NCBI GenBank assembly: GCA_022844565.1
Contig: JALHLK010000041.1
Location: 1 to 43,831 of the forward strand
Source of the DNA: Saprospiraceae bacterium
GTDB lineage: Bacteria > Bacteroidota > Bacteroidia > Chitinophagales > Saprospiraceae
Reading direction: 5' to 3'
DNA length: 43,831 nucleotides
Positions 1 to 43,831 of the stretch are shown here, in pieces. Each line of letters starts with the position of its first letter. The first letter of the stretch is position 1. The position numbers and the translations under genes were made by a program. The notes under the pieces were generated by a model. That model made no database searches, was not told where the DNA came from, and worked only from the letters and a program-made list of their open reading frames with translations.

Positions 1-2
1 CA

Positions 3-2024
3 AACATAGCCAATCCAACAGCAATGCAAATCAACAACGCTAGCCTGTACACAGAGTTTAGAACAGTCAATGGACTAAGTACCGGTTTAGAATTAAGAGG
101 AACAAATCCGACATTCACGTACCCAACTGGATTACCAGCAGGGGTGCATGGAGTACTATATATCGTAAGAGATGGATGTGGCAATGTGACAGAATGTAGA
201 AACACGATTGGCATATGGCCAAAAGCACCAACCCCATATTGTGTGAGCTTAAGCAGTGCAGTGATGAAAAACGGATTGGTAGAATTATGGGCAAAAGACT
301 TTGACAGAGGTAGCTTCCAAAATTGTAAATCACCTGCAGGTTATAGAGTTATCAATGATTCTGTAAGAATTGAGAATGACCTATTGTTCTTCACATTCAA
401 CAGAGCAGGACAAGCAGAACATCCGATAGTATCAAGACTACACGAAGAACACTACTTCAGAGGTTTGGGAGAAGCGGTACCGGGTACACTAGCCCAACAA
501 GAAGCAGCATATAATGAAGGAAATGCCCAGAAATGGTTACCAATAGTAGAAAGAAGAACAAGACCCTTGTTACCAGATGGCAGTGTCAATCCAGTGAGCA
601 GATGGGATTGGGTGATCACAGGAGGCACATCAGGCCAACAGTTTGGTTGTTATGCTGGCAATACGATAGGTATACCAATCATGGTAGAGATGAGGGTATG
701 GGTTGTGAGATTGTTTGTACCGGGTACTGCTGAAGGCAGTGACTTCTGTAGCACAAGATTGACATTGATAGACAATCAAAGTGGCTGTGGAGCAAACACG
801 TTAGTGACTTTAGGCGGTAATGTACAGACAGAATCGGTAGAGATGATGAATGCAGTAGAAGTAAGCTTAAAAGCTGAATTACCAGATTATTCAATAGCAA
901 CGAAGACAGACAAAGAAGGTAAATACGAATTCAATTCATTGCCAATCGGGGTAAACTATACGATCGAAGCCAAGAAGGTTGGAGACTACATGAATGGAGT
1001 GAATACGCTAGACTTAGTACAGATACAAAGACACATCTTAGGTATTAAGAAGTTGGACAATCCATATCAGATGATAGCAGCGGATGCAGATGGAGACGAG
1101 GCGGTCCGGGTGAACGATATCGTGACATTGAGAAAAATGATCTTGGGTATTACCGACAAAATCGACGATATGCCAAGCTGGAGATTTATCGATGCAAGTG
1201 ATAGGATGGAGGACGGTCCTTGGCCATTCCGAGAAGTGATCAGCCACGGAGCATTGACGGAGACCACTACGAATAACAACTTCATAGGCGTAAAACTTGG
1301 TGATGTAGACGGTACAGCGAGTGCCAATGCAGTAAGCAAATCTACACAACCTAGAAGCACAGGCGTGAGATTGAGTGTAGAAGATAGAGTAATGAAAGCA
1401 GGTGAAGAGGTAGAAATATCCCTTACAGCAGAACAGTTCAACGAAGTACACGGTATGCAGATGACGCTAAGCCACGAAGGAATGGAGTTAATAAGCATAG
1501 ACGGCAGAGCGATAGAAATGACAGCAGACCACGTAGGAAAAGTAAGCAAAGACAAAACTACGATGAGCTGGGCATCTGCAAATGGCACAACTGTAGCCCA
1601 AGGCAGTGAAGTAATGCGACTGACATTCAGAACTACAAAAGCACAGCAATTATCAAATGTACTACAAATCACCAGCGAAGTGACAGGAGCAGAAGCATAT
1701 GTAGGTACAGACATGGAGTTGGGCGGCATCGTACTGGAAATGAGAGGCAAAGAAGGCCGACCATTCGAGGTAGGACAAAACGAGCCAAACCCATGGAAGA
1801 CAAACACCGTGATCAACTACACATTGCCAGAAGCAGGAGCGGTGAAACTCACAGTCTTTGACCTAACTGGTAAAGTCATGCGAACATATGTTTCAAACGG
1901 CGAAGCAGGACAAAATCAAATTACAGTGTCACATGAGCATTTGAACGGAGCAACAGGTATCTTGATTTATAAGGTTGAAACGGGAGCCTTCAGCACACAG
2001 AGAAAAATGTTGGTTATTGAATGA
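3..2024 (+). CDS. T9SS-secreted dockerin/cohesin-like surface protein, 3' part
   Basis: The frame is open from the left edge, so the gene starts outside the window and its N-terminus and signal peptide are missing. About 670 residues are visible. In order (numbered from the first Met, base 24) they are: Cys-containing adhesin-like beta modules (1-270); a carboxypeptidase-regulatory-like beta sandwich (about 275-325); a type I dockerin-like module with two Ca-binding repeats (about 326-382, containing DADGDEAVRVNDIVTLR); a cohesin-like beta sandwich (about 446-572); and a T9SS type A sorting domain (about 581-666, starting near QNEPNPWKTNT). The last targets the protein through the outer membrane to the surface or medium. 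What it binds or degrades cannot be told without the N-terminus. The domain calls come from recalled family patterns. The sorting domain is the surest part; the cohesin-like call is the least sure. Confidence 0.8.
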   Translation, partial: NIANPTAMQINNASLYTEFRTVNGLSTGLELRGTNPTFTYPTGLPAGVHGVLYIVRDGCGNVTECRNTIGIWPKAPTPYCVSLSSAVMKNGLVELWAKDFDRGSFQNCKSPAGYRVINDSVRIENDLLFFTFNRAGQAEHPIVSRLHEEHYFRGLGEAVPGTLAQQEAAYNEGNAQKWLPIVERRTRPLLPDGSVNPVSRWDWVITGGTSGQQFGCYAGNTIGIPIMVEMRVWVVRLFVPGTAEGSDFCSTRLTLIDNQSGCGANTLVTLGGNVQTESVEMMNAVEVSLKAELPDYSIATKTDKEGKYEFNSLPIGVNYTIEAKKVGDYMNGVNTLDLVQIQRHILGIKKLDNPYQMIAADADGDEAVRVNDIVTLRKMILGITDKIDDMPSWRFIDASDRMEDGPWPFREVISHGALTETTTNNNFIGVKLGDVDGTASANAVSKSTQPRSTGVRLSVEDRVMKAGEEVEISLTAEQFNEVHGMQMTLSHEGMELISIDGRAIEMTADHVGKVSKDKTTMSWASANGTTVAQGSEVMRLTFRTTKAQQLSNVLQITSEVTGAEAYVGTDMELGGIVLEMRGKEGRPFEVGQNEPNPWKTNTVINYTLPEAGAVKLTVFDLTGKVMRTYVSNGEAGQNQITVSHEHLNGATGILIYKVETGAFSTQRKMLVIE

Positions 2025-2030
2025 CCGAAT

Positions 2031-2105
2031 GGTGCGTAGCAATTTTGATAATGATTTATCAAAATAATGAGGGAACCGAGCAAAGCGTTGCGAGGCTTCT
2101 TAAAA
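2031..2105 (+). repeat. Two-hairpin repeat element, copy A
   Basis: The element starts with GGTGC and AGCAA. A 10-bp perfect stem follows, ATTTTGATAA (2042-2051) with TTATCAAAAT (2056-2065). Then comes GGAACCGA, a 4-bp stem GCAA/TTGC around an AGCG loop, and GAGG. The same plan recurs at 23880-23958 with different but still complementary stems. It lies 6 nt after the stop of the upstream gene. Function is unknown; it could be an RNA structure at a 3' end or a REP-like mobile repeat. Confidence 0.6.
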
Positions 2106-2150
2106 TGCTAATCAATAATTATTAACAATTAAAAAAGGTTGAGTAGAAAA

Positions 2151-2187
2151 AGGGCATCAAACACGTAGGTTTTTGGTGCTCTTTTTT
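2151..2187 (+). terminator. Rho-independent terminator
   Basis: About ten base pairs form between AGGGCATCA and TTGGTGCTCT, with G-U wobbles, followed by a run of six T. It sits about 130 nt after the upstream stop and ends that transcription unit. Confidence 0.75.
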
Positions 2188-2249
2188 GTGGTTATTGTTT
2201 TAACTAAAATAGTAAATTGAACAAATAAATGAAACTAGTTTTAATTTTA

Positions 2250-2280
2250 TTTGCTAAAGTTACACTTTTATCTAATTTTG
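2250..2280 (+). promoter_or_regulatory. Bacteroidota-type promoter for the BNR-propeller gene
   Basis: TTTG at 2250-2253, a 19-nt spacer, then TAATTTTG at 2273-2280. This matches the -33/-7 consensus TTTG-N19-TAnnTTTG used by the Bacteroidota housekeeping sigma factor. Transcription would start near 2287, about 80 nt before the start codon at 2370. Confidence 0.6.
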
Positions 2281-2369
2281 ACTCATCAGTACTTTGATTG
2301 GAATATTTACATAGTAATTTATTTTTCCAAAGGCTCTTTTATGTTTATTATCACGGTAAAAATTAACAA

Positions 2370-5300
2370 ATGATCAATGTAAAACAAATTTTGGTTTTGT
2401 GCTTTATGGGATTTTGCACATTCGCGCAAGGACAAGCAAATAAAAACCTTGACTTAAACTTTTTGAAACTCAGGTCTATTGGGCCTGCATTCATGAGTGG
2501 TAGAATAATAGATCTTGCTGTGCATCCACACACGTCTTCAACTTATTATGTAGCAGTAGCGTCTGGAGGTGTATTTAAGACAACAAATAATGGTGTAACC
2601 TACGAGCCTATTTTTGAAAAATATGGTTCTTACTCAGTTGGGTGCGTGTACATAGACCCACACAATCCAAATAAAGTTTGGGTTGGCACAGGTGAAGCCA
2701 ATAACCAAAGAAGTGTTGGATATGGAGATGGTATCTATGTTTCAGAAGATGGAGGTAAATCATTTACCAATAAAGGATTGAAAAACTCAAATCATATCGG
2801 AGAGATCATTGTTGATCCTAAAGATCCAAATACTATTTATGTTGCTGCGTATGGTCCTCTTTGGAGTAGTGGTGGTGAGCGAGGAGTTTATAAATCCGAA
2901 GACGGTGGAGCGACATGGAATCAAGTTTTAAAGATAAGCGAGCATACTGGGGTGGCTGACATCGTGATGGATCCACGCAATCCAAAAGTATTGTATGCTT
3001 CTGCCCACCAAAGGCAAAGAAAAGGTTACGGATATGTATCTGGTGGCCCAGAAAGTGCCATTTATAAAACGGAAGATGGAGGCAAAACTTGGTCCAAAAG
3101 AAATAAGGGATTTCCAAGTGGCGATATTGGAAGGATAGCTATAGCAATCTCACCTATTAACCCAGATGTACTTTACACGCACTTAGAGGCCCAAGACGGA
3201 CAAAATGGTTCATTCATTAGTAAAGATCGAGGTGCTTCGTGGATTAAGGTATCTGACTACAGTTCAAGTGGCTTGTACTATGGTAAAATATTTCCTGATC
3301 CGATTCAAATGGATAAAATATTTGTTGGTGATGTCTTTAGCAAATATTCATTGGATGGTGGAAAGACTTATGTCAATATGACGGCTAGAAATGTGCACGT
3401 CGACAATCATATTATTTGGATTGACCCTAAAGACAATAGCCATTGGATGATGGGAGGAGATGGTGGTTTGTACGAAACCTACAACGAAGGCGAGCAATGG
3501 CATTTTAAATCAAATCTGTCCATCACACAGTTTTATAGAGTAGCAACTGATAATGCATTTCCGTTCTATAATATTTTTGGTGGAACGCAAGATAATAGTA
3601 GTATGGGAGGACCATCCAGAACGATTAATTCTGCAGGAATCCCTAATGACGAATGGTTTATAACCCAAGGTGGCGATGGTTTTGAGTCACAGGTGGACTG
3701 GCAAAATCCAGCAATCATATACGCTCAGTCACAGCATGGATTTTTGGCCAGATACGATAAAAATACGGGTGAAAGAGTGAGTATTAAGCCTACAGAATTA
3801 GAAAATGAACCTGCACTTCGGTGGAATTGGGATGCACCGCTTTTGGTATCACAACATGACCCAAAAAGATTATACTTTGGAGCAAATAAAGTATATCGGT
3901 CGGATGACAGAGGAAGTGATTGGAAGTTAATTTCTCCTGATCTTACTAGACAAATAGATAGGAACACACTACCATATATGGGAAAAGTTTGGAGCGTTGA
4001 TGCAGTACAAAAGAACACAAGTACTTCTATTTATGGTCAAACCACAAGTCTATCTGAAAGTAAAATCAATGAAAATATTCTCTATGCTGGCACAGATGAC
4101 GGTCTCATACAAATCACTACAGATGGAGGTAAAAATTGGACAAAAGTCGACAACATTCCTGGTGTTCCAAAAATGAGCTATGTACCTCAAGTTATATGTT
4201 CACAGCATGACCAAAATACAGCCTATGTCGTATTCAATCACCACAGATATGGTGATTTTAAACCATATGTATTCAAAACAAAAGATGATGGTAAAAATTG
4301 GACACCCATTATAGGAGACTTGCCAGAAAGAGGATCTGTATATACCATTGCAGAGGATCACATAAATCCTGACCTTCTTTTTATTGGTACAGATTTTGGA
4401 CTTTTTGCCAGCTTAAATGGGGGGGTAAAATGGTCTCCCTTAAAAAATAATCTTCCTGTGATTGCCATAAAAGATTTAGAAATCCAAAAAAGGGAGAATG
4501 ACCTTGTGATTGCTACTTTTGGTCGAGGCTTTTATGTTTTAGACGACTATAGTATTCTTAGAAGTCTTGCTTCGAGTGAGAATGCTAAAAGTAAAATCTT
4601 TCCAGTCAAAGATGCTTGGCTTTATAACGAATCAAGCCCTTTGGGTGGTGGCGGACTGGGTACCCAAGGTGACAGCTATTATGTAGGCCAAAACCCTGCA
4701 ATTGGTGCTACCATTAGATACACGGTATCAGAAATACCAGAGTCTATAAAGCAAAAAAGGAAAAAAAGAGAGAAAGCGCTTATTGAAAAAGGTACTTTGG
4801 CAGGGTACCCAACACTGGATTCATTAGTAATGGAAGATGAAGAGATTATGCCATTTTATTATATTACAATTTATGACAGTAAAGGCGATATCATTAGAAA
4901 AGACCAAATCAATGCTTCACAAGGAGTAAACACCTATTTGTGGGATGGGAAAATTATTCCTTTTAACTCACTTGAAAGTGCGGCATCAGGTAGAAGAAGA
5001 GGCGGTGGAGGCGGAATGCCTGTAATGCCTGGTAAATACAGTGCTGAAATCTTTTATTTTGATGGTGCAGCCGCTAAATCAGTCACGAATAAAGAAAGTT
5101 TCGAAATCAAAGCTTTAGGTTGGGCTACATTGCCTGCTAAAGATATAGTAGGTCTTAAGGCATTTGCTGATGAAGCATCTCGACTTACAAAAGTAATTAA
5201 TGGTACATCTGAGTATTTAGGAAATATGAATAATAAAGTCAAACTATTAAAATCTGCTTTATTGCTTTTACCTAACGCAGATGTTAGTTTGAATAAACAA

Positions 5301-5609
5301 CTGAATGATATACAATATAAGATCAACAAAATTAATATTGATCTAAACGGTAATCAATCATTAGAGAATAGACAGTTTGAAACTTTACCTGGCATCAGAG
5401 GAAGACTATCAAGTGCTATGTGGAGTGCCTATGGACACAGTAGTGATGTACCTGAAATGCAGAAAAAATCTTTAAGTTTGGTTAGAAAACAGTTCAAACC
5501 TGTGTATGATCAAATTGTACAAATTGACAAAGATTTAATGGTTGTCCATAATCAACTAAAAGCGATTGGACTTCCGACCATTTCTACTGAATTACCCAAA
5601 TTTGATTAG
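2370..5609 (+). CDS. Secreted sortilin/VPS10-type BNR beta-propeller protein
   Basis: A 1079-residue protein with an N-terminal signal peptide (about residues 1-20, ending near FAQGQ). At least eight Asp-box (BNR) motifs of the S/T-x-D-x-G-x-x-W/F type are spread through the first 700 residues, for example SEDGGKSF, SEDGGATW, TEDGGKTW, TTDGGKNW and TKDDGKNW. This is the pattern of large sortilin/VPS10-like propellers, often labelled WD40/YVTN/BNR-like or glycosyl hydrolase in Bacteroidota. The C-terminal third has a Gly-rich loop (GGGGGMPVMPG, near residue 880) and a helical tail. I see no T9SS sorting domain, so the periplasm is the likely location. The catalytic role is unproven; these propellers are often binding scaffolds. 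The gene stands alone behind its own promoter. Confidence 0.85.
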   Translation: MINVKQILVLCFMGFCTFAQGQANKNLDLNFLKLRSIGPAFMSGRIIDLAVHPHTSSTYYVAVASGGVFKTTNNGVTYEPIFEKYGSYSVGCVYIDPHNPNKVWVGTGEANNQRSVGYGDGIYVSEDGGKSFTNKGLKNSNHIGEIIVDPKDPNTIYVAAYGPLWSSGGERGVYKSEDGGATWNQVLKISEHTGVADIVMDPRNPKVLYASAHQRQRKGYGYVSGGPESAIYKTEDGGKTWSKRNKGFPSGDIGRIAIAISPINPDVLYTHLEAQDGQNGSFISKDRGASWIKVSDYSSSGLYYGKIFPDPIQMDKIFVGDVFSKYSLDGGKTYVNMTARNVHVDNHIIWIDPKDNSHWMMGGDGGLYETYNEGEQWHFKSNLSITQFYRVATDNAFPFYNIFGGTQDNSSMGGPSRTINSAGIPNDEWFITQGGDGFESQVDWQNPAIIYAQSQHGFLARYDKNTGERVSIKPTELENEPALRWNWDAPLLVSQHDPKRLYFGANKVYRSDDRGSDWKLISPDLTRQIDRNTLPYMGKVWSVDAVQKNTSTSIYGQTTSLSESKINENILYAGTDDGLIQITTDGGKNWTKVDNIPGVPKMSYVPQVICSQHDQNTAYVVFNHHRYGDFKPYVFKTKDDGKNWTPIIGDLPERGSVYTIAEDHINPDLLFIGTDFGLFASLNGGVKWSPLKNNLPVIAIKDLEIQKRENDLVIATFGRGFYVLDDYSILRSLASSENAKSKIFPVKDAWLYNESSPLGGGGLGTQGDSYYVGQNPAIGATIRYTVSEIPESIKQKRKKREKALIEKGTLAGYPTLDSLVMEDEEIMPFYYITIYDSKGDIIRKDQINASQGVNTYLWDGKIIPFNSLESAASGRRRGGGGGMPVMPGKYSAEIFYFDGAAAKSVTNKESFEIKALGWATLPAKDIVGLKAFADEASRLTKVINGTSEYLGNMNNKVKLLKSALLLLPNADVSLNKQLNDIQYKINKINIDLNGNQSLENRQFETLPGIRGRLSSAMWSAYGHSSDVPEMQKKSLSLVRKQFKPVYDQIVQIDKDLMVVHNQLKAIGLPTISTELPKFD

Positions 5610-5745
5610 AGGTTTTTTGTAAATATTTGTTTAGCCCAGATTTAGATGACCTTAATTGATAACTTATATAAGGGTATCTGCATCTGGGTTAATACCAAGA
5701 CTTATAATAAAATAGTCAAAACTATATAATTATTCTAGCTTGGTT

Positions 5746-5820
5746 TATATCGAGATTGCTTGAAAATAGTACAATTTGAATGAGCGAAGATTGTACTATT
5801 TTGAAAGCATTATCGGTATA
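5746..5820. repeat. Long intergenic hairpin (30-bp imperfect stem)
   Basis: An inverted repeat of about 30 nt per arm around a 14-nt loop. The inner 13 bp are perfect: AAAATAGTACAAT at 5763-5775 with ATTGTACTATTTT at 5790-5802. The outer part (TATATCGA... against ...TCGGTATA) pairs with a few mismatches and a bulge. It lies between convergent genes just left of a terminator. A weaker inverted repeat (ACCAAG/CTTGGT) precedes it, centred near 5720. Confidence 0.6.
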
Positions 5821-5825
5821 AAATA

Positions 5826-5853
5826 GAAAGAGGCCTAAAATTAGACCTCTTTC
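5826..5853. terminator. Bidirectional terminator between convergent genes
   Basis: GAAAGAGGCCTAA pairs with TTAGACCTCTTTC with a single G-U pair. It has flanking A/T-rich sequence and lies between the BNR gene (+) and the lipoprotein gene at 5941 (-), so it can serve both. Confidence 0.65.
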
Positions 5854-5940
5854 CTTCACAAAAACTTTCATTAAAGGAAGGCTTCACAAGATGAAAAACT
5901 AACTTAACAAACTTTTATTTATAGGAACTTCCTGTTAATT

Positions 5941-6357
5941 TTATCCATTTTGAATAAGGGGACAATTTGTTTTAGCTACAGAAATATTTAATTTTTTCGT
6001 AGGAGGATTTGCAATTATGGCAAGACACACCGCACAACTTCCCATTTCAAATTTATCGTTTAGCTTTATATTGAAGTTTTTAGGATTTTTGTTTTGAGCG
6101 AGGTATTCCATGTCTTCGCAACTAAAAACGGTAAAAAAAACATGGTCATATTTTGTAATTCCTCCATCTGAAGACCAATTATTTTCACCCAAATCAAAAT
6201 ATTTTGAATCTTGAATTTGTAAAACTGCGGTTCCACAGATTTCAGCTATTAACTTCACTTTTATACAGTCATTATTAGCTTGTAGATCTTCAGTTTTTTC
6301 ACATGATGCAAATGTAAATAGAATAAACAAGGTCGGAATTAAAATTTTTCTAATCAT
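5941..6357 (-). CDS. Cysteine-rich hypothetical lipoprotein
   Basis: 138 residues. The N-terminus is a lipoprotein signal (basic MIRK, hydrophobic core, lipobox FASC with the modified Cys at about residue 19). The mature part is small, probably all beta, and rich in cysteines (NDC, EIC, FSC, MGSCAVC, TNC), which suggests disulfides in the periplasm or at the surface. I do not recognise a family. It is monocistronic and convergent with the BNR gene. Confidence is good that it is a real lipoprotein and nil for function. Confidence 0.65.
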   Translation of the reverse strand: MIRKILIPTLFILFTFASCEKTEDLQANNDCIKVKLIAEICGTAVLQIQDSKYFDLGENNWSSDGGITKYDHVFFTVFSCEDMEYLAQNKNPKNFNIKLNDKFEMGSCAVCLAIIANPPTKKLNISVAKTNCPLIQNG

Positions 6358-6492
6358 AAATCTATATTCTTTTTTTCTGTAAGACGTTCTTGTTTATAAA
6401 AAGGGTTGGCAAAAGTTACTTTTTATTTAAAATAATACCAATTTTTAAAAAGAATATGTATTTCTCAAAATGTTTTCGCACATTTGTCTTTA

Positions 6493-6669
6493 GGGGAGTT
6501 CCAAAAACTCTATTTCTATTATAAAAAACTGCAATGGCAAATTACTGCGTTGAATGTTAAAAAAGTCCTCGATGTAGCTTTGGCACACCTACGGTACTTT
6601 TTAACATTCGCCTTGTCCTTTACCATTTCGTATTTTTTTCACTACGAAAATGAGTATTTAGAACTACCC
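6493..6669. repeat. 177-bp palindromic MITE-like element
   Basis: The two halves are imperfect inverted repeats over nearly the whole length. GGGGAGTTCCAAAAACTC (6493-6510) matches the reverse complement of the right end, GGGTAGTTCTAAATACTC. GAATGTTAAAAA on the left matches the same string in the right half read in reverse. The tip lies near 6578-6586. An open frame of 70 codons crosses it, but this follows from the palindrome and I do not call it a gene. I recall near-identical sequences scattered in other Bacteroidota genomes, unverified here. It sits directly upstream of the Kazal-type gene. Confidence 0.65.
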
Positions 6670-6701
6670 TTTATCTTTTCAATAATTTTTATCTAACTGT
6701 A

Positions 6702-7058
6702 ATGAATAAATATATAGTTTTAAATTTTCTTTTTTTTGTTAGTTGTAGTGTGAATAAGCCTACAGAAAGCGAAAATTTGATAAAGAAATCTGATATCGGT
6801 CAAAATAAAACGGCAATTTCTAAAGAAACTTTACAAGAAGCTAAATCCGATAATATTGTTGCAACCTTAGAGTCACCCAAGATAAACTGTTTTTCTAAAG
6901 AAATGTACGAAGCCAATCAAAGAGATTGTAGTAAGGAGATAAACAATTGGGTTTGTGGATGTAACAGCATTTCTTATGTTAATGAATGTGAAGCCAAGAA
7001 AGCCGGTCTAAAAAGTTTTAAAAAAGGTAAGTGTGCTAAAGAGGCGGTAGGAATCTGA
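6702..7058 (+). CDS. Lipoprotein with Kazal-type inhibitor domain
   Basis: 118 residues. The lipoprotein signal ends at FFVSC (Cys about residue 15). A Lys/Ser/Thr-rich linker follows, then a C-terminal six-cysteine module with spacing C-x12-C-x8-C-x-C-x8-C-x14-C. It contains VCGCNSISYVNECEAKKAG, the VCGC-(D/N)G-x-TY-x-NxCEA signature of Kazal domains. Kazal domains block serine proteases. In bacteria the role is mostly inferred, such as protection from self or prey proteases at the cell surface. The gene starts 33 nt after the palindromic element, which could carry or disturb its promoter. Confidence 0.75.
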   Translation: MNKYIVLNFLFFVSCSVNKPTESENLIKKSDIGQNKTAISKETLQEAKSDNIVATLESPKINCFSKEMYEANQRDCSKEINNWVCGCNSISYVNECEAKKAGLKSFKKGKCAKEAVGI

Positions 7059-7143
7059 TTATCGTGATAAAATTGAGTTTACCATAGATTTTCTTACCTT
7101 AGTATATTTCTTGTTTTTATAAATTCAGACTATTAATTAGAAG

Positions 7144-7151
7144 TAAATTTG
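7144..7151 (+). promoter_or_regulatory. Possible -7 box for yitT-like gene
   Basis: TAAATTTG matches TAnnTTTG about 65 nt before the start at 7217. No TTTG lies 19 nt upstream, so only half of the promoter is supported. Confidence 0.35.
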
Positions 7152-7216
7152 AAAATTCCAAAGTAAATTATTATTTTTACATTGGAGTACTAAAAATATC
7201 AAGTTTAATCGGGTTT

Positions 7217-8104
7217 ATGAAAATTAAAGATGAAATAAACTGGGAAACTATTTTTTCCAAGAAATCATTATCATACAATATAATAGGAGTATTGGTAGCT
7301 GTTGTTGCCTTAAAGGGCTTTATGGTACCTAATAACTTTTTAGATGGTGGTGTAACAGGTATTTCAATTTTATTTAGGGTTTTATTTAATATCGATATCA
7401 GTCTATTTTTGATATTACTTAATTTACCGTTTATTTATGTAGGATTTAAAAAGATAGGAAAGACTTTTGCAGTGCAGACATTAATAGATGTTTTGTTGAT
7501 GTCATTTTTGATGAAGATACTTTATATACCTGTTGTAACGGAAGATAAACTGTTAATTGCTGTATTTGGAGGATTTTTAATTGGGCTTGGCATAGGTTTT
7601 GTTATACGTGGAGGAGCAGTAATTGATGGATTGGAAGTAATAGCGGAATATTCTACAAAAAAACTAGGTCTCTCTTCAGGGGAGATCATCTTAATTGTCA
7701 ACAGTTTGTTGATCCTTGGGGCTACTTTACAATTTGGTATTGAGGCTGGCATGTACTCTATTCTTACTTATTTTACTGCAATGAAAACTACTGATTATGT
7801 AGTTGACGGATTTGAAGAGTTTACATCTATCAATGTAATCTCGGGGCATGAAGATGATATAAAAGATTTAATCGTTAATGAATTTGGTAAAGCAATAACT
7901 GTTTACAAAGGGGAAAGAGGCTACCTTCCTGATTCATTCCACATTAAAAGTGACTGTGATATAATTACTACAGTTGTCACTAGGCTTGAACTAATTCGCA
8001 TCAAGCAAGCTATTTTAATAAAAGATCCAAAAGCTTTTATTTTCATCCAAAGTATAAAGGAAGTAACGGGAGGAGTGGTTAAGAAAACAAGAATACACTA
8101 TTAA
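7217..8104 (+). CDS. YitT family membrane protein (DUF161-DUF2179)
   Basis: 295 residues. Five or six hydrophobic segments fill residues 20-195, including the family motif around PNNFLDGGVTGISIL and a repeat of it at RGGAVIDGLEVIAEY. A soluble C-terminal DUF2179 domain (about 205-290, INVISGHEDDIKDLI to KEVTGGVVKK) has a PII-like fold in related proteins. The length is typical. The transported substrate or role is unknown for the family. One base separates it from the HD hydrolase downstream, so they are probably co-transcribed. Family assignment is firm; function is open. Confidence 0.9.
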   Translation: MKIKDEINWETIFSKKSLSYNIIGVLVAVVALKGFMVPNNFLDGGVTGISILFRVLFNIDISLFLILLNLPFIYVGFKKIGKTFAVQTLIDVLLMSFLMKILYIPVVTEDKLLIAVFGGFLIGLGIGFVIRGGAVIDGLEVIAEYSTKKLGLSSGEIILIVNSLLILGATLQFGIEAGMYSILTYFTAMKTTDYVVDGFEEFTSINVISGHEDDIKDLIVNEFGKAITVYKGERGYLPDSFHIKSDCDIITTVVTRLELIRIKQAILIKDPKAFIFIQSIKEVTGGVVKKTRIHY

Positions 8105-8105
8105 A

Positions 8106-8684
8106 ATGAAAAACTACAAAAGCATATACAACCATATTATAGGAAGATTAAGAAATGAATTACCCTCGTATTTTACCTATCACGATTATAAACATACGCT
8201 ACACGTTTTATCTATTGCGACCCATCTGGCTAATAAACTAAATATTTCTGAACATGAAACTTATTTATTGAAAATTGCATGTTTGTACCATGATACTGGT
8301 TTTTTGATAAATCGCATCGAACATGAACAATTAAGTTGCGGGATACTTCGCGCGGATTTGGCAAATTACAGTTTTAGGGAAGAGGATATTTTGAAAATGG
8401 AAGGGATGATTTTGGCAACAAAAATCCAAGCTCAACCTAACAACCTTTTAGAAATGATCATCGCAGATGCTGATCTAGAATATCTTGGCACTAAGTTATT
8501 TGTTCCGATCGGCGAAAAATTAAAAATTGAACTTTTGCATTTTAATCCAAGTATGACTGACGGACAATGGTATGAATTGCAATCAAAATTTTTAAAATCT
8601 CATAGATATTTCACGTCTTGGTGTAAAAGATATCGAGAACCTAAAAAGCAACAAAATTTAAGTTTAATTAATAGTTTGTTGTAG
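8106..8684 (+). CDS. HD-domain phosphohydrolase
   Basis: 192 residues. The metal-binding HD pattern is complete: first His in HDYKHTLHV, the HD pair in CLYHDTGF, and a distal Asp in IIADADLEYLG. This places it in the HD superfamily of metal-dependent phosphohydrolases, whose members often act on nucleotides or cyclic nucleotides. The exact substrate cannot be read from the sequence. The C-terminal 50 residues are basic and helical. It follows the yitT-like gene by one base and ends 8 nt from the convergent exporter gene. Confidence 0.85.
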   Translation: MKNYKSIYNHIIGRLRNELPSYFTYHDYKHTLHVLSIATHLANKLNISEHETYLLKIACLYHDTGFLINRIEHEQLSCGILRADLANYSFREEDILKMEGMILATKIQAQPNNLLEMIIADADLEYLGTKLFVPIGEKLKIELLHFNPSMTDGQWYELQSKFLKSHRYFTSWCKRYREPKKQQNLSLINSLL

Positions 8685-8692
8685 GCATTCGT

Positions 8693-9601
8693 TTAGAACT
8701 TCTTAATTTTTCTAGTATTTATCACGAAGACACCTATTAATAAGATACAAGATGCTAAAATTGCTTGTCTTGTTAATGGTTCATTAAGAAAAATATTACC
8801 TAGAAATAATGCAACCACAGGGTTGACGTAAGTATTGGTTGTCACTTTTTCAGGATCTACATGTTTGAGCAGGTAATTAAAAGAAGAAAAAGCAGCAATA
8901 CTTCCAAAAGTAATTAAAAATCCTAAAGACAACCAAGTATTTGTACTCGCTGTATTTACAAGTGACCAATTCTCTTGCATAACCAATGAAATTGGTGCCA
9001 TCAGCACTCCACCAACCATCATTTGAACTGCTGAATTGACAAATGTATTTGGAGGTAGATCTACTTTCCCCACAAAAATACTTCCATAAGCCCACACAAT
9101 TAAACAACAAAATATGATCGCAATACCTATAAAATATTCAGAAGATGTGACAATTTTTGTTTCAGATGTCAATAAATAAATTCCGGTAATACCTAAGAAA
9201 ATCCCAAATAAAGATCGCGGTGAAATCTTCTTTTTGTCAATAAGCCAAATCAACAATATTAAAACCAAAGGTTGGGCGGAAACCAACAACGCTGTAAATC
9301 CACTGTCTACATATTGCAATGCCCAGACAACACCACCATTGCCTAAAGTTAAAAACAAAAACCCCGCGAAACCAGCGTTTAGAAACTGAGCTTTAGTGAA
9401 TTTGAATGGAATGTTCAATAACCTGGCCATTATAAAAATTAAAACACCAGCAGTTACGAACCTCAAGGTAGCTGATAAAAATGGTGGAATTTCTTGAATC
9501 ACTACTTTATTGAAAAAGTAAGTGGAGCCCCAAACGATGTAAGTGGTAGCGAAAGCCAAGATGATGTTGGTACGAGAAGGCAAATTTTTAGTAGATTCCA
9601 C
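8693..9601 (-). CDS. EamA/DMT family transporter
   Basis: 302 residues with about ten hydrophobic segments in two homologous halves of five, the layout of EamA (drug/metabolite transporter) permeases. Typical motifs are visible: YIVWGSTYFFNK at the start of the first half, LKHVDPEKVTTNTYVNPV near the end of the second, and a short basic tail (TRKIKKF). These inner-membrane carriers export metabolites, often amino acids or related compounds; the substrate is not predictable. It appears monocistronic. Confidence 0.9.
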   Translation of the reverse strand: MESTKNLPSRTNIILAFATTYIVWGSTYFFNKVVIQEIPPFLSATLRFVTAGVLIFIMARLLNIPFKFTKAQFLNAGFAGFLFLTLGNGGVVWALQYVDSGFTALLVSAQPLVLILLIWLIDKKKISPRSLFGIFLGITGIYLLTSETKIVTSSEYFIGIAIIFCCLIVWAYGSIFVGKVDLPPNTFVNSAVQMMVGGVLMAPISLVMQENWSLVNTASTNTWLSLGFLITFGSIAAFSSFNYLLKHVDPEKVTTNTYVNPVVALFLGNIFLNEPLTRQAILASCILLIGVFVINTRKIKKF

Positions 9602-9690
9602 TGTTATAATTAAGCGGTAAAAGTAATATTATTTTTCAAAAATGCATTATTCCCTAATTATTATTATAATAAATATTGTGTTTTGAGTTT

Positions 9691-10620
9691 TTAGATTTTA
9701 TTTATATCTGATTCTAATTTTTTTAATTCATCAAGTGTTATCGCATATGTTTTAGCCTTAGTTACGACATAAGAACCACATTTTACAGCTAAGTCTACAG
9801 CTTCTTTGATGTGTTTTTTTTGTAGATAGCCATAAATTAGCGCAGCCATCACCGTATCACCTGCACCAGAAACATCATATACTTCCACTTGAGGAGCCCT
9901 AATTTTATAAAGATGATCCTCAAAAACTAATGTCATCCCTTCTTTACCTTGACTTATTATAAGAAATTTTATTTTTAATTCTTCAATTAATTGCTGATAA
10001 TTAGATCTTGAGGAAGGATCGAATAAATCTCCGTCAATTAACTCCTCAAACTCAACTTGATTTGGTTTTATTAATGTTGCCCCTTTGTATTTATTCCAGT
10101 TTTTCCCTTTTGGATCGACGAAGGTTGGTTTGTTATATCGATGTGATGTTGTGATAACATTTTTTATGAATTCTTGACTACAAAAACCTTTTCCATAATC
10201 TGAAATTACAATAAGATCGTAGGTATGAATATCAATATCTTCTGGTATTTTATTAAAAACTTGGTAGTTTATTGGAGCGTCTTCTTTGTCAATCCGCAGA
10301 ATTTGTTGGTTTCTTGATAGAATACGAGTTTTTGTAATGGTATTTACATCTATTATGCTTAAGATTGGTTTTATTTCATGTTTATAACATAATTCTTGAA
10401 TTTTTTTTCCACTTTCATCATTGCCAACAACACTCAAAAGATCGATATTTAAACCCAAATTACGTAAATTGACACAAAGGTTGCCAGCCCCTCCAAGAGA
10501 AAATGTAGTATCTTTTTCTAATACAATTGGTATTGGGGCTTCTGGACTAATTCTATGGGTATCACCAATGATGTATTTATCAATCATCACATCACCTACT
10601 ACCAATACTTTAAAATTCAT
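9691..10620 (-). CDS. rfaE1: PfkB-type D-glycero-D-manno-heptose-7-phosphate kinase (RfaE1/HldE N-domain)
   Basis: 309 residues, a ribokinase fold. The N-terminal substrate motif GDVMIDKYIIGDTHRISPEA and GGAGNLCVNLRNLG are those of RfaE domain I. The PfkB signature DVSGAGDTVMAAL carries the catalytic Asp (GAGD at 252-255). The reaction is phosphorylation of heptose-7-phosphate at C1, a step toward ADP-heptose for the LPS core. The adenylyltransferase half of bifunctional HldE is absent, so a separate RfaE2 is needed elsewhere. The gene lies 3 nt downstream of the RemB-like gene, in one operon. Other sugar kinases of the PfkB family are the alternative, but the N-terminal motif favours RfaE1. 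Confidence 0.85.
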   Translation of the reverse strand: MNFKVLVVGDVMIDKYIIGDTHRISPEAPIPIVLEKDTTFSLGGAGNLCVNLRNLGLNIDLLSVVGNDESGKKIQELCYKHEIKPILSIIDVNTITKTRILSRNQQILRIDKEDAPINYQVFNKIPEDIDIHTYDLIVISDYGKGFCSQEFIKNVITTSHRYNKPTFVDPKGKNWNKYKGATLIKPNQVEFEELIDGDLFDPSSRSNYQQLIEELKIKFLIISQGKEGMTLVFEDHLYKIRAPQVEVYDVSGAGDTVMAALIYGYLQKKHIKEAVDLAVKCGSYVVTKAKTYAITLDELKKLESDINKI

Positions 10621-10623
10621 ATC

Positions 10624-12393
10624 TTAATAATCGAAAGTTTTAAAAAGGGTATTCATTCTTATGCCTAGACCAATATAATCATAACTTAAGCCTATATTCT
10701 CCATTCTTCTTAAGGCATTGAGATCGATAAACGTGTTAGGAAACAGTTCATAGGAAAGATTAGCCCTAAAATGATGTACATTAGACCTTACTCCTTGTAA
10801 AGTTTTAACATTACTGTCACTAGGCCTAAGATTATAGTCTAATAGTAGATTTCCACCATAACTTTTATTGTCCTTATCCAATCCTTTTGCCCAATAGATG
10901 TAGGTAGCATCAAATCTTATTTTATTGGTAATCTTATAATTTAACTTTGTAATGATTTCTCTGAAATTTGCACCTAGAGGATGAGCCAATTCTTGGCCAT
11001 AGTGTGTATAGTTGGCAACAGTAATATCCCCTTTGAAAAAATCATTTCTCTTGTAATGTGCATAAGTGTAGGGCCTAATGGTATTGTATTCTAGATTAAC
11101 ATCCAAGTCCTTTATACTTAAGAAATCTGTTGCTTTTAACCCAACTTGCAGCCCATATTTGTTACCCCACCAATTGATATCATCCCTTAGTATGGAAAAG
11201 GCAAATTCATCCAAAATAAACTGACTATAGACCATCCAATTTTTTTTCAAATGATATTGAGCGCTTAAGCCAACGGTCACATTGTCTGGCGAGTTTAAGA
11301 ATTGCTCCACCGTTCGGAATAAAATAACAGGGTTTAAGTATTGCAACTCCAGGTGGTTCTCCCGCGCAAATACGACAGATTCGAAAAGGCCAATTTCCAA
11401 CTTTCGATTGGGTCTGAAAATAAGGTAGTGACTTGACATGTATTTTTTAGGTAATACATCTTGACCACCAATACCAGAATTTGCACTATTCAGGTTAAGT
11501 TCTGCATAAAGCGATTGATACTTAAACTTCCAAAATGAAGCGTCAAATTTAGCAAAGAGATAATTATTAGCAAAATTACCCAACATAAGTGATCTATGTC
11601 CTGCCCCATAAAAATGATTGCCGTGCCCTAAGTCAAAAGATATACTTTTTGAAATAGGAATTGACAAATAAGCTTGAGCATTGAGATAATCAAAACCTTT
11701 TATTTTTTCGGATATCCTACTGGCATAGGTTTTATAGAGTCCATTTCCAGGGATTAAATTCCTTTCTGATATGATTTGGTTGACATGAGGTAAAAATCCT
11801 GTTTGGTTTTCAAAGATTGATGTGTAGATCGAAATACGTTGATCGATCAATGCGGATATTTTAATCCCTCGAGTGTTATTAAAAACTGCATTGTTGTAAT
11901 TAGAAGCATTTCCCCCTGATACATCTAAAACAGGATCAACTCTCAAAGAAAAATTTTCTTTGTCTAAGGAGAACATATGATGCTTGTTCTTGTAGAAATG
12001 GGTCAGAATACCGCTGTTTTTATTATAGTTATCAAAGTCTTTTTTTACAAAACTTTCTGGATTTTGATTGAGTGTATTTTGGGTGATTATATCTTGTTGG
12101 CTAAGATATTTTATCACTTCAAACTGATCGTCTTCATCAAATTTTTCATAATTTAAAATTATGGCAGTATTAATTTTATTTAAATCTAAAGGTTGAATAC
12201 TGAGGGTTGACCCAAAATCTATGTCATATTTTGCAGTTATTCTTTTTAAAAACCCTACATAAGGATCATTTACATCAAGATGCATATTTTGAGAAAATGC
12301 GGTACATGATAAGAAAAGTGAAATTATCAAAATATGTAATATACTAAGGAATAATTGATTATTAAAATGAGGTATGATTTTTAAAATTTTCAA
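10624..12393 (-). CDS. Outer-membrane beta-barrel, RemB / capsule assembly Wzi-like
   Basis: 589 residues. An N-terminal signal (hydrophobic stretch ending near LSCTAFSQ) precedes a long domain of alternating beta strands ending in aromatic-rich segments (final residues NTLFKTFDY), as in outer-membrane barrels. The segment FDLGHGNHFYGAGHRSLMLG resembles the Wzi/RemB family core, which has the conserved order GxxFYGxGxRS. Wzi anchors capsule in enterobacteria; RemB of Flavobacterium takes part in gliding. Which applies here is not decidable. The Cys in LSCT could be a lipobox, which would argue against a barrel start there. It leads the operon with the heptose kinase and is divergent from the glmS operon. 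Confidence 0.75.
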   Translation of the reverse strand: MKILKIIPHFNNQLFLSILHILIISLFLSCTAFSQNMHLDVNDPYVGFLKRITAKYDIDFGSTLSIQPLDLNKINTAIILNYEKFDEDDQFEVIKYLSQQDIITQNTLNQNPESFVKKDFDNYNKNSGILTHFYKNKHHMFSLDKENFSLRVDPVLDVSGGNASNYNNAVFNNTRGIKISALIDQRISIYTSIFENQTGFLPHVNQIISERNLIPGNGLYKTYASRISEKIKGFDYLNAQAYLSIPISKSISFDLGHGNHFYGAGHRSLMLGNFANNYLFAKFDASFWKFKYQSLYAELNLNSANSGIGGQDVLPKKYMSSHYLIFRPNRKLEIGLFESVVFARENHLELQYLNPVILFRTVEQFLNSPDNVTVGLSAQYHLKKNWMVYSQFILDEFAFSILRDDINWWGNKYGLQVGLKATDFLSIKDLDVNLEYNTIRPYTYAHYKRNDFFKGDITVANYTHYGQELAHPLGANFREIITKLNYKITNKIRFDATYIYWAKGLDKDNKSYGGNLLLDYNLRPSDSNVKTLQGVRSNVHHFRANLSYELFPNTFIDLNALRRMENIGLSYDYIGLGIRMNTLFKTFDY

Positions 12394-12418
12394 ATTTGTT
12401 ACATTAAATATTTAAGTG

Positions 12419-12426
12419 CAAATTTA
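12419..12426 (-). promoter_or_regulatory. Possible -7 box for remB-like operon
   Basis: Read on the minus strand the site is TAAATTTG, matching TAnnTTTG, about 26 nt before the start codon. No TTTG lies at the right distance upstream, so the call is weak. Confidence 0.35.
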
Positions 12427-12555
12427 AAGGAATTAGATTAGAAATTACGAAACTTATTAAAATCATCTATTAAAAATTGGAGGATCTAAATAGTGCAATA
12501 TTTCATTCCAAAATAGAAGCTTAAAAAAGTATAATAGAATTTAAAAATAAAATAG

Positions 12556-12563
12556 TATCTTTG
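12556..12563 (+). promoter_or_regulatory. -7 box for the GT5-like/DUF4270/glmS operon
   Basis: TATCTTTG followed by C matches the Bacteroidota -7 consensus TAnnTTTG. Initiation near 12570 would leave a leader of about 80 nt. A good -33 TTTG is not seen in the A/T-rich upstream region. Confidence 0.5.
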
Positions 12564-12651
12564 CACTCTTAAATTAGAGGTGCTGGCATTTTTTAACTTC
12601 TTAAATCATGGCCAGAATTTAATACTCAAAACATTTTTTTAAAAGGGCAGA

Positions 12652-13452
12652 ATGAAATTATTGTACGTTACACAGGAGATGAATCCTTACACAGCCCTGA
12701 GTGAAATATCTGGAATTGTTGAAAAACTACCTCAGAAAGCTCAGGAAAAGCAATATGAAATTAGAGTATTAATGCCAAAATTTGGTAACATTAATGAAAG
12801 ACGACACAGATTACACGAGGTAGTTAGGTTGTCAGGTATGAATATCATTGTTGATGATGAAGATTATCCTTTAATTATTAAAGTAGCTTCTATTCCTGGG
12901 TCACGATTACAAGTTTATTTTTTGGATAATGAAGAGTTTTTCAAAAAAAGAAATGAGTTCTGTGACGAAGAAGGTATAGCTTATGATGATAACGTAGAAA
13001 GAATGGTTTTTTTCAATAAAGGAGCAGTAGAAACTGTACGTAAGTTTGGTTGGGCCCCTGATATTATACACTGCCACGGGTCATTCACTGCTTTAGTTCC
13101 TGTGTACGTTAAAAAAGCATATGGCAATGATCCAATATTTAATTATGCTAAAATAATTTACTCTGGATACACAGATTTGGTCAGTAAAACGTTAACAGAT
13201 AGATTCTGGGAAGTGGCTAAAATAGGTGACATGGAAGATGAACATTTAGATGTTTATAAAACAGAGGATGGCATTGACCTTAACAAAGGAGCTCTTCACT
13301 ATTCTGATGGCTTGATCATAGGTAGTGAATCGTTCAAAAACGTGCCTGAAAGAGATATTCCCACATTAAATATTATTGACAATACAAATCATTTATCTGA
13401 AACAGTTGCTTTTTACCACCAATTTATTGAACAAGAAATTGATAATGAATAA
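12652..13452 (+). CDS. GT5 (glycogen/starch synthase)-like N-domain protein, probably inactive
   Basis: 266 residues, against about 480 for GlgA. It covers only the N-terminal Rossmann half of a GT-B synthase: MKLLYVTQEMNPY, YEIRVLMPKFGNI, VYFLDNEEFF, and WAPDIIHCHGSFTALVPVYVK (the HCHDW-like motif, here HCHGS). The ADP-glucose-binding KxGGLADV motif is replaced by ALSEISGIVEKLP, and the whole C-terminal donor domain is missing. It is therefore unlikely to make glycogen. Short proteins like this are commonly annotated glycogen/starch synthase in Bacteroidota at this same locus. It is first in an operon and overlaps the DUF4270 gene by 8 nt, so translation is coupled. A binding or regulatory role in envelope sugar metabolism is inference. 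Confidence 0.8.
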   Translation: MKLLYVTQEMNPYTALSEISGIVEKLPQKAQEKQYEIRVLMPKFGNINERRHRLHEVVRLSGMNIIVDDEDYPLIIKVASIPGSRLQVYFLDNEEFFKKRNEFCDEEGIAYDDNVERMVFFNKGAVETVRKFGWAPDIIHCHGSFTALVPVYVKKAYGNDPIFNYAKIIYSGYTDLVSKTLTDRFWEVAKIGDMEDEHLDVYKTEDGIDLNKGALHYSDGLIIGSESFKNVPERDIPTLNIIDNTNHLSETVAFYHQFIEQEIDNE

Positions 13453-14797
13453 AAGTTCTATTTTATTTTTTTTAGTTTGCCTTTCTTTATTTTATGCATC
13501 ATGCGAAGACCCTAGTTCAATCGGAAGTGGACTACTGGATGATGATAAATTAAGTGTTGAAGTTGAGAATCAATTTGATATCGAAGGTGTAACGTTGCCT
13601 GGTAAGCCAGTAATAACACTTATTCAAAATTTTTCAAATTACACTTCTTATCCCATTGGTTCATATTCAGATGAAACTTTCGGCAAGGTAGAGTCCGAAT
13701 TATTCACACGATTTGTGTTTAATAACTCTGTTTTACTACCTTCTAACATGCATAAAGCTACATTTGACTCCATAGTCTTGGTAATGAGCTACGACACATC
13801 AAGTATGTATGGGGATGCAAATGAGGTACACAACTTAACCATTAAAGAAGTTTTTGATGTTCCTATACTTAAAGACTCGGTATTTTCAAATACACCTATA
13901 AACACATCTGGTGCTATAGTGATAGGTAGAAAAGCACTTTTGCCTAGACCTAAAGATTCTTTGACAATAGTTGACTATTTTGTAGATACCGTTTCTACAA
14001 GAATAAGAGCACAAATTAGAGTGCCAATAGATAAGAATTGGTTTAAACAAAAATTTGAGGGAATAAAATCTATTGAAACTAATTTGGCACTTCAATCTCT
14101 ATTTAAAGGGGTGAGTATAAGTTCAGATTCTAAAAATTCATTATTAGGACTTAATTTTGGAGCGGTTGCCGATAATAGTAATAACATCAATGGTATTAAT
14201 GTGTATTATAGAGACTCTGCTGATGTTAAGAGGAATTACAAATTTTTGTTTAGTGCTTCAAAATATACCAACTTCAAATCCGAGCCATCACCTTTTTTAG
14301 CTACCAACTTAAATTCGCCTCAAAAAGGTGAGGACCTATTATTTGTACAAGGATTAGACGGTGTGAATACACAATTAACCTTTAAGGACATAGCAAAACT
14401 AAAAGGTAAAATAATAAGTCATGCTTCTTTAGAATTGACGGTAGCAGATATCCCTCGATTAGATAATTCAAAGTATCCTTATATTCCTCAATTATCAATA
14501 GTTTATGAATCGGATAATACTACTTTTCTTATCCGCGACATTTCAGATTTGTTAAACCAACAAATACAGTTAGATTTTGGATTTGGAGGTAATCCCATCG
14601 AAAAAGCAGGGACGAAAGGTGTTTATAAAATGAATGTTACAAAATTGGTCAAATCCATGGCTTTAGGTACGGTGCCTAATAAGATAAGATTGTTGGCAAG
14701 TTCTACCAACCAAAGACCTCATAGGACACCATTTTATGGTGTAAAACACCCTACCAATCCTGTTAAGTTAGTAGTATCATACACTACTCAAGAATAA
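13445..14797 (+). CDS. DUF4270 family lipoprotein
   Basis: 450 residues from the ATG at 13445; a longer frame opens upstream, but this start gives a clean lipoprotein signal MNKSSILFFLVCLSLFYASC with the Cys at residue 20. The mature part begins EDPSSIGSGLL, typical of DUF4270, and is mostly beta (for example ASLELTVADIPRL and IRLLASSTNQRPHRTPF near the C-terminus). The role is unknown; it is a conserved surface or periplasmic lipoprotein found beside glmS and the short GT5-like gene in many Bacteroidota. It overlaps the upstream gene by 8 nt and lies 13 nt from glmS. Confidence 0.85.
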   Translation: MNKSSILFFLVCLSLFYASCEDPSSIGSGLLDDDKLSVEVENQFDIEGVTLPGKPVITLIQNFSNYTSYPIGSYSDETFGKVESELFTRFVFNNSVLLPSNMHKATFDSIVLVMSYDTSSMYGDANEVHNLTIKEVFDVPILKDSVFSNTPINTSGAIVIGRKALLPRPKDSLTIVDYFVDTVSTRIRAQIRVPIDKNWFKQKFEGIKSIETNLALQSLFKGVSISSDSKNSLLGLNFGAVADNSNNINGINVYYRDSADVKRNYKFLFSASKYTNFKSEPSPFLATNLNSPQKGEDLLFVQGLDGVNTQLTFKDIAKLKGKIISHASLELTVADIPRLDNSKYPYIPQLSIVYESDNTTFLIRDISDLLNQQIQLDFGFGGNPIEKAGTKGVYKMNVTKLVKSMALGTVPNKIRLLASSTNQRPHRTPFYGVKHPTNPVKLVVSYTTQE

Positions 14798-14810
14798 AAA
14801 CTAACATTTT

Positions 14811-16652
14811 ATGTGTGGCATAGTAGCAAAGGTAAGCTCAGAAAATGTCCTTCCATTTTTGATCGAAGGTCTAAAAAGATTGGAATATAGAGGTTACGAT
14901 AGCGCAGGAGTGGCTGTTTTGCAAAATGGAAAAATTGTCGTAACAAAACAAAAAGGAAAGGTCAATGAACTTGAAAAGTTGCTTGACGAAAACCCTATTG
15001 GAGGTAATGTAGGAATAGGTCATACTCGTTGGGCTACACATGGCAAACCTGATAATATAAATGCCCATCCCCATATGTGTAATGATCAATCCTTGGCATT
15101 AGTACATAATGGTATTATCGAAAATTATCAAGCATTAAAAGACATATTGATTGAAAAAGGATATACATTTTTAGGTCAAACCGACACAGAAGTACTAGTA
15201 AATTTTATAGATTTTATCAAAAAATCAGAAAAACTAAATACGCTGGAGGCGGTAAAGTTGGCACTAAAGGAGGCTGTTGGAGCTTATGCTATCGTGCTTT
15301 TTGATAAGGATATTCCTGATAGCCTAATTGCTGCTAGAAAATCAAGCCCTATGGTTTTAGGTATTGGAATTGATGCCCTTTATATAGCCTCAGATGTTAC
15401 TCCAATTGTCAAATATACCAATAAAATTATTTATCTTAATGACGAGGAAGTAGTTGTAGCCAATAAAAATGCAGAATACTCTATATCTAACTTAAAAAAT
15501 CAAGCGATTACACCAATCATCCAAGAGATCGAAGTCAAAATCGAAGCTCTTGAAAAAGGTGGATATGATCACTTTATGTTGAAAGAAATATTTCAGCAAC
15601 CTTCTACGATTACGGACAGTATGCGCGGAAGAATCAATACAGATGAAAATTGGGTTCACCTCAATGGGGTAGAAGATAATTTAAGTAGATTTTTGAAGGC
15701 AAAGCGCATTATCATTGTAGGATGTGGTACATCTTGGCATAGTGGGCTGATTGGGGAGTACATGATTGAAGATTTGGCTCGTATACCCGTAGAGGTAGAA
15801 TACGCTTCTGAATTTAGATATCGTAATCCGATCATTTCAGAAAAAGATATCGTAATAGCTATATCACAATCTGGTGAGACAGCAGATACAGTTGCTGCAC
15901 TAGAACTGGCCAAAGAGAAAGGAGCCTTTCTTTATGGGGTAGTCAATGTGGTAGGGTCTTCTATTGCGCGCTTAGTTCATTCGGGGTCTTACATTCATGC
16001 AGGACCAGAGATTGGAGTAGCATCTACCAAAGCTTTCACAAGTCAAATCGTCATACTTTTGTTAATAGCGCTTAGATTAGGAAAGGCTAAGGGTACCATA
16101 GACGAAAGAAAATACATCGAGCTAATCAGTGCATTAGAATCTGTGCCTTCTAAAGTTCAAACGATTTTAGAAAACATAGATCAAATAAAATATATAGCTA
16201 GTGAAATAAAGGATCACAATAATGCGATATATTTAGGAAGGGGTATAAGTTTTCCAGTTGCATTGGAAGGGGCTCTCAAGTTAAAGGAAATCTCCTATAT
16301 TCATGCGGAGGGGTATCCTGCAGCAGAGATGAAACATGGACCTATTGCGTTAATAGATGAAGACATGCCCGTTTTTGTCATCGCTACCAATGAAAGAGCA
16401 TACGAAAAAATCATTTCAAACGTTCAAGAAGTTAAAGCGAGAAAAGGAAAAGTTATAGCAATTGTACCTTTTGGTGAAAAAATAATTAGTAAAATTGCAG
16501 ATCATTGTATCTTTATACCAGAAATAGAGGATGAGATAAGCCCACTACTTTCAGTCATACCACTTCAATTACTTTCTTACTACGTAAGTGTAATGAGAGG
16601 ATGTGATGTAGATCAACCACGAAATCTTGCAAAATCAGTAACAGTCGAATAA
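14811..16652 (+). CDS. glmS: Glutamine-fructose-6-phosphate aminotransferase (isomerizing)
   Basis: 613 residues, full length. The N-terminal nucleophile is the Cys of MCGIVAK (Cys1 after Met removal). The Ntn glutaminase domain covers about 1-220 with HTRWATHG and HNGIIEN. Two SIS domains follow (about 290-425 and 460-595) with GCGTSWHSG, SQSGETADT and the C-terminal DQPRNLAKSVTVE. It makes glucosamine-6-phosphate from fructose-6-phosphate and glutamine, the entry to peptidoglycan and LPS aminosugars, in the cytoplasm. I see no glmS ribozyme upstream: only 13 nt separate it from DUF4270. Expression therefore follows the operon promoter. Confidence 0.97.
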   Translation: MCGIVAKVSSENVLPFLIEGLKRLEYRGYDSAGVAVLQNGKIVVTKQKGKVNELEKLLDENPIGGNVGIGHTRWATHGKPDNINAHPHMCNDQSLALVHNGIIENYQALKDILIEKGYTFLGQTDTEVLVNFIDFIKKSEKLNTLEAVKLALKEAVGAYAIVLFDKDIPDSLIAARKSSPMVLGIGIDALYIASDVTPIVKYTNKIIYLNDEEVVVANKNAEYSISNLKNQAITPIIQEIEVKIEALEKGGYDHFMLKEIFQQPSTITDSMRGRINTDENWVHLNGVEDNLSRFLKAKRIIIVGCGTSWHSGLIGEYMIEDLARIPVEVEYASEFRYRNPIISEKDIVIAISQSGETADTVAALELAKEKGAFLYGVVNVVGSSIARLVHSGSYIHAGPEIGVASTKAFTSQIVILLLIALRLGKAKGTIDERKYIELISALESVPSKVQTILENIDQIKYIASEIKDHNNAIYLGRGISFPVALEGALKLKEISYIHAEGYPAAEMKHGPIALIDEDMPVFVIATNERAYEKIISNVQEVKARKGKVIAIVPFGEKIISKIADHCIFIPEIEDEISPLLSVIPLQLLSYYVSVMRGCDVDQPRNLAKSVTVE

Positions 16653-16665
16653 AAACATAGACAAT

Positions 16666-17361
16666 ATGGCGGTAAAAGTTTTTGATATGGAGTACAATTC
16701 TCAAAAGGGAGATTTGGTCATATCTGAGTACGGTAGAAATATTCAAAATCTCTTGCATTATGCACTTTCTATCGAGGATAGAGAAAAAAGATCAAAGGTC
16801 GCTGTCGAGATCGTAAATCTAATGAATATTATGAACCCTCAAAATAGATCTATCCCCAATTATAAAGAAAAACTCTGGAATCACCTTTTCAGAATGTCAA
16901 ACTATACGCTAGAGGTAGACGTACCTGAAGGTATCACGATACACCCTATCAATGAAGTAAATAGAAATCACGATCTGCCATACCCTAGTTCTGAATACGA
17001 TTATCGACATTACGGGCACTATATCCAAGAGATGATCCGTAAAGCTCTAACAATCGAAGATGAAGAAAAGAGAAATTGGTACTCTGAGATCATTGCATCA
17101 TACATGAAACTTGCATACCGTACATGGAACAGAGAACATTTTGTAAGTGATACAGTCATCAAAAATAACCTTGAAGAAATGTCGGGAAATGTCTTGACAT
17201 TTGCAGATGATTACACCATCGAAAATTTGATTAACTTTAAAGCTCAGAAGAAAAACTTTAAGCCTACCAACAACAACAGCAAGAACAACAATAACAATAG
17301 AAATAGTAACAGCAATAATAAAAACCGAAACCCTAATCAGTTTAGTAAGAATAGGAGGTAG
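16666..17361 (+). CDS. DUF4290 family protein
   Basis: 231 residues. Residues 1-185 match the conserved DUF4290 layout: EYNSQKGDLVISEYGRNIQ near the start, two helical repeats with IEDREKR and IEDEEKR, and MSNYTLEVDVPEG between them. The last 45 residues are low complexity, Asn/Lys/Arg-rich. It is cytoplasmic with no signal peptide, and its function is unknown. It follows glmS by 13 nt as the last gene of the four-gene operon, the usual place for this family in Bacteroidota. The poly-Asn tail looks disordered and could bind nucleic acid; that is a guess. Confidence 0.9.
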   Translation: MAVKVFDMEYNSQKGDLVISEYGRNIQNLLHYALSIEDREKRSKVAVEIVNLMNIMNPQNRSIPNYKEKLWNHLFRMSNYTLEVDVPEGITIHPINEVNRNHDLPYPSSEYDYRHYGHYIQEMIRKALTIEDEEKRNWYSEIIASYMKLAYRTWNREHFVSDTVIKNNLEEMSGNVLTFADDYTIENLINFKAQKKNFKPTNNNSKNNNNNRNSNSNNKNRNPNQFSKNRR

Positions 17362-17392
17362 GATAATTTTGAAGTAATTTTTATAATTACAA

Positions 17393-17527
17393 ATGAGGAT
17401 TATTTTAGTTGGAATAATTTTGGTTGTTTCGTGTAGTATGCTTTTAACCTTGTTTTATTTTCAAAAGCGGCAGAAGATAATGTTTGGAATTTTTAATTCC
17501 TTAAAGTCGTCACCCCTAATACATTAA
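17393..17527 (+). CDS. Possible 44-residue membrane peptide
   Basis: An open frame starts with ATG 31 nt after the DUF4290 stop. Its first 24 residues are hydrophobic with a Cys (MRIILVGIILVVSCSMLLT), followed by a basic patch (FQKRQK). It could be a single-pass peptide or a truncated lipoprotein signal. Its 3' end overlaps the tail of the minus-strand protease by 35 nt. There is no clear ribosome binding site. Coding status is doubtful. Confidence 0.25.
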   Translation: MRIILVGIILVVSCSMLLTLFYFQKRQKIMFGIFNSLKSSPLIH

Positions 17528-20195
17528 GCACCCCACTATTATTTACTTGTTTATTTCCTTCAATTAGCACATTTTTCAAGGTAAGGTTACCAACATTATT
17601 GATGACAGTGTTGGCAAGTGTAGCTCCGTCTATGATAATATCTTCTATTTGAAAATTGATGCCATTGTTTATTTGTAAAAGGGCATTATTCGTGCAGTTT
17701 ATTTTTAATTCTTGATTAAAAGGATTTTTTAGAACCAAGTTTTTGTCAATTGTCAAAGGACTGTCCGAAAGATCCAAGCTTTTTCCAACTAAGTAAGGTG
17801 CAATCTTAATAGTATCATTGTTCAACGAATTTTGGACGATATTCCTTAAAGAGCCAACTCCAGTATTGCTAGCAATGGTGATGACATTTCTACAAGAACT
17901 AGGCATGTCGAAAGCTTGAATACCGTCTGTGCGACTATTGGAGGATCCTTGTGATGCTGAGGCACCTAAACCTCTATTGGCAAAAGCTTTCCAAATCATG
18001 CACGAATGAATACCATTGTTGATCAAGGAGTCTGCTTTGAGTATCGCATTACGTCCAGTAACAAATCCAGGATTACAAGGTTGTAATTTCATGGCTTCTA
18101 CTACCAAGGCAATCGCTTTATTATTACCTCCACTCCCATTATAAAAGTCAGTATTATAACCATATGCTTCTTGAAAAAGCCAAGTCATATCCCACAACAT
18201 AGCACACCAGACAGATCCCACTCCATGTGGTACGGAGAAGGTTTTGATATTATCATATGTCACAGGATTGATAGTCATGTCAGTAGAATAGGGAAAAGGT
18301 CTTATGCCTTCACCAGTAGTTGGTTCTTCAAGTACATAGGTTCCGATTCCTCTTTTTTTAATACCTATATCCGTATTTTTTGCGGTGAGCACTAAACCCA
18401 GATAATCACTCCAACCTTCGCCCATTTGTTCTTGCCCGCTGAGACATGATGAGTTATTAGGTCCTCCTGTAAGTCTTATGGACAATCCGTGGCCATATTC
18501 ATGTGCGATAATACCATTATCAAGACCACTATCGTAAATAGGTCCTAAGTCAGAAGAAATAGTGACCGTCAAGTTTGCTAAATATAACTTAAGCGTATCA
18601 CATGTTCTTTTAGACAACATCACAGAAGGAATAGTAACTTGACTTCCTTCAGCCCCAGATGACATGGTTAATAAATCATCTACTCCTACATTATTGCAGA
18701 TGATTACAGCAATAGCCCCGGCATCTTGAGCTTTTTTTGCTTTACTACCAAACTCACATCCTCCTCGATCAATCATTGCAATTTTACCTGAGATATTATT
18801 TGTAATCGGACTACAAGCTCTAACTGAGTCTGCCAAAATAACTTGACCAGTCACATTAAATTCACGTGGGCCAAATGCTCCTTTAAAAACTGGATAATTG
18901 CCAGCTTTAGAGCTAGGTGTATTCACTTTAAAAGTATCTGTGGATCCCCCTACAAACCATTCAAACATCTGCATTCTGGGTATAGAGCCGTCTATTGGAG
19001 TTGAAAAATTTGCATTATTCGATCCGCTTCCATCCAATGCATCTGCTCTGACATAATCATTGGCCAAACCACCGCGACCATAATTATTCTCTTGAAAATT
19101 GCCAGCAGCCTCTGTAAAACCATAATGATAAAGAACATCATGAACGATATTATTCCAATAAAAGAGGTTGGTGATGTGCGCATTTAAATTTTGCCTAGGA
19201 CTTTTATTATTGTCAAGTATAAAATCAAATTCTAGATTGGGACCACCATTTGGAGCATAGCCCAGGATACTTTCATTTTGATCTAATGTATCCTCTTTTG
19301 CATATACATTATTACCGCGCGTGATCGTATGTTCAGGTCCCGCACTCCCATTCGTGTCATGCCAACCATAAGGAGAAGCTAAGGCATTGCTTGGGTTAAC
19401 CAATAAGTTGCGTGGACCATGATTTGGCGACTCCACACCTAATGGGAATACATTATCTGAATTTGGAATGTTGGCAAAACCCATCATTCGAGTATCTTTT
19501 TTAGGGAGGTCCATGGATTTTGTACCTTTACATTCTCTGTTGTGTGTATGAGTTTGATGTCCAAAATTGCAGTACAAAGTGTAGTTTTCCTTTTCTAAAA
19601 TTTCTCCATTTGTAGCATCAACTCGCATACTCCACCAATCACTAGAATTTAACTCAAGGATCGACACATCCCAAGCCAATCGCAATGAAGAGTCTTTCAT
19701 AATATGATATTTTAGTACCATTTTGATCGGTTCTCTTGACATTTTGGTCATTCCAAAGTTGGTAGATTTATTGGCTTCTCTACCTTGTGAAATAGCCTCT
19801 CGCGGTATTAGGCTTTCATCGATACGGAGATCATTAGCAACATATCTAAGCGCTTCTATGGCTTGGAACTTCGGAGCAATTGCATTTACTTTATTTTGAG
19901 GACTTTTTAAAAATTGATTATGTTGATTGACCAACTGGCCATTTTTGTCAAAGTGAAGGCTCATCACTGCATTTTTTATTTCGATGTCTTGATAAGTCTG
20001 GCACAGATAATAATGCGTCACATTACTGACAGGGCTTGTATGACTACTTGTAATAGTATAACCCACATTATCAATTAAAGAATAAAAATCTGCTCCTATA
20101 TTCTTCATAATATTGGCGACTTGCTCTGTATTATTTTGAGAAGCTAATTTTAATGAAAGGGATAAAATATAAATAAATATTATGTATTTCTTCAT
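17493..20195 (-). CDS. M36 (fungalysin-type) metalloprotease with PA domain, tail apparently cut
   Basis: 900 residues from the ATG at 20195; eight codons upstream are also open, but this start gives the better signal peptide MKKYIIFIYILSLSLKLASQ. A propeptide with FTP-like repeats covers about 20-215. A PA domain (about 445-550, GKIAMIDRGGCEFGSKAKKA) is inserted before the catalytic core. The zinc site is HEYGH (His565, His569) with the third ligand Glu593 in GEGWSDY. The protein is a secreted endopeptidase. The C-terminus starts a beta-helix-like region (GVGSLRNIVQ... from about 775) and stops after about 125 residues with no T9SS sorting domain. Related Bacteroidota proteases usually carry one, so the 3' end may be lost. 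It is convergent with the glmS operon. Confidence 0.88.
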   Translation of the reverse strand: MKKYIIFIYILSLSLKLASQNNTEQVANIMKNIGADFYSLIDNVGYTITSSHTSPVSNVTHYYLCQTYQDIEIKNAVMSLHFDKNGQLVNQHNQFLKSPQNKVNAIAPKFQAIEALRYVANDLRIDESLIPREAISQGREANKSTNFGMTKMSREPIKMVLKYHIMKDSSLRLAWDVSILELNSSDWWSMRVDATNGEILEKENYTLYCNFGHQTHTHNRECKGTKSMDLPKKDTRMMGFANIPNSDNVFPLGVESPNHGPRNLLVNPSNALASPYGWHDTNGSAGPEHTITRGNNVYAKEDTLDQNESILGYAPNGGPNLEFDFILDNNKSPRQNLNAHITNLFYWNNIVHDVLYHYGFTEAAGNFQENNYGRGGLANDYVRADALDGSGSNNANFSTPIDGSIPRMQMFEWFVGGSTDTFKVNTPSSKAGNYPVFKGAFGPREFNVTGQVILADSVRACSPITNNISGKIAMIDRGGCEFGSKAKKAQDAGAIAVIICNNVGVDDLLTMSSGAEGSQVTIPSVMLSKRTCDTLKLYLANLTVTISSDLGPIYDSGLDNGIIAHEYGHGLSIRLTGGPNNSSCLSGQEQMGEGWSDYLGLVLTAKNTDIGIKKRGIGTYVLEEPTTGEGIRPFPYSTDMTINPVTYDNIKTFSVPHGVGSVWCAMLWDMTWLFQEAYGYNTDFYNGSGGNNKAIALVVEAMKLQPCNPGFVTGRNAILKADSLINNGIHSCMIWKAFANRGLGASASQGSSNSRTDGIQAFDMPSSCRNVITIASNTGVGSLRNIVQNSLNNDTIKIAPYLVGKSLDLSDSPLTIDKNLVLKNPFNQELKINCTNNALLQINNGINFQIEDIIIDGATLANTVINNVGNLTLKNVLIEGNKQVNNSGVLNVLGVTTLRN

Positions 20196-20323
20196 ATAAC
20201 AGAATAAAAATGAAGCCATAAAGATAGGTTTTGTTACCTATTATTATAATTTGGCCATCAACTTTTTTGACTTTAAAGCATTAATATTAGTACATTGTGA
20301 TGGAATCAGTCTATTTCAAATAT

Positions 20324-21799
20324 ATGGTAAAAAATAAAAAGGTACTCATCATTGGGGCAGGGATTGCGGGGTTATCTAGTGCCATTCGTATGGCAGTAAA
20401 AGGCTACGATGTACATCTTTTTGAAGCGTCGGATAGGGTCGGGGGAAAGCTACATCAGTTTTACCTTGATGACTACAGATTTGACGCGGGCCCTTCGCTA
20501 TTCACGATGCCTCAGTATGTGACGGATTTGTTTAGATTAGCCAATAAAAATCCTGAGGATTATTTTGAATATGAAAAATTAGAAGTGGTTTGTAATTATT
20601 TTTGGGAAGATGGGACAAAGCTGAGTACTTTTGCTGATCATCGAAAAAACGTGGAGGAAATAGCAGAAAAGTTATCGGAAAAAATTGATGATGTCGAAAA
20701 ACATTTTAAAGATAGTGCATTAAAATATGAATTGACTGGCAAAACGTTTCTTGAATACACACTTCATTCGTTAAAAACTTGGATGACAAAGGATGTCTTT
20801 AAGGCGCTGACTCAAATTCATAAATTGGATGTTTTTGGGACAATGCATGGTGTCAATGCCCGACGTTTTCAAAATCCAAAGACCGTACAACTTTTTGATA
20901 GATATGCCACCTACAATGGCTCAAATCCCTACAAAGCTCCTGGTATGCTCAATATTATTCCCCACTTCGAGTATGGGTTTGGTGCTTTCATACCAAAAAA
21001 TGGAATGAGTGATATTAGTCAATCTATTTACCAATTGGGTTTGGATTTAGGTGTTAAATATCATTTTAATACCAAAGTTGATCAAATTATTAAATGTCGA
21101 GACACGGTGCAAGGTATTAAAACATTGAGTGGTGAGAGCATAGAAGGAGATATCGTTATTTCAAATATGGATGCTTATTTCACATACTTACACCTACTTG
21201 ACCAGCGGAAGGAAGCGGATAAAGTACTTAGACAAGAGCGTTCTTCTTCGGCACTTATTTTTTATTGGGGCATTAATAAAAGCTTTGCTGAACTGGATTT
21301 GCACAATATCTTTTTTGCAAATGACTATCAACATGAGTTTGATTGTATTTCTAAAGGCAGTATTTCAGACGATCCCACCTTATACATCAATATCACCTCT
21401 AAGTATGTTGACAAAGATGCACCAGAAGGTAAAGAAAATTGGTTTACTATGATCAATGTGCCCTATAATCAAGGTCAAGATTGGGATCAATTGATTGAAC
21501 AATCGAGACAAAATATTTTAGGCAAACTATCACAAATTTTAAAAACAGAAATTGCACCTTTAATAGAATGTGAAGAGATATTGGATCCTAGAAGTATTGA
21601 GTCTAAGACCATGTCATATACCGGATCATTATACGGTACAAGTTCCAATACAAAATGGGCTGCTTTTGCTAGACATCCTAATCAATCACCACAATATGGT
21701 AACTTGTACTTTGTCGGTGGTAGTGTTCACCCAGGTGGAGGTGTTCCACTTTGCTTACTTTCTTCAAAAATCGTAGACGATCTCATTCATGAAAAATAA
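20324..21799 (+). CDS. crtD: Carotenoid desaturase of the CrtI/CrtD family
   Basis: 492 residues from the ATG at 20324; ATG 20300 and GTG 20297 are in frame, but the family begins just before the nucleotide-binding site. The FAD site is IIGAGIAGLSSAIRM with the distal LFEASDRVGGK. The bacterial phytoene-dehydrogenase signature is at the C-terminus: YFVGGSVHPGGGVPL. Phytoene desaturase (CrtI) and 1-hydroxycarotenoid 3,4-desaturase (CrtD) look alike. CrtD is preferred because the next gene, overlapping by 11 nt, is a CruF-type hydratase whose product is the CrtD substrate. No crtB or crtI copy is in the window. It acts at the inner membrane. Confidence 0.8.
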   Translation: MVKNKKVLIIGAGIAGLSSAIRMAVKGYDVHLFEASDRVGGKLHQFYLDDYRFDAGPSLFTMPQYVTDLFRLANKNPEDYFEYEKLEVVCNYFWEDGTKLSTFADHRKNVEEIAEKLSEKIDDVEKHFKDSALKYELTGKTFLEYTLHSLKTWMTKDVFKALTQIHKLDVFGTMHGVNARRFQNPKTVQLFDRYATYNGSNPYKAPGMLNIIPHFEYGFGAFIPKNGMSDISQSIYQLGLDLGVKYHFNTKVDQIIKCRDTVQGIKTLSGESIEGDIVISNMDAYFTYLHLLDQRKEADKVLRQERSSSALIFYWGINKSFAELDLHNIFFANDYQHEFDCISKGSISDDPTLYINITSKYVDKDAPEGKENWFTMINVPYNQGQDWDQLIEQSRQNILGKLSQILKTEIAPLIECEEILDPRSIESKTMSYTGSLYGTSSNTKWAAFARHPNQSPQYGNLYFVGGSVHPGGGVPLCLLSSKIVDDLIHEK

Positions 21800-22412
21800 A
21801 CAAATCATTCAATACATACCCCTCTTTTTAATTGTCAGTTCTTATTCTTTTGGGATTGCTTGCATACAGTTGGGTATGTGGCCGTGGTTGGTCAATGTCA
21901 GTTGGTTTCAGATGCTTTTGTCTGCTTCTTTGCTTGTATATACTTATCCTGATGGCGACCGAAATCATATTCTTAGGTATTTTGTCGTTTCATTTATCGT
22001 TGGGTTTTTGGTTGAGGTTTTAGGTATCAATACAGGGGTGATATTTGGTGAATATACTTATGGAGATGTTTTGGGTTGGAAAATATTGGGCACTCCACCT
22101 GTGATTGGAGTTAATTGGTTTTTGGTCACTTATGCTATCAATCAACTTGTAGATATCGTCAAATTAAATAAAATATCACACGCATCCATTGCAGCCACTT
22201 TGATCACATCTTTAGACTATTTGATAGAACCCGATGCGATCAGACTAGGCATGTGGACATGGGTAGAGGAGACTATTCCAATTAAAAATTACATCGCTTG
22301 GTGGGTCGTCAGCTTTGGATTGAGTTATTATTACACCACATTTCAATTCCAAAAGCATACATTTTCTTATTGGGTGATTGGATTGATGACGTTGTTTTTC
22401 TTGATAAAATAA
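21789..22412 (+). CDS. cruF: CruF-type carotenoid 1',2'-hydratase
   Basis: 207 residues, an integral membrane protein with about six hydrophobic segments. It matches the DUF422/CruF layout: acidic and Gly motifs EVLGINTGVIFGEYTYG, GTPPVIGVNWFLVTY and DYLIEPDAIRLGMWTW. CruF adds water across the psi-end double bond of gamma-carotene-type carotenoids, giving the 1'-hydroxy group; CrtD then desaturates 3',4'. Together they give myxol- or saproxanthin-type end groups. It overlaps crtD by 11 nt, so translation is coupled. Confidence 0.85.
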   Translation: MKNKQIIQYIPLFLIVSSYSFGIACIQLGMWPWLVNVSWFQMLLSASLLVYTYPDGDRNHILRYFVVSFIVGFLVEVLGINTGVIFGEYTYGDVLGWKILGTPPVIGVNWFLVTYAINQLVDIVKLNKISHASIAATLITSLDYLIEPDAIRLGMWTWVEETIPIKNYIAWWVVSFGLSYYYTTFQFQKHTFSYWVIGLMTLFFLIK

Positions 22413-22628
22413 GAGGAAAGTGTGATATTCTGCCTTTTTGAAAAATAATTGCAAATTTATTTGCCAAATTTGTGATATTTTAATGTTTGATGCGAATAAC
22501 TAAGTGTATCAAACAAAATATAATGGAAAAATTAAAAAATTGCATTTATTCAGATTCAAAACATCATGTAAAGGTGTTTTACCAACAACCCTTGATAAAA
22601 TTTAGTCTGATTATAATTTGCAAATAGG

Positions 22629-23135
22629 ATGTTAGAAAACAAGAATCTAGAACAAAAATTTCAAGTTATAGCTGACCAACATAAAGGAATTTTCTTTAAA
22701 GTAGCTCGTACTTACTGCCAAAATGAAGAAGATAGGCAAGATCTGATTCAAGAGATTTTGGTGCAAGTATGGAAGGCTTTACCAAGCTATAATAGTCACT
22801 ATACGCTATCCACTTGGTTGTATAGGATTTCATTAAATGTAGCTATTTCTTTTTATAGAAAAAATGTAAAGGGGCAAGATCATCTTCAACCTCTAAATGA
22901 AGCTATAGGGTGTAAGTCTGATGAAGTAAATAATGATAAAGAAGATCAGTTTGTCATGCTCGATCAGTTTATCTCAGAACTCAATCAGTTAGATAAAGCA
23001 CTCATCTTAATGTATTTGGAGGATAAGAGCCATGCGGAGATTGCTGATATTTTGGGCATGTCAATATCAAATGTGGGCACTAAATTACTGCGCATCAAAG
23101 AAAAATTAAAGAACAAATTTTCAAAATTTAAATAA
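22629..23135 (+). CDS. ECF-type RNA polymerase sigma factor
   Basis: 168 residues with the two-domain sigma-70 layout. Region 2 (about 20-90) contains DRQDLIQEILVQVWKALPSY and STWLYRISLNVAI. Region 4 (about 110-165) contains the helix-turn-helix KSHAEIADILGMSISNVGTK. Sigma-70 family membership is firm; the regulon is unknown. The stop is 6 nt before a membrane-protein gene that likely forms its partner. No classic FecI/FecR arrangement is present. Confidence 0.9.
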   Translation: MLENKNLEQKFQVIADQHKGIFFKVARTYCQNEEDRQDLIQEILVQVWKALPSYNSHYTLSTWLYRISLNVAISFYRKNVKGQDHLQPLNEAIGCKSDEVNNDKEDQFVMLDQFISELNQLDKALILMYLEDKSHAEIADILGMSISNVGTKLLRIKEKLKNKFSKFK

Positions 23136-23141
23136 AAAAAA

Positions 23142-23798
23142 ATGAACGAAATCGAATTAAAACAATTATGGCAATCTACAAATATGCAAATGGAAGCCAA
23201 CATGACCATCCAAAAGCAAAATATGGAAGACATTACTAAACTAAAAGTACAAAATTTTCTGTCGTCTATGAAACCTATTAAATTCTTCACCTTACTTATC
23301 GGAATAGGGTGGGTAGTGATAGTAGGAAGTATTATATCTAATTTATTTATATTTGCCTATGATCAAGTGAGTTCATTTTTTCTTTTTTCTGCGATGGCTC
23401 AAGTACTATTAACAGCAATAGCGATTGGTGTGTATGTTTATCAATTGAATATTATTTATGGCGTCAATATGAGTGAATCTGTGTTGACCCTTCAAGAAAA
23501 ACTCTCTAAATTAAGGTTGTCGACATTAAATATCACAAAGATCCTGTTTTTGCAGCTTCCGCTTTGGACTACATTTTATTGGAACGAAAGTATGATAACC
23601 AACGGGTCTACGATTTTATGGATTATACAAATTTTGATCACCGTCACATTTACTATTGTAGCAGTGTGGTTGTTTTTCAATATTAAATATGAAAACAGGA
23701 ACAAAAAGTGGTTTATGCTTGTTTTTTCGGGTAAGGAATGGCAACCAATTTTACAATCAAAGGAGATACTTGATCAAGTTGAAGATTATAAAAAGTGA
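23142..23798 (+). CDS. Membrane protein paired with the sigma factor
   Basis: 218 residues. The N-terminal 45 residues are soluble and helical (IELKQLWQSTNMQ). Four hydrophobic segments follow (about 46-68, 76-99, 128-145, 152-175), then a short cytoplasmic-type tail. It starts 6 nt after the sigma gene, the place usually held by an anti-sigma factor. The soluble N-terminus ahead of membrane spans could bind the sigma factor, but I see no zinc-binding anti-sigma motif (HxxxCxxC). I do not recognise a named family; the anti-sigma role is inferred from position. Confidence 0.7.
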   Translation: MNEIELKQLWQSTNMQMEANMTIQKQNMEDITKLKVQNFLSSMKPIKFFTLLIGIGWVVIVGSIISNLFIFAYDQVSSFFLFSAMAQVLLTAIAIGVYVYQLNIIYGVNMSESVLTLQEKLSKLRLSTLNITKILFLQLPLWTTFYWNESMITNGSTILWIIQILITVTFTIVAVWLFFNIKYENRNKKWFMLVFSGKEWQPILQSKEILDQVEDYKK

Positions 23799-23801
23799 TG
23801 T

Positions 23802-23840
23802 TAAAGGGCTTGCTGAAAAAGTCATCAAGCCCTTTACAAG
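23802..23840 (+). terminator. Terminator-like hairpin after the sigma operon
   Basis: An 11-bp perfect stem, TAAAGGGCTTG (23802-23812) with CAAGCCCTTTA (23826-23836), starts 4 nt after the stop codon. No T run follows, so it may act as an mRNA 3' end stabiliser as well as, or instead of, a terminator. Confidence 0.5.
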
Positions 23841-23879
23841 CATATACTAATGTTCTTTTGTCTTGATACATGACTAAAC

Positions 23880-23958
23880 GGTGCTTTAGCAAAATTGTGA
23901 TACGAAATCACAATTTAGAGAAGGAACCGAAGAAAACTTTCTGAGGGGTACCAAAAAA
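23880..23958 (+). repeat. Two-hairpin repeat element, copy B
   Basis: Same plan as the element at 2031-2105: GGTGC, AGCAA, then a 10-bp stem AAATTGTGAT (23892-23901) with ATCACAATTT (23907-23916), GGAACCGA, a 4-bp stem AGAA/TTCT around AACT, and GAGG. Both stems differ from copy A in sequence but remain paired, while the joints GGAACCGA and GAGG are kept. It lies about 80 nt after the sigma operon, on the same strand as copy A relative to its gene. Confidence 0.6.
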
Positions 23959-23962
23959 TCAA

Positions 23963-24159
23963 GGCTGTTAGAAATTTAGCTAAAATCTTTCCTTCAATCC
24001 TAAATTCTAAAAACTCGCTTTAACCAATGTACTTCTTTATTTACTAAATGTTATATTTCCTTCATGGCAACTTTATAAAGCAGAATGTGCTCAAACAGTT
24101 TAGAATTTTTAACGGATTGACTACAAGATTTCTTAACGCTAAATTTCTAAAGGCCAGCC
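23963..24159. repeat. 197-bp imperfect palindromic element
   Basis: Left arm GGCTG...TTAGAAATTTAGC...AATCTT...TCAATCC...AAATTCTAAA (23963-24015 or so). The right arm is the reverse of the same strings: TTTAGAATTT, GGATTGA, AAGATT, GCTAAATTTCTAA, CAGCC (about 24095-24159). The centre (24020-24090) is unpaired. With the hairpin and copy B, it fills the gene-free stretch between 23799 and 24277. No gene was found in it. Confidence 0.55.
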
Positions 24160-24277
24160 GAAATAAGAAGATCCAGTAAATAAATATGAAAGGAAAATTA
24201 ATACTAAATGTGTTGCATTTGAACATTTATAATTGAAAATACCTTATTCGGATTCAATAAAATGATTGATTTTTCTT

Positions 24278-25573
24278 TTAAAGAATCTCAGCAACTACAA
24301 AAATGGAGCCCCCAACAAATATGAAATCTTCTTTTCTAGCTTGGGCCTTTGCACTTTTATATCCTTCTAAGACCGTTTTGTAAGCAGTACCTACTAAATT
24401 GTGCTTTGTAGCTTCTTCTTTTAGCTCATCGGATGGTAAAGCTCTCGGTAATTTTGCATTGACAAAATAGTACTTTGCATCTTTTGGAAGTTGAGCTAAG
24501 ATTTCGTCTCGCTTTTTGTCTTTTACAAATCCGATGACAATGTGGAGTGTTTGATTTTTAATATTGGAGAGATAATCTATCACGTATTCTAATCCGCCAA
24601 TATTATGTGCGCTGTCCGCAATGATCACAGGCCTTTTGCCTAGCGTTTGCCAACGTCCGATGTAATTTACAGTTTTGCGGAATGTGTAGAGGGTTTTTTT
24701 GAGTTTATCTAAATCAGTAACGATCTTATTTTGAAATAAAAAATCCAAAATAGCCAATGACGTCGTGATATTGTTACTTTGAAAAGGTCCAGATAGATCG
24801 ATAGAAAAATCAAATGATCCGATATGCTCTGCTACTGATTTGACTTGGGTGTAGGTAAGGTTTTGAATTTCATAATTTGCCTTCACGATGTCTTTTGCAT
24901 AAACAATCGGACTTTTATGAAGTTTAGCTTTGTCAGTAAATACATCATATATTTCACTTTGATATTCACCAATAATGACAGGAGTATTTTCTTTGATGAT
25001 TCCAGCTTTTTCAGAGGCTATTTGAGGCAGTGTGTCTCCCAATAATTCTGTATGATCCATAGAGATATTGGTAATCACAGAAAGGATAGGCATCACAATA
25101 TTTGTAGAATCCAGTCTTCCACCTAAGCCAACTTCGATCACTGCGTAGTCTACTTTACATTGATCAAAATAAGAAAACGACATAGCCACGGTCAACTCAA
25201 AAAACGAAGGTTGGATTTGCTCAATAATACGTCTATGTTGATTGAGGAAGTCAATTACGAATTTTTTGGTTGATAACTTGCCATTCACCTTAAACCTTTC
25301 GCGAAGGTCTTTATAGTGTGGAGATACGTGAAGGCCAACTTTATATCCTTGGCTTTGTAAGATCGCTGCGGTAAGATGACTCACCGTACCTTTGCCATTG
25401 GTCCCCGCAACATGAATGATTTTATAGTTGTTTTGAGGATTACCTAAGTGGCTACATAATTGGGTAATATTATCGAGATTAGGTTTTAACGCTGCTGCTC
25501 CTAATCGACTAAACATGGGCAATTTGCTAAGTAAAAAGTCTGTTGCTTGAAGATATGTCTTGATTTTTGTCAA
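24278..25573 (-). CDS. folC: Bifunctional folylpolyglutamate synthase / dihydrofolate synthase
   Basis: 431 residues, the family length. The P-loop is HVAGTNGKGTVSHLTAAIL (about 55-73). Other Mur-ligase features are EVGLGGRLDSTN, DHTELLGDTLPQIASEKAGI and ADSAHNIGG (start of the C-terminal domain). It adds glutamate to dihydropteroate and to folates in the cytoplasm. The start is a TTG at 25573, 15 nt after the plsC stop: no ATG lies near the family N-terminus (YLQATDFLLSKLPMFSRLG), and the frame is closed upstream by the plsC stop itself. It is third in the lysS-plsC-folC operon, and coupled translation is likely. Confidence 0.93.
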   Translation of the reverse strand: MTKIKTYLQATDFLLSKLPMFSRLGAAALKPNLDNITQLCSHLGNPQNNYKIIHVAGTNGKGTVSHLTAAILQSQGYKVGLHVSPHYKDLRERFKVNGKLSTKKFVIDFLNQHRRIIEQIQPSFFELTVAMSFSYFDQCKVDYAVIEVGLGGRLDSTNIVMPILSVITNISMDHTELLGDTLPQIASEKAGIIKENTPVIIGEYQSEIYDVFTDKAKLHKSPIVYAKDIVKANYEIQNLTYTQVKSVAEHIGSFDFSIDLSGPFQSNNITTSLAILDFLFQNKIVTDLDKLKKTLYTFRKTVNYIGRWQTLGKRPVIIADSAHNIGGLEYVIDYLSNIKNQTLHIVIGFVKDKKRDEILAQLPKDAKYYFVNAKLPRALPSDELKEEATKHNLVGTAYKTVLEGYKSAKAQARKEDFIFVGGSIFVVAEIL

Positions 25574-25588
25574 TTTCTGTGGTTGAAT

Positions 25589-26356
25589 TTATCCAGTATA
25601 TTCTGCTTTTGACCAGTTTTCTTGCATTTTAAAAAGTGTATCATTTACCCACGTTTCTACATTTTGGACCAATATTTCGCCATTTTCATGGTGTATGGGT
25701 GCACCAAACTCTAATTTAACATGAATGGCCCACTTAGAAAATTGATTAAACACTTGCCTTACGAAACTTGGATAGGTCCAAAGATCACTCGTATCTCTAT
25801 ACTCTATAGCAACGGGTACAACATTAAAGCCATGCGCAGCTGCACTATGGAATGTTCCAGGGTTAAATGGCAATGCCTTCTTATTGGTACCGACCGTGCC
25901 CTCGGGATATACCAAAATATTTCTCCCAGATTGAATGGTATCGATCATCAATTTTCTCGTTTCTGATCGGGAAGACTTATCGGTACGTTTTACATACAAA
26001 ACACCTGTAAGCTCAGCACCTCGATTGATGATCGGGTATTTAGCTACCTCGGCTTTTGCAATAACATAGGCATCGATATATCTGCACAGTACGACAGGAT
26101 CTGCAAAAGATCGATGATTGCTGATGTAAAGAAAGTTACCTTCTTTTGGAGGAGATCCTATCAGATTAATCTTTAAGTTTAAGATGGGTATAGCAAGGTA
26201 TTTTAAATAGTGTTTCCTCAGCCTAAATGCACGATCCTGATTGTTTCCCAAGAATGGAGCAGTAAGAAAATAGGCAGACATCCATACAACCATTGACAAA
26301 ATAATGACAATAAATCGAATGGCGGCCAAAACTAAACCCAAACTATTTTTTAACAT
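25589..26356 (-). CDS. plsC: 1-acyl-glycerol-3-phosphate acyltransferase
   Basis: 255 residues from the ATG at 26356; a TTG at 26374 adjacent to lysS is the longer option. Two N-terminal hydrophobic segments (about 5-35) anchor it in the inner membrane. The acyltransferase motif I is NHRSFAD (NHx4D), and motif III is FLVYPEGT-like, here YPEGTVG in place of the more usual EGTR. It transfers an acyl chain to lysophosphatidic acid, giving phosphatidic acid. It lies 18 nt after lysS and just before folC, on the same strand. Confidence 0.88.
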   Translation of the reverse strand: MLKNSLGLVLAAIRFIVIILSMVVWMSAYFLTAPFLGNNQDRAFRLRKHYLKYLAIPILNLKINLIGSPPKEGNFLYISNHRSFADPVVLCRYIDAYVIAKAEVAKYPIINRGAELTGVLYVKRTDKSSRSETRKLMIDTIQSGRNILVYPEGTVGTNKKALPFNPGTFHSAAAHGFNVVPVAIEYRDTSDLWTYPSFVRQVFNQFSKWAIHVKLEFGAPIHHENGEILVQNVETWVNDTLFKMQENWSKAEYTG

Positions 26357-26374
26357 GAGCCAGATTATTCTCAA

Positions 26375-27892
26375 TTATTCTTGCTTTTCTGGTTTCATCT
26401 GCGGGAAAAATAATACATCTTGGATAGAGGATTGGTTGGTCATGATCATCGCTAATCTATCCATACCAATACCTAGACCAGCCGTAGGAGGCATACCAAA
26501 TTCCAATGATCTCAAAAAGTCTTCATCCAATACCATCGCCTCGTCATCTCCACGCTTGCCGAGCTCTAATTGACTTTCGAATCGCTCGCGCTGATCTATG
26601 GGATCATTAAGCTCTGAGAATGCATTGCATATTTCTTTAGCATTGCATATCGCTTCAAACCGCTCTACTAAACCTGGTTTTGATTTATGTTTCTTAGCTA
26701 GTGGTGACATCTCTACGGGATAATCCGTGATAAACGTAGGTTGTATCAACTTATGCTCTACATGCTCACCGAAGATTTCATCTATGATTTTACCTTTGCC
26801 AAGAGAATTGTCAACATGAACTTTAAGCGATTTAGCTGCCTCTCTTAGTTGACTTTCGTCCATTTCTGAGATATCCACTCCTGTATATTCTTTTATCGCC
26901 TCATACATTGTGTATCGTTTCCATGGTCTTTGGAAGTCTAGCACATTTTCTCCAACTTGTACTTTAGTAGTGCCGTGAAGCGCAATGGCGATCAATTCTA
27001 CCATTTCTTCTACAAGATTCATCATCCACTCGTAATCTTTGTAGGCGACATAAAGCTCGATTTGTGTGAATTCGGGGTTGTGAAATCTGCTCATCCCTTC
27101 ATTTCTGAAGTCTTTAGAAAATTCATAAACACCGTCATATCCACCAACAATAAGTCTTTTTAGGTACAGTTCGTTGGCGATTCTCAGATACAAGGTCATA
27201 TCTAAGGTGTTGTGGTGAGTTTTGAAAGGTCGAGCAGCTGCACCACCGTATAAAGGTTGGAGTATAGGCGTTTCTACTTCGAGGTAACCTTTTTCATTGA
27301 GGTAGGTTCTGATGGTATTGTACATCGTGGTCCTTTGCTCGAATACTCTTCTTACATCGGGATTTACCACCATATCTACATAACGCATCCGATATCTCAA
27401 TTCTGGATCTGAAAATGAGTCATGGACATTACCTTCAGCATCCGTTTTTACCACAGGTAGCGGTCTCAAAGATTTACTCAGTACCGTAAACTTAGTAACA
27501 TGCACGCTGATTTCACCCACTTGTGTTGTAAAAGCAAAACCCTCTATTCCAATAAAATCACCGAGATCCAACAACTTTTTAAACACTTCATTGTACATGG
27601 TCTTATCTTCTTCAGGACAAATTTCATCCCTATTCAAATAGATTTGGATCCTTCCGCTACTATCCATCAATTCTGCGAATGAAGCCTTACCCATGATTCG
27701 CTTAGACATCAATCTACCTGCCAATTTTACAGATTCAAACTCTTTTGATTCCTCTGTATATCTGCTTTTAATATCTATTGCCTTAGTATTGACATCAAAG
27801 GTGTCACTTGGGAAAGGGTCTATACCCAGTTCTTGTAATTTTTTGAGATTGTCTCTACGTACAAGCTCCTGTTCGCTTAATTCTTTTTGCAT
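26375..27892 (-). CDS. lysS: Lysyl-tRNA synthetase, class II
   Basis: 505 residues from the ATG at 27892. The frame is open 23 codons further up, but the -7 box at 27922-27929 would put the transcript start inside that extension, and AAAAAAGGA lies about 9 nt before the ATG. An OB-fold anticodon-binding domain (about 50-160, [21 protein letters not shown]) precedes the class II core. Motif 2 is [18 protein letters not shown] and motif 3 is [14 protein letters not shown] near the end. The length matches bacterial LysS. It heads the lysS-plsC-folC operon. Confidence 0.97.
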
Positions 27893-27921
27893 TGTTGCTG
27901 ATCCTTTTTTAATTGAAGGTG

Positions 27922-27929
27922 CAAAAATA
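27922..27929 (-). promoter_or_regulatory. -7 box for the lysS operon
   Basis: On the minus strand the site reads TATTTTTG, matching TAnnTTTG, 30 nt upstream of the chosen lysS start. The -33 element is not clear. The position supports the shorter lysS start. Confidence 0.45.
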
Positions 27930-28059
27930 CTATTTGGTTTAATTAAACACAGCATAAGCATTGGAAAAATGATACAATATTAATTTGCAGACCAATTAGG
28001 AGGTAAATGCTTTTCTTTAATCAATGTTGGTTCTTAAAATTATTTTTCATTTTTATTCC

Positions 28060-28067
28060 TACATTTG
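28060..28067 (+). promoter_or_regulatory. -7 box for the kinase-DUF1801-tex operon
   Basis: TACATTTG matches TAnnTTTG, about 40 nt before the start at 28106. A TTG upstream (28026-28028) is farther than the usual 19-21 nt, so the -33 part is weak. Confidence 0.45.
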
Positions 28068-28105
28068 TGCTTTTAAAATCTGGTATAAACTAAAGTTTTC
28101 AATCA

Positions 28106-29206
28106 TTGGATCATCATAAAGTAGCACATATTATTCGCCATTTTTTTACACAAGCTGAGGTAAAAAGCTTTAAGCCACTTGGCAATGGACATATCAATGA
28201 TACTTATTTGGTATGGCTTGATTCCGAGGAAGAGGCCTATGTCTTACAGCGAAAAAATCATGAAGTTTTTAAGGATATTGAGGGTATGATGGGCAATATC
28301 CAAAAGGTTACTCAACAAATTAAAGAAAAGTTGATCAGTGAAGGTGCGGTAGATATAAAAAGAAAGGTGATGACCTATCTCCACACATCTAATGGATCCA
28401 ATTTTTTCTTAGATGGAGAGAACAATTATTGGACCATCTGCCTTTTTATCGAAAATAGTCGAACTATCGAAAATGTAACCCAACTGACACAAGCACTCAA
28501 TGCAGGAAAAGCTTTTGGGAAGTTTCAATATTACTTAAAGGACTTGCCGGGTAGCGATTTGATAGAGACGATACCCAATTTTCATAACGGCATCTTTCGA
28601 GATCAGCAATTGAAGACGGCCATTGCGCTGAATCCGCAAAATAGGGTAGAAGAAGTCATTGCCGAAATTAACTTTCTGATATCCATGAGTGAAGAAATGT
28701 GTACCATTCAACATGCAATTAATAAAGGGGAATTGCCATTACGCATCACCCACAATGATACTAAGATCAATAATGTACTTTTTGATATCAATGAAGAAAT
28801 ACTATGTATCATTGATTTAGATACAGTCATGCCAGGTACTATTTTATTTGACTTTGGTGATGCTATTCGTACTTTATGCAACACAGGTGCTGAAGACGAA
28901 AAGGATTTGGAAAAAATTGATTTCCACTTACCTTACTTCAAAGCATTTACCGAAGGGTATCTTGCAGAAATTAAAGATTTTATTACACCTAAAGAAGCTG
29001 CTCAATTATCACTGTCGTGTTTGTACATGGCTTGGGAACAAGCATTGCGCTTTCTAGTAGACTATATAAATGGTGATAGGTATTATAAAATTAAGTACCC
29101 TTCACACAATAAAGTGAGGGCCCAAGCTCAAATTAAATACCTCATAACCTTAATAGCCAATCGTGATATTCTTCAAAACTTTATCAACGAGCAAATAAAA
29201 CACTAG
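28106..29206 (+). CDS. Aminoglycoside-phosphotransferase-fold kinase, NahK-like
   Basis: 366 residues. The nucleotide site is near FKPLGNGHINDTYLVW. The catalytic loop is THNDTKINNVLFD, and the metal-binding motif is CIIDLDTVMPGTILFDFGD. The pair HNDTK...DLDTVMPG is that of N-acetylhexosamine 1-kinase (NahK/LnpB type), a branch of the APH fold; Bacteroidota homologues are often named mucin desulfatase. The likely reaction is phosphorylation of a GlcNAc/GalNAc-type sugar at C1, but the substrate is inferred. The start codon is TTG (28106): no ATG is near, and the frame is closed 13 nt upstream. It is 2 nt from the DUF1801 gene. Confidence 0.78.
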   Translation: MDHHKVAHIIRHFFTQAEVKSFKPLGNGHINDTYLVWLDSEEEAYVLQRKNHEVFKDIEGMMGNIQKVTQQIKEKLISEGAVDIKRKVMTYLHTSNGSNFFLDGENNYWTICLFIENSRTIENVTQLTQALNAGKAFGKFQYYLKDLPGSDLIETIPNFHNGIFRDQQLKTAIALNPQNRVEEVIAEINFLISMSEEMCTIQHAINKGELPLRITHNDTKINNVLFDINEEILCIIDLDTVMPGTILFDFGDAIRTLCNTGAEDEKDLEKIDFHLPYFKAFTEGYLAEIKDFITPKEAAQLSLSCLYMAWEQALRFLVDYINGDRYYKIKYPSHNKVRAQAQIKYLITLIANRDILQNFINEQIKH

Positions 29207-29208
29207 TA

Positions 29209-29565
29209 ATGACTGTAGATGATTACATAGCGAATACACCAGCGGAGGTTCAACCGATTTTGCTAAAAATCAGAGCGATGATTCTCTCATTAGCACCTGA
29301 AGTAGAAGAATCTATAGCCTATATGATGCCAGCCTACAAGACATATGGCAAACCACTTATCTATTTTGGTCATAATAACAAACACTTAGGTTTGTACGCT
29401 ACACCGTCTGGTCATAGCCAATTTGAAGATAGACTTGTGCAATACAAAGGGGGTAAAGGATCTGTACAATTCCCTTACAAAGACGACATCCCCTATGAAC
29501 TGATTGAAGAAATTATTCGCTTTAGAATCGAAGAAAACAAAAAATTATACCTGAAAATATGTTAG
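29209..29565 (+). CDS. DUF1801 family protein
   Basis: 118 residues, full length for the family. Visible motifs are TVDDYIANTPAEVQP, SIAYMMPAYKTYGKPLIYFGHNNKHLGLY and FPYKDDIPYELIEEIIRFR. The fold is that of YdhG/CyaY-like (frataxin-like) small cytoplasmic proteins. Roles such as iron handling have been proposed for some relatives but are not shown here. It sits 2 nt after the kinase and overlaps tex by 7 nt, so all three are co-translated. Confidence 0.85.
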   Translation: MTVDDYIANTPAEVQPILLKIRAMILSLAPEVEESIAYMMPAYKTYGKPLIYFGHNNKHLGLYATPSGHSQFEDRLVQYKGGKGSVQFPYKDDIPYELIEEIIRFRIEENKKLYLKIC

Positions 29566-31694
29566 AAAAATCCACCATAGATTTTATAAAAAATCAGACG
29601 GCTTACTCAAACAAAGCCATTGAAAATATCCTTCAAATGCAGTCAGAAGGGGCAACCATTCCTTTCATCGCAAGATATAGGAAAGAAAGGACGGGGTCGC
29701 TTGATGAAGTGCAGATTGGCGAAATTTTAAAATTGTCGAGCACCTTTGACCAACTTAACAAAAGGAAAACATCCATCCTCGAATCCATTGAAGAACAAGG
29801 CAAGTTAACACCCGAACTCAAAGATAAAATAGAGCAATGTTATGACCTAACCAGTTTAGAGGACTTGTACTTACCGTATAAAAAACGTAAAAAGACCAAA
29901 GCTGACATCGCAAAAGAGCAAGGGCTTGAACCTTTTTCAAAACAAATCATGGCTCAAACTTTGGCAAATCCCCAACAAGAAGCGCAAAAATACATCAATG
30001 AGGCATTGCCAACAGTAGAAGATTGTATAAAAGGTGCTCAAAACATTATAGCAGAATGGACCAGCGAAAACATAGATGTAAGGGACTTTGTAAGGTCTCA
30101 AATGCGGAAAAATGGCTTGGTCAAAAGCAAAGTCATTGGCACCAAAAAGGAAGAAGCCATTACCTATAAAGACTATTTTGAATTTGAAGAATCCGTACAA
30201 AAAATACCATCCCACAGGCTTTTAGCAATCTTGAGAGGTCAGATGGAAGGCTTCCTGAGGGTATCACTTATTACTGATGATGAATATATTTTGGACAAAA
30301 TCTGTGAAAGGCAAATCAAAAAGGCAAGTCCATCTTCTTCCATTATTCAAGAAGCCATCGAAGACGGTTATCATCGCCTTTTACAACCTTCTGTTGAAAA
30401 TCAGATACTCAATGAAGCAAAAGAACAAGCTGATAAAGAAGCAATCCTAGTATTTGCAAAAAACATGCGTCAACTGTTGCTAGCTGCTCCACTTGGTACA
30501 AAATCTGTTTTAGCCATTGATCCAGGTTTTCGCACAGGGTGTAAAGTAGTGAGCCTTGGCCAAAATGGGGATTTATTGGCACACACGACCATTTATCCTA
30601 CAGCACCGACCAACGATATTTTTGGGTCTGAAACCAAACTTTTGGACCTCATCTACAAGGACAATCTCCAATGTATCGCTGTAGGCAATGGTACGGCATC
30701 GAGAGAAACGGAGACTTTCTTGCGAAAAATGATAAAAAATCATCACCTTGATATCCAAATTTACGTAGTATCCGAAAGTGGAGCTTCGATCTATTCTGCA
30801 TCTGATGTGGGCAGGGAAGAGTTTCCTAACCATGATGTCACCGTTCGTGGTGCAATATCAATAGGTCGTCGACTTAAAGACCCATTAGCCGAATTGGTCA
30901 AAATAGATCCTAAAAGCATCGGTGTCGGTCAATATCAACACGACGTCAATCAGGTTTTGCTCAAAGAAAGTCTTGACGAAACAGTGGTATCTGCAGTAAA
31001 TAGTGTAGGCGTCGATCTCAATACTGCTAGCCCCCATTTATTGCAGTATGTATCAGGTCTTGGTCCAACGCTCGCTCGAAAAATCGTAGAATATAGGTCG
31101 GAGGTTGGTCAATTCAGTACTAGATCAGAGATCAAAAAAGTACCAAGACTAGGCGAAAAAGTATTTGAACAATGTGCAGGTTTTCTCAGAATCAGAGATG
31201 GCAAAAATCCTTTGGATAATACGGGCATCCATCCAGAATCTGCCAATATTGTATTAGATATTGCTAAAGATTTGGGCATAAAAATTGATGATCTTATTGG
31301 CAATACAACTTTGATCAAAACCATCAAACTCAGTAAATATGTCAATGAAAATATAGGCTTACCTACCCTCGAAGACATCGTAAAAGAATTACAAAAACCA
31401 GGTCATGACCCTCGTGGTGAAGCCCAAATACGCGAATTGGATGACTCCATCACAAGTATAACTGACATAAAAGTCGGTATGACATTGATTGGTATTGTGG
31501 GCAATATGACCAATTTTGGTGCTTTTATCGACATCGGTATCAAAGAAAATGGTCTAATCCATATCTCTCAAATTACAAACAAATTCATTAGAAACCCTTC
31601 TGAAGTTCTTACACTAGGTATGCAAGTAAAGGTAAAGGTATTGGACATCGATGTGGACAGAAAGCGGATAAATCTTACGATGAAAGGTGTATAA
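29559..31694 (+). CDS. tex: Tex family RNA-binding transcriptional accessory protein
   Basis: 711 residues. A helical N-terminal part (ATIPFIARYRKERTGSLDE) leads to a YqgF-like RNase H fold (about 315-440, VLAIDPGFRTGCKVVSLG). A helix-hairpin-helix pair follows (LNTASPHLLQYVSGLGPTLA), then a C-terminal S1 domain (about 635-708, GMTLIGIVGNMTNFGAFIDI). The domain order and length fit Tex, which binds nucleic acid and affects transcription. It overlaps the DUF1801 gene by 7 nt and is followed directly by a strong terminator. Confidence 0.95.
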   Translation: MLEKSTIDFIKNQTAYSNKAIENILQMQSEGATIPFIARYRKERTGSLDEVQIGEILKLSSTFDQLNKRKTSILESIEEQGKLTPELKDKIEQCYDLTSLEDLYLPYKKRKKTKADIAKEQGLEPFSKQIMAQTLANPQQEAQKYINEALPTVEDCIKGAQNIIAEWTSENIDVRDFVRSQMRKNGLVKSKVIGTKKEEAITYKDYFEFEESVQKIPSHRLLAILRGQMEGFLRVSLITDDEYILDKICERQIKKASPSSSIIQEAIEDGYHRLLQPSVENQILNEAKEQADKEAILVFAKNMRQLLLAAPLGTKSVLAIDPGFRTGCKVVSLGQNGDLLAHTTIYPTAPTNDIFGSETKLLDLIYKDNLQCIAVGNGTASRETETFLRKMIKNHHLDIQIYVVSESGASIYSASDVGREEFPNHDVTVRGAISIGRRLKDPLAELVKIDPKSIGVGQYQHDVNQVLLKESLDETVVSAVNSVGVDLNTASPHLLQYVSGLGPTLARKIVEYRSEVGQFSTRSEIKKVPRLGEKVFEQCAGFLRIRDGKNPLDNTGIHPESANIVLDIAKDLGIKIDDLIGNTTLIKTIKLSKYVNENIGLPTLEDIVKELQKPGHDPRGEAQIRELDDSITSITDIKVGMTLIGIVGNMTNFGAFIDIGIKENGLIHISQITNKFIRNPSEVLTLGMQVKVKVLDIDVDRKRINLTMKGV

Positions 31695-31752
31695 ATCCCC
31701 TTTTCTTAATGATCAATCATTTATGAGAAAATTCATCAAGAAAAGGGATTTA
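31693..31752. terminator. Bidirectional terminator between tex and the Sus operon
   Basis: AAATCCCCTTTTCTT pairs with AAGAAAAGGGATTT, about 14 bp with one bulge. The stem begins inside the tex stop codon region. A small palindrome, AATGATCAATCATT, lies in the loop. The A and T flanks allow use from both sides. Confidence 0.75.
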
Positions 31753-31765
31753 ATGATATACTTTT

Positions 31766-32206
31766 TTATTGAATAGTAAACACCGCTGGTGTAATGGTCC
31801 TTCTCGCAGATACTAGATTTTGATCAGTAACAGCATCTACTTGTAATGAATATCGACCTTTTGTAGCTGGAAGTGTCCAAGGCACGGTGATGACATGTAC
31901 TCTTTCGGCTTCTACAAAATTTGGTACAAATGGAATAGAGCGAACTAGATTATGATTACCTGATGTACCAAATCTTTCGTAAAATCTAAGTTCTTTGATA
32001 GTGGTATTTACGTAGTTGAGTTTTATTCTCAGATTAATTACACTACCAGCTGGGGCTGCATTGACCGGGGAGAATAGTTCTGAAATCTGGGCAACGTTTC
32101 CAATAATTTCAAAATTTTCATCATTTGGATTTACTTCTTTGTAACAACCGATGTTTGTAAGACCTATTGTAACGATAAACAGTAAGAAATATATTTTATT
32201 TTTCAT
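31766..32206 (-). CDS. Hypothetical lipoprotein of the SusCD operon
   Basis: 146 residues. The lipobox TNIGC puts the modified Cys at about residue 21. The rest is a single beta-sandwich-like domain (PAGSVINLRIKLNYVNTTIKELRFYERF to RRTITPAVFTI). It follows susD by 19 nt, where SusE/SusF-like surface glycan-binding lipoproteins usually sit, but it is much shorter than those. A surface binding or accessory role is inferred from position alone. Family not recognised. Confidence 0.7.
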   Translation of the reverse strand: MKNKIYFLLFIVTIGLTNIGCYKEVNPNDENFEIIGNVAQISELFSPVNAAPAGSVINLRIKLNYVNTTIKELRFYERFGTSGNHNLVRSIPFVPNFVEAERVHVITVPWTLPATKGRYSLQVDAVTDQNLVSARRTITPAVFTIQ

Positions 32207-32225
32207 TTTCTTTTAGATTAATCAA

Positions 32226-33674
32226 TTAATTAAAAATCCACATTTTGGCATTAAGGTCTTTTGTGTTATTTTGAGACTCGCTTGTATTTCTCGATGCCTC
32301 TGAGTCAGGATAAGCTGCTCTTTGTATCCATTTACCCAATAAATCAGGATTGTGAAGCTCAGGTATATTAAGATTTGGTATGATCGTGTTGCTATAATCA
32401 TATCTTCTTAAGTCGTTCCAAGACTCAGGATTGAGGAAAAGTGCTTTATACTTTTCAACCATAACATTACTTATTGTCAAATTTGCTGCACCCACTCCAA
32501 CTTTAGTCCCAGCTAGGAAGGTAGTGATACTCGCTGCTGGTACAGTCATTTTTGTCATATTGGCTCTAATGCCATCTAAAAATGCATTATACGCTTCTGT
32601 TGTAGCTTTGCCTCCATTTTGTAACATGCGCACTTCTGCCTCAATAAATCTTGACTCCGCATTGGTGATCAAAAGATGCGGTGCTGCTAGAGCAAAGTGA
32701 TACCCAAAAAATATGGTTCCGTTATTATATCGTGTGTTTGAACCCGAAGCTCTACCTGGTAGCATACCAAAAAACTTTGGATCCGTATTAGTTTTATGTG
32801 CTATTAAGGGTAGTCTTGGGTCAACAATGTCTTGTACATCACCATTCATTAAATCGATCAATGTTTCACTAAAGTTGGTCGTAAGGTTTCCTGTGTTGTT
32901 AGCAAGGGCCACTTGATGCCATCTACTAATGTTTCTTTCATTATAGATCAATTGAAAATCTTCAGTATTGGCTTTGATCCCTTTATCCAGCGCAGCTAAA
33001 ATTGCAGGGTACGAAGATGTACCAGATCTTTTTGCTAAATGTAGAAGATATCTAGCTTTTAATGAGTGTGCAGTTTTTATCCAATTTGCTATATTACCCT
33101 TGAAAATAAGGTCATCGTTACCTGGTTTAAAAACTGAAGTGGGTTGACCAAAATCAACAATAGCTTCATCTAGTAATCTAATGATATCTTTGTAAACATT
33201 TTCTTGAGTATCATATTTCGGAAAGAAATTTGACAATTGATTGTCCGCATCTTTATAAGGAATGTTTTCCCAAAGTGAGGTGCCTAATCCTAGCGAATAC
33301 GCTATTACAGTTTTGCCAATCCCAGCATAGTGGGGAGAATTGGATTCAACCCCCTTTCTGACCATAATATTTGCATTTGGTAAAATATTGAGATAAATAT
33401 CATTCCAAGTACCTGCAAATGTATTTCTCAGTTGTGTCTCCGTACCACCTGCGGCAACACTACCTATCTGTTGTATATATGCCGATGTTACTGTAGCCGC
33501 TTTTTGTGTAGCCTCTGATGCAAAAAATAAGATCGTGGGAGTGAGCGTATTTAGTCCAGCATCATTTGTTTTATTTGGGTCAATATTGACGTCGCCCCCA
33601 AGAAAGCTTTCACAACTCGTAAACAAAAATACGAGACTGAAAAAGATGATACTTGCTTTTATTTTATTTTTCAT
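32226..33674 (-). CDS. SusD/RagB-like substrate-binding lipoprotein
   Basis: 482 residues. The lipobox is LFTSC (Cys at about residue 20), followed by ESFLGGDVNIDPNKTND, typical of the SusD-like 2 group. Helical repeat segments (for example WENIPYKDAD and NWIKTAHSLKARYLLHLA) make the TPR-like scaffold. The C-terminal AYPDSEASRNT is common in the family. The protein forms the lid over its SusC partner and captures the substrate at the outer surface. It lies 30 nt downstream of susC. Confidence 0.92.
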   Translation of the reverse strand: MKNKIKASIIFFSLVFLFTSCESFLGGDVNIDPNKTNDAGLNTLTPTILFFASEATQKAATVTSAYIQQIGSVAAGGTETQLRNTFAGTWNDIYLNILPNANIMVRKGVESNSPHYAGIGKTVIAYSLGLGTSLWENIPYKDADNQLSNFFPKYDTQENVYKDIIRLLDEAIVDFGQPTSVFKPGNDDLIFKGNIANWIKTAHSLKARYLLHLAKRSGTSSYPAILAALDKGIKANTEDFQLIYNERNISRWHQVALANNTGNLTTNFSETLIDLMNGDVQDIVDPRLPLIAHKTNTDPKFFGMLPGRASGSNTRYNNGTIFFGYHFALAAPHLLITNAESRFIEAEVRMLQNGGKATTEAYNAFLDGIRANMTKMTVPAASITTFLAGTKVGVGAANLTISNVMVEKYKALFLNPESWNDLRRYDYSNTIIPNLNIPELHNPDLLGKWIQRAAYPDSEASRNTSESQNNTKDLNAKMWIFN

Positions 33675-33704
33675 TTTTTCTTATTTTAATTTAAGTTAAT
33701 TTTA

Positions 33705-36700
33705 TTAAAACCCAATGTTTAAGGTAAAATTGACATTGCGTGTAGCGGGTGTATTTCTACCTGTAAATCCTATTAAGTTACTTCCTGCCCCAAATGCCAA
33801 AGCCTCTGGGTCAAAACCTCTGAAAGGTGTACTTAAAAAGACATTATTGGCATTCACACCAATTCTCATATTACTGAAAGTATTTTTTAATAAACTTTTA
33901 GGTATGGAGTATGTAAGATTGATATTCCTCAATCTAAACCAAGACGCATCTTGCACAACATACGAATGATGGGCATTAATACCAAAAGCTCTGTATGTGT
34001 TTTCATCTAAAATAACTTGCTGAGTATTAGGTTGTCCGTCGGCTAATACACCTTTCCACACCACTACCTGATCTCTTTGCTCCGTAAATTTTAACACCCC
34101 ATTACGGATACCATTATTTTCACCTAAGTCTACTACGTCTCCTCCGTGTCTCATTTCCAGTAAAAAAGCAAAGTTTAAACCTTTGTAAGAAAAAGTATTA
34201 TTAAGTCCTCCTAGCCAATCAGGAGTTGCATTACCTACATTTACATAAGTAGCTTGATTTAGAGTCGGTAAACCGTTGGTACCAATCAATGTTTCGCCTC
34301 TTTCGTTTCTATTCCAATCAAATCCATATAAGTCACCCACAGTTCCACCTTCCTGCACTCTCAAAATAGCCCTACCACCTAAAGCTGAGACATAAGTGAT
34401 TTCTTTCAAATCTTCCGGCATAGATTCTACCACTCCTCTTATCCTTGTAAAATTGAGATCCATACTCCATTTAAAATCACCCCTTAAAGGATTTATACCA
34501 AGAAGAAGTTCAACACCTCTATTCACAATCACACCTGCGTTTGTAGTGTAAGTACTGTATCCTGTAGCTGTACTTATAGGCACACTGAGAATTTGATTTT
34601 TACTATTTCGAATGAAGTAATTTGCCTCAAGACTAAATAGGTCGTTTAATAAATTTGTTTCTATACCTATCTCGCTTTCTGTGGTGATCTCTGGTAATAA
34701 ATTAAAATTACCAACATTATTATCTCTTGCAAAACCACCAACAGTCCCAAAAGGAAAACCAGATACAGGACCAAAATAGTCTCCAATCCGATAAGGAGGG
34801 GCATCTTTCCCAACTTGAGCAAGAGAAGCTCTCAATTTAGTATAATTGAAAATACTATTATCTTTTAACAGTGAATTGGTAAGAATGTATGAGATACTAG
34901 CCGAAGGATAAAAGAAAGATCTATTTGCAGCAGGTAAGGTAGAAGACCAGTCGTTTCTCCCTGTGAAGTTCAAATATAAATAATCTTTGTAGTCAAATCT
35001 AACATCAGCAAAAACACCAACTAACCTCCTTAATGTATTACTTTTAAAGGTAAACTGATTAGAAGTATTTAAAATACTAAAAAAACCGGGAGATACAAAA
35101 CCTTCACCTCTCGATCCAAGTGTACTTGACGTGATATTCGTTACGTTATTTCCAACAGTTGCTGAAATATTTATGTCATTGGTCAATTTTTTTTCTGCTG
35201 TTAAGAAAAAATTGGAGTTGATTTCTGTAAATCCTAATGATTGCTCCGTCACATACCCTCTTACTTGAGTACCTAAATCTAAATCCGGCCTTACCACTCG
35301 ATCTCTAACATCGGTATAATTATCTAAGGTAACTTGATATCTAGCCTTAAGCCATGAAGTAAAGTCATAATTGAAATTTACATCTCCAAATACCCTATTG
35401 ACACTCGTATTTTGTGGACTCACTTCTGCAAGATATCGTGGATTGTCGATCAACCCTGCAAAAGGGTTTTTTTGAGAGCCATCGGGATTGATATAATCAT
35501 TAATATCAAAAGATGGGGCCCAGAAAGATAGAGAACTAAAAATCGATTTATCTCCCGAAGCAGGATTTATACCACCTGAATTAGAGTAATTGATTTGAGC
35601 TCCAACGCTAAACTTGTCAGTCATTTTTTGAGTAGCTGACAAACGAGCAGTAATTCTTTGGAAATTTGAATTTGGAGAAATACCGTCATTATTCAAGTAA
35701 GACACAGATGTCAAAAAAGTAGACTTTTCATTTCCACCAGAAAATGAAAGTGAATGATTTGCAGAAACACCTGTTTGGAAGAATTCTATATTGGGGTTAT
35801 AAAAAACATCTGTGGCTAAGGCAGGTGGCCCAAATTGCCAAAATACCGTGGCGGGAGCTGTTCTTGCTAATCCTGTAAATCCTTGGTAATAAGTAGTTTG
35901 TATTTCTGGAGTTTTAAATACTTCCTGTAGGCCATAGTTTAGGGAGTAATTAATGGATGTTTTACCTGATTTTCCTTTTTTAGTGGTGATGATGATTGCA
36001 CCATTGGCTGCTCTCTGACCATATAGTGCGGTAGCAGCAGCACCTTTAAGGACATTCATAGACTCTATATCATCCGGATTGATATCCGCCATTCTATTTG
36101 AATTCATAAATTGTTCGTTGTTATTCACTGCGTTTGAGCCTGCTGATGGTCTTACATTACCTACATCAGTATTATTGCTCACAATGATACCATCGATCAC
36201 AAATAGTGGCTGATTATCATCACCTCCGAGTGAATTAATACCTCTAATATTAATATTTACTCCAGCACCCGGTGCCCCTCCAGAGCTATTGATTGTCACA
36301 CCTGCCATCCTTCCTTGCATGGCATTTATAATGTTGGTTTGACCAGACTCCATAATTTCATCGGCATTAATTTTTTGCGAACCATAGCCCAAGACTTTTT
36401 TATCTTTTGCTATACCAAACGATGTAATCACTACCTCATCGAGAAACTGGCCTGATTGCAACACAATCTCTAAGTTACTTTCATTACCAATTTTCACTTC
36501 TTTCGTCGTGTAGCCTGTGTAAGATACCGTCAAAATTGAGCCAGGACTTGCATCAATACTAAAATTACCATCTACATCCGATACCGTTCCTTTTGTGGTA
36601 CCTTTCACTAAGATGGATGCTCCTATCAAAGGATCACCTGCATTGTCTTTTACAATGCCTTTGATAGACTGTGAAGTTGCAATTGTAGTACTTGTAAGTA

Positions 36701-36746
36701 AAACTACTATGCAATAAAACATAATTTTAAAAATATTCACTTTCAT
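33705..36746 (-). CDS. SusC/RagA-type TonB-dependent outer-membrane transporter
   Basis: 1013 residues. The signal peptide is at 1-25. A carboxypeptidase-D-like regulatory domain (about 27-105, GIVKDNAGDPLIGASILVKG) precedes the plug (TonB-box region DEVVITSFG, then NAMQGRMAGVTINSS and INIRGINSLGGDDNQPLFVIDG). The beta-barrel follows, ending in TRNVNFTLNIGF with a terminal aromatic. It imports a substrate using TonB energy together with the SusD-like lipoprotein. No glycoside hydrolase, protease or SusR/anti-sigma gene is attached. The only divergent neighbour is a phosphatase. The substrate is unknown. Confidence 0.95.
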   Translation of the reverse strand: MKVNIFKIMFYCIVVLLTSTTIATSQSIKGIVKDNAGDPLIGASILVKGTTKGTVSDVDGNFSIDASPGSILTVSYTGYTTKEVKIGNESNLEIVLQSGQFLDEVVITSFGIAKDKKVLGYGSQKINADEIMESGQTNIINAMQGRMAGVTINSSGGAPGAGVNINIRGINSLGGDDNQPLFVIDGIIVSNNTDVGNVRPSAGSNAVNNNEQFMNSNRMADINPDDIESMNVLKGAAATALYGQRAANGAIIITTKKGKSGKTSINYSLNYGLQEVFKTPEIQTTYYQGFTGLARTAPATVFWQFGPPALATDVFYNPNIEFFQTGVSANHSLSFSGGNEKSTFLTSVSYLNNDGISPNSNFQRITARLSATQKMTDKFSVGAQINYSNSGGINPASGDKSIFSSLSFWAPSFDINDYINPDGSQKNPFAGLIDNPRYLAEVSPQNTSVNRVFGDVNFNYDFTSWLKARYQVTLDNYTDVRDRVVRPDLDLGTQVRGYVTEQSLGFTEINSNFFLTAEKKLTNDINISATVGNNVTNITSSTLGSRGEGFVSPGFFSILNTSNQFTFKSNTLRRLVGVFADVRFDYKDYLYLNFTGRNDWSSTLPAANRSFFYPSASISYILTNSLLKDNSIFNYTKLRASLAQVGKDAPPYRIGDYFGPVSGFPFGTVGGFARDNNVGNFNLLPEITTESEIGIETNLLNDLFSLEANYFIRNSKNQILSVPISTATGYSTYTTNAGVIVNRGVELLLGINPLRGDFKWSMDLNFTRIRGVVESMPEDLKEITYVSALGGRAILRVQEGGTVGDLYGFDWNRNERGETLIGTNGLPTLNQATYVNVGNATPDWLGGLNNTFSYKGLNFAFLLEMRHGGDVVDLGENNGIRNGVLKFTEQRDQVVVWKGVLADGQPNTQQVILDENTYRAFGINAHHSYVVQDASWFRLRNINLTYSIPKSLLKNTFSNMRIGVNANNVFLSTPFRGFDPEALAFGAGSNLIGFTGRNTPATRNVNFTLNIGF

Positions 36747-36809
36747 TACTTTTAATTCTGAATTAAAAAAAAATTTGATTTACGTAAATCTGATTGTTCT
36801 TAGAAAAAA

Positions 36810-36817
36810 CAAATTTA
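36810..36817 (-). promoter_or_regulatory. Possible -7 box for the susC operon
   Basis: On the minus strand the site reads TAAATTTG, about 64 nt before the susC start. A TTTC, not TTTG, lies 18 nt upstream, so the -33 element is imperfect. The rest of the 399-nt divergent region (36747-37145) holds the phosphatase promoter and no gene. Confidence 0.4.
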
Positions 36818-36952
36818 GAGCATTTTGTTTTATTTGAAAAACTATTTCATAAAATTTTAGTCAATTTAAATTGTAGTGTATTTAAAAAACATATGACATT
36901 TTACATCAATCGAAAGTTATTAGAAAGATAAGTGTAGGTTAAATATTTAAGT

Positions 36953-36983
36953 TTTGCGTTATCATTTTAATAATATACATTTG
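36953..36983 (+). promoter_or_regulatory. Promoter for the alkaline phosphatase gene
   Basis: TTTG at 36953-36956, a 19-nt spacer and TACATTTG at 36976-36983 match the Bacteroidota consensus at every fixed position. The leader would be about 155 nt. I see no clear Pho-box-like direct repeat nearby. Confidence 0.6.
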
Positions 36984-37145
36984 TTATGACAATGAATATT
37001 ATGATCTTTACTATTTTTGATTTATTAAAAAAAAGAAATTCAATATAAATCTAAAATTTAGGTTAATAGTTTGCAAATCAGCAAAAGTGATGTCAGCAAA
37101 TCTTAAAGACTAAAAAAATTATTATCAATAATACCTATATAATAA

Positions 37146-38225
37146 ATGAAAAAATTAATATTTGTAAACTTATCTTTTGTGTTAGTCCTATCATGGGCAT
37201 CTGCACAACAAAAATCGTCAACGACTGCACCATCCATTATCTTTTTAATAGGTGATGGTATGGGTATATCTCAGATTTCTGCTGGGCATTATTTGGGTGG
37301 CGAAAATTCTGTATTCAGCATTTTTGATAAAATAGGGCTCATTCGCACACACTCTAAAACAAATAAAGTCACGGATTCGGCAGCGGCATCTACCGCATTT
37401 GCCACGGGTCAAAAAACGTACAATAGGGCAATAGGCGTGGACATAGATAGTAATAAAGTAGCTAATCTTGTTGAAGTATTAAAAACATACAGTTACTCAA
37501 CCGGCTTAGTCAGTATTTCTTCAATCACACACGGCACTCCCGCTGGCTTTTATGCGCATGTAAAAGACAGAGATGCACAAGAAGATATAGCGCAACAACT
37601 TACCAAAAGTGGTGTTGATTATTTTTCAGGAGGAGGACTCAAGTTCTTCAATCAAAGGGCAGATAAAATTGACCTAATAAAAGACTTAAAAGCCAATAAT
37701 TACTATGTTGATACCGTGCAAGACTACAGCCTTAAGTTGGCTAAGAACAAGAAATATGGCTTTCTATTAGCTGAAGATGGTATGTCTATGGTTGCTGAAG
37801 AAAGAAAAGACTTCTTGGCAAATTCATTAAGACAAGGTCTACAATATTTGACTGATAAAAATGCTCCATTTTTTGTGATGGCAGAGGGGTCGTATATCGA
37901 TTGGGCAGGTCACAGAAAGGACCCAGAAATGATGCTCAATGAACAATGGGATTTTGAAAAAGCAGTAAAAGTAGCTATCGAATATGTAGATAAGCATCCC
38001 AATACCTTATTGATCGTAACAGGTGATCATGAGACTGGGGGAGTAAGTGTACAAAAAGGCAAAACTATAGAAGAAGTCATCGTTACTTTTAGTGGGGATC
38101 AACATACTGCGGTTATGCTCCCTGTTTTTGCATATGGACCACATGCTGAGAAATTTACTGGAATGTATGAAAATACGGATATTTTTCATAAGATATTGAG
38201 TGTTGTAAAGGGAAAGAAAAAATAG
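37146..38225 (+). CDS. Alkaline phosphatase
   Basis: 359 residues. The signal peptide ends near SWASAQ (about 20). The metal and catalytic residues of the PhoA superfamily are visible: Asp37 in IGDGMG, nucleophile Ser78 in VTDSAAAST, Asp and His in SYIDWAGH, VTGDHETGG, and the final His in GDQHTAV. It removes phosphate from monoesters in the periplasm or at the surface. It is shorter than E. coli PhoA (about 450 mature residues) and lacks an obvious T9SS sorting domain. It is divergent from susC, with which it may share regulation, and is followed by a terminator. Confidence 0.93.
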   Translation: MKKLIFVNLSFVLVLSWASAQQKSSTTAPSIIFLIGDGMGISQISAGHYLGGENSVFSIFDKIGLIRTHSKTNKVTDSAAASTAFATGQKTYNRAIGVDIDSNKVANLVEVLKTYSYSTGLVSISSITHGTPAGFYAHVKDRDAQEDIAQQLTKSGVDYFSGGGLKFFNQRADKIDLIKDLKANNYYVDTVQDYSLKLAKNKKYGFLLAEDGMSMVAEERKDFLANSLRQGLQYLTDKNAPFFVMAEGSYIDWAGHRKDPEMMLNEQWDFEKAVKVAIEYVDKHPNTLLIVTGDHETGGVSVQKGKTIEEVIVTFSGDQHTAVMLPVFAYGPHAEKFTGMYENTDIFHKILSVVKGKKK

Positions 38226-38253
38226 ATTTAAGGTTTTAAAATGAGATTTAAAG

Positions 38254-38285
38254 AAATGCTGTCAAGAATATTGATGGCATTTTTT
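38254..38285 (+). terminator. Rho-independent terminator after the phosphatase
   Basis: AAATGCTGTCA pairs with TGATGGCATTT, 11 bp with two wobbles, followed by a T run to 38285, 29 nt after the stop. Confidence 0.8.
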
Positions 38286-38488
38286 AAAACAAATGGTTCT
38301 CATGGGATTTTAATGGATAAAGGGTTTAAAGCTTTTAGCCTTGAGCAGTTAGCTATTAGCTCTAAATAAAGGTTCTCCCTTTAAATTATTCAAAAGGATC
38401 ATGTGAAGTGTTTTAAGTAATGGCCTCTAATTTCTGAGCTTCCAATTAAATTAGCAGTAGAACCTCAAAAGATATCTTATAAGGAAAT

Positions 38489-38524
38489 AAAATGGTCTCC
38501 AAGATTTTCTGGGGTCTATTTTTT
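38489..38524 (+). terminator. Orphan terminator-like hairpin
   Basis: AAAATGGTCTCC pairs with GGGGTCTATTTT (about 11 of 12 positions including wobbles), followed by T residues. No gene precedes it: bases 38286-38488 hold only very short frames. It may mark a lost gene or a small RNA. Confidence 0.45.
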
Positions 38525-38619
38525 ATTTACATATGATAACTTCAATATGATGGGTTTCTAAATCGCAATTAAAAACAAAAAACGATGAGGTAATGTTAGT
38601 TAGCTCTAAACAGCTCACA

Positions 38620-39030
38620 ATGAATATTTTGATTCCTTTTTACTTCATCTTGCTAATCAATTTACAAAAACAAAAAGCTTTAGATATCAAAGACTATGAG
38701 TGGTCAAATAGATTAATTTGTATAGAGGCGCTGGATAAAATTGAAGCAGTTAAGCAGGTAGCTTCTTTTAAGCAATCCATTGAAGAAAATGAAGATAGAA
38801 AGCTACTATTTTATGTAAAAATTGCCAACACATATTTCGAAGGTTTGGAATTCACAAAAGTAGGACATATTAAAAATTTTCCATCAAAACTAAAGGGTCA
38901 TGAGTATACTATAAGTCTAATTGGTCTAGACGGTGGTGTAAAGAATCAATGGGAAGAGCGGGTAGAAGCAAGTGAGGTTTATGCAAGAATAGACGGTATG
39001 CCCATGAGGCTGGGGAGGATAAAGAGGTGA
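38620..39030 (+). CDS. DUF4174-like protein
   Basis: 136 residues from the ATG at 38620; an ATG at 38593 is in frame, but the inner one starts a better signal-like segment (MNILIPFYFILLINLQ). DUF4174 features are WSNRLICIEA in the first strand, SLIGLDGGVKNQWEERV in place of the usual LIGKDGGVK, and YARIDGMPMR near the C-terminus (family form lidxMPMR). The fold is thioredoxin-like; the function is not established and no CxxC is present. It is a divergent member, likely periplasmic, and stands alone. Confidence 0.7.
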   Translation: MNILIPFYFILLINLQKQKALDIKDYEWSNRLICIEALDKIEAVKQVASFKQSIEENEDRKLLFYVKIANTYFEGLEFTKVGHIKNFPSKLKGHEYTISLIGLDGGVKNQWEERVEASEVYARIDGMPMRLGRIKR

Positions 39031-39149
39031 ATGATACCTAGAAATTACATATTAGATTTTTGGTTTTAGAAATCCTTTTAATAACATAGAATACTTTTAC
39101 ACACATTATTTCAATACAATTCCTTAATATTACCTCCTAATTTATTGCC

Positions 39150-40070
39150 ATGGCTAACTTCCGTCTTTCCATTCTTATTTTGTTGTTGCTTACATCTGCA
39201 TCACGGTGCAAGTTTTCTGACAATTCTTCTGATAAAGCTGAAGATATGAATGAAGAATCCTTGCCATATGAAGAACAAATGGCGATGGGAAAACTAGAAA
39301 ACAAAGATTTAAAAGAAGCATCTGGAATTGTTGCATCACATTCATTTCTAGGGTATTTTTGGTCTCACAATGATTCTGGTGGTAAAGCTTTACTTTTTTT
39401 AATAGATTCGTTGGGCGGTGGAAAATTGGAATTTAAGATTGAAGGAGCGAAAAACCGTGATTGGGAAGATATTTCCATTTTCAAAGATTCTTCTACCCAG
39501 AAAAGTACAATAGTAATTGGTGATATTGGTGATAATAGTACCAAGCATGACAATTGTACCTTACTTTTTGTAGAAGAGCCAAATACCTTTCCATTCGAAG
39601 ATCAATCACTTACCGTGTATAAAAAAGTTGTATTTGAATATCCTGATGGTGCAAGAGATGCGGAAGCTTTGATGGTCGATCCCATCACAAAAGACATTTT
39701 TATTGTGAGTAAAAAGGAAAGAAAAGTTTCAATGTATCGAATTCCTTATCCGCATGATGAATCTGGTACAGTGACTGCAGAAAAGATTTTGACCTTGCCG
39801 ATTAGAAACATAACTGCGGGTGATATCGCACCTGATGGTTCGGCAATTTTACTAAAAAACTATGATGCTATATACTATTATACCCGAGAAACTACTGAAT
39901 CTATTGTTGATGCGATGCGAAAAACACCCCTTAGATTGGCCTACACTCGAGAACCTCAAGGTGAAGCAATATGTTTTGCACAAGATAGCAAAGCTTTTTA
40001 TACTTTAAGTGAAAAATCGAGTAAGAACAAACATCCTATCTTGTATAAATATATCAAAAAGGAAGGTTAG
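39150..40070 (+). CDS. Lipoprotein with beta-propeller-like domain
   Basis: 306 residues. The N-terminal signal ends in TSASRC (Cys at about residue 20), an acceptable lipobox. After an acidic linker, repeated beta motifs suggest a propeller: ASGIVASHSFLGYFWSHNDSG, NRDWEDISIF, VIGDIGDNST, DAEALMVDPITKDIFIVSK, EGEAICF-like QGEAICFAQDSKAFYTLSE. This resembles esterase-like/phytase-fold or SdiA-regulated propellers, but no catalytic set is clear. Its stop overlaps the convergent protease gene by 4 nt. Confidence 0.7.
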   Translation: MANFRLSILILLLLTSASRCKFSDNSSDKAEDMNEESLPYEEQMAMGKLENKDLKEASGIVASHSFLGYFWSHNDSGGKALLFLIDSLGGGKLEFKIEGAKNRDWEDISIFKDSSTQKSTIVIGDIGDNSTKHDNCTLLFVEEPNTFPFEDQSLTVYKKVVFEYPDGARDAEALMVDPITKDIFIVSKKERKVSMYRIPYPHDESGTVTAEKILTLPIRNITAGDIAPDGSAILLKNYDAIYYYTRETTESIVDAMRKTPLRLAYTREPQGEAICFAQDSKAFYTLSEKSSKNKHPILYKYIKKEG

Positions 40071-41200
40071 GAAACGAGTTTCATACCTTCCAATCGGTCC
40101 TTCATCGCTTTTGCAATACCTTTGTCCATAAGCGTATTATTCAAAGCTAAAGACTGCTCTAGTTTATTATTCATTTGGTCAGTTTCGTTTTTTAGATTTA
40201 AAATGGCAGCCTCAGTAGCATATTCTTGGGCCTTAGGTACCATTGGTGAAGGTTTGAAAAGACTGAAATATTGATTGGCCTTCTCTATATCCTTTTTTGC
40301 ATAAGCATAGAAAAAGGCAGCGTCAAGCCATATACTTCCTCTAAATCCGTCTGGCATTTTTTCAATCTTCGCAAGATAATTTGTCAAATGATTTTCAGCA
40401 GCTTCAATATCATTTTTATCAAAGGCATGTTGGAACAAAAAACCGTCTAGATATACTTCGTAGGAATCCTTAAGCTCCATGGCTAAATTTTTTGCTTCCA
40501 TTATTTCTTCCATGTTATAGTCTCTCGGTCTTATTCCGCCCATTACTTTTGATATTATTGTAAGAATAAGACTTTCAAGTTTTCCAATATTACCTCCCTT
40601 GATCAATCGCAAAACCCTAGCACCATCCGTGTGAAATCCATTTGCACTCATGGGGATAATCGTAATGATAAAAACTAAAAATGATAAAAAAGTATAAACT
40701 AAAAGTAGTATCGCTATTGCATTTTGAACAAACGAGTTGGATTCATCACTCCCGCCAATGATTTTATAAATACAGAAACTTACTAATGCCGAAAGCAAAC
40801 TAGCTAAAGGGCCACTAATTACAAAAACAAGAAAACGATTTACTAAATTGTAGGTGTCTTTTGGTAGGCATAGAACAAGGCCTCCTGCTAAGTTAAAGCT
40901 TTTATTCCATTTAAAAACCCATTGATCATTTGCTTTTTCAAACATAAAAGGGCCAGCAACATACATCGTAAAATCAAATTTTTGTGATACACCAGCTAAA
41001 GCGTGCCCACCTTCATGGATGGCAATTGCCAACAGATACAGAGGAAAAATAGATAAAGCCAAAATCCAAATACTGTTTTCAGGTATGTAAAAAGCATTTG
41101 ATTTAATCAATCCACCTATCCAATATCCTATTAAACCTCCTATTGCTAAGGAGATAATGAAAAACAATATCTTTTGTAAAACTTTTTTTGTTTTTGTCAT
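40067..41200 (-). CDS. M50-like membrane metalloprotease with helical-repeat tail
   Basis: 377 residues from the ATG at 41200; an ATG at 41266 adds 22 residues. About five hydrophobic segments lie in the first 215 residues. The second of them ends with AIAIHEGGHALAG, the HExxH zinc motif of site-2 proteases. GFHTDGARVLRLIKGG near residue 215 supplies the second motif (N/DxxDG type, here HTDG). From about residue 235 to the end the protein is soluble and helical with paired helices like TPR units (DIEAAENHLTNYLAKIEKMP, DIEKANQYFSLFKP). Intramembrane cleavage of a partner protein is predicted; the target is unknown. Convergent overlap of 4 nt with the propeller lipoprotein. Confidence 0.8.
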   Translation of the reverse strand: MTKTKKVLQKILFFIISLAIGGLIGYWIGGLIKSNAFYIPENSIWILALSIFPLYLLAIAIHEGGHALAGVSQKFDFTMYVAGPFMFEKANDQWVFKWNKSFNLAGGLVLCLPKDTYNLVNRFLVFVISGPLASLLSALVSFCIYKIIGGSDESNSFVQNAIAILLLVYTFLSFLVFIITIIPMSANGFHTDGARVLRLIKGGNIGKLESLILTIISKVMGGIRPRDYNMEEIMEAKNLAMELKDSYEVYLDGFLFQHAFDKNDIEAAENHLTNYLAKIEKMPDGFRGSIWLDAAFFYAYAKKDIEKANQYFSLFKPSPMVPKAQEYATEAAILNLKNETDQMNNKLEQSLALNNTLMDKGIAKAMKDRLEGMKLVS

Positions 41201-41402
41201 TTTGTTTGAAATTTGGCTAGCAAGATAACTTTTTTTTGAAATAAATAATTGATGTAGAAGGTTCATAAATTAATTTATTTTTTGAAGTTGGTTAGAAAGT
41301 TACTTATCTATAAATTCCTACTTTTGGAAAATAATTTTATGCTAGATATTTATTCATAATTGATCCTATTATTAGTGTGTATAATTGTTCTTTTCAATTT
41401 TG

Positions 41403-41447
41403 TACTTTCGCCATAAGTCAATTAATTTGACACTTATGGCAAGAGTA
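41403..41447. repeat. Palindrome 1 of the ATPase-flanking family
   Basis: Left arm TACTTTCGCCATAAGT (41403-41418), 13-nt spacer, right arm ACTTATGGCAAGAGTA (41432-41447). The arms match in 14 of 16 positions. It lies 28 nt beyond the stop of the ATPase pseudogene. Each arm read outward carries an ATG. The minus-strand frame gives MAKVQN and a stop; the plus-strand frame gives MARVTFSFLRDLVVKN and a stop. Confidence 0.8.
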
Positions 41448-41475
41448 ACATTTTCTTTTTTAAGAGACTTAGTTG

Positions 41476-42116
41476 TTAAAAATTAAGCTGATTAAATAGT
41501 ACATTGGCATCTATATGTATGTCTATCAGCATATTATATTTGCTATTTGTTAATCCATTTGCTGTAATTAATGTAAGAAATAGTTGATTTTTTGTCTTTG
41601 TAACTTCCTGAAAAATATTCCTTTTTGCTTGGAGTTTATTTACCGAATCGTCTGTCAATACATACGCACTATCATAAAATTTCATTTCACAGATATTAAT
41701 AGCATTATCTCCTCTTTCTATCAGCATGTCTATCTGGCACTCAGGTATATTATTATCTTTCTTTTTATAAAAACTTGATTCTTGAGTTAGTATTCCTGAA
41801 ATGCCGAGTGCTTGCTTTATAGCATCAATATGTATCAAGCAGATGTTCTCAAATGCATATCCTTGCCATGCCTTAACTTCTGGTGTGTTATATTTTTTTT
41901 ACCAATAATTTTTGATGTTTTTATTTTGCTCAACAAAATGTAAATAAAATAAAGTGTAAGCATCTGTAAGTCGATATAGGGTATCTCTTTCCTGCTTACC
42001 AAAGGGTAGTATAGATTGGATAAATCCTGAAGTTTATTATTAGATAAAAATCCTCTCATTCTCTTTATCTCAAAGTCTCTTCCAATGATAGAATATTCAT
42101 TCTGTACTTCTGCCAT
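41476..42116 (-). pseudogene. Degraded AAA ATPase (ATPase_2) with C-terminal DUF234-type nuclease domain
   Basis: Three remnants of one gene can be joined by changing frame. The N-terminus is MAEVQNEYSIIGRDFEIKRM (start 42116). After a junction near 42045, in another frame, comes SGFIQSILPFGKQERDTLYR and RLTDAYTLFYLHFVEQNKN. A TAA stop follows at 41899-41901 in an A8 run. In the same frame it continues with VKAWQGYAFENICLIH and a 120-residue tail to 41476. The tail carries QIDMLIERGDNAINICEMKF, a D-x13-ExK pattern of PD-(D/E)XK nucleases. The ATPase core with Walker A and B is deleted. Intact relatives are about 470 residues. The gene is dead. Palindromes sit at both ends. Confidence 0.75.
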
Positions 42117-42149
42117 AAGTCCTATTATTTGATACTTATGGCAAAGATC
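42105..42149. repeat. Palindrome 2, overlapping the ATPase start codon
   Basis: Left arm TACTTCTGCCATAAGT (42105-42120), 13-nt spacer, right arm ACTTATGGCAAAGATC (42134-42149). The minus-strand ATG of the ATPase relic (42116-42114) lies inside the left arm, so its first codons (MAEV) are part of the repeat. Confidence 0.8.
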
Positions 42150-42158
42150 CAACTTTTA

Positions 42159-42203
42159 TACTTTTGCCACAAGTTAATTTATATCATACTTATGGCAAGA
42201 GTA
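42159..42203. repeat. Palindrome 3
   Basis: Left arm TACTTTTGCCACAAGT (42159-42174), 13-nt spacer, right arm ACTTATGGCAAGAGTA (42188-42203), identical to the right arm of palindrome 1. It begins 9 nt after palindrome 2. Its left arm has GTG where the others have ATG. Confidence 0.8.
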
Positions 42204-42476
42204 CGAAATTAAATTATTTTTATAATATCAATATTTACAATGCTTTGAGTGAGTTTTACGGATTGTATTTTATAGTATTTATTGATTGATATATTTCTAT
42301 AAATCCTTCGTAAAATCCTGTCTCCCTTTTGAACCTGCTGCCGTATTAGCCAAGATTAACACACTTTGCCTTTATCAAAAGCAACTCTCTAAAAGATAGC
42401 TAAGTTTTTACTCAATATTAGAATAGGTCTACTTACTTCTTGCCGTTCGAAAATCCAGCTATCTATTTTTCGACTA

Positions 42477-42857
42477 TTACATCACCATCTCACCCTCTTT
42501 CAACAAGGTACTATTTTGTATCTCTACAGAATACATTGAATTAGCAATCATCCTATTTATCAAATCTGAAATATCCACTCCATGATGTTGACAAAGAGCA
42601 GGCATCAATGATTTCTCTGGATCCATATTTGGCATAGCATTTACATCAAGTGTATAAATCGTACCATCAGCGTTCATTCTAAAATCTGTTCGAGACATAC
42701 CTTTGAGACCTAGATATTTATGCAATTTTTTGGCTTGAAACATCAATTGTGACCGAGAGTATGCTGATAATTCAGGCCCCAAAGTCGCTAATGCAAGTTT
42801 GCAACTTGCTTTCTCTATTAGTATTAACGCTTTTTTATGGTAAGGTAATAAATTATA
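42477..42857 (-). pseudogene. 3' remnant of a D-Ala-D-Ala ligase-like ATP-grasp gene
   Basis: About 126 codons of an ATP-grasp C-terminus remain. They include LALATLGPELSAYSRSQLM, GLKGMSRTDFRMNADGTIY and TLDVNAMPNMDPEKSLMPAL, where the last carries the metal-binding D-x-N-x-MPN motif. The family has 300 or more residues. The frame is closed at 42858 and holds no good start before the conserved part, so the front two-thirds, with most of the ATP site, is missing. Its stop codon is intact. The break faces the start of the lipoprotein gene at 42884, which suggests replacement of the 5' part by a rearrangement. Bases 42204-42476, downstream, hold no gene. Confidence 0.7.
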
Positions 42858-42883
42858 TTATCTTTGATTAAAATTGTAACAGA

Positions 42884-43540
42884 ATGAAGCAATTATTTTT
42901 AGTCGTATTAGCTTGTATGATTTGGAGATGTGAAACTGAAGAATTATCGAGTTGTGAAAAAGATCATCCAGTTAATATAGAATATATTGATTTTAATATC
43001 GATCGAATTTATATTAAATGGGTAGGAACTCCCTTATTATATTTTAAACTGAAGAATAAGAAGACCGGTTCGGTAATTGAAAAGTCGATTGCTTCGGAAT
43101 ATTCCTACACATTAGTCAATGGTGCAAATAATTATATAAAAACTACCTATCATGATTATTATTTTTATCAAACAACAGAGCCTTCGACCGATTATATTTT
43201 ATCAATCTATCAACGTTGTTATACCTATGGAAAAAAATTTGAACTGGAGTTCTTTAAAGACTATGAATTCCCTTCTTGTCAAACAGAAAAGATTAAAAAT
43301 TTAAGAGTTGAGAAATTTTCTGACGGCAAGTCATATGTTGTTTTTGATAAGATCCCTAGTATCAATTCTTATGCAGTTAAAATAAAAAATAGTTTTAATA
43401 ATTCGTTTGAGAATATCATCGAAGAAAATTCGATGGAAGTTATTTTTTCTACTTCAGATAGTTATGAAATCTCTATAACACCTTTATGCAAAGGCATTGG
43501 TATTTTCAGGAGAGGACTTCCTGAAACTATTAAATATTAA
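42884..43540 (+). CDS. Hypothetical lipoprotein, beta-rich
   Basis: 218 residues. The signal peptide ends at a possible lipobox MIWRC (Cys about residue 15). The mature part looks like two immunoglobulin- or FN3-like beta sandwiches (about 28-115 and 130-215). Each starts with a similar phrase: VNIEYIDFNIDRIYIKW and IKNLRVEKFSDGKSYVVF. Three cysteines in mature positions could pair. I do not recognise a family. It has no operon partner in the window and abuts the ligase remnant, so it may belong to the incoming segment of a rearrangement. Confidence 0.65.
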   Translation: MKQLFLVVLACMIWRCETEELSSCEKDHPVNIEYIDFNIDRIYIKWVGTPLLYFKLKNKKTGSVIEKSIASEYSYTLVNGANNYIKTTYHDYYFYQTTEPSTDYILSIYQRCYTYGKKFELEFFKDYEFPSCQTEKIKNLRVEKFSDGKSYVVFDKIPSINSYAVKIKNSFNNSFENIIEENSMEVIFSTSDSYEISITPLCKGIGIFRRGLPETIKY

Positions 43541-43752
43541 TCAATTCTGTCCAGTGACTAAAAGCCAATTGTGAATATATAGCAGTATTTTCATTGCTGA
43601 AAAAATCAAAAATTACTTTCCGTATCAAAGTATTGAATATTTATATCTAAAAATAACTCATATTTAGATATTCTTTTTTTTAATAAGGCTTTTCTAAATT
43701 AAATATTTAATAATTAACGTGAATAATGGATAAAAAAATAGCATAAAAAAGT

Positions 43753-43831
43753 GAACATAAGAAAAATATTGTATATATTAGTGGTTCAAAATCATTAAAT
43801 AATAACAAATATTAGACTTATGTTCGAGGAT
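43753..43831 (+). other. Inverted repeat and possible gene start at the window edge
   Basis: GAACATAAG (43753-43761) and CTTATGTTC (43817-43825) are inverted copies 55 nt apart. The right copy contains an ATG (43820) with an open frame (MFED) running out of the window. Whether a gene starts here cannot be judged from four codons. Bases 43541-43752 show nothing else. Confidence 0.2.

Follow-up and report, generated by a model that had tools for sequence, protein, structure and literature searches.

The palindromes that accompany a degraded ATPase-nuclease gene in a Saprospiraceae genome, like those upstream of its intact relatives, are probably (at a rough probability of 0.77) cognate operators through which the ATPase-nuclease protein represses its own promoter. 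The dyads, their position, their privacy to single genes and their covariation with a winged helix of the protein were established by sequence statistics. Binding of the protein to its own dyad is well supported, since it is strongly implied by a residue-to-base code; repression of its own gene would follow from the position of the dyads, and an oligomer is suggested by the alternating direction of the half-sites. In the proposed mechanism, the winged helix, which lies between the ATPase and the nuclease, would read the half-site: residue 279 would read base 9 (and more loosely base 10), residues 282 and 285 base 6 (Arg285 with G), and residue 307 base 11, where Lys would go with A and Arg with T. 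The gene would be repressed by an oligomer that spans the dyad and covers the promoter region. The repression would hold a potentially harmful ATP-driven nuclease at a low level, and a trigger such as phage infection may release it.

The window (the whole analysed stretch of 43,831 nucleotides, contig C41 of the genome) contains a relic of such a gene on the minus strand at 41476 to 42116, recognised by a profile match in a degraded frame. An intact gene of this kind (ATPase_2, winged helix and PD-(D/E)XK nuclease) is about 1400 nt in length, and the relic is about 640 nt. It retains the first ~20 codons, followed by a deletion that takes most of the ATPase domain together with the recognition helix, and then by the wing and the nuclease part in another frame with one internal stop. 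The remaining frame matches the PADLOC profile PDC-S27 (PDLC04984) at positions 294-473 only (E 3e-62). The surviving wing (GKQERDTLY) and the start of the nuclease part lie at 41840 to 42033 on the minus strand, with an R at reference position 307. The window holds a dead gene copy whose protein has lost the ATPase and the recognition helix, while its putative operators remain.

Three dyads belong to this relic, all given here on the minus strand. The 3′ dyad (41403 to 41447) lies 28 nt beyond the relic stop codon, has 16-nt arms with two mismatching pairs and a 13-nt spacer, and shares its arm family with both 5′ dyads. The inner 5′ dyad (42105 to 42149) also has a 13-nt spacer; its inner 9 nt are perfect, the outer arm is weaker (more than three mismatches over the 16-nt arm), and the start codon of the relic (42116-42114) lies inside one of its arms. 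The outer 5′ dyad (42159 to 42203), 54 nt from the inner one, is a 16-13-16 unit with two mismatching pairs and forms an operator-like unit upstream of the relic. The original prediction of two dyads at the 5′ end and one just past the 3′ end of a degraded ATPase-nuclease gene was therefore confirmed, and so were the 13-nt spacers. Its description of three full 16-13-16 units held for two of them only, because the unit at 42105 is sound in the inner 9 nt alone. A lone 16-13-16 dyad with up to three mismatches is not very rare: three are present in the window and 19 in 40 dinucleotide shuffles of it. What goes beyond chance is one arm shared in three copies, not each dyad alone; over 50 nt, the remaining two dyads share 76% and 84% identity with the first.

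Other repeats were noticed in the same part of the window. The last ~140 nt (43691-43831) recur at 96-100% where nine other contigs of the genome end, and are probably an insertion sequence that broke the assembly. A D-Ala-D-Ala ligase-like C-terminal fragment (PF07478) lies at 42463-42777 in a minus-strand ORF (42477-42782); it has a 93% copy at G000:C69:17310-17624, so that a duplicated gene fragment adjoins the relic. A stretch of ~60 nt at 42777-42842 has five further copies in the genome at 80-90% (twice in C82, twice in C63 and once in C23).

All 61 proteins of alignment A2 match the PADLOC model PDLC04984 (PDC-S27) at E≤1e-10. ATPase_2 was above the cut-off in all three proteins scanned, and DUF234 was found in two of the three, above the cut-off in one. 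Residues G28, R29, R30, R31, G33, K34, D108, E109, D391, E405 and K407 are invariant in the alignment. A fold search returned a Pyrococcus ATPase, plant resistosome proteins, ORC/Cdc6 and a maltose-regulation entry, with archaeal Orc1/Cdc6 ranking high (2qby, E 4.8e-8), and TnsC is among three PDB sequence matches (3e-5). These likenesses would place the family on the STAND/ORC side of the P-loop world, where assembly is controlled by the nucleotide state. A different ATPase-like gene, split over two adjacent frames at L028 1472-2986, is probably a pseudogene of another P-loop family. Counts for PDC-S27 run to thousands of genomes, 3503 in Archaea and 4562 in Bacteria (PMC12988326). That paper covers the domains, counts and phylogeny of PDC-S27; no mechanism was seen in its passages on the family, and its main text contains neither "palindrom" nor "inverted repeat"; according to the same source, most PDC candidates are without experimental validation, and the antiviral status of PDC-S27 is that of a candidate. 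PDC-S27 is also named in PMC13356809. The PADLOC candidate listing is the sole pointer to a possible role of the family in defence.

Are such palindromes common upstream of the intact relatives? The source genome (5.59 Mb) has six intact family members and three relics. Just upstream of every intact member are inverted repeats peculiar to it. The window arm itself was not found in the 3.6-kb loci of these six genes. The refuting condition named with the original prediction, intact members without such palindromes, thus applies in this genome to the exact window arm but not to palindromes of its kind, which accompany 6/6. The third relic (L254 2563-2598, G000:C83) has a dyad shortly after its 3′ end. 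Genes were then gathered from the source genome, its relatives, named genomes, phage, plasmids and viral contigs; 174 were found, five identical proteins were removed, and 169 distinct genes remained, a further listed locus (L125) giving no full-length frame. A palindrome score of at least 13 within 300 nt upstream was reached by 125/166 genes, compared with 30/164 downstream stretches, 12/161 and 10/155 distant stretches, 2/169 stretches inside genes and 0/166 shuffles. When repeated weaker dyads were included, 132/166 genes had an upstream dyad. Among 14 inspected of the 34/166 genes that fail this combined call, several show shorter or weaker repeats by eye. In an early count, arrays of two or more dyads were found upstream in 44/84 cases, downstream in 3/83 and in 0/142 controls. 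Of 45 genes fetched later, 40 had a dyad. Distant relatives on haloarchaeon and Rhizobium plasmids showed no clear dyad near the start, which, like the 34 failing genes, weighs against the operator reading. Three family genes were seen in a row on contig C3 of G018 (L188, L183 and L194; 857-6506).

Bracketing of the gene by dyads, as seen in the window, turned out to be the exception. A matching 3′ dyad is present in 12/117 genes vs 11/462 swapped flanks, or in 11/117 vs 2/462 at a stricter cut. A simple repressor does not need this 3′ dyad, which therefore counts against the operator reading.

In this PDC-S27 branch, one or more dyads of 45-50 bp stand at or just upstream of the promoter or start. 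The called dyads of 59/83 genes align ungapped on their centres with one base composition, and share a plan in which offsets from about 9 to 22 are paired, the core at 12-16 is rich in GC, the inner arm in A and the centre in T; the pairing profile is partly by construction, as dyads were picked for pairing, but the shared composition is not. In the sense of the gene, the centre has more T than A in 89/124 genes and more A than T in 30/124. Where a gene has neighbouring dyads with the same arm, these are 51-54 bp apart in 26/39 spacings, a period of about 52. Centres about 26 apart are also seen, and the direction of the half-sites switches about every 26 bp. The median distance from the nearest dyad centre to the start is 58.5 nt. 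The Bacteroidota −7 box motif, TAnnTTTG, occurs in the last 60 nt of 69/124 genes vs 16 for its reverse complement. It lies inside the dyad span in 25 genes and outside called dyads in 44, and is missing from the last 60 nt in 55; the last two counts weigh against the operator reading. In mirror-matched bins, it lies no more than 8 nt from the centre of the dyad closest to the gene in 15/124 genes in sense vs 1 in antisense, and no more than 10 nt away in 26 vs 10.

The arms are private. Among 124 genes there are 115 distinct arms; two intact members, for example, have the different arms ATAATCAGCCAAAA (L074) and CAATTTGGCTTTAA (L079). The inner 9-13-9 pattern of the window occurs with up to three mismatches at eight places in the 5.59 Mb genome, compared with one for the reversed control. 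Three of the eight are in the window, three are at a relic on contig C44, and one each is on C24 (1 mismatch) and C31 (3 mismatches). The C44 relic has kept only the 5′ end of the gene and is adjoined by several dyads of a similar arm, TGTCCATAAGT, with a 13-nt spacer. The single dyad on C24, located 3′ of another gene, resembles a terminator. The patterns of two intact genes of this genome, L025 and L022, were found genome-wide with up to two mismatches at the owner's locus only; at three mismatches, L025 has seven places elsewhere (reversed control 2) and L022 two (control 0). The arm of the family gene in phage WO lies at one site only in four WO phage records (up to two mismatches). A dispersed repeat or a terminator was rejected as the general explanation on these genome-wide pattern searches, since the arms are private and upstream. 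Selection for differing arms among paralogues of the same genome was not seen (4.38 within vs 4.33 between, of 9; p=0.70).

If nearly every gene has its own arm, which part of the protein follows it? After removal of overall identity, arm similarity correlates most with the recognition-helix stretch of the structure model, with a small partial correlation (r=0.145; best single column 0.187). I performed a mutual-information scan of 470 columns against 14 arm positions (6580 pairs, 200 permutations) with the 124 genes that have a called dyad, reduced to 99 proteins below 65% identity. Five residue-base pairs were above every permutation: 279 with base 9, 307 with base 11, 279 with base 10, 285 with base 6 and 282 with base 6. 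Residues 279, 282 and 285 are in the recognition helix, 279 at its N-terminal end, and 307 is in the wing; in the structure model (pLDDT 93.7) the covarying residues sit at the recognition helix and the wing. No residue of the nuclease domain formed a pair above every permutation among the 6580 pairs. The original prediction had the ATPase-nuclease acting on the palindrome; a part for the nuclease domain in this is not supported, as the covarying domain is the winged helix. Its broader claim stands: the palindrome belongs with the ATPase-nuclease family, and the upstream dyads and the winged-helix covariation make it most likely that the protein of the family reads it.

The pairs amount to what appears to be a natural predictive recognition code of four residues and four bases. 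At residue 279, S goes with C at base 9 (25/27), N with T (22/24), E with G (7/7) and T with C (6/7), while D goes with G or T (22/25), a loose rule. R285 goes with G6 in 21/26. At residue 307, K goes with A at base 11 in 45/53 and R with T in 27/34. In leave-one-out prediction, base 9 was right from residue 279 in 76/95 (majority 38/99), base 6 from residues 282 and 285 in 56/71 (majority 29/99) and base 11 in 78/94 (majority 59/99); base 10 was hardly better than the majority (54/95 vs 52/99).

The predictions of the code were fixed in writing before 45 new genes were fetched, whose nearest training identity was 0.50 to 0.85. Five of the 45 had no called dyad, and three of the 40 with a dyad had unpredicted residues (A, A and Q), leaving 37 for base 9. 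Base 9 was correct in 31/37 with D read as G or T (permutation mean 14.4, p≤1e-5), and in 29/37 with D read strictly as G. Several of the misses are without GC at arm positions 7-8 and look like misregistered arms, still counted in the 31/37; with GC there, 24/25 were right. G6 was found in 11/12 new genes with R285 vs 1/28 without it (p=6e-8). Base 11 was correct in 23/30 (K with A 18/22, R with T 5/8; K vs R, p=0.001). The relic of the window, which was absent from every training set, has R307, and T is found at arm position 11 in 5/6 of its arms (GCCATAA), the exception being one arm of the 42159 dyad (GCCACAA). This is as the code says, in one case only.

Shared ancestry was assessed on a tree built without the winged helix, on which at least 46 changes of base 9 are counted. 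The association was kept for residues 279, 285 and 307 (p 5e-5, 1e-6 and 1e-5) across 82 phylogenetically independent pairs. In the independent-pair scan, no column scored above 279 for base 9 or above 307 for base 11; for base 6, residue 285 ranked only third when scored as a plain residue.

It was assessed whether the gene and its palindromes also move together, as the original prediction of a mobile or self-amplifying cassette supposed. Among 36 homologue pairs with at least 70% protein identity, three are syntenic and 33 share little beyond the dyads and the gene. In none of these 33 does homology extend beyond 15 nt after the stop codon (two of the pairs include a contig that ends at that codon). 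In six close pairs (L139/L137, L139/L130, L130/L137, L115/L110, L077/L080 and L101/L118), homology runs from about 90-127 nt upstream of the start, close to the outer dyad, to 0-6 nt beyond the stop. The gene with its palindromes looks like a compact mobile unit in that the homology of close pairs stops at the dyads and the stop codon. The self-amplifying part of the claim found no support: within-genome identity reaches a maximum of 0.66 over 434 pairs of fetched genes, and the nearest neighbour is in the same genome in 15/82 only. Self-amplification was rejected on this lack of near copies within genomes. Sharp borders between genomes combined with no near copies within them suggest that the gene and its upstream dyads travel between genomes; there seems to be no sign of recent amplification within a genome.

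These observations also feed an unlikely alternative, in which a mobile element has the dyads as its termini and the protein, with its nuclease, TnsC-like ATPase and winged helix, reads its own palindromes to move the gene. Promoter control would then be secondary, as it is to movement in many transposons. The 33 of 36 pairs and the six sharp borders favour it, and so do the TnsC match, the occasional 3′ dyad, the spread of family matches (0 to 23 per genome in 40 genomes, fragments included) and the presence of members on plasmids and in phage WO. Sharp borders, however, could also stem from the loss of unselected flanks. About 90% of the genes lack a matching 3′ dyad, so matching repeats at both ends are not the rule, and no same-genome pair among the fetched genes exceeds 66% identity. 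No obvious duplicated target was seen by eye at the borders of 22 loci, and the three proteins scanned contain no strand-transfer domain. No strain-level empty site was found, and five other genomes of the same genus gave no contiguous two-flank match for the window and L025. In phage WO of wRi, the gene lies between two capsid genes, and the phage search brought up the family in one WO record only. At that site, between one and three dyads with the same arm are seen by eye in three gene-less WO records (L150 1091-1250, L151 3392-3520 and L153 3484-3560), and in wMel another mobile-element gene is also at the WO site. Loss of the gene fits these gene-less sites as well as insertion does.

A related and rather speculative idea combines the two functions: the gene would be a one-gene cassette with its own address, whose winged helix and dyad array silence the nuclease and also mark the unit for movement. 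The fused nuclease and the TnsC-like ATPase might then act like TnsA plus TnsC in one chain. If this were true, the gene-less arrays of the WO phages and C44 would be sites that the unit has left or could enter, and the possible destinations of each lineage would be set by the arm code.

The cleaved hairpin of the original prediction, taken here as palindromes that are extruded from DNA and cut by the PD-(D/E)XK domain, is improbable. The long arms, the nuclease in the same protein and the invariant D391, E405 and K407 would suit it, but covariation above the permutations is confined to the winged helix, with none in the nuclease domain, and the sense −7 box near the centre of the gene-nearest dyad speaks against it, as do loops of about 13-18 nt, which are poor for extrusion. 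That the dyads act as RNA (leader hairpins, or antitoxin RNAs in an array like those of type III toxin-antitoxin systems) is hardly credible, despite arrays with a period of about 52 that immediately precede the gene, because the arm bases follow residues of a DNA-reading fold and the arm mismatches in gene sense show no excess of G-U over A-C (40 vs 37, p=0.8; 87 vs 81 for all dyads), an indirect test of folding only. RNA structure was rejected on this lack of G-U bias, which speaks for a DNA site.

The operator reading is of a known kind. TetR, LacI and the controller proteins of restriction-modification systems are autoregulated, and their operators covary with the recognition helix. They resemble the present family in a private operator at the own promoter and in a residue-to-base code. 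In contrast to them, the reader here shares one polypeptide with a STAND/ORC-like ATPase and a nuclease, and its arm has become different in nearly every gene. Archaeal Orc1/Cdc6 proteins are likewise AAA+ proteins with a winged helix, and have boxes beside their own gene and no known nuclease; the present family differs in a promoter-proximal dyad and a nuclease, with no evidence of an origin. TnsA, whose fold is that of a PD-(D/E)XK nuclease, and the AAA+ regulator TnsC of Tn7-like transposons offer the same pair of activities. Here, however, both are in a single polypeptide, no TnsB-type transposase was seen in the three proteins scanned, and paired ends are mostly missing. REP/RAYT systems also combine palindromes with an adjacent gene, the product of which may be their reader, but the patterns studied here are not dispersed over the genome (three patterns in the source genome, and one in four WO records), and no Y1 transposase domain was found in the three proteins scanned. 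PDC-S27 itself is an ATPase fused to a PD-(D/E)XK domain; most of the ATPase part is gone from the relic.

No description of these palindromes was recognised in searches of the open PMC library. Autoregulators with covarying operators are known; what would be new, in that none was found in the literature searched, is a candidate-defence ATPase-nuclease family with a predicted private and readable operator for each gene. This branch of PDC-S27 would be a testable DNA-binding system in which much of the target site may be readable from the protein sequence. With one base changing so often on the tree (at least 46 times), it would also be a clean natural case of rapid co-evolution of a reader and its site, and solo palindromes may be explained as footprints of lost genes.
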